Origin: a virus | Direction: 5' to 3' (one strand) | Length of the DNA stretch: 31,079 bases | Virus record (IMG/VR): IMGVR_UViG_3300028925_006759 | Location: 1 to 31,079 of that record | In this document: piece after piece, positions 1 to 31,079 of the stretch | How positions within the stretch are numbered: the stretch's first letter is position 1 | How the letters are laid out: each line of letters begins with the position of its first letter | Notes under the pieces: model-generated | Seen by the model: only the letters and a program-made list of their open reading frames with translations | Told to the model about the DNA's origin: nothing | Databases searched by the model: none | Made by a program: the position numbers and the translations under genes

Positions 1-1293
1 GATACCTATTAATTGCGTACTATCGTCTGCTCTTTGTATGTCTGTTTTCCACGTGTTGGTCAGATTTTCCCAATACCACCGTTTGTCTCCAGTGTCGGAG
101 CTTCCATCTCCAGAAGATAGAATGGATATGCCGCCCGTGTCTATGTAGCTATCCGTGTATTTAGCTATCCCACTGAGGGAGGCCAACTCTAGGTTTTTGT
201 CATCTATTGTTACGGTGCTACTATTTATATAGGTTAGGTCACCTCTTACGTCCAAGTCTCCCTTAACCGTTAGGTCGGTATCTATAGTGGCGTCTCCACC
301 AACATGAAGAGTGGACTCTGGCTTCGCAATACCTACGCCAAGTCGATTTAATCCACTGCTCCACACGAACTTAGAATCCCAACCTAAAACACCCGAAGTA
401 TGATAGAAAGCCACGCCGCTATAGGCAGAGGGCGGTTCTGGAACTTCGTAGGTGGTAACATAGAAGGCAGAGAGATCGGGCATATCAGTTGTATGCAGGG
501 CTCTGAACGATGGGAATCCGGGCTCACAGCCTCCAACGCAGTCATCAGCCGGACTGGCAAACACCTGACCAGCAGTTTGTGATACTAATAAAAGATACTC
601 ATCAACCGTCCCGGATGTTGCCAGAAGCCCGGTGACATTAGTTATAGTGGTGGGATAGTCGTCTAGTTGGGTTCTTAAGAATGGTTCCGTTTGTCTGGTT
701 GCATAACTAACACCAGAAAATACTACGCCGGACACATCTACTCTAAGACCAGAGGCGGTAACTAAAGAATAGCTTTTATCTCCGCCAACATGAATCGCAG
801 ACTCTGGAGAGTCAGTGTGAACACCAAGTCTCTTATTGACCCTATCCCAAATTCCACTAGAATCATAGTTTAGAGTGTTGTCAGCCTCCCAAAATGCTAA
901 ACCGCTTGATGCGGCCTGTGTGTATTTTGGGTCAACCCCAACAGCAGTGTAAACTGACTGGGCTGCTGGATATGTAACATAAACTTCCTTTGTTCCTGCT
1001 ACCCAAGGCACCTTAGCATTACCAGTCGAGCTGCTAGTGAATGGGTATCTTCGTATTTCATCTGTAGATATTGCGGGATCGCTTAAAGCATTAAGGTAGT
1101 GTCCAGAGCCAACTTCATAATTCACACCATCTGTAATAGCATAATATACTAATCCACTATGGGCGTACACACCAGAAAAAGCTGAAAAGCCAGCGGCAGA
1201 ACCTTCAAGCGACATGTTTCCAGTGCCCTCGGTATAACTTAGCTCTTTTACTCTATCTGATAACTGAACGATATTGTCTAATGGATCAGGCAT
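1..1293 (-). CDS. Tail fibre protein, partial (C-terminus beyond left edge)
   Basis: An open frame of 431 codons runs from an ATG at 1293 to the window edge with no stop, so the C-terminus is missing. A GGGGTAG sequence sits just upstream of the ATG as a likely ribosome-binding site. The N-terminus carries a DRVKE motif (about residues 13-17) followed by a Gly/Ser-rich beta domain with YYAI and YEVG. The same layout opens the 1908-aa fibre at 6402-12128, so this is probably a shared virion-attachment domain. Two copies of an RLGV...PES...HVGGD unit occur at about residues 150-175 and 305-330; this resembles the LGxG...P...LHVxG motif common in phage fibres. The role is presumed to be a distal tail fibre or tailspike subunit. 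It is the last minus-strand gene visible, 33 bases downstream of the 322-aa fibre gene. The exact receptor role cannot be read from the sequence. Confidence 0.85.
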   Translation of the reverse strand, partial: MPDPLDNIVQLSDRVKELSYTEGTGNMSLEGSAAGFSAFSGVYAHSGLVYYAITDGVNYEVGSGHYLNALSDPAISTDEIRRYPFTSSSTGNAKVPWVAGTKEVYVTYPAAQSVYTAVGVDPKYTQAASSGLAFWEADNTLNYDSSGIWDRVNKRLGVHTDSPESAIHVGGDKSYSLVTASGLRVDVSGVVFSGVSYATRQTEPFLRTQLDDYPTTITNVTGLLATSGTVDEYLLLVSQTAGQVFASPADDCVGGCEPGFPSFRALHTTDMPDLSAFYVTTYEVPEPPSAYSGVAFYHTSGVLGWDSKFVWSSGLNRLGVGIAKPESTLHVGGDATIDTDLTVKGDLDVRGDLTYINSSTVTIDDKNLELASLSGIAKYTDSYIDTGGISILSSGDGSSDTGDKRWYWENLTNTWKTDIQRADDSTQLIGI

Positions 1294-1326
1294 CTATACT
1301 ACCCCTAGTTAGTGTGTTGTTGAATT

Positions 1327-2295
1327 CTAGCCATAAACTGGGCTTGGTGTCTCTGGAGAACTCTCTGGGAGAACTCCTGACGCTCGACCGTAAACAACCA
1401 AGTCACATATTTCCGATTCAAGATATTCGCCATCATCGCCCTTGATGTAAAACGTGCATGTTCTTGGGCTACTAGCAGAAAGCTCATCTCCAGTTCTGTG
1501 AACAAGACCAACGTAAACCTGACTAAAGTCAGATCCCGCTGTGATACTTCCTCCCGTATGTCTACCCATAGCGTGACCTATGGCCACATAGTTATTATTG
1601 TCAAAGATTCCAGAAGCAAATGTTACCTTAAACTTGCCAATGGATTCTCTTTCTAGCTTAGTAACATTGAAAGACTCATTAACGGTAGGCGTCCACTCTG
1701 AGCCAGCAACCGCGTTTCCACTACTGCTAAAGTTAAGCCACGCCTTGGCAACGCTTTTGGCCGACCTAATTGAGCCGGAGTCAGACTCAAACATGAGTTG
1801 TCCAGAACCCATAACGTGGAGGTCTTCTCTATTCTCATTGATAAATACGAACCTAGCTCCTCGGGCTGTATCACCAGAAGCTCCAATCAGGTTGTCAGCC
1901 ATTCGAAGGCTGCCGGTCATGGCTCTAGAGCCATCAATAGATAAGTATTGCGTGTGAGCATCATTGCTGGAATTTCTTCCTGCTAAATGATCATGTTGAA
2001 TATTCTGCGGGCCCGGATATGGGGTGTATTGTATGCCGCCCCCATTAACAAAGTTTATTCCAGACTCAGGGATTAACATCCCTCCGGTATTAGCCGTTGC
2101 GTTTCTTTTAGCTCTCACGTCATTAACAAAAGCCCAAGAGGTGTCAAAGTCACCACTTGAAACAATTAAGTTAATAGACTCGACAATGTCTTCTAGATTG
2201 TGTCGTAAGTCCTGCGCAGAGATTAGTCCAGCGTTGTTATCTGCTAGCTCGCTAGCAATCGTAGATAGCAAATCGCCTGTGTTTTTCACTGTCAT
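1327..2295 (-). CDS. Tail fibre / receptor-binding-like protein (322 aa)
   Basis: The start is ATG 2295, supported by an AAGGAGA site about 9 bases upstream. The first 45 residues align without gaps to the N-terminus of the 1552-aa fibre: both read LIS..D.RHNL.DIV.S, with about 18 identical positions by my count. That suggests a common attachment domain. Residues 101-138 contain the HDHLAGR...DAHTQYL...GSRAMTGSLRM pattern, a motif widely seen in phage tail fibres (DHxQYL followed by GxRxMTGxL). The remainder is beta-rich and ends in a compact C-terminal domain with paired cysteines near residues 278 and 296. The short length compared with the two giant fibres fits an accessory or terminal fibre. 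The virion role is well supported; the exact position in the tail is inference. Confidence 0.8.
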   Translation of the reverse strand: MTVKNTGDLLSTIASELADNNAGLISAQDLRHNLEDIVESINLIVSSGDFDTSWAFVNDVRAKRNATANTGGMLIPESGINFVNGGGIQYTPYPGPQNIQHDHLAGRNSSNDAHTQYLSIDGSRAMTGSLRMADNLIGASGDTARGARFVFINENREDLHVMGSGQLMFESDSGSIRSAKSVAKAWLNFSSSGNAVAGSEWTPTVNESFNVTKLERESIGKFKVTFASGIFDNNNYVAIGHAMGRHTGGSITAGSDFSQVYVGLVHRTGDELSASSPRTCTFYIKGDDGEYLESEICDLVVYGRASGVLPESSPETPSPVYG

Positions 2296-2308
2296 CTAAC
2301 AATTCTCC

Positions 2309-2830
2309 TTAGTATAAATATCCACCAGACCTATTATCCCGATTAGACCCGTGTCTAGACACGTAGTCGCTGCCGGGACTGTATGGCCCAAGTATTGATT
2401 TGCCTGCTATGCTGTTGCCAGCTCGATAGTTAAGTAATGTTTGTTCATATTTTTCACACAAATCTTTATGCAACACAACTAATGTAGATGTTACGCCTCG
2501 CAAGTCGATTGCGGATGGGCCGTCTTTAATTGATATCGCGTTTCCAGATTCACTTCTTATTTCACTGCCTACTATAAGACAGGCGGCCTTTAAGCACACT
2601 AAGTTTATAAAGGCGTCGTCTCTAGTAGCTGTATCAGTAGGGTCGGGAGAAAGAACACAGCTCTCTACGTTTATAGTATAAGTATTGCCCAAGTCCACCT
2701 CTAGGTTAACCAGTTGAGCAGATACCACTAAGGTTGTTTCAATCCTGTGGTCATTATAAGTATATTTTGACGAATCTATATCGTTGATGATATATCTAAG
2801 TATAGTTGACATTTGACCCTGCCAAGACAT
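2309..2830 (-). CDS. Conserved virion-associated protein, possible head-tail connector
   Basis: A 173-aa protein starting at ATG 2830 behind AGGGGTAGG. It is mixed alpha/beta, starting with an amphipathic stretch (ILRYIINDIDSSKYTY) and a segment rich in Val and Leu that reads like paired beta strands. A central helix with two cysteines (LVCLKAACLI) is followed by a long helix ending in AGNSIAGKSILG and a polar, Gly/Asn/Arg-rich tail. I recognise the overall pattern (N-terminal ND.D...Y.D.R.E, central SPDPTD, then a KAAC helix) as a type of small phage structural protein found beside fibre and neck genes, but I cannot name its function firmly. Head-tail connector or tail completion protein is the best guess. 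It lies between small beta-rich proteins and a fibre gene. Confidence 0.6.
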   Translation of the reverse strand: MSWQGQMSTILRYIINDIDSSKYTYNDHRIETTLVVSAQLVNLEVDLGNTYTINVESCVLSPDPTDTATRDDAFINLVCLKAACLIVGSEIRSESGNAISIKDGPSAIDLRGVTSTLVVLHKDLCEKYEQTLLNYRAGNSIAGKSILGPYSPGSDYVSRHGSNRDNRSGGYLY

Positions 2831-2840
2831 AGCCTACCCC

Positions 2841-3152
2841 TTACAGGTTACAGTGAACCTTGAAAGTATGAATATCTGTGTAATATGTTCCGCTAGTCAG
2901 GGTTACTTTGCCCTGTAGCTTATAGTTGCCTATTTCGTCTAAGTCTCCAGCGATTGAATCATAATACATAACCCCCGAAGTGGAGCTACCATCACCAATT
3001 TTGGAGCCTGTTCTATTAACTACTACGTCGCTAGGCTTTCTAAAGTTAATCTGAAGAGCTGATGCGCTATTCAAATCAACGGTACTCGCCCCGTCTTTGA
3101 CGGTAACTAAAAACCGTGTGCCAATATCGTTTACGTGTATTTCACTAGCCAT
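2841..3152 (-). CDS. Small beta-rich virion protein (103 aa)
   Basis: A 103-aa protein with an alternating hydrophobic pattern and the phrases ALQINFRKPSDVVVNRTG, YDSIAGDLDEIGNYKLQG and YYTDIHTFKVHC. These look like the edge strands of an Ig-like or BppU-N-terminal-like beta sandwich, as in small baseplate or fibre-adaptor proteins. There is no clear Shine-Dalgarno sequence before ATG 3152. The stop of the 22-aa reading frame lies one base upstream (TAAAATG), which suggests translational coupling. The assignment to the virion rests on location among fibre genes and on composition, not on a diagnostic motif. Confidence 0.6.
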   Translation of the reverse strand: MASEIHVNDIGTRFLVTVKDGASTVDLNSASALQINFRKPSDVVVNRTGSKIGDGSSTSGVMYYDSIAGDLDEIGNYKLQGKVTLTSGTYYTDIHTFKVHCNL

Positions 3153-3153
3153 T

Positions 3154-3222
3154 TTATCTTTTTAACGTAACCTCATATTTCTGTGTGATCGAGGCGGTAA
3201 TGTTTAGTACTACGTTAGCCAT
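3154..3222 (-). CDS. Possible 22-aa mini-gene
   Basis: A 23-codon frame (protein begins MANVVLNITASI and ends VTLKR) fills the gap between two genes. Its ATG overlaps the TAA of the 69-aa gene as TAATG, the same junction used at several real gene boundaries in this window, and its TAA sits one base before the next ATG. It may be a true micro-gene, a ribosome relay that keeps translation coupled, or the remnant of a longer gene. The short beta-strand-like sequence gives no function. Confidence 0.4.
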   Translation of the reverse strand: MANVVLNITASITQKYEVTLKR

Positions 3223-3431
3223 TATGCCTTTACGTCCTTAATCAAATGTAGCGTCTGTGTTTCTTGTTGTTGTATCTGGGCGGATGTGCTGAGGTTAATT
3301 CCAACGTTTCCGGTTTTTGGTAAGCTTTGCTGTATATAAAATGTAAAGTTAAATTGTTCACCATTATACGATGGGGCGACCAGTAAAAAAAAACTGAATC
3401 CCGATTCCCCAAAGCTATGAGTGCCAAACAT
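3222..3431 (-). CDS. Small hypothetical protein (69 aa)
   Basis: A 69-aa frame starts one base after the stop of the upstream 112-aa gene and ends in a TAATG junction, so it fits the local packing exactly. The N-terminus (MFGTHSFGESGFS) resembles the start of short phage virion-associated proteins, and the C-terminal half is polar and Gln-rich. A run of nine T on this strand (plus-strand A run at about 3385-3394) lies inside the codons for FSFFLL. That makes this gene vulnerable to slippage or a sequencing length error, and a competing frame opens across the same run. Function unknown. Confidence 0.5.
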   Translation of the reverse strand: MFGTHSFGESGFSFFLLVAPSYNGEQFNFTFYIQQSLPKTGNVGINLSTSAQIQQQETQTLHLIKDVKA

Positions 3432-3432
3432 G

Positions 3433-3771
3433 CTACGGAGCCGGATCAGTAATTACAACAGAAGCATCTAAAGCTGCTGCGGCAGCCATTTTGGCCTTAT
3501 TTACTTCGTATGCAGTTACATGTTCTGCTAAAAATTCCCTGACCTTACGGTGCGTAAAATCTCCCTGAGTCTCTGGGTTTGACATCGTTTGTGGTAGTTC
3601 TACACCGTCTTCGTCAACAACCGGCGTTACGACGTTTCCATCTTCATCATACGTTTGTGCGGCCTCATAAAGCGGATTGCTAACTTCAGACGGCCAGCTA
3701 TAGTTACTACAGATTGCGTCAAATACTCTTTGAACGTCTGCATCTGATATTTCCAACTGGAAAATAGCCAT
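3433..3771 (-). CDS. Hypothetical phage protein, start of the left tail operon (112 aa)
   Basis: The longest frame begins at 3789, but the better start is the internal ATG at 3771 because AGGAGA lies 6 bases before it; the extra codons of the longer form are that ribosome-binding site. The protein is acidic with two helical parts: an N-terminal segment (LEISDADVQRVFDAICSNY) and a C-terminal helix (HRKVREFLAEHVTAYEVNKAKM followed by an Ala run). The middle is Asp/Glu/Val-rich (DEDGNVV..VVDEDGVELPQT). Similar short helical proteins are common in phage structural regions, but I do not recognise a function. It is the first gene after a GTGTATA-type promoter candidate and heads the run of small virion genes to its left. 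Confidence 0.65.
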   Translation of the reverse strand: MAIFQLEISDADVQRVFDAICSNYSWPSEVSNPLYEAAQTYDEDGNVVTPVVDEDGVELPQTMSNPETQGDFTHRKVREFLAEHVTAYEVNKAKMAAAAALDASVVITDPAP

Positions 3772-3804
3772 TTCTTCTCTCCTATGCAAAATAAAAAGGT
3801 GTCT

Positions 3805-3822
3805 CTATAGTAAATATACACT
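3805..3822 (-). promoter_or_regulatory. Candidate phage late promoter A
   Basis: On the minus strand the sequence reads AGTGTATATTTACTATAG. The GTGTATA core is shared with four other intergenic sites and starts 50 bases before the ATG at 3771. There is no TTGACA-like box at the expected distance. It sits in the only sizeable gap (72 bases) between the sulfotransferase gene and the next gene. Its continuation after GTGTATA (TTTACTATAG) diverges most from the other sites. Confidence 0.5.
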
Positions 3823-3843
3823 AAAAATTTAGGACTCGTTGAC

Positions 3844-4434
3844 TTATATTTTCTCGATTATATCGTATCCAAATGTTTTACAGTCTGATTCTGCCCATGT
3901 TTCATTAATATGGAGCAACAGCTTTTGATCGTAGTACCACTCTCCAAGTGCAATCGGGTCGTGATATCTATCAGGAAGGGTTATGTTCTCTCCCACCACT
4001 GCTGAAAGTTCATCTTCTAGGTTTTCGTATCTAATTAAGTGAAAATCTTTTAGAGCTGCGGCTGCTACAAAATCTGAGATAGTCTTGTTATACATCCAAT
4101 TTAGGCTTTCTCTACTATAAGCAAACTCTTCCCAGCATAAGTACCGTTTGGCAAACCCCTTTTCTTGAGCCCACTCGTAATGTAAAAACAGTCCAACTAG
4201 CCTAGTATAAGGATTTCTACAGATAATATATGTTTTAAACTCTTGCTCGTCTACAGTGGCTATTCTTCCCCATGCGTCATGTATTTTTGCGGAGTGATGG
4301 TTAACACTGTCTTTGATGAATGGATCTTCCCCCAAAACCCAGAACCCTCTCTCTCCAAGCCCATAGTGTATATTTCTACTTGCCGTATGAGGAGGTGTTA
4401 TTATGGCTACGTGTTTCTCTGGAAGGAATATCAT
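3844..4434 (-). CDS. Sulfotransferase-family protein
   Basis: A 196-aa protein with the two PAPS-binding signatures of cytosolic-type sulfotransferases. The first is PPHTASRN at residues 14-21, corresponding to the 5'-phosphosulfate loop. The second is YIICRNPYTRLVG at about residues 69-81, the 3'-phosphate-binding strand with Arg73. The C-terminus ends in a W....C.TFGYD pattern typical of this family. The expected reaction is transfer of sulfate from PAPS to a hydroxyl on a sugar or other small acceptor. Its ATG overlaps the stop of the methyltransferase gene as ATGA, so it is the last gene of a coupled three-gene cassette. Length is at the short end for the family. The acceptor is unknown; a surface or fibre glycan is a reasonable but unproven guess. 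Confidence 0.8.
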   Translation of the reverse strand: MIFLPEKHVAIITPPHTASRNIHYGLGERGFWVLGEDPFIKDSVNHHSAKIHDAWGRIATVDEQEFKTYIICRNPYTRLVGLFLHYEWAQEKGFAKRYLCWEEFAYSRESLNWMYNKTISDFVAAAALKDFHLIRYENLEDELSAVVGENITLPDRYHDPIALGEWYYDQKLLLHINETWAESDCKTFGYDIIEKI

Positions 4435-4991
4435 AATATCTTCGTTAGGTAGCTAGGCCATACTTCGTTTGTAATCGCTTCCATCGCTATATCCCCATTT
4501 TGTATGCGTTCATTAACTGCCCTTATTATCGATGTGCCCCACACTCTGGGGTTTGTCATATAGTCGTGACCCATGATGTATCCACCTTTTTTGACCTTTT
4601 TTACCGCTAAGTCTAATTCACGACTGACCACTTGGTAGTGATGATTAGCGTCTATATAAACCCAGTCTAAGCAATTGTCCGCAAGGGAGGACAAGAAGGA
4701 CGTTGTTGGCTGTTTACGTAGGACAACCCTTCCTTTAGATACCTCATCTTTAAATATGTCGGCTATAGAATCATAATGGTCACCATACCATAAGTTAGGT
4801 TCATCATGAGGAGGTCTTATATTAGTAGCTTCTTCCCAGCTGTCTACTAAAAATAACACTGAAGGCTTTGTTCTAAATAATAACTGAACAGCGTTGCCAC
4901 CTCTGCAAACCCCCAGTTCTGCTCCAACTCCACCTTGAGGTATTATATCATACATTAACTCTCTAGTGTCAATACTTTTAATTAAATCCAT
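4431..4991 (-). CDS. Class I SAM-dependent methyltransferase
   Basis: A 186-aa Rossmann-fold methyltransferase of the Methyltransf_24 kind. Motif I is GAELGVCRGG at residues 23-32; an acidic residue after the second strand (VDSW, Asp50) would bind the ribose. DWVYIDANHHY at residues 109-119 and GGYIMGHDY at 137-144 match the later strands, where the D..H and HD residues are typical of this family. A longer frame starts at 5018, but ATG 4991 makes a TAATG junction with the upstream gene and gives a compact domain, so I chose it. Methylation of a sugar or other small molecule is typical of such proteins next to glycan genes; the substrate is unknown. It is coupled to the sulfotransferase downstream by an ATGA overlap. 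Confidence 0.85.
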   Translation of the reverse strand: MDLIKSIDTRELMYDIIPQGGVGAELGVCRGGNAVQLLFRTKPSVLFLVDSWEEATNIRPPHDEPNLWYGDHYDSIADIFKDEVSKGRVVLRKQPTTSFLSSLADNCLDWVYIDANHHYQVVSRELDLAVKKVKKGGYIMGHDYMTNPRVWGTSIIRAVNERIQNGDIAMEAITNEVWPSYLTKIL

Positions 4992-6016
4992 TATCCAAAC
5001 CTGCCTTCGTCTGGGCATATAACAAGCCTGTGAACTTGGCCTCTCATTAACGCGGCCTCCGCTGGCTCACTCTCAACAAAAAAAGAAGCTCCTGACTCTG
5101 TAAACATCTTGGATTTGAAGTTGGCAGCCTCGATTATATGGTTGCTATCTCTAATTTCTGCCTTCTCCGTGGGGAACATCTTTAGAAAGCCATATTTTAT
5201 TCCATGTGTTTCTAGCCAAGCTTCTGTTATGCTTCTATACTTTTCAAGCCTAGCTGTTACTATTCCCTTACACGTGTAGGTTCTTGGTGTTCTGTGATAA
5301 AAAGGCTTTACGTTGGTTATGTATTCTACGTACTTTTCTTCGTCAATACAAGCTTCGTATGGAACATTTGGTGATAATATACCATCAAAATCTAGTAAAC
5401 AATCTTCAATGTAGGAGCTATTAAAAAAATTCCACTCTAAGAGATGGGGTGGCTCTAGCTCTTTTCCAAAAACGTCTACGACATGTAGGCTTGCTGGGTG
5501 AACGTACAGGCTTCCATAAATAACCGAATCGCTTCCAATTAATTCTTTTGCCCTCTGCATCGCAACTCCGCCATAGACGGTGTCGTCTAAAACTAATATC
5601 TTTCCCTCTACTTCTTTGTGGTCTTCCATTCTTTTTCCACCAAAGGGGGAGATAGCAGAAGACAAACTAAAATTGCCGTATTCATCAAATGTATAAAGGG
5701 GAATATTTAGCCATAGAGCACAGATACTAGCTGGCAATAGTCCTGATCTGGGTATTCCAGCTATCCCCTGTAAGTTAAGCTCTCCCAGCTTAGGGAGAAG
5801 ATACTTTTTGCAGTCTTCAATTAAGTCACTGACTGTTATGAATTTACCATTGACTATAAAGTTTTTTCTATCGTGCTTCTTATCGCAGTCTATTTTGTAT
5901 TTCGCTCTTTCTTCTGGGGTGGCTTCTTGGCACCACTGCCAGTTGGGCGGACTGTATGTCATCTCCTGCCTAAAGAGGTCGCAGAATCCCGGCTGTACAC
6001 ATTTACACTTTTCCAT
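4991..6016 (-). CDS. Phosphoribosyltransferase-HAD hydrolase fusion protein
   Basis: A 341-aa two-domain protein. Residues 1-30 form a Cys-rich N-terminus (CKCVQPGFCDLF....C) that could bind a metal. Residues about 55-190 are a type I phosphoribosyltransferase: GIAGIPRSGLLPAS (85-97) is a pyrophosphate-loop-like region and ILVLDDTVYGGVAM (140-153), with Asp144 and Asp145, is the PRPP-binding loop. Residues about 205-335 are HAD-like: CLLDFDGILSP with Asp209 and Asp211 is motif I, GIVTAR (251-256) is motif II, and FVESEPAEA (313-321) matches the acidic late motif. The fusion would join PRPP chemistry to a phosphatase or phosphosugar step. It leads a three-gene cassette, and SD-like AGGA lies 6 bases before ATG 6016. 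The true substrate cannot be inferred. Lacking the usual Thr in the PRPP loop (VYGG instead of VxTG) is a point to note. Confidence 0.8.
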   Translation of the reverse strand: MEKCKCVQPGFCDLFRQEMTYSPPNWQWCQEATPEERAKYKIDCDKKHDRKNFIVNGKFITVSDLIEDCKKYLLPKLGELNLQGIAGIPRSGLLPASICALWLNIPLYTFDEYGNFSLSSAISPFGGKRMEDHKEVEGKILVLDDTVYGGVAMQRAKELIGSDSVIYGSLYVHPASLHVVDVFGKELEPPHLLEWNFFNSSYIEDCLLDFDGILSPNVPYEACIDEEKYVEYITNVKPFYHRTPRTYTCKGIVTARLEKYRSITEAWLETHGIKYGFLKMFPTEKAEIRDSNHIIEAANFKSKMFTESGASFFVESEPAEAALMRGQVHRLVICPDEGRFG

Positions 6017-6036
6017 GCTTTTCCTAAATCCTTAAC

Positions 6037-6402
6037 TTAATCCACGAACATTAAAAACGCTGACCCCAAATCTCTATAGAAAGTATGAGGAGCTTTGTTT
6101 GGAGATCCTGAACTACCCGTGCCGGAAGGGAGGTCGCACGGGGAGTCGTCTCCAGCCGAGGCTGTATCTGATATATATTTTATAGTGAGGGTGTCGGCAT
6201 CAGTTATTCCAGTAACCTGATAGGTATACGTGGATACTATATCGCCACCCGCATCTCCTGCCTCTCTTTTTAGTGCAGTAACCCAGTCTCCAACCTGAAC
6301 GGTGGCTATAGAAGCCCCATAATTTGCCGTATAAGAGGGGCCAGAACCAGCACAACTACTTAAAGCAATATTACTTAATACTGTTATTGTATTCCTTGCC
6401 AT
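6037..6402 (-). CDS. Small beta-rich virion protein (121 aa)
   Basis: A 121-aa Gly/Ser/Thr-rich protein whose ATG overlaps the stop of the 1908-aa fibre as TAATG, so it is translated straight after it. The sequence has the look of a small all-beta module: ASIATVQVGDWVTALKR, then TYTYQVTGITDADTLTIKY, a hairpin typical of bacteriophage decoration or fibre-associated proteins. The C-terminus (HTFYRDLGSAFLMFVD) is hydrophobic and may pack on a partner. No catalytic motif is visible. A fibre-cap or fibre-accessory role is inferred from the coupling alone. Confidence 0.6.
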   Translation of the reverse strand: MARNTITVLSNIALSSCAGSGPSYTANYGASIATVQVGDWVTALKREAGDAGGDIVSTYTYQVTGITDADTLTIKYISDTASAGDDSPCDLPSGTGSSGSPNKAPHTFYRDLGSAFLMFVD

Positions 6403-9400
6403 TAGTCCGGTAAGTCCTGACCTATAATAAATCCATCAAAAGCAGTTCCAGCGGCGTTCGTGCAAAGGAATCCATAAACGTCTGTATGTGCCGTTGCTGT
6501 AGACATAACTGGCACTATTGCTCCAGCCCATCTAACTGCTGCGGCGGCACCGCCAGTTGCAGAGTCAACATTAGTCCAAGCTACTGTAGCTGCTGTTTCG
6601 CCGCCAGCTACTTGTGTAATTCTCAGAATAAACTTTTGGCCTCTTGTTCCATTTGTAAACTCAATCTTTGTTACATTTGTGCCATCAGTTAACACCACGT
6701 TGAAAAGATTGCTTTGCTTTAAATCAAGACTGATAGTAGCACCCGAATCATCATTGGATTCACTCAATGCTTTGGGGGCATCGTTAGCGTGATGGAACTC
6801 ATTAACGCTGTTTCCAACTAGCGTAAGTCTGTCATGGCTTTCATCCCACAATAAATACTTGCCAGCTGTGGCACCAAAAAGCTTAACGTCATACCCTGTA
6901 TCATCAACACCAACCGTAAGCGTACCATCAAGCTGAACAGCACCATCAATATCAACAGCATCTAAATTCGTTGTGCCATTAATGTCGGCATTGCCTTCTA
7001 TGTCTAATGAAGCACCATCAATTTCTCCAGTTACCGTTATGCTGTCAACATAAGCGTCTTTCCATCGAACCCCAGTAGTACCTAAGTCAACATCGCTGTC
7101 AGACTGTGGGCCAAATATATTATCAGCAAGGTAAACCTGCTCTACATTGGCCGCATAGAAATGAATCTCGTCCGCTGTCTCAAAGTCAATCTTGGTTTGA
7201 TCGTCCTCACCAATTTTGATGTCGGCTGCTAATAGAGAAGTGATCGTTGTTTGAGCGGGCGTCACGGCTACATCATTAGCATTAGCGGTAATACCATTTC
7301 CACCTATAACATTGACAGTTGCACTTCCAGAATCAGCTCCTCCAGTCATACCAGCACCGGCTACCACTGCTGTAATATCACCAGCACCACCACCACTGGC
7401 ATCTTCAAACGCAGGTGGTGAACCTGCTCCCGTACTTGTTAAAACTTGTCCATCTGTGCCCGGGCCAACTGCTACAGGGTCACCACTAGCATCAAAAGTA
7501 ATAATTTGCCCATCAGTTCCACCCGCCAACTTAGCCAGAGTAATTGCATTATCAGCAACATGCGCCGTGTCAATCGACCCATCGACATAGTGTTCTGAAT
7601 CAATTTGGTCGTCGGCAATCAGCGCGGATGTGATTTGATCTGCTCCGATATGGGCAGTATCAATCGACCCGTCTACATACATATCAGAATCAATAGCATT
7701 ATCTGCAATCAAAGCTGCCGTAATTTGGTCATTGGCAATATGTGCTGTATCAATCGATCCATCAACATAATGCTCACTATTAACAGCATTATCTGCTATG
7801 TTATCTCCATCAATAGCATCAGCGCCAATATAAGCATGTGCTATCGCCGTTCCCTGCCATACTCCTGTAGCAATAGTGCCTACGACAGTAATTCCTAATC
7901 CGTCAATATCCGCCTTGGTCTGGTCTACTGTAGCACTTGCTTCAATAGCGTCTAATTTAGTTTTGTCTCCATTTGCAAATGCACCCTCAGAAGGCTTAAC
8001 CTGTAATGTAGAAATAGTGACGCCCTTCACTCCGGCTAAATCGGTTAACTCACTGTCCATTAACGCACCTGCTGCGGTTACGTTGGTGGCATCAGTCACG
8101 TCTGCTGCTGCTTCTACATTTAATGCAGTTAGGACTTCAGCTACGGTTAAACCTTCTACTTCTGTTCCATTGATTCTAAGAAAATCATCATCTGCTACTA
8201 CATCATTAGCTGTTAAAACATTTCCATCTGAAATACCTTTAGCTAAGGCTTTTACAAATGCGAGATTTGTTACTTCTGAATCCATTAATGCACCTGCTGC
8301 GGTTACATTGGTGGCGTCAGTTACATCTGCACTTGCTTCATTGGCATCTAATTTAGTTTGGTCAGCAGTTAAAAAAGTACCAGTAGTTGCTTTGACCGCT
8401 GCAATGCCAGCTAATTCGCTATCCATTAATGCTCCAGCAGCAGTTACATTGGTAGCATCAGTTACATCAGCACTAGCCTCTATACCATCTAGTTTAGTTG
8501 CTTGGTCATCACTCATTATTCCCCAAGCTGATGTTGTAGCAGCTGGAAGAGCGACATTGGTGCCATCACTAGACTCTACAGTCAGGGAAGTACCATTAGC
8601 TGTAGCAGAAAGATTTGTAGATACGTTTGTTGCTTTAGCTGTATTCGCAGCAATAGCTGAGTTAATTGAGTTAGCCAGCTTATCTGCTGTTACTTGATCG
8701 TCACCAATATGAGCCGTATCAATTGATCCATCTACATACATATCAGAATCAATACTATTGTCTGCCATTAAAGCTGCTGTAATTTGGTCATCGGCAACGT
8801 GGGCAGTTAAGACTGCATCATCAGCAATAGCCGCACTTACAATTGCATCATCAGCTATCAAAGCCGAAGTAATAGCGTCATCAGCAATTTCAGCGGTTCC
8901 AACTGCGTCATCAGCTAGGTGTTCATTGTCAATTGAAGCTGCTGCATAATGTTCTGAGTCTATTGTGTCATCGGCTATCTTTGCCCCAGTGACTGCATCG
9001 GCTGCAATCTTAGCGGTAGTAACGTTTAGGTCTGTTATGTTGGCTGTAACAATGGCGTCAGTAGCCAGCGTGGTTGTAATTGAAATAGCCTCTGAGCCAT
9101 CAAAGTTTGCTGTTCCCGTTACGTCTCCCGCAACCGCTATTGCTCTAGTTGTTGTTAGGGTGGCAGCGCTACCAGTAGTACTTTGGTTAAGTGTTCCTAT
9201 AGTAAATGTTAAATCAAACGGATCACCATCTGAACCGGGACTAACATCAGTCCAATTAATGGTAAGTCCACCAGCGCCAATAAATTTAACTTCTTCGGCA
9301 TTAGAGATAGATACCTCATCTCCACCGCCATCTTCAAGGATGAAGGCTGTCATTCCACCTCCGCCGCCACTTCCATTGGCAGCAGCAGTTACTCTACCCT

Positions 9401-12128
9401 GAGCATCTACAGTAATGTCAGCGGCTGTGTATGATCCCGCAGTTACTGACGTATTAGCTAGCTTGTCAGCCGTAACAGCATCGTCAGCAATATGAGCGGT
9501 GTCGATACTTCCATCTACATACTGGTCACTATCAACCGAGTTCGCAGTAGTTAATAAGAGAGTTTTTATCTCTGCTGCATCTTGGTCGGCTGTTGCACTA
9601 GCTTCAATGGCGTTAAGTTTCGTGTGGTCAGCATCTGTGAACGTATTAGAGTCAGACGCAGCTTCGACAGCAGCAGCTATCTCTGCATTGCTTTGGTCTG
9701 CTGTAGCGCTTGCTTCAATGGCATTTAATTTGCTGTGGTCAGTATCTGTGAATACATTAGAGTCTGTAGCAGCTTCAACGGCAGTTCGGATCTGAGCATC
9801 AGTTTGATCGGCTGTAGCACTAGCTTCAATACCATCTAATTTAGTTCCATCTGTAGCTACGTCTCTACCATCAAATGTAGAGTTAGTTGTGACTGCCCCA
9901 GCAAATGCACCACCAGCCAAAGGCATCTTGGCGGCAATTGAGTTAGTTACAGTCGTGGAGAAGTTTGCGGTGTCTCCGAGAGCTGCTGCTAATTCATTAA
10001 GAGTGTTTAACGCTCCGGGGGCAGAATCAATAAGGTCTGCAACCTCTGCTGCAACCTCTGCTACAACAAAAGCTGTTGTTGCTACTTGTGTCGTATTGGT
10101 TGCTACAGAAGCTGTTGGCGCAGCGGGAGTACCAGTGAAGGTAGGGCTAGCAATATTAGACTTAAGTGCTATACTATCTGTATACGCTTGACCAGAAGCG
10201 TAGAAGCTAGTGAGTGGAGTCTTGGTAGCTATGCTAGAGGTGTTAGTGCTTATGCTACTTGTATTGCTAGTTATTTGAGGCTGAAGAACTCCAGAAATTT
10301 TATATCCAGAAGCGGGTATTGCCGTAGTGTTGGTTGTTATATCTGCACGTAAAGCGCCAGAGGCGGTTGGAATTAACCCATTAACACCAGATATCGTATA
10401 AAGATTATTATTTACAATGATACCAGAAGATAGTGTGTACTTTTCTGCCCCTGCGGATACGCCATCAATCTGCGTTTGTAGGTTTCCAGATATGGCACCA
10501 CGACTATCTGTGTACGCCTGACCAGAAGCATAGAAACTAGTGAGCGGCGTCTTCAAGGATATATTTGATGTGTTTGTACTTATGCTGCTTGTGTTTGTGG
10601 ATATGCTAGACCTTAAAGCTCCCGAAGCCGTCACTATGTTGGTGGCATTAGTTGTGATGTCCTGCCTCAACGCTCCCGATGCGGTTGTTATATTGGTCGA
10701 GTTGGACGTAATGCTTGCTCTTAGTGCTCCAGAAGCAGTGGCTATGTCTGGAGCGGAGAATGCGGTTCCAGCAAGAGTAACACCATTACTAGCAGAGTAG
10801 ATCGTCGCATACGCCGTGCCTATCTCGGTAATATGGCCGTTTGAGTCAACTGTTATGTTTTGTATAAAAATCTCAGGCTCGCTAAAACCTACGCTTGAAG
10901 CTGCTGAAATGTTTGGATGAGCCGCGTTAATGGTCAGTGTACCATATGTATTATCATAAGAAGTGGTAACGTTTGAGCCGCCCGCAAATTTAATAGACCT
11001 ACCGTCATGTACTACATATGGGCCAGAAGCATCATCACTAAGTCTCCAAGATGTGAAGGCTCCTCCTGATGCGCTTGTAATACCAACTATGTGGCCATTA
11101 GAGTCTAGTGTTAGATCTTGTATAAAGGTATAGTCTGAATTGTTCACACTAGCTGGAGCTGAGATTACAGGGTGTACGGCTATATATCCAGCATCATTGT
11201 TTAGGAGGCTAACATTATCTCCCGCAGCTATTGTGGCGGCAGTTGTTTGGGTTGTTCCGTCTGAAAACTGGAACGAAGCTCCACTTATTGACCCAACATT
11301 GTTAACTTTGGCCATAGCAACCTGTGAGCTATTGTGCCACTCTTGTAGGCTAGCAGATTGAGCGGCGGCACCTCTCACTATGAGCGTAGGAGAAGCTGCG
11401 GCTCCACCTCTGAAGATTGATCCATCGGTTTTGTCTACATTGAACACCGTGGCAGACTCATGCTGAACCCAGAAGCCATTGTTAGTATTTATGTAGATAC
11501 CATTGTTCGCATCAGCAAAAGCTCCAGCAGACCCATTTTCACCAAACACATATCCGTAATTTGGAGCAACCGTCGGGGAAGATGGAGAGTCTTTAACGCC
11601 AAGCGTCCACTTGGGACTGGTTTCGTCCTCTAGATGTAGGGCGACCGTTCTATCATTTGTATTATCTACGTAGTATTGAAAGAATACGCCAGCGTCATTG
11701 CGCTTCATTGTGACTGGAGCAAGCCCATCTGTGGCAGAAGTTACTTGAATGGTTCCATCTGGAAAAGCTACTCCAGAATAAGAAGCTGGTATTCCACTGA
11801 CGTAACCCTCTGGGGTTATGAATGACGCCTTGCTTCCCGGCTGTGTGACAAATACTGTGGACACTCCAGCTAAGGTAATCTTAGATCCGCCATTACTACT
11901 GCTCAGAATCGTATCTCTGCTTAGAGTGTTTCCCGCAGATGTGTACGTACCAACGCCTACTTCATAGCTACCATCTGGAGTCTCTATGGCATAGTAAGTA
12001 GAATTACTATTACCTACTGTAGAAGAAAACGTGCTGAACCCACCAAAGGATCCGCCAAGAACTACGTCTGACGTACCCGTGGTGATAGTCGTTTCTTTTA
12101 CTCTATCTGCTAATATAAACGCCATCAT
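6402..12128 (-). CDS. Giant repeat-rich tail fibre protein (1908 aa)
   Basis: The N-terminus carries the DRVKE domain shared with the partial fibre at the left edge. Residues about 460-600 hold repeated TASGALR..I and TNTSSIST heptad-like units, probably a trimeric coiled shaft. At about 660-720 are two stock phage-fibre motifs, SPTFTGTPAAPTA...TTAFV and PGALNTLNELAAALGD. Residues about 760-1540 are short repeats: EASATADQ (three exact, one variant), VDGSIDTAH (five), and TDATNVTAAGALMDSE (three). Near 1680 a DLG...RWK..Y...SITV unit, also seen in the 1552-aa fibre, leads into a C-terminal domain (about 1730-1908) that likely binds the target or caps the trimer. Two ATGs start the frame (12128 and 12125); the second has better spacing from GGGG. 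Role: long side tail fibre. The size is large even for fibres. Confidence 0.9.
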   Translation of the reverse strand: MMAFILADRVKETTITTGTSDVVLGGSFGGFSTFSSTVGNSNSTYYAIETPDGSYEVGVGTYTSAGNTLSRDTILSSSNGGSKITLAGVSTVFVTQPGSKASFITPEGYVSGIPASYSGVAFPDGTIQVTSATDGLAPVTMKRNDAGVFFQYYVDNTNDRTVALHLEDETSPKWTLGVKDSPSSPTVAPNYGYVFGENGSAGAFADANNGIYINTNNGFWVQHESATVFNVDKTDGSIFRGGAAASPTLIVRGAAAQSASLQEWHNSSQVAMAKVNNVGSISGASFQFSDGTTQTTAATIAAGDNVSLLNNDAGYIAVHPVISAPASVNNSDYTFIQDLTLDSNGHIVGITSASGGAFTSWRLSDDASGPYVVHDGRSIKFAGGSNVTTSYDNTYGTLTINAAHPNISAASSVGFSEPEIFIQNITVDSNGHITEIGTAYATIYSASNGVTLAGTAFSAPDIATASGALRASITSNSTNITTASGALRQDITTNATNIVTASGALRSSISTNTSSISTNTSNISLKTPLTSFYASGQAYTDSRGAISGNLQTQIDGVSAGAEKYTLSSGIIVNNNLYTISGVNGLIPTASGALRADITTNTTAIPASGYKISGVLQPQITSNTSSISTNTSSIATKTPLTSFYASGQAYTDSIALKSNIASPTFTGTPAAPTASVATNTTQVATTAFVVAEVAAEVADLIDSAPGALNTLNELAAALGDTANFSTTVTNSIAAKMPLAGGAFAGAVTTNSTFDGRDVATDGTKLDGIEASATADQTDAQIRTAVEAATDSNVFTDTDHSKLNAIEASATADQSNAEIAAAVEAASDSNTFTDADHTKLNAIEASATADQDAAEIKTLLLTTANSVDSDQYVDGSIDTAHIADDAVTADKLANTSVTAGSYTAADITVDAQGRVTAAANGSGGGGGMTAFILEDGGGDEVSISNAEEVKFIGAGGLTINWTDVSPGSDGDPFDLTFTIGTLNQSTTGSAATLTTTRAIAVAGDVTGTANFDGSEAISITTTLATDAIVTANITDLNVTTAKIAADAVTGAKIADDTIDSEHYAAASIDNEHLADDAVGTAEIADDAITSALIADDAIVSAAIADDAVLTAHVADDQITAALMADNSIDSDMYVDGSIDTAHIGDDQVTADKLANSINSAIAANTAKATNVSTNLSATANGTSLTVESSDGTNVALPAATTSAWGIMSDDQATKLDGIEASADVTDATNVTAAGALMDSELAGIAAVKATTGTFLTADQTKLDANEASADVTDATNVTAAGALMDSEVTNLAFVKALAKGISDGNVLTANDVVADDDFLRINGTEVEGLTVAEVLTALNVEAAADVTDATNVTAAGALMDSELTDLAGVKGVTISTLQVKPSEGAFANGDKTKLDAIEASATVDQTKADIDGLGITVVGTIATGVWQGTAIAHAYIGADAIDGDNIADNAVNSEHYVDGSIDTAHIANDQITAALIADNAIDSDMYVDGSIDTAHIGADQITSALIADDQIDSEHYVDGSIDTAHVADNAITLAKLAGGTDGQIITFDASGDPVAVGPGTDGQVLTSTGAGSPPAFEDASGGGAGDITAVVAGAGMTGGADSGSATVNVIGGNGITANANDVAVTPAQTTITSLLAADIKIGEDDQTKIDFETADEIHFYAANVEQVYLADNIFGPQSDSDVDLGTTGVRWKDAYVDSITVTGEIDGASLDIEGNADINGTTNLDAVDIDGAVQLDGTLTVGVDDTGYDVKLFGATAGKYLLWDESHDRLTLVGNSVNEFHHANDAPKALSESNDDSGATISLDLKQSNLFNVVLTDGTNVTKIEFTNGTRGQKFILRITQVAGGETAATVAWTNVDSATGGAAAAVRWAGAIVPVMSTATAHTDVYGFLCTNAAGTAFDGFIIGQDLPD
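7520..9850 (-). repeat. Coding repeats in the shaft of the 1908-aa fibre
   Basis: This stretch encodes short protein repeats with matching but diverged DNA. VDGSIDTAHI/V appears five times (near 9500, 8720, 7770, 7660 and 7570). TDATNVTAAGALMDSE appears three times (near 8460, 8310 and 8080). EASATADQ appears three times (near 9820, 9710 and 9590), with a VDQ variant near 7930. Interspersed IADDAI/V units occur in the 9050-8670 part. Synonymous differences between copies show the repeats are old or selected at protein level rather than fresh duplications. Boundaries are approximate. Confidence 0.8.
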
Positions 12129-12137
12129 TGTACCCCG

Positions 12138-15100
12138 TTAAAAGACCATGATCTGGCCGTCTATGTGTAAGTTGCCAAGTTGATCCATATATGAGACAAC
12201 ATTGCCATCAGAGTCTTTCCACTCCTGTATTCTTTCCGTAGCAGAGGCGGGTTTCAGTTCGAGGGTGGCAGTCGGAGCTGTCGCATAAGAGCCTATAACG
12301 ACTCTCTTGTTTGTTGTGTCGCCTTTAATGGTGTCGCCGATATTAAGGACGTTAGACGATAGGTCTATGCTGGTTCCATCACTAAATCTTATGGATCCAA
12401 GGAGTCGTAGGTCGCCTTTCAGCTCTGCATAAGGAACCGATGGAGATGGCGAGAAGTATGAAGGGGTGGTGGACATGGCAGAAGAGTCATGTCTAAGGGA
12501 AAGCAGCGTGTTGTCAGATCCATCTGAGCCAGCGAACACGAACGCTATGCCGCCATCTGGAATTGCAGAGAGGGCATCATAGTGCCTTACTAAACTTCCA
12601 ACTTTATCTGTTCCAAAGAAGTTAATATTGTGGTCTACTGAGAATTCAACGATGTCATCCAAAGACGAGACGGCTAGCTTGGATTGGTTTACTTTAAAGT
12701 ATCTATCAGTTGTGTCTGGCCCAGTTTTACCAGTTAACAATATGTTATTTTTATCATTACCAAGCATAAAGTTATAATCTGATGATAGACCGTCTGCAAT
12801 GTCATCAAAACCAATTATAATATTGTTACTAATACTACTGGATATATTTGATGCTCCAGCCGCATATCCTAAGAATATGTTTTTACCACCAGTTGTAATG
12901 CCTTTACCAGCTTTAGATCCGAGCATCGTATTACTTGAACCACTGGTTATTTCTGAGCCAGCTAGGGCTCCTATTGCAGTGTTGTGGTCGCCAGCGTCCA
13001 ACTTGCTTAATGTTGACCACCCGTAAGCAGTATTAAAATCTTCTGTGTCGTATGGTCTTGTAGCTCCAGCACCCTTACCAACCACTGTGTTCCCTAAGCT
13101 GTCTGCGAAAACAGTCCTAGTTTCCAATGGATTACTTGGGTTTAGAACTAGGTTTGTTTGATTGCCACAATCGTCTTGGAAAATGAGTTTCTGACATTCT
13201 CCAGCAGCGTCAGAGGCAGTTACAAAAAGCTTTCCAAAGGATTCGAAGTTTGAGGCAATTCTACCCTGACCAAATTCCTGCATGGATATGTCGCCACCAA
13301 CCGCGAGCTTGGCGTTTGGAGTCTCAAGGTCAATTCCCACCTGCCGCGAGGGGTCAATAGAGATAGCAACGCTTTTAGCACCATCTTTATAAAGGCTGAT
13401 ATTTCCAGCGTCGTCTTGATATTCTACCTCTAACCCATCTGCGTTTTCTATATAGTTTGAGCCAGACAATAACTGCAATCGAGAATAATCGCCGTGGCCG
13501 CCAGTCACTCTGGCTACGGCATTTCCTGTAGATTGGACGTTGAATATGGTATTTGGCAGTGGGTTGGTTACCATGTTGGTTATACCAACTAAGCCAGCCC
13601 CCTTATAGTCACGCATAACTGTAAATGCATTTACGGGAGCGGTCATATCGTCATAAACAGATATATCAAGCCTGTCTGTTTTTTGGTTATGACCGTCTAC
13701 TACGTCTAACTTATCTTTGTAGTTAATATCAAAGCCATAGAAGTGTTCTTTATCGTCAGTCTTCTTCTTATTAGAAGTTCTTGAGATAAATTTTTGACCA
13801 ACAGTAACTCCCGACATAAGGGCAGAATAACTTACGGTGTAATCTGTCCCTGAGCTTAGGAAGTTAACATCTGAGATGTTATGAATTTTACCCTCTGGAG
13901 AAAGCGGGTTTGGCTTTATAAATTCTTCTCGCGATAGATATGTAGTATTGTCTTCTCCGAAGAGCTCTACCGTTGTTACGTCTGTCGAACCCTGCTGCGT
14001 AGTTGTTACGGAGGCATTAATAGCAGTGACGGTGGAATGATTAAGAACACCATACCGTATAGCGAGGCCGGCGGTGTCGCCCTCTGGCGTCTCAATAACT
14101 GGAGTAATATCATCCCTTGATTTTAGACGGGTAGCGAAATCCTCACGGATCTTCACGAAGGGTACGCGGGCAACGTCTTTGAGATAGTATGTAGCCGACG
14201 TGTTCTGGGAGACGGTTGCGTCAAGATATTCAATTATCAATCCCGTAATAGCAAGACAGTCTCTTCGTTGGTTGTCAGGCCACAACTCCCCGTAATCATC
14301 TTCTCGCCTATATGGATCGAAGGCAGAGTCAGCAGGAACGTCGTCCCCCTTTAGATATCTATACGGGGCAGAGGTTACAACAACTTTATCTGCGCCAATT
14401 GCAGCATCAAACTTGGCTTGAACTTCAGCGGCGGTATCACTACTATTGAATGTTACCTCAATTATTACAGTCTGACCGCCAACGCCGGGCGTATCGGGAT
14501 TGTTGTCAAGAGACTGATGAAAGTGTACTTGAATCCCGGGCTTGTAGCCTCCAGCACACACTGGGGCTGGCCAAGATACAAACGAACTCCCTCTGCCTAA
14601 AGGTTGGGGGCTCCAGCCGTAACCATTGATTGTATGTACTGAAGAGCTTGAATAGGCATCACTAATGGGGTATGCTGAACTAAAATGGCCCCAACTATAA
14701 GCAAAGCCAGACCAATCGAGTTGGAGATCATTAAGTTTTCGGTTGGGGTTCTTCGATGGGTGGTAATCAACAATTCTACGGTTGGCGAAGTGAGAGCTAT
14801 AACAAAGGAAGTCTGGAATTGCCCTATCTGAATCTAGATCCCCGCTGGCCTTCCTTCCATTTTGAACAGCGTAGGTGATTGCGGCAGCAACCTCGGCTAT
14901 AGTCATCGTAGAATTTAGGTTTGCGGTTCTTACGTTGCCACCACCGGCAGGTGTGTCTGTTGTAAATTGAAGGTAAAAATCCCCGTCATGCGTACCTTGT
15001 TTAAGTTGGAATGATTTTGATGTTGGTTCGTGTCTATAGCTATGCGTGGATGTGCAGCCAGCGCCAAGTGCTTCTTTCGCGGTGCCAGCCAACCCAATCA

Positions 15101-16796
15101 AAAACTTCTGCCCGGTGCTAGTCTCTCCGCCGCCAAGTGTTAGCAATGTATCGCTTATGACTAATTGCCCTACATCCATCCCCGCTAAAGCACCCAAGAA
15201 CTCTACCGTCCAAGCGGTGTACCCAGAAACCGTGGCGGAGGTAACGGAAACATTATCTATGTTAGAAAGGAGTTCGAGAGCCGTCTCTACCGCAGACGCC
15301 GAAGCATTCCAAGCAATTGCGGCGGTGGTCTGCCCACTGTAGGTCAGGGTGAATGTTCCACCGTTAGCATAATGTTTAATTAATTGCTTTTCATTTCTAG
15401 TTGTGCCTCCACCCGTAACAACCACCTCATTATCTGGCCTAAGGAAGAATCCAAAGCATCCGCTTTCTGCCATCAGCGACACTGTTTCTCTACCAATAAC
15501 CCTGTCTGTTTGTAGGTGGTTTCCAGACGCAATATTTATACTGATATTGCTATTCCAAGTTGAGGCGGAGTATGCGTTTATGTCTTCCATGCAACCCGGC
15601 AGAGTTTCTCCAGAGGGTTGGAATGTCCACGAGTAATTCCTCAGGTAATCATTATCGCCATTGGGGTCATCTCCACTAGCAGTGATGACAAGGCCCGCTC
15701 CTCCAAGGCTGTTATCATCTAGATATCCACACGGATTATCTCCACCCTCACAAATTCCAGAGGTTGCTAAGTATAGCGTTTTACACTCATATAGACATTC
15801 AGTTGTATGGTGGAATGTTGTAGCTGATAAGGTGTCTACAAGTAAATCTTTAAAGTATCCCTTTTTCCATCTGAGGGATAATGCTCCAAGGTCATGAGCA
15901 GCATCCGTTACGGGGATTACATTTCCAGCTACGGTTACAAGTCCGTGATTTCCAGAGGGGGAAGGTGTCCCCATTCCAATATTGCCACCAGACATGTAGA
16001 TATTATCATCTAGGGAAAAAATATCTTTATTGGAGAAGATTCCGTCATCAATGTAGGCAGCCTGCCAAGGGTACATAGCATGACCAAGTGCAGCTATTCC
16101 AGATAGACTTGGTGAAACAGCTCCAGAAACCTGAAGGTGTCCATAGTCATGCAGAGTCTTAACGCCTATCCCTAATTTGCGATTATCTAACTCGCCATAC
16201 ATTAGTGGCGTAGGGCCAACACCCTCTTCTATCTCGCACGTGTCCAGAGAATTTATATCATGACTACCAAGGTAGAACTTGTGATCATATTTACTGTCAA
16301 TACCACTTCCGTGATAATATCCAGCCCCGTGACCAATGGCTATATTATAATTTCCATGTTTATTACTCTGGAGAGAATTATTTCCAAGACCAACGTTTCC
16401 ATGTCCAAATACATTGCCCCCAAGGGAGGTATAGCCAAGAGCGGTATTTCCACTACCCCAAACATTACAGCTAAGGGAATAAGACCCTATCGCCGTATTT
16501 CTTGCCCCATTGTAATTATTTTGAAGAGAATGATAACCAAAAGCAGAATTATCTACGCTAACATAATTAGCCAAAGAGAGCTTACCAAGAGCTTTTTCGC
16601 CGCCTATGGTAGTTCTGGTGGGGGGAGTTGAAAAGTTAGCAGTTGCTATTGTCTGATTGTTGAGTAAAACATGTACAGAGTCAACAATATCGAGTAGATT
16701 ATGTCTAACGTCATACGGTGAGATGAGCATAGACGAATTGTCTACGATCTCTTTTTTGATATTTTCTACAAGGGTAGATTTATCTATAATCGCCAT
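12138..16796 (-). CDS. Giant tail fibre / adhesin-like protein with YadA-type repeats (1552 aa)
   Basis: ATG 16796 follows AGGG. Residues 1-45 share the LIS..D.RHNL.DIV.S domain with the 322-aa fibre. Residues about 79-160 form a first block of NTAIG.YSL-type units of 13-15 residues; a second block lies at about 1234-1330 (NTAIGALAG, NTMLGSKAG, NIFLGYAAG). These match the left-handed beta-roll of trimeric autotransporter (YadA) heads. DLG...RWK..Y at about residue 300 is shared with the 1908-aa fibre. Between the blocks lie Cys-rich and aromatic stretches and three copies of a beta-strand/helix unit (near 476, 600 and 770), the first reading GTFTLTYSGQTTAAIAW. Several LGIG/VGI...L.V.G fibre motifs occur. 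The role is a trimeric receptor-binding fibre. The C-terminus (GNLHIDGQIMVF) is short, with no S74 chaperone domain visible. Confidence 0.88.
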   Translation of the reverse strand: MAIIDKSTLVENIKKEIVDNSSMLISPYDVRHNLLDIVDSVHVLLNNQTIATANFSTPPTRTTIGGEKALGKLSLANYVSVDNSAFGYHSLQNNYNGARNTAIGSYSLSCNVWGSGNTALGYTSLGGNVFGHGNVGLGNNSLQSNKHGNYNIAIGHGAGYYHGSGIDSKYDHKFYLGSHDINSLDTCEIEEGVGPTPLMYGELDNRKLGIGVKTLHDYGHLQVSGAVSPSLSGIAALGHAMYPWQAAYIDDGIFSNKDIFSLDDNIYMSGGNIGMGTPSPSGNHGLVTVAGNVIPVTDAAHDLGALSLRWKKGYFKDLLVDTLSATTFHHTTECLYECKTLYLATSGICEGGDNPCGYLDDNSLGGAGLVITASGDDPNGDNDYLRNYSWTFQPSGETLPGCMEDINAYSASTWNSNISINIASGNHLQTDRVIGRETVSLMAESGCFGFFLRPDNEVVVTGGGTTRNEKQLIKHYANGGTFTLTYSGQTTAAIAWNASASAVETALELLSNIDNVSVTSATVSGYTAWTVEFLGALAGMDVGQLVISDTLLTLGGGETSTGQKFLIGLAGTAKEALGAGCTSTHSYRHEPTSKSFQLKQGTHDGDFYLQFTTDTPAGGGNVRTANLNSTMTIAEVAAAITYAVQNGRKASGDLDSDRAIPDFLCYSSHFANRRIVDYHPSKNPNRKLNDLQLDWSGFAYSWGHFSSAYPISDAYSSSSVHTINGYGWSPQPLGRGSSFVSWPAPVCAGGYKPGIQVHFHQSLDNNPDTPGVGGQTVIIEVTFNSSDTAAEVQAKFDAAIGADKVVVTSAPYRYLKGDDVPADSAFDPYRREDDYGELWPDNQRRDCLAITGLIIEYLDATVSQNTSATYYLKDVARVPFVKIREDFATRLKSRDDITPVIETPEGDTAGLAIRYGVLNHSTVTAINASVTTTQQGSTDVTTVELFGEDNTTYLSREEFIKPNPLSPEGKIHNISDVNFLSSGTDYTVSYSALMSGVTVGQKFISRTSNKKKTDDKEHFYGFDINYKDKLDVVDGHNQKTDRLDISVYDDMTAPVNAFTVMRDYKGAGLVGITNMVTNPLPNTIFNVQSTGNAVARVTGGHGDYSRLQLLSGSNYIENADGLEVEYQDDAGNISLYKDGAKSVAISIDPSRQVGIDLETPNAKLAVGGDISMQEFGQGRIASNFESFGKLFVTASDAAGECQKLIFQDDCGNQTNLVLNPSNPLETRTVFADSLGNTVVGKGAGATRPYDTEDFNTAYGWSTLSKLDAGDHNTAIGALAGSEITSGSSNTMLGSKAGKGITTGGKNIFLGYAAGASNISSSISNNIIIGFDDIADGLSSDYNFMLGNDKNNILLTGKTGPDTTDRYFKVNQSKLAVSSLDDIVEFSVDHNINFFGTDKVGSLVRHYDALSAIPDGGIAFVFAGSDGSDNTLLSLRHDSSAMSTTPSYFSPSPSVPYAELKGDLRLLGSIRFSDGTSIDLSSNVLNIGDTIKGDTTNKRVVIGSYATAPTATLELKPASATERIQEWKDSDGNVVSYMDQLGNLHIDGQIMVF
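12810..13095 (-). repeat. YadA-head-like repeat block 2 (coding)
   Basis: A second, more diverged set of the same units near the C-terminal end of the 1552-aa fibre: NTVVGKGAG, NTAYGWSTL, NTAIGALAG, NTMLGSKAG, NIFLGYAAG and NIIIGFDDI, separated by 5-9 residue linkers. Having one block near each end of the protein is unusual. Limits are approximate. Confidence 0.75.
16320..16560 (-). repeat. YadA-head-like repeat block 1 (coding)
   Basis: About five consecutive units of roughly 14 residues, each built around N.A.G..SL (NSAFGYHSL, NTAIGSYSL, NTALGYTSL, NVGLGNNSL, NIAIGHGAG). The spacing and the conserved Asn, Gly and Leu fit a beta-roll rung. It lies directly after the N-terminal attachment domain of the 1552-aa fibre. 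Limits are approximate. Confidence 0.75.
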
Positions 16797-16806
16797 TTAG
16801 ATTGCC

Positions 16807-17280
16807 CTACTTAAAGCTAATTTCTAACGTTTGATAGTCAAACTTTACGTTATCTCCAGCATAAATGATTCTTGGATTACTTAGTGTAGCGTGCATTAAC
16901 ACGTTGCCGGGAGAATAAGTCTGGTCAGTATTGATATAAGGTGAATCAACAATAGCAACGCCAGAAACCCATCCCCAGTCAGTAAGAGCTGTGGGGAATA
17001 CGATTTGACCACTATTTTTTATTACACCACTGCCAACAGCGAAGTCTTCCGCTGTATAGCTCCAAGTAGTCTTACTTGGCGATCCAAGATTAACTCTTGC
17101 GTATCCATTAACAACTACATTGTCTCCACTAGGCATTTCCAACAAGGTTGTGCCAGTGTCTGAGTCGTTTGTTACACCGCTCGTTAGTGCGATGGAAACA
17201 TTTGAAGGTGCTGAAAAACTTTGGCCTCTGAATAGCCAATTTAGTATTCCAGACTCTAAATGGTCTGATAAAGCGGCCAT
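16807..17280 (-). CDS. Small conserved virion protein (157 aa)
   Basis: The N-terminus, ALSDHLESGILNWLFRGQSFSAPSNVSIALTSG, matches a widespread phage family that starts SDHLEN..LN..FR...Y..P..VY.AL. Members are all-beta and are usually annotated as tail fibre-like or minor structural proteins (Gp80-like). The middle (NSGQIVFPTALTDWGWVSGVAIVD) and the C-terminal APGDxxxF-like strand (IYAGDNVKFDYQTLEISF) also fit. ATG 17280 has AGGAGATC before it. The gene follows a terminator and a GTGTATA promoter candidate, so it heads the operon of the two giant fibres. The family match is from memory of its pattern; the precise virion location is not known to me. Confidence 0.75.
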   Translation of the reverse strand: MAALSDHLESGILNWLFRGQSFSAPSNVSIALTSGVTNDSDTGTTLLEMPSGDNVVVNGYARVNLGSPSKTTWSYTAEDFAVGSGVIKNSGQIVFPTALTDWGWVSGVAIVDSPYINTDQTYSPGNVLMHATLSNPRIIYAGDNVKFDYQTLEISFK

Positions 17281-17314
17281 TTTTGATCTCCTATAAAAAT
17301 CCTAAAAATATGAT

Positions 17315-17332
17315 TCTACATTATTATACACG
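17315..17332 (-). promoter_or_regulatory. Candidate phage late promoter B
   Basis: The minus strand reads CGTGTATAATAATGTAGA. GTGTATA starts 51 bases before the ATG at 17280 and lies only a few bases after the T-tract of the capsid terminator, so transcription can restart immediately for the fibre operon. There is no -35-like box at 17 bases upstream; that space is occupied by the terminator. Confidence 0.6.
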
Positions 17333-17333
17333 T

Positions 17334-17371
17334 AAAAAAACAGCCACCCCCAAATATATGAGGGTGGCTGT
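17334..17371 (-). terminator. Intrinsic terminator after the major capsid gene
   Basis: On the minus strand a perfect 10-bp stem (ACAGCCACCC with GGGTGGCTGT) with a 12-base AT-rich loop is followed by a run of seven T. It begins 25 bases after the capsid stop codon. The plus strand lacks a T-run, so it works only leftward. It is the only strong intrinsic terminator I found in the window. Confidence 0.92.
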
Positions 17372-17395
17372 AACCCGGAAGGGATTGAAGGGACA

Positions 17396-18403
17396 TTAGA
17401 ATGAGCCAAGAATAACTCGTCTATTGTCTAGGACTCCAAAGCCCATTTCCATGAAGCCGTAGTAACCAGCACGCTGTTGTCGATGAAGAGTAGGGTCATC
17501 AAAGATTTCGAGGTTCTGCTTAATAGGCATAACGAAGCTGTCATTGCTGGATTGATCTAAACCAACAACAAGTTCAACGTCAGATCCCTGAACCGCACCA
17601 GAAAGCTGGCTAGTAAAGAAGTCTTGATATTCCTGACTTTCGCCAAGCTCGTCAAGGTCATGGAGATTAACACCAAAGATTCTGGTGATAGGGGCTCCAT
17701 CTTCCTTCGCGGTGTAGATTTCGCGTCTGGTGACTTCGTCGATTTGATCGAGTCCCCAGTTACGAACATCTTCAAGAGCCTCAGGACTGACATACAGGTC
17801 TGTCAATCTACCTCGTCCAGTGGAGGCACTGTTGCCGCCAGAGTTTCTGCGCATAACAGTTTGCATGAGCGAGACGAGTCTCTTGGTGAACTGACCTGCG
17901 GTAGCATCGGCATCAAAAACTAAGATGTTACGATCAGTACCGGCAGCCAAAATGGTGTGCCATCCGTCATCGTTCATTTTCTTAGTGAAACCAGCTTCCA
18001 AAACTTGCATAGCGCGTGCTACAATGTCCCAACGAGCTTCACGAGCATATCTCAACAAGTAGTCGATTGAGCTAGTGATACTGTAGGTTGGAATCATTAC
18101 GTAGTCGCCTTCGACGCTGCGTTCTGGGACTCTACCGTGACCGGGATTCGTGTAAGCGATGTGTTCGCCTTCAAGTCCCGGAGAAATCAAGTCAAGTGGA
18201 AATTCCGTATTTGCACCCGGTTCTACATTAATGGCTTCAAAAATGTTGCCAAGAATGTTGCCAACCAAGACACCCTTACGGAGGGGAAGTTCTAAGGCTT
18301 TTGCGAATTCACGTTGAGCAGCTGCTGCAACATTAACGTCGCTGTCGCCAGATTGCTTAAGTAGCGAGATAAATTCATCGCTTGGTCTATCTGTATAAGA
18401 CAT
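17396..18403 (-). CDS. Major capsid protein, HK97 fold
   Basis: A 335-aa protein in the standard position after the protease/scaffold and decoration genes. It has the long N-terminal helical part (residues 1-45), then VLVGNILGNIFEAINVEPGA, an E-loop-like region, and a P-domain-like central helix (SSIDYLLRYAREARWDIVARAMQVLEAGFTKKM). The C-terminal part (LYVSPEALEDVRNWG, TRIFGVNLHDLDELG, ending MEMGFGVLDNRRVILGSF) matches phage capsid proteins, where a last beta-strand segment with a Gly-Phe-Gly turn is common. The ATG follows AGGAGAACTAACAA, a strong ribosome-binding site. No delta-domain of the HK97 type is obvious at the N-terminus, which fits a separate scaffold. A strong terminator follows, consistent with high-level expression. 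Confidence 0.9.
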   Translation of the reverse strand: MSYTDRPSDEFISLLKQSGDSDVNVAAAAQREFAKALELPLRKGVLVGNILGNIFEAINVEPGANTEFPLDLISPGLEGEHIAYTNPGHGRVPERSVEGDYVMIPTYSITSSIDYLLRYAREARWDIVARAMQVLEAGFTKKMNDDGWHTILAAGTDRNILVFDADATAGQFTKRLVSLMQTVMRRNSGGNSASTGRGRLTDLYVSPEALEDVRNWGLDQIDEVTRREIYTAKEDGAPITRIFGVNLHDLDELGESQEYQDFFTSQLSGAVQGSDVELVVGLDQSSNDSFVMPIKQNLEIFDDPTLHRQQRAGYYGFMEMGFGVLDNRRVILGSF

Positions 18404-18434
18404 TTGTTAGTTCTCCTGTTTATAAGGGGTTTAG

Positions 18435-18926
18435 TTAGGCGGCTGGGCCGAAGTTAGGAAGGTTGATTTCTACTTTGCAGTAGCCATCTTCATCCTTATC
18501 AGTCATAAATCGGCCAATGGCCAAGTTGCCTGTTGCTGCTGCACTCGCGGCGGAGTTTCCAATTTCTCCCTTGGTTGCGCTTGCATAAGCAACGTCTCCA
18601 ACATTTGGAGTCCCGGTAATGTTATTAGTAACAACATAGCCCTTACGAAGGATGGTAACTTTACCACCTAGTTGCACTTCATCTTTATGTTCGTTAAGAT
18701 GAGTACGTGTCAGGTCTTTGTTTACAACGTCGTTCATAAGAATACCAACAGGTACATCAGTAGCGCCACAAGTCTTGTACTTTACAAGGTTAACGCCTTG
18801 ATCCATCGCTGCGCCAGACGCAGTTGTTGAATCGTGAACTACAACTCCGCCGCGAGTAACCGCTTCGGCATTATAGAAAAAGCTGATGTCCGTTTGGAGT
18901 TCATATCTATCTGCTTTTAGAGCCAT
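18435..18926 (-). CDS. Probable head decoration protein (163 aa)
   Basis: Located between scaffold and capsid genes, where many phages encode a decoration or capsid-stabilising protein. The 163-aa sequence is beta-rich and Gly/Ala/Thr-rich, with features of that class: an early FYNAEAVTRGGVVVHD, a central VPVGILMNDVV, then VTILRKGYVVTNNITGTPNVGDVAYAS and NLAIGRFM. The pattern of P.VGDVAYAS..GEIG followed by IGRFMT is often seen in DUF2190-type decoration proteins. AGGAGAATTT lies before ATG 18926. The assignment rests on gene order and sequence pattern, not on catalytic residues. Confidence 0.75.
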   Translation of the reverse strand: MALKADRYELQTDISFFYNAEAVTRGGVVVHDSTTASGAAMDQGVNLVKYKTCGATDVPVGILMNDVVNKDLTRTHLNEHKDEVQLGGKVTILRKGYVVTNNITGTPNVGDVAYASATKGEIGNSAASAAATGNLAIGRFMTDKDEDGYCKVEINLPNFGPAA

Positions 18927-18955
18927 TTTAAATTCTCCTAATAGAATAAAAAGAG

Positions 18956-19642
18956 TTATTTGTTTAACACGTTAGAAGAAAGCCACTCAGAGATACTAGC
19001 TCTCGTTGTTTGCAGTTCGTCGGCTGCGGGCTCCACAAGTGTAGCCTCAGTCGATGAAACTTCTTCAAAAGCTTCTTCTAATTCTTCAGCAGCTTCTTCA
19101 GCCGCTTCGGTTTCGTCAGCTTCTTCTGCTACTTCTTCCGAAGCCTCAACGGAGGCTTCTTCTTTTTTGTCGTCTTTTTTGTCGTCTTTTTTGTCGTCCT
19201 TCTTTTTCTTATCCCACCACTTGGCGATGATTGCGTCAAACGCTTCATCACTAAGAGCTGCGTAAAGTTCAAGGGACTCTTCAGCTTCTGCATCTTCAAA
19301 GCCAGCTTCAACAAGCGAGGCTTTTCGGCGAGAGGCCACTTCTTTTTCATGCATTTCGTCAACCTTAGCCTGACTTGAAACCAAGTCGTTTTGAGATTGA
19401 GCTAGTGCATCTTCTAATTCAGCAATGCGAGCCTGAGTAGACTTAATAGTCTCTTCAAGTTTAGCAATCGCTTCTTGTTTAGAAGAAACGTCTGCTTCAA
19501 AAGCTTCAATCGCTGATGCAAATTCTTTATCTTTTGCGCCTTCGGTAGCTAGCTTTAGAGCTTCGTTTTCTTCTTTAGCAGAAGCTAAGTCTTGTTTAAG
19601 ACCAGCAACCTGCGTTTCCAACAGATTTAAATTATCTGACAT
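18956..19642 (-). CDS. Nested scaffold protein from internal start (228 aa)
   Basis: Inside the protease-scaffold frame, an ATG at 19642 is preceded by AGGAG with 8 bases spacing (TAGGAGATAACCAA then ATG). That site is as good as those of the capsid and decoration genes and stands in frame exactly where the protease domain ends and the coiled coil begins. The product would begin MSDNLNLLETQVAGLKQDL and contain coiled coil, Lys-rich stretch and acidic tail. This mirrors lambda C/Nu3, where a scaffold is made from an internal start in the protease gene. Expression is inferred, not shown. Confidence 0.65.
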   Translation of the reverse strand: MSDNLNLLETQVAGLKQDLASAKEENEALKLATEGAKDKEFASAIEAFEADVSSKQEAIAKLEETIKSTQARIAELEDALAQSQNDLVSSQAKVDEMHEKEVASRRKASLVEAGFEDAEAEESLELYAALSDEAFDAIIAKWWDKKKKDDKKDDKKDDKKEEASVEASEEVAEEADETEAAEEAAEELEEAFEEVSSTEATLVEPAADELQTTRASISEWLSSNVLNK

Positions 19643-20434
19643 TTGGTTATCTCCTATTGAAATTGTAGTGATAATGTCATCTTCATTAATGTTAAAGGCT
19701 TTGCTTTTACTTAAGATGACACTTCTTGGGTTCGCTGGTTTGGATACTAGACCCTTACCAGAGAAAGAAATATTTCTTAAAGCTCTACCTACAGTATATC
19801 CTTCGTACTCACCGCTTCCGCCGTAAGCCCTTAGATGTTTGGTTAAGAACGCCGATGCTTCATCTCTTTTAAGTATTTGATTTTTACCACCAGTGTCTAC
19901 CAGAGCATAGTCAAATCCAGCAAAAAGACATTCCATCGAAACGTACCACTTTCCACCTTCTATTTCAGCAATTATTTGCTGCATCCTATCTTTGTTGTCG
20001 GGATCAACCCAACTGTTATACAAAACGGCTTCAGTTATAATGTCAAAGTTGCTTGGGGTTTCTTCTTCATTAGATGAAACTCTTTTGCCGTCTTTGCCTA
20101 AAACATAGCTTCCCGTTATATGACCTATGATATCATTTTCATCATGCATAAAGTTGAACTGCTTATCTTCAGGAGTATTCCTAGCAGCCCACACTTCACT
20201 CGTGACGAAAACATCATCATTCTTATTCCAACCCGTTGACACTAAGACAGACTCTAAGTAATATAGGTCTAGCTGATCTGGGTTGCTGTTTTGAGCCAAA
20301 ATCTTGTCTAAAGAATCTGACCGTTGTTCGTCGTCTGAGGTAGAAACCGTCGCGACTCCACAGTAAGCCAAAGAAGATTGTTCCTTGACTAATTTGTCTA
20401 CGCCGTCTGTGATTTCTTGTTTGTATATTTTCAT
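18956..20434 (-). CDS. Prohead protease-scaffold fusion protein (492 aa)
   Basis: The longest frame begins at 20461, but that ATG lies inside the GTGTATA promoter motif, so ATG 20434 with AGAGG upstream is preferred. Residues 1-250 look like a prohead maturation protease: FNFMHDENDIIGHITGSYV (93-111) with a candidate His97, and KWYVSMECLFAGFDY (162-176) with candidate nucleophile Ser166. Residues about 265-385 are a long coiled coil (repeated Leu/Ala/Glu heptads), followed by WWDKKKKDDKKDD, then a Glu/Ala-rich acidic tail. The second half is typical of scaffold or core protein. An internal ATG at 19642 probably makes scaffold alone. The gene sits between portal and decoration genes. Catalytic residues are my assignment by pattern. 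Confidence 0.85.
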   Translation of the reverse strand: MKIYKQEITDGVDKLVKEQSSLAYCGVATVSTSDDEQRSDSLDKILAQNSNPDQLDLYYLESVLVSTGWNKNDDVFVTSEVWAARNTPEDKQFNFMHDENDIIGHITGSYVLGKDGKRVSSNEEETPSNFDIITEAVLYNSWVDPDNKDRMQQIIAEIEGGKWYVSMECLFAGFDYALVDTGGKNQILKRDEASAFLTKHLRAYGGSGEYEGYTVGRALRNISFSGKGLVSKPANPRSVILSKSKAFNINEDDIITTISIGDNQMSDNLNLLETQVAGLKQDLASAKEENEALKLATEGAKDKEFASAIEAFEADVSSKQEAIAKLEETIKSTQARIAELEDALAQSQNDLVSSQAKVDEMHEKEVASRRKASLVEAGFEDAEAEESLELYAALSDEAFDAIIAKWWDKKKKDDKKDDKKDDKKEEASVEASEEVAEEADETEAAEEAAEELEEAFEEVSSTEATLVEPAADELQTTRASISEWLSSNVLNK

Positions 20435-20444
20435 ATGTCTTGCC

Positions 20445-20462
20445 TCTAAAAAAGTATACACA
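20445..20462 (-). promoter_or_regulatory. Candidate phage late promoter C (weakest site)
   Basis: The minus strand reads TGTGTATACTTTTTTAGA. It shares the GTGTATA core but begins only 27 bases before ATG 20434, against 50-55 for the other four sites. That would leave a very short leader overlapping the ribosome-binding site. It may be a genuine promoter with a short leader or a chance match in an AT-rich gap. Confidence 0.35.
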
Positions 20463-20488
20463 TTTTTTATTTTTTACACGAAATAACC

Positions 20489-22576
20489 CTATCTACACAA
20501 AAATTCAACATACGTGCTAATGGCCTTTTGCCTATAACAATCGATTGCCATCGAAGTGATGTCTATGTCTTTTTCGCTTAATAAGTCTGTAAAACCAGTA
20601 GGAGATAAGCCTCCCTCGTTAAGGGAGGAAAGGATAACGTCTTGAGTCATCTCTTCCATCGGTTCTACAGAAGTTAAAATATCCAACTTTATCCGCTCTA
20701 AGTCAAATAGCTCAGATTTTGTTATTTGTCTAAGATTTTTCTTATTACTCATTTTTAAGAAAGCCTCCGTTACCGTATCAGAGATGATAGAGAAGCTATC
20801 TTGAGTCCAGACAATTAAGTCAGCTAGTCCGGGCTTGGACTTTGGCTTTTCGTCCCTCTTCTTTCTAGGCTTAGTGTCTGTTGAAAACTTAGGTCTTCCA
20901 TTCTTGTCGTCCTTGTTCTTCTTCTTTTCGTTTGGAGGGCCTCCACTAGGAGCCTTGGGCTCAGGCTTAGGCATAAGGATGTCATCTGGGACGCGAGTTT
21001 CAAGTCCAACGTCCTGTGGAGTAACCTTGCCAGACTGCAAGCCAATCTTCTCAAGCTCATGATCCTTTTGGGGATTATGGTATGGGCCAGCCTTGTTTGG
21101 GGCTTCTTCCTTGTTACGGTCTTGAACTTCTCGTTTAAGTCTAATTTTTTCCACAGATGGTATTTCCTTGAATCGTTCCAGTATTGTTTCATTACTAATA
21201 ATGTCTCTATCTGCCAGTTGCAACAGTAGGTTTTTCTCAGTTGCGTCATCAGATAGACTCATTTGGTCAAAGTGAATATAAGCTGGCTTTCTGAACCCCA
21301 TTGCTCTTCTGACTTCTTCAATTTCTTTTTGCCAGAACTTGATGAGCAACTCTCTACCGTATTGTAGTCTCTCTACAAGTGTTTTTAGGGAGATGTAGTT
21401 ATTTGTGAATCCGCCGCCACTTCCAGCCATTCCAGTTAGTGTTGGAGGAACACCCAATCCAGCATAAATACTATTAAGAACAGAGCTATACTTTTCAGAC
21501 CCCAAGAACTTGTAGACCTGACTGTTGGACTCTGTGTAACTAAGTTCTGGGCCCCATACTAACTCCATAGTTCCTCCGCCCACATTACTAGCAAGAATAT
21601 CTCGCAGTTTATTAATAGCAGCCTTGTTAGGAAGTATTTTGTGATCTAGATTACCAATAGTCCATAGTCTAATATTAGAGATGGCACCATCTAGGGCAGA
21701 TAGGTCAGCCAATCGCATTTTCTCCAACATAATGATATCATCAAGGATAGCATAAATCATTGGATTCGCCCATTGGTTCCAATCGTCCTTCTTATAATAA
21801 AAGACAGAAAGTCGTTCTGGATCTAGCGGAATTTCTCTGTCTCCGCGCTGTATGCTTTGCTTTACCGCAGGAGGGAGAGTATTGAGAACGTTTGCTGGTA
21901 TAGCCCCATTTCGGAAGTTGTCAGATAGGGTGTTACTTGTCAAGGTAAAGTTCTTTTGCCCCAATACTAATGATAGATCTCCATCTTTGATATTAACAGT
22001 TAGGGGATTAAAGAAGTTATATCTCCAAGGAATCACATTTTTCTTAGTCTTTGGAACGGTGACCTTGATGTCGTTAGCCATCGATTTCATGAACTTGTTT
22101 AGGTCTGGTGTAATGTTTGCGTAGCTTCGATACATTACTACGTTGCCCGTTCTATAGAGAGTATTTAAGAACCTCTCAGAACGCTCCTTGCCATCCACCT
22201 TTTTGAACCACTGTTGAAAGAATTTCTCAGCGCCCTTGTTGGGATGCACTAGGTTAATACCCTGACTGCCAAAGTCTCCCATTAGGTCTACAACGTTGCG
22301 TATGATTCCAACCTTGTCGTATGCGTCCATGCACATCTTCATGGCTCGCTTTTGTTTCTGTGGGACTGCTTCGTTTGGACGGAAGGCGTGATAGTCTGAC
22401 GCGCCAAATCCCGGACGTACAGATCTGTTGGGCTCAACGTCTATAAAGTTTCTGTACGCATTACCCTGAGATTTTGACTGTCCACCGTAGTGGTCAATGT
22501 TTTCACTGTGCGAGGCGAAGGCTTGGCTTTTTTCTTCGTCGTTTCCCCATGTTATCATATTATCATCAGTGCTCAT
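20489..22576 (-). CDS. Portal protein with extended C-terminus (695 aa)
   Basis: The portal assignment rests on position (after large terminase, before protease) and sequence: KQKRAMKMCMDAYDKVGIIRNVVDLMGDFGSQG (about 77-109), a long central stem/wing region, and the typical ILDDIIMLEKMRLADLSALDG and LNSIYAGLGVPPTLTGMAGSGGGFTNNYISLKTLVERLQ segments, the latter the well-known portal helix with Gly-rich loop. It would form the dodecameric DNA entry ring at one vertex. After about residue 530 comes a Pro/Lys-rich linker (about 531-579: PKPEPKAPSGGPP, KKKNKDDKNGRP, KPRKKRDEKPKSKPG) and then an extra C-terminal domain of about 115 residues (580-695). The linker plus extra domain is not standard for portals and may interact with DNA, terminase or the core. 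Confidence 0.85.
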   Translation of the reverse strand: MSTDDNMITWGNDEEKSQAFASHSENIDHYGGQSKSQGNAYRNFIDVEPNRSVRPGFGASDYHAFRPNEAVPQKQKRAMKMCMDAYDKVGIIRNVVDLMGDFGSQGINLVHPNKGAEKFFQQWFKKVDGKERSERFLNTLYRTGNVVMYRSYANITPDLNKFMKSMANDIKVTVPKTKKNVIPWRYNFFNPLTVNIKDGDLSLVLGQKNFTLTSNTLSDNFRNGAIPANVLNTLPPAVKQSIQRGDREIPLDPERLSVFYYKKDDWNQWANPMIYAILDDIIMLEKMRLADLSALDGAISNIRLWTIGNLDHKILPNKAAINKLRDILASNVGGGTMELVWGPELSYTESNSQVYKFLGSEKYSSVLNSIYAGLGVPPTLTGMAGSGGGFTNNYISLKTLVERLQYGRELLIKFWQKEIEEVRRAMGFRKPAYIHFDQMSLSDDATEKNLLLQLADRDIISNETILERFKEIPSVEKIRLKREVQDRNKEEAPNKAGPYHNPQKDHELEKIGLQSGKVTPQDVGLETRVPDDILMPKPEPKAPSGGPPNEKKKNKDDKNGRPKFSTDTKPRKKRDEKPKSKPGLADLIVWTQDSFSIISDTVTEAFLKMSNKKNLRQITKSELFDLERIKLDILTSVEPMEEMTQDVILSSLNEGGLSPTGFTDLLSEKDIDITSMAIDCYRQKAISTYVEFLCR

Positions 22577-22614
22577 TTTATATATCCTGTGGCAATTGGA
22601 ATGTAATTGGAATG

Positions 22615-22632
22615 GTTACTTTATTATACACA
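22615..22632 (-). promoter_or_regulatory. Candidate phage late promoter D
   Basis: The minus strand reads TGTGTATAATAAAGTAAC in the 58-base gap between terminase and portal. The GTGTATA core begins 55 bases before the portal ATG at 22576 and directly follows the terminase stop codon. No -35-like hexamer lies 17 bases upstream. It would drive the portal-to-capsid head module. Confidence 0.6.
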
Positions 22633-22634
22633 AG

Positions 22635-24629
22635 TTAGTAGACATCTTTCATGTTATCGGTGAACCAGTTAGGGCCAGAGTAAGGATCGCCCGCTGCGGA
22701 CTTCTTGTAGTCATCGTCCGTGGAAGCAAACCCTCCGTAGAAATTGTAATCTTCTTTTGTTGGTATCCTTGATAGTATGCGAGCCGCCATGTTGGCCATA
22801 ATGAGTGAGGAGTACCTATCCTTTCTCATTTTACTTTTCTTACCAGCTCCAACTACAACCTCTGGAGTATCCCACTTATCTCTTCCGCTGGGAGTCTGAG
22901 TCATTTGTATCATAGATAGCTCATCTTTAAGTTCTTCTATATCTAGGACACAATTTTCTAAGGTGTCAAATATTCTATCTTTAAGACCATCCTCTGCTGT
23001 AGATAGCCCAAGTGTTACGGGGTCAAAGAATGGGAATAGGATAACCTTGTCTTCAAAGTCTTTCCTGAGTCCGTGATTAGCACCCGCTAACCAGTCATAC
23101 TTAGCAAACTGACACATTTCTAATATATGAAGACCACGTTCATCATCTGTGTCTTTTTCTTTATCTTCGTCTATAGTTGGCCATATTGCGAACTCGCCCT
23201 CTTTAATCTTATCCTTGTCGTGAAGTGACTCCATTACGGCTATACCGCCGCCCTGTGCGTCCATAGCGATATGAATACATGGAAACAGCCTCATTAGGTC
23301 TCGTATCTTACGAGCGCAATATGAGTAGTAATCTGTCTCAGAAGCGTATCCCTTTTTAACCTTATCTTTATGTTCAGATCTATTGGTTGTCCAACAGTGA
23401 ACAATTCTCCTGTGGTCTGAGTTTACCTCTAATACTACAATGCTAAAGTTGTCAACCTCAGATGCAGGGTCAACACCAAAGATATAAGTCTTATTAGGGT
23501 CTCCCATAAGCATGGACTCAAAGTGGATTTCTTTCCCATTGCTATCGGATATCGCCGTTTCATTTGAGATGACGCATGACTCAATGAGTGATCGTTTAAA
23601 AAACCCTTGACTATCCCTTGTAAAGCAGGCTCCAAACTCCATCTGATAGATACCAGCATGAACAGTGGCTTTAGATCTTGCTACTTGAGAGGCATCCATG
23701 AAGCCCTCTGGCAGTAGCTCATATGGTATTCTCATTATAGAGTATTCAGTCCAATCAAAGTCTTTGGGAGCATCTTCTCCACCAAAAACTTCTCTCAATC
23801 TTTCTGGCCGCCCTCTACTCTTGATGATCTGCTTCCACTTCTTCCAGTATGTGGCGAAGTGATTGAAATCATAGTAGGCAGTTCCAGATAAGATAATTTG
23901 GTTGGATTTGAACGTTATGTCTGTATCAGCAGCTATTTCTTCTTCTACTACTATCCCAAGTTCAACAGCCTTCTTCTTGGCCGCTACTCGTTTAACGTTA
24001 TCAATGGGGTCTGCGCTAACAGCTGCAAAACCCGCAACAACATTCTCGAAAATGTCTCGTGGAATAGATGCAAATTCATCTGAGATAATATCATTGGCTC
24101 GTTGACCACGAATCTTTTGTCCGTCACCAAGAGGTAGACAAGTTACGCGACTATCGTTAATCCGCATTACACATCTATCTACGTCTCTACGTGGGCCGCT
24201 ATTACTGCTACATATGTCTCTCAATATTGGGGCGTTGTACCAGATGGTCTCCATGTACTCGAATAGAACCTTAGACTGCCTAAAGGCAGCACCAACAACG
24301 ACAACCTTTCTACTAGGTAGAATGAGGGCTCTGATGATCGCGTACAAGGATAACATAAAGGACTTACCAAATCCACGACTAGCTATAAGCATAGGGAACT
24401 TCCTATTCCACATCTCGTGAAGCATCATAGCTTGAGAGGGTAGCACTTGAACATTTAAAATGTGCTTACATAGGAATGAGAAATACTCAGGTCTAGACAT
24501 TAAGTATGACAATCGTAGGTGGTAATCATCCTCACCAGCCTTTAGTATATCCATCGGGTTAAATAGATTATCATCTGGTATATCTAAGTCTAACCAAGCT
24601 TCGTCTATGTTCTTTAATTCTGCTGTCAT
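22635..24629 (-). CDS. terL: Terminase large subunit (DNA packaging ATPase/nuclease)
   Basis: A 664-aa protein with both terminase domains. The ATPase has Walker A at about residues 81-89 (ASRGFGKSF) and Walker B at about 180-187 (IISDEFAS, with the DE pair). The nuclease domain has an RNase H-like first strand at about 382-394 (FGVDPASEVDNFS, Asp) and a second acidic strand at about 455-462 (AMDAQGGG). It would pump and cut concatemeric DNA at the portal. The length is within the usual range for this kind of terminase. Its ATG overlaps the ClpP-like gene's stop as ATGA, so it is translated from the end of the long early/middle operon. A divergent GTGTATA promoter candidate for the portal follows the stop codon. 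Confidence 0.95.
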   Translation of the reverse strand: MTAELKNIDEAWLDLDIPDDNLFNPMDILKAGEDDYHLRLSYLMSRPEYFSFLCKHILNVQVLPSQAMMLHEMWNRKFPMLIASRGFGKSFMLSLYAIIRALILPSRKVVVVGAAFRQSKVLFEYMETIWYNAPILRDICSSNSGPRRDVDRCVMRINDSRVTCLPLGDGQKIRGQRANDIISDEFASIPRDIFENVVAGFAAVSADPIDNVKRVAAKKKAVELGIVVEEEIAADTDITFKSNQIILSGTAYYDFNHFATYWKKWKQIIKSRGRPERLREVFGGEDAPKDFDWTEYSIMRIPYELLPEGFMDASQVARSKATVHAGIYQMEFGACFTRDSQGFFKRSLIESCVISNETAISDSNGKEIHFESMLMGDPNKTYIFGVDPASEVDNFSIVVLEVNSDHRRIVHCWTTNRSEHKDKVKKGYASETDYYSYCARKIRDLMRLFPCIHIAMDAQGGGIAVMESLHDKDKIKEGEFAIWPTIDEDKEKDTDDERGLHILEMCQFAKYDWLAGANHGLRKDFEDKVILFPFFDPVTLGLSTAEDGLKDRIFDTLENCVLDIEELKDELSMIQMTQTPSGRDKWDTPEVVVGAGKKSKMRKDRYSSLIMANMAARILSRIPTKEDYNFYGGFASTDDDYKKSAAGDPYSGPNWFTDNMKDVY

Positions 24630-25273
24630 TTTAGGCTATCTATGTTTCCGTATTTTTTATGAGTTATAACATTATCAGCAAATCCATAGTAAACCGCCTC
24701 ATGAGAGGTTAGATACCAATCGCCGTCTTTCATTTTTCTTTTTAAGAAGCGTTCTACTTTAGTTTCCGTTATGTCTTTGTATTTTTCAGAAAAGTACTTA
24801 CCCTTGATGCACCTTTGTGCAAAAATGTCTACCATGGAAGCTAGTATTACATTTTCAAATTTAGACCAGTTTTGACAGTCTAGGAAGCCACCCTCATTCG
24901 AGCTATTTCCAAAGTGAGCCATAAAATAGGAGTTGGGCATCATGATTCTTTTATCCGCTGACTGAAGCACTATTCCGCTCATTGACTCCGCTTGACCGTA
25001 TACTAATACAGTAACGTGTGATCGACATACGGAGATTGCGTCATACATAGCCATGCCATCTCCCCAGTTTCCACCAAGGCTGTGCATGTGTACTAAGATA
25101 GGCTCTCTAGACCCTTGATCTAGTATTCTTAGGTTTTTTATAAAGGTGGTGGCCATGCGGTATTCAACGCCGGGATCGTCGTCAAATGTTCCGTGATGTC
25201 CATGTAGGAATATTTCCCTACCCTTAAAATCTAAGTTATGAGAGTGCAAATCCCCAGCCATGTCGTTAATCAC
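24626..25273 (-). CDS. ClpP-like (S14) serine protease
   Basis: A 215-aa ClpP-fold protease. Aligning by eye with bacterial ClpP, the oxyanion-loop region is HSLGGNWGDGMAMYDAI (64-80), the nucleophile is Ser97 in GQAESMSG, the His is His120 in YFMAHFG, and the Asp is Asp185 in DGDWYLTSHEA, aligning with Asp of TERDRFLS in ClpP. All three triad positions are filled. The start is a GTG at 25273 because GGAGG lies 8 bases before it, and it overlaps the upstream stop as TAGTG. In phages such proteins can be capsid maturation proteases; here the protease-scaffold gene offers another candidate, so this one's role is open (head processing, terminase or host-protein turnover). It is coupled to the terminase gene by ATGA. 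Confidence 0.88.
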   Translation of the reverse strand: MINDMAGDLHSHNLDFKGREIFLHGHHGTFDDDPGVEYRMATTFIKNLRILDQGSREPILVHMHSLGGNWGDGMAMYDAISVCRSHVTVLVYGQAESMSGIVLQSADKRIMMPNSYFMAHFGNSSNEGGFLDCQNWSKFENVILASMVDIFAQRCIKGKYFSEKYKDITETKVERFLKRKMKDGDWYLTSHEAVYYGFADNVITHKKYGNIDSLK

Positions 25274-25776
25274 TATTTCTTCCTCCCAATGGTATACATT
25301 TCATTGATTCGTTTTAGTATACTACTAACAGTTAAGAAGGCGTTGTGTTTATCTTCGCAGAAAAGTATATGTATGTCGTTATGCAGCTGAAACTCCATTA
25401 GACATTTAAGCATGTATTTTCCGCTTATTTTTACTTTTGCCTTCTGACTCGCTGGTATTCTCGTATTATCTGGAAAGTTAATCAGGTCGCTTAGTGAAAA
25501 CTCTAACACCATAAACTTGTGAGGAAACTTCTCCATTCTGTCAACCTCGTTCATGAAGGCATGCTTCTTTTGACCTAAATTAACAGCTAGTTCCTCCACG
25601 CACCCCTTTCTCTCTATACATATGATATCTTCCATTCCCTCGATACTATAATCTCCAGTATCCAGCTTTCTATCTATCATACCCGCACATGTATTGTACT
25701 TACTAAAGTAATAACCCTCTTGCTCCCTAGTATCTTTAATTACCATGAAGTCTGGTGCTTTTATATATTTAGCCAT
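25273..25776 (-). CDS. ERCC4-type nuclease (XPF/Mus81 family)
   Basis: The longest frame starts at 25833, but ATG 25776 (protein start MAKYIKAP) overlaps only the last 8 bases of the HNH gene and gives a compact 167-aa domain, so it is preferred. Key family residues are present: VIKDTREQEG (12-21) with Asp15 and Glu19, DTGDYSIEG (39-47), and CIERKG (53-58) with the ERK triplet Glu55-Arg56-Lys57, the metal-binding nuclease core of XPF-like enzymes. Such enzymes cut branched or flap DNA. It lacks an HhH domain, so it is a minimal nuclease. It lies between an HNH gene and the ClpP-like gene, in the operon ending in terminase, and may resolve branched DNA before packaging. The substrate is inference. 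Confidence 0.85.
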   Translation of the reverse strand: MAKYIKAPDFMVIKDTREQEGYYFSKYNTCAGMIDRKLDTGDYSIEGMEDIICIERKGCVEELAVNLGQKKHAFMNEVDRMEKFPHKFMVLEFSLSDLINFPDNTRIPASQKAKVKISGKYMLKCLMEFQLHNDIHILFCEDKHNAFLTVSSILKRINEMYTIGRKK

Positions 25777-26050
25777 GCTTATTCTTGTGTACCACTTGTT
25801 GAAAAATAGATTCGTAATGTGACTCAAGCCCATTTATACTCTCATGGCACTCTCTACACAACGTTATACCATTATCAACATCGTATCTCAATATAGCTGC
25901 CTTAGACCATTTTTTAATATGGTGCGCTTGCAGTCTACGCTTTTTCCCGCATTTAGTCCTAGACTTTGGAAATTGGCAACTAAATTTATCTCGTTTGTAT
26001 ACCTTAGTTCGCCAGTCTTTATAAACTGGATCGTCGTAATTTCGTCTCAT
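25769..26050 (-). CDS. HNH endonuclease, small (93 aa)
   Basis: A compact HNH protein: Cys25 and Cys34 in CQFPKSRTKC, His43-His44 (QAHHIKKW), Asn60, then Cys65, Cys68 and His69 in LCRECHES. The paired cysteines would hold zinc and the HH..N..H set is the beta-beta-alpha metal nuclease core. The length fits phage HNH proteins that assist terminase in cos-type packaging, but they can also be simple homing-type nucleases. The upstream gene's stop overlaps its ATG as ATGA. It sits two genes upstream of terminase, next to the ERCC4 nuclease. Function in packaging is inferred from location only. Confidence 0.88.
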   Translation of the reverse strand: MRRNYDDPVYKDWRTKVYKRDKFSCQFPKSRTKCGKKRRLQAHHIKKWSKAAILRYDVDNGITLCRECHESINGLESHYESIFQQVVHKNKHG

Positions 26051-26295
26051 TTAACTGTAGCCCTTATTACTCGTATGTCTGCTTTGATATCTTTACAGAG
26101 TATCCTTGATTCTACCGTATCTTCTTTTTTTAGTATTAGGTGCATCAGCTTATGTACGGACTTGAAGCATGCTTCGTCCGGGTCATACGCCTCTACGAAA
26201 ATTATTGGTAGCTCACTGTTATACTCATATATATTGTATTTAGAAAGCCTAGCTATTACTAGTGTTAAGTCTAGCTCAACTTTGTATATCTTCAT
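26047..26295 (-). CDS. Small hypothetical protein (82 aa)
   Basis: An 82-aa frame with no recognised family. It starts MKIYKVELDLTLVIARL, and has an amphipathic middle (YDPDEACFKSVHKLMHLILKKED) and a short basic C-terminus. Its ATG lies within the last codons of the dehydratase gene (20-base overlap) and its stop overlaps the HNH ATG as ATGA, so its expression is tied to both. Ribosome-binding support is weak, typical of coupled genes. Because the gene fits so precisely in the chain, I consider it real, but the function is unknown. Confidence 0.65.
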   Translation of the reverse strand: MKIYKVELDLTLVIARLSKYNIYEYNSELPIIFVEAYDPDEACFKSVHKLMHLILKKEDTVESRILCKDIKADIRVIRATVK

Positions 26296-27379
26296 TGGTG
26301 TCGTTTTTCATCATGATGTTTACTAGGGCTTGTAAATCCGTTTTTGGTTCCCATCCGAGATTCTTTTTCGCTTTCGTATATCTTCCTTTGAGGTAGTCTA
26401 CCTCTGCTGGTCTGTAGAATTCGGGGTCAATAAATACGAACTCTTCCCAACCACTAATGCCAACATAATTAAAAGCTGCTGATAAGAAATCTTTGATCGT
26501 GTGGGTTGTTCCAGTGCAGATGACATAATCGTCTGGATTGTCTTGTTGTAACATCAACCACATGGCGTCTACGTAATCTCCTGCGTAGCCCCAGTCTCTG
26601 GAAGCTTCTAAGTTACCTAATCTTAATTTGGGGATGCTGGGAGTCGCTTTGGCGTCCGCGAATACTCGTCCTTTACCTAAATGTATGAATTCTTCTGAAA
26701 AGACTAGTGAGGATACGTCGGCGGAACTTTCATATCCGCGTTCGTTTTCTTTTTTCCAAGCGACAAATTCTCCGATCCACTTCGTTATCTTTCTGGTTAC
26801 AAAATTGTCTCCACGACGTGGGCCCTCGTGATTAAATAGTATTCCGGCACTAGCATGAACTCCATAGGCTTCTCGAAATAGTCTCACCATGTAGTGGGCG
26901 GCACACTTTGCTATGGCATAGGGAGATTGCGGTAGAAATCTAGTATCCTCGTTCTGAAACTTTCCAAACTCATCAACATCATATGAACCTCCAAACATCT
27001 CACTTGAAGAAGCTTGGTAGAATTTACACCCTATCTCTAGGTCTACGATTCCTTGTAAAATGTTTAAACAGCCTTTACCCGTGATGTCCCATGTTAGTCC
27101 GGGTTGCTTAAAGGAGACCCCTACATGCGATTGTGCTGCTAAATTGTAGACTTCATCTACGTCACCGTTATTACGTAAGATTCCATATACGCTACTAACA
27201 TCTGTGATGTCTCCTGATACTAAGTTGAAATGTGGAGCATCTAATAGATGTTTTATTCTCTCTGTTGTGTCTACGCTGCTACGTCTCGCGACTCCCACAA
27301 CATCATATCTCTTTTCTAGCAGCAACTCCGCAAGGTGGCTTCCATCCTGTCCTGTAACTCCGAATATAATAGCTTTCAT
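26276..27379 (-). CDS. gmd: GDP-mannose 4,6-dehydratase (with insertion)
   Basis: A 367-aa extended SDR enzyme. ATG 27379 is chosen over 27388 because it makes an ATGA junction with the upstream stop. The NADP loop is GVTGQDGSH (8-15). The active site has ASSSEMFG (123-130) and Tyr154-Lys158 (SPYAIAK). The signature NHEGPRRGDNFVTRKI (183-198) and LGNLEASRDWGYAGDYV (254-270) is typical of Gmd, which makes GDP-4-keto-6-deoxymannose, the precursor of GDP-fucose, rhamnose or perosamine. Between RKITKW and RLGNLE lie about 45 extra residues (roughly 206-248), absent from the canonical enzyme, where the gap is about 15-20 residues. No GDP-fucose synthase or glycosyltransferase is seen in the window. 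Its place inside a packaging operon is unusual. Confidence 0.92.
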   Translation of the reverse strand: MKAIIFGVTGQDGSHLAELLLEKRYDVVGVARRSSVDTTERIKHLLDAPHFNLVSGDITDVSSVYGILRNNGDVDEVYNLAAQSHVGVSFKQPGLTWDITGKGCLNILQGIVDLEIGCKFYQASSSEMFGGSYDVDEFGKFQNEDTRFLPQSPYAIAKCAAHYMVRLFREAYGVHASAGILFNHEGPRRGDNFVTRKITKWIGEFVAWKKENERGYESSADVSSLVFSEEFIHLGKGRVFADAKATPSIPKLRLGNLEASRDWGYAGDYVDAMWLMLQQDNPDDYVICTGTTHTIKDFLSAAFNYVGISGWEEFVFIDPEFYRPAEVDYLKGRYTKAKKNLGWEPKTDLQALVNIMMKNDTNEDIQS

Positions 27380-27963
27380 CCGTTCCACTTATCTCCTTTG
27401 CTTATGTTGTCCACTGCCCACAAGGGTTGTAAATTCGTATAGTTCCAAGCTTCTTTGAGTTTCTCTTCCATGTCTTCACCTGTAAAATCAAATGAAGCAA
27501 GAGGTCTTATGTGATCTACGTGCCACTCTCCGTAATTCTCCCTAGTCATCCCCTCGGTGAATTGCGACTCTAGGTAATCCATCAGTTCTTCTGGAGACTT
27601 ATCGATATAACTAAATGTTCTATCGTTTTTCTTTCTCAACTTTTTTAGACATTGCCACAAGCCGGTTCTCATGCTAGCACATACTCTAAAGGCTGGCTTT
27701 TGTGCGTTTCGGTGGTAACATCTTGAGCTGCGACTCCTTCGTAGTTCAGTATTCACACTGTGAGACTTCCTCTGCTCAGTTATTATCTCTCTATTTTTTT
27801 TGTAGTACTCGCGCCGTTGTGCATTTCTCCGAGGCGCGGTGTCGCGTTCATATTCCCGACAACAAGGCCTGCAATAAGCGTGCTTCTTGTGTGTTCCGCT
27901 ACCGCTGTTAAATTCATCAAGGGGCTTTGCCTCTTTACACTTACTACATGTCTTAGTATCCAT
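27376..27963 (-). CDS. HNH endonuclease with N-terminal zinc ribbon (195 aa)
   Basis: The longest frame starts at 28092, but ATG 27963 follows CAGGA and immediately opens a zinc ribbon (MDTKTCSKCKEAKPLDEF), so I chose it. Residues 6-34 hold two Cys pairs (CSKC and CRPC). The middle is very basic (RRNAQRREYYKKNREII), suited to DNA binding. The C-terminus has the HNH core: EWHVDHIRPLASF (147-159) and NYTNLQPLWAVDNISKGDKW (174-193). This architecture is common in phage homing endonucleases inserted between genes. It is 1 base downstream of the candidate small terminase gene and overlaps gmd by ATGA, so it may be an integrated mobile gene that settled with preserved coupling. Confidence 0.88.
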   Translation of the reverse strand: MDTKTCSKCKEAKPLDEFNSGSGTHKKHAYCRPCCREYERDTAPRRNAQRREYYKKNREIITEQRKSHSVNTELRRSRSSRCYHRNAQKPAFRVCASMRTGLWQCLKKLRKKNDRTFSYIDKSPEELMDYLESQFTEGMTRENYGEWHVDHIRPLASFDFTGEDMEEKLKEAWNYTNLQPLWAVDNISKGDKWNG

Positions 27964-27964
27964 A

Positions 27965-28750
27965 TTAGTCCTGCACCGTATCTGGAGTGAGAAATGGCTG
28001 ATCCACCTGCCCATCCTCATATTTATGAAACACACTGAGTCGCTCTTTCTCTTTCTCCATAGATAATCGCATCTTTTCCATTTCCAACCCATACTGTTGG
28101 GTGAGAGCAGGATTTTGCATAAGATGTGCCACCCATCCCGTGAAGCTCTGCTTGGAATCTTCCAGACGCTTGATTCTCTGCTCTCGCGTCCCCTTCATGT
28201 CCTTAAGCATCGCACTCTTCTTTGTCTGTAGGTCTCGGTAATCTCTATTGAGTGACTCCTGTGCCGCCCTCAGGGCCGCTACCTGCCGCTCTAGGTTAAA
28301 GATCGCATCCACGTCCTGCTGATCCGGGTCTAGCGCCCGCCCCTCTTGCACAAGAATCTCAAACGCACTAATTTGATCTATATTCGATTTATTTTGTTGC
28401 AGGCACCGACTCATCAACAATTCCAACTTAATTACGTCTACAACCTGCAATTCTTCGGTGGGAAACACGTCATCCTTGAACTGATTGATAATTCTGCCCC
28501 AATGGTACTTAAATAGCGAAAGTTCGTCAGGAGTAAACTGCTTATTGAGTTCTACCCAGTAAGGACGCTCTTCTAAATCGTATTCTGCCTGCTCAAACTT
28601 AGAAAGTCCGATTTTCAATTTCTTTTTAATAAAATTGTCTACGGCTGATGGATCACGATCCAAATATGAGGCGATTTCTTCAACTGGGAATTTATCAGCG
28701 TTTTGTGTAATATAGCGCGCTTCAACTTTAGATATTCTACCCCTCTTCAT
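27965..28750 (-). CDS. HTH and coiled-coil protein, possible small terminase subunit
   Basis: A 261-aa protein (ATG 28750; the ATG six bases upstream is too close to AGAGGA, while this one has 8 bases spacing). Residues about 6-44 read as a helix-turn-helix (VEEIASYLDRDPSAVDNFIKKKLKI). A middle region and a long charged coiled coil (about 150-250, rich in Glu, Lys, Arg, Leu) follow. An N-terminal DNA-binding HTH plus helical oligomerisation core is the small-terminase layout, and the gene is in the operon that ends with the large terminase. Its size exceeds many TerS proteins. The alternative is another DNA-binding or structural coiled-coil protein. The link is inference from position and domain type. 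Confidence 0.55.
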   Translation of the reverse strand: MKRGRISKVEARYITQNADKFPVEEIASYLDRDPSAVDNFIKKKLKIGLSKFEQAEYDLEERPYWVELNKQFTPDELSLFKYHWGRIINQFKDDVFPTEELQVVDVIKLELLMSRCLQQNKSNIDQISAFEILVQEGRALDPDQQDVDAIFNLERQVAALRAAQESLNRDYRDLQTKKSAMLKDMKGTREQRIKRLEDSKQSFTGWVAHLMQNPALTQQYGLEMEKMRLSMEKEKERLSVFHKYEDGQVDQPFLTPDTVQD

Positions 28751-29237
28751 AGCCATGTTCCTCTAATATTAGTTGTACAATAAAAAGCACTTCTTCTTTT
28801 CGTTTCTTAGGTACATATACGTCGTGCATTATCTTTAGGTAGTCGGATCTATACTGGGCAGGGAGTTTGACATCTAGAACCCCTTTCATCTGGCGATAGT
28901 CAATATCCTCAATGTATTCATCACGGGTGTCAATTAGATAGTCTTCGTTTGTGAGTTGTCCGGGTTTAGCTATCTTACCCTTTTCTTCTTCATCTTTGGT
29001 AAAGTGATTATCGCGTATGAAGTTCTTGAGGCGATTGGAGAGATGGACGGATAGGAAGTTTTCTAGGGGGCGAGCCTCATCGTAGCGAGGGAGGGCTTCC
29101 ATGCAGATAATAAATGCTTCTTGTTTTAGGTCGTCTCGTGTGTATCCGTGGAATGTATAGCGAGGGGCGATTCGATTGATGACGTTTTCTATATGTTCGA
29201 TTACCTTGGACTCTGTCATGTTGGCGGGTACGTGCAT
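28737..29237 (-). CDS. Sigma-70 region 2 protein, gp55-like late sigma factor
   Basis: A 166-aa protein. Residues 27-77 match sigma region 2: YTFHGYTRDDLKQEAFIICMEALPRYD (27-53, helix 2.1-2.2) and FLSVHLSNRLKNFIRDN (61-77, helix 2.3-2.4), the same layout as T4 gp55 (F.GY....QE..., then a helix ending in basic residues). There is no region 4, which again is like gp55, which reads only a -10-like element. T4 gp55 directs polymerase to late promoters that have a single TATAAATA box. Its ATG overlaps the stop of the fibre-like gene as TAATG with GGGG 7 bases upstream. It is the third gene of an operon with both an early and a GTGTATA promoter. Assignment to region 2 is firm; specificity for GTGTATA is inferred. 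Confidence 0.85.
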   Translation of the reverse strand: MHVPANMTESKVIEHIENVINRIAPRYTFHGYTRDDLKQEAFIICMEALPRYDEARPLENFLSVHLSNRLKNFIRDNHFTKDEEEKGKIAKPGQLTNEDYLIDTRDEYIEDIDYRQMKGVLDVKLPAQYRSDYLKIMHDVYVPKKRKEEVLFIVQLILEEHGYEEG

Positions 29238-30031
29238 TATTTATCCCCACTATCCGAGTGAGTGAGGGTTTTCCATGATTCCCCATCATAAAACTCAAGT
29301 GAGTGCGTCTCAGTATTATATATGAGGGCGCCTTGCTGAGCTGGAGGCCTTTGGCTGCTTGTGTAGCAGTCAGGCATGAGGCGAATGTAGGGAGTGGAGA
29401 CAAAGGCGTTCTTGCGAGAGAGATCCAAGCGGCGTACCCTGAGAGTCATCTGTTTCTGAGTGGATTCTAGTGCAGAGAGGGCGGAATTATCAAACTCAAT
29501 GATATCCTTTAGTTCATTTTTACCCATGGGCTGGACTTCGTCGTGCACTCTTCCCAATACCGTGTTTTCTTCAAGCGTAACAGGGAAGGGTTTGCCAGAA
29601 TCTTCTGAGGTGATGACGGAGAAGGGCGTGGCGAGGGCTTCTGATAGATTTGAAGGGGTGACGGAGAATACTCGTAGGTAGGAGCGGGCACTGAACGAAA
29701 TGGGTTTTTGACCAATACTGTATAAATTGTCGTCATCCGTGTCTCCGTGAGCTAGTGGAGTATCTCTTTGTAATAATGTGTGTCCATCAACAGTGGAAAT
29801 GTATCCAATGCCTCGTTCGTATCGTACAGCAACACCTTCGGAGATTTCTTGTATTAAATACAGAAACCTGTAGTCAAATCCGATAACTTTACTAATCAGA
29901 GTATCTTCGGAAGCATCTGGTAGGTGGATGTCGTTGTTTTCTTCCAACAACTTAGTTCCAGACAGCTTAACGGCGAACCTGTCGTGTACGGTGGCTCCTT
30001 CGAACGCACCATGTTTGAATTTATTGTGCAT
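29237..30031 (-). CDS. Virion-like protein with fibre-tip motif (264 aa)
   Basis: A 264-aa all-beta-looking protein. Near the C-terminus is PAQQGALIYNTETHSLEFYDGESWKTL, a motif found at the base or tip of many phage fibre and tail proteins (G.LIYNT.T..LE.YDG..W). A middle part is rich in Ser, Thr and Val, with VDGHTLLQRD and a second module around FSVITSEDSGKPFPV. It starts at ATG 30031, which overlaps the small upstream gene's end. A structural protein at the head of an operon containing a sigma factor is unexpected, since fibre proteins are normally late. Alternatives: a head fibre or a tail-tube-linked adaptor. No catalytic motif seen. Confidence 0.6.
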   Translation of the reverse strand: MHNKFKHGAFEGATVHDRFAVKLSGTKLLEENNDIHLPDASEDTLISKVIGFDYRFLYLIQEISEGVAVRYERGIGYISTVDGHTLLQRDTPLAHGDTDDDNLYSIGQKPISFSARSYLRVFSVTPSNLSEALATPFSVITSEDSGKPFPVTLEENTVLGRVHDEVQPMGKNELKDIIEFDNSALSALESTQKQMTLRVRRLDLSRKNAFVSTPYIRLMPDCYTSSQRPPAQQGALIYNTETHSLEFYDGESWKTLTHSDSGDK

Positions 30032-30179
30032 CGTTTGTTTCTTGCTCTTCCTTGTCTTCTATAAGCGAAGCTAAGCACTTATCAGCAGCTTCTAACTCAT
30101 CAGTTACTTGCTCTTCGAGTTTAGCAGTTGCTTTACATACTGTTGTTGATTCTATCTTGTGAGTTTGTTTGTCTTTCAT
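30021..30179 (-). CDS. Small charged helical protein (52 aa)
   Basis: A 52-codon frame too short for automated listings, beginning MKDKQTHKIESTT and ending EEQETNDAQ. It is highly charged and helical (KLEEQVTDELEAADKCLASLIEDKEEQ), with two cysteines. It is the first gene of the minus-strand operon and overlaps the next gene's start by 11 bases. A GTGTATA promoter candidate begins 55 bases upstream, matching the spacing at other operon starts, which supports the start codon. The function is unknown; a small sigma or polymerase partner (as T4 gp33 is to gp55) is only a speculation from its position. Confidence 0.6.
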   Translation of the reverse strand: MKDKQTHKIESTTVCKATAKLEEQVTDELEAADKCLASLIEDKEEQETNDAQ

Positions 30180-30217
30180 TGCTATTACCTTAATCCAATT
30201 GTTCTATAAGTAATCTA

Positions 30218-30235
30218 ACTGTAGTATTATACACT
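30218..30235 (-). promoter_or_regulatory. Candidate phage late promoter E
   Basis: The minus strand reads AGTGTATAATACTACAGT. GTGTATA begins 55 bases before ATG 30179, the same distance as at the portal gene. It has no -35 box. It would be the sigma operon's own GTGTATA promoter and so allow feedback. Confidence 0.6.
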
Positions 30236-30404
30236 CCGCAGACGGAAAAAGCACAGTTTTATCGTCAGAAGAAGCAAAAAGGGGCTAAGGGGGAGGATTG
30301 GGTAATACATATGATTGGACTGTTTGGTGTTATGTTTGAACCACCCCGGCTTTGGGGAGAGGAGTAAGTACTTAACTATATGAAGATAAAACCCCCTAGT
30401 GACC

Positions 30405-30433
30405 ATTATACAATATTTACAATGATATGTCAA
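30405..30433 (-). promoter_or_regulatory. Exact sigma-70 consensus promoter, leftward
   Basis: The minus strand reads TTGACA, a 17-base spacer, then TATAAT, i.e. the ideal E. coli-type sigma-70 promoter. It points at the sigma-factor operon, whose first start codon lies about 225 bases downstream. It is an early-type promoter; the long leader contains promoter E. Confidence 0.88.
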
Positions 30434-30496
30434 TAGCTAATCATGATTTTATGCAAAAATATATATATTGAGTTTTAAATATGTTTAGGGTTGATT

Positions 30497-30522
30497 TTAT
30501 GGTATGAGTATGTTATGGTATG
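30497..30522 (+). repeat. Direct repeat pair TTATGGTATG
   Basis: Two exact copies of TTATGGTATG (30497-30506 and 30513-30522) with 16-base periodicity, next to an AT-rich tract. Such spacing could be a protein-binding pair (operator or replication iteron). Two copies are too few to decide. Confidence 0.5.
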
Positions 30523-30611
30523 GGGTGTGATAGGGTACAATGCACCGAAAACACCCCCGCTTTTTTCTGGCTTTATTTCGTGTTTTTATATGTTTTAACT
30601 GGACAAAGGGG

Positions 30612-30640
30612 TTGACAAATGACGATATATATTATATAAT
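30612..30640 (+). promoter_or_regulatory. Exact sigma-70 consensus promoter P1, rightward
   Basis: TTGACA, 17 bases, then TATAAT on the plus strand. The sequence just downstream (AAGAACTTAAGTAGTTAAG, 30641-30659) covers the expected start site, contains an imperfect palindrome, and is nearly repeated after promoter P3. It drives the plus-strand gene that begins at 30684. Confidence 0.92.
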
Positions 30641-30683
30641 AAGAACTTAAGTAGTTAAGCAACAAACAAAGGTAATAAAAAAG

Positions 30684-31001
30684 ATGACAAATAATAATAA
30701 TAATAACCAGATTACACTTGACAACACAACTAACATAGTATATAATACTAGTATGACAAACAACAACACTAATGGAGTAACCAAGACAATGACCAACCTA
30801 ACACACGACGTTCGAGTAATCAAGCACATCGGCACTAGCTACGATGTATACGCTAACTTTACTACAGTGCAAGATGCACTGGATTACATGCGACGTATGG
30901 GCTTCGACATCGATACTTGGTATATCGTTGATGCTAACGACAATCGTTTACGATTGAATGCTCAAAATAAACTAGAAGTATTTCATAGTTTAATTGGTTA
31001 A
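30684..31001 (+). CDS. Small early protein (105 aa, or 70 aa from an internal start)
   Basis: The only plus-strand gene. The 105-aa form begins at ATG 30684 with an Asn/Thr-rich stretch (MTNNNNNN, then MTNNNTN). The folded-looking part starts at about residue 36: VRVIKHIGTSYDVYANFTTVQDALDYMRRMGFDIDTWYIVDANDNRLRLN. ATG 30684 has only a weak AAAGG site 11 bases before it. Two other in-frame ATGs exist: 30753, right at the predicted start of promoter P2 transcripts, and 30789, preceded by GGAG. Because P2 lies inside the first codons, the 70-aa form from 30789 may be the main product. No family is recognised. Small proteins under strong sigma-70 promoters in phages are often host-takeover factors, but this is only inference. 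Confidence 0.65.
   Translation: MTNNNNNNQITLDNTTNIVYNTSMTNNNTNGVTKTMTNLTHDVRVIKHIGTSYDVYANFTTVQDALDYMRRMGFDIDTWYIVDANDNRLRLNAQNKLEVFHSLIG
30718..30746 (+). promoter_or_regulatory. Exact sigma-70 consensus promoter P2, inside the ORF
   Basis: TTGACA, 17 bases, TATAAT on the plus strand, within codons 12-21 of the longest frame. Transcription would begin near 30753, at an in-frame ATG, giving either a leaderless message or one read from ATG 30789. A perfect consensus inside coding sequence suggests the true gene starts later. Confidence 0.8.
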
Positions 31002-31016
31002 TGTTAAAGTTTACCC

Positions 31017-31045
31017 TTGACATGTGCCGATAATAATAGTATAAT
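31017..31045 (+). promoter_or_regulatory. Exact sigma-70 consensus promoter P3, rightward
   Basis: TTGACA, 17 bases, TATAAT on the plus strand, 15 bases after the stop of the plus-strand gene. The downstream 19 bases (AAGAACATAAGAAGTTAAG, 31046-31064) match those after P1 at 17 of 19 positions. It must serve a gene beyond the right edge. Confidence 0.92.
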
Positions 31046-31079
31046 AAGAACATAAGAAGTTAAGACATTACAACCCGTT

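Follow-up and report, generated by a model that had tools for sequence, protein, structure and literature searches.

The stretch of DNA analyzed here (the window) is a 31,079-base record of an uncultured virus, whose large genes lie on the minus strand. This strand carries the virion genes, the terminase and, at its right end beside a divergent block, an operon that includes a sigma factor gene. The operon comprises four overlapping minus-strand genes: a 52-aa gene (30021..30179; orthologue OG101), a 264-aa gene (29237..30031; OG14), a 166-aa sigma gene (28737..29237) and, directly after it, a 263-aa gene (27965..28756; OG12). We compared the window with six relatives, i.e., five whole or near-whole genomes and one 43.7-kb close relative, and found OG14 and OG12 in 7/7 of these genomes. 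OG12 encodes an HTH and a coiled coil, matches phrog_323 at its N-terminus (E 2e-4) and is small-terminase-like by position; we regard it as a candidate small terminase or sigma partner. It always follows the sigma gene, with a mean identity of 69%. In nearly all genomes examined, the 166-aa gene sits between OG14 and OG12 at the head of the packaging operon, the exception being G002, where two genes are inserted before the sigma gene. Between sigma/OG12 and the terminase, the window holds sugar-nucleotide-dehydratase-like and HNH-like genes (26276-28092, minus strand), an interval whose content differs among the relatives.

Promoters and a conserved element at the sigma operon

As the initial annotation had proposed, two promoters face this operon: an exact sigma70-type promoter and a GTGTATA site. 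The first reads TTGACA-N17-TATAAT (30433-30405, minus strand; 12/12 positions, 17-nt spacer). Three further perfect matches, at 30612..30640, 30718..30746 and 31017..31045, lie on the plus strand, divergent from that of the operon, so that all four perfect sites of the window fall within 30.4-31.05 kb, clustered in the early block adjoining the sigma operon; shuffled windows gave none. The promoter at 30433-30405 had no counterpart matching at least 11/12 positions in the relatives, the nearest (80% identity) included, and is therefore lineage-specific.

The GTGTATA element (GTGTATAATAC) lies at 30228..30234 on the minus strand, inside the interval of 30218-30235 first assigned to it, and its position is kept in the relatives. 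Among the 51 loci listed, 44 have GTGTATA ahead of OG14, ~0.7-1.1 kb before the sigma start; in the remaining seven, GTGTATTAT occupies this place or, where genes are inserted, lies farther upstream. On a stricter recount, 50/50 non-redundant loci had a site of the GTGTATA or GTGTATTA type ahead of the sigma operon. Moreover, at these sites a host-type -35 box is enriched: TTGNNA stands 16-18 nt before the TATAAT inside GTGTATAAT at 14/53 sigma-operon sites versus 1/36 other GTGTATA promoters (Fisher p 0.0024), with a spacing of exactly 17 nt in 12 of the 14, and [TC]TGNNA at 24/53 versus 1/36, p-values for this enrichment being optimistic because the sites were thinned for similarity yet are not independent. 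The perfect sigma70 promoter is thus peculiar to the window genome, yet other clades carry TTGNNA beside GTGTATAAT, and the proposed arrangement of an early plus a late promoter on the sigma gene therefore recurs, with different anatomies. Host access to the sigma operon would accordingly be a recurring feature, reached by different routes. As to the -35 region itself, the sigma promoters of the window's clade (30245-30275 in the window, minus strand, and nine relatives) carry TGTG(C/T)NTTTT ~20 nt before GTGTATA, a place taken in other clades by TTGGAA or CTGTCA.

Upstream of the operon's GTGTATA site, and reaching it, is a conserved non-coding DNA element (30207..30392, minus strand, core ~30275-30392; nhmmer E 1e-42 in the window). 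It occurs once per genome (84 distinct copies), and its pattern, GGGGGGTTTTATCTT..GAAAAA.CGGGGTGGTTCA..ACAAT..ATGTATTACCCAATCCTCCCCCATCGCCCC, is found at L091, L108, L110, L125 and about 60 more loci, persisting across relatives with about 50% sigma identity. An RNA leader was rejected as its identity, the 84 distinct copies giving no covariation, the structures proposed by RNAalifold being weak for either strand, and Rfam yielding no match. Iteron repeats around the element were rejected as well, with candidate words rare and scattered genome-wide. The conserved 110-bp element may possibly be an origin, a packaging site or a regulatory site.

GTGTATA as a promoter class

GTGTATA is a genuine, well-conserved promoter class that lacks a -35 element. 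Across the window and the six relatives, it tops all 7-mers for strand bias within 120 nt upstream of genes (73 sense versus 6 antisense), with Shine-Dalgarno words ranking behind it. Strong enrichment is limited to the exact word (70:4), and single-base variants, those within the GTG included, are near background. A logo of 76 sites reads T/A-rich, n, GTGTATAAT, n4, TAG, with the TAG at the expected start site and no enrichment at the -35 position. A k-mer and dyad search for other promoter classes outside the GTGTATA genes returned mostly purine-rich words of the ribosome-binding type.

Within the window, the promoters are found on the minus strand before the portal-position gene 22576-20489 (22625..22631; same place in G002, G003 and G009), the prohead-position gene with its ATG at 20434 (20455..20461; kept in 7/7), gene 17280-16807 (17325..17331; kept in 7/7), where a terminator-like hairpin (17371-17340) directly precedes the promoter, and gene 3771-3433 (3815..3821; same gene in G002, G003 and G009). 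Two virion-block genes have GTGTATA in 7/7 genomes and three further genes have it in 5/5 genomes that carry them, in all cases at nearly fixed distances; phylogenetically, the sites of these relatives do not count as independent. Could this placement be a matter of chance or a coding artefact? The raw count in the window (6 copies versus 4.7 expected) is indeed not raised. However, five of the six copies precede a gene start by 20-60 nt in the proper orientation (P ~1.5e-8 under random placement), and this placement, together with the strand bias, the logo, the orthologous positions and the 50/50 sigma-operon loci, contradicts such an explanation, which is almost certainly wrong.

It is also conceivable that the host reads these sites, with GTGTATAAT acting as a -10-only sigma70 promoter or being recognized by an alternative host sigma factor, given that it contains TATAAT and that some sigma-operon copies come with a -35. 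We consider this very improbable: the GTG is as invariant as the TATA, variants within the GTG are near background, the spacing misfits TGnTATAAT, the GTGTATA promoters elsewhere lack a -35, and these phages encode sigma factors of their own. A phage RNA polymerase was likewise rejected as the reader, as no single-subunit-type or beta'-type gene was detected, a negative that is weak because the PF00940 control for the former type matched nowhere.

Two phage sigma factors as candidate readers

The 166-aa protein matches Pfam Sigma70_r2 (PF04542) with an E value of 3e-7 (30.5 bits versus a cut-off of 24), and the domain is above cut-off in 8/8 relatives. In an AlphaFold2 model (pLDDT 76), residues 8-78 match region 2 of E. 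coli sigma70 (VIA Z 9.8, with an rmsd of 1.8 across 70 residues). When the last 64 residues are modelled on their own (pLDDT 86), they form three helices, and the two highest-ranking matches are structures of region 4 of M. tuberculosis SigL (Z 6.7/6.5), weak scores that lie below the tool's reliable level. Since this domain best matches a sigma region 4, if weakly, the initial description of the protein as region-2-only is doubtful, and the models suggest that it is probably a region 2 followed by a short, degenerate region 4.

The same annotation had called the protein gp55-like. Its region 2 and the -10-only, late-type promoters agree with this; membership of the gp55 family does not follow, as phrog_234 (the T4 late sigma) gives only a weak match (E 0.079 across 50 residues) and PHROG 351 is the nearest named one. 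The T4 gp55 entries 7D7C/7D7D do not appear among the structure-search matches listed. On inspection of 39 aligned sequences, the C-termini are charged (e.g., EEHGYEEG), and the hydrophobic sliding-clamp-binding motif is absent from them. The best PDB sequence match of the protein is region 2 of S. aureus SigB (E 7e-4). SigB reads GGGTAT as its -10 element and, because this resembles GTGTAT, having SigB as the best relative of solved structure counts for the 166-aa protein as the GTGTATA reader; SigB differs in that its region 4 is complete and it recognizes a -35 element. A tblastn search (1e-5) of 50,697 phage records found no relatives of the 166-aa sigma, yet over 280 loci with relatives occur among IMG/VR viral contigs.

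The relatives encode a second sigma factor, OG23 (157-161 aa), which has both regions 2 and 4 (L085:8954-9427, L095:18463-18936 and L120:2895-3377 on the plus strand; L106:12549-13034 and L115:17624-18103 on the minus strand). It shares a block with SSB-like genes and others that resemble nucleotide-metabolism genes. A profile comparison between the two sigmas yielded nothing, and choosing between them by presence or absence failed: OG23 is found in every genome whose contig spans its region, genomes seemingly without it end there, and so the two always co-occur. OG23 appears to belong to the same regulon. About 1.2 kb upstream of it, inside OG20, GTGTATAAT is present at 12/12 OG23 loci (once as GTGTATAGT) and in five genomes (e.g., G001:27752-27760), where it is fixed at the codon level as Val-Tyr-Asn; the Val codon is always GTG, although GTG makes up merely 9-25% of Val codons. 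This constraint suggests that the site is probably an internal promoter and that OG23 is therefore probably a GTGTATA target too.

Because a second sigma is present, we infer, rather than observe, both the assignment of the motif to the 166-aa protein and its self-activation. Under the alternative assignment, OG23 would read GTGTATA and the 166-aa sigma would be its target, acting later or elsewhere, in a cascade without self-activation. OG23 does have both sigma regions, co-occurs with the motif and lies behind the conserved OG20 site with its fixed GTG codon. Yet GTGTATA promoters lack a -35, as opposed to the bipartite promoters of a phage sigma with region 4 (7-11 gp47; PMC8948821), and the recognition segments of OG23 vary far more than the motif does: its -10-reading segment has a mean identity of 65% (versus 43% overall). 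The corresponding regions 2.3-2.4 of the 166-aa sigma reach 91% (versus 56% overall). In addition, the OG23 internal site lacks a neighboring -35 of the sigma70 type like those found beside the 166-aa gene. We therefore find OG23 an unlikely reader. The points that favor the 166-aa protein are circumstantial, namely its conserved -10-reading segment, the sigma70-type sites beside its gene and the single-element promoters, which in phiEco32 belong to a sigma without region 4 homology (PMC8948821).

The two sigmas might instead act jointly, one contacting the -10 and the other the flap or upstream DNA, as T4 gp55 and gp33 do. In line with this, both genes lie within the GTGTATA regulon and region 4 of the 166-aa protein looks truncated; however, the genes are not adjacent, the interaction is hypothetical, and no sliding clamp (PF02916, PF00712) was matched in 8-9 relatives, whose contigs are possibly incomplete. 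Such joint action seems to us quite unlikely.

A proposed early-to-late switch and its known counterparts

The reading we favor, and think more likely than not, is that the 166-aa sigma alone reads GTGTATA and drives the late genes, being started by the host and then amplifying itself. In this scheme, host RNA polymerase with sigma70 would first transcribe the early block along with the sigma operon, the latter weakly or early, entering it through the separate perfect promoter at 30433-30405 in the window genome and perhaps through a -35 box 17 nt before the TATAAT contained in GTGTATAAT in other clades. The 166-aa sigma would then replace sigma70 on the host core polymerase, its region 2 recognizing the single element GTGTATA(A/T)T, and switch on both the virion genes and the operon that encodes it. 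The resulting positive feedback would commit the phage to late transcription. Since GTGTATA precedes the sigma gene as well, the phage probably starts its sigma via host polymerase and self-amplification follows; the timing and the feedback are inferred. A more specific and tentative version, which we hold possible but doubtful, is that the promoter of the sigma operon acts as a dual-read box. Its single TATAAT would be read first by sigma70, using a -35 placed 17 nt away, and afterwards by the phage sigma, as GTG plus TATA. Together with the 110-bp element, this box would form the switch from early to late transcription in a large family of uncultured phages with two interlocked sigmas.

The closest known systems are phiEco32 gp36, phage 7-11 gp47 and T4 gp55, and late transcription here would work like that of phiEco32 gp36 and T4 gp55 (PMC8948821, PMC2988020, PMC7892883). 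The sigma factor gp36 was described as having no region 4 homology, its promoters read tAATGTAtA and start transcription 6-8 bp farther downstream, and in phiEco32 sigma70 reads the early genes and has a predicted promoter at the gp36 gene (PMC8948821). The present promoters are likewise single elements without a -35, as the 76-site logo indicates, but their motif has GTG rather than AATG, the genomes reach 174 kb, the sigma gene heads the packaging operon and a second sigma is present; given the negative tblastn result, the 166-aa sigma has no close relative among the phage records searched. Gp47 of phage 7-11 contains region 4 and reads bipartite promoters, GTAAtg-(16)-aCTA, and positive feedback of this late sigma on its own transcription has been proposed (PMC8948821). 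Self-feedback is thus proposed in both systems, which differ in gp47's region 4 and bipartite promoter. T4 gp55 is a small region-2 sigma that reads -10-only promoters with an AT-rich start region before late virion genes and binds the sliding clamp through a hydrophobic C-terminus (PMC2988020). Both T4 and these phages place -10-only promoters before virion genes, with GTGTATA here replacing the 8-bp TATA box of T4; on the other hand, gp55 acts with gp33 and gp45, whereas the 166-aa sigma has a charged C-terminus and a weak phrog_234 score, with no clamp detected.

The novelty first claimed for this system has to be divided. No GTGTATA promoter of this kind was found in a full-text literature search of open-licence papers. 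New features are the motif itself and the phage family, the composite promoter at the sigma operon, the presence of a second sigma within that regulon and the conserved DNA element of 110 bp; self-activation of a sigma had already been put forward for phage 7-11. Taken together, the well-conserved late-promoter system is real and the self-activating sigma is plausible. They supply a code for late promoters, together with a candidate master sigma, in widespread, uncultured large phages (>280 contigs), whose sigma has no relative among cultured phage records, and open a testable general question: by what means does a phage initiate a sigma switch and then lock it in? Being invariant, the motif lends itself to a clean in vitro assay, and allows anyone to annotate the late operons in these genomes.
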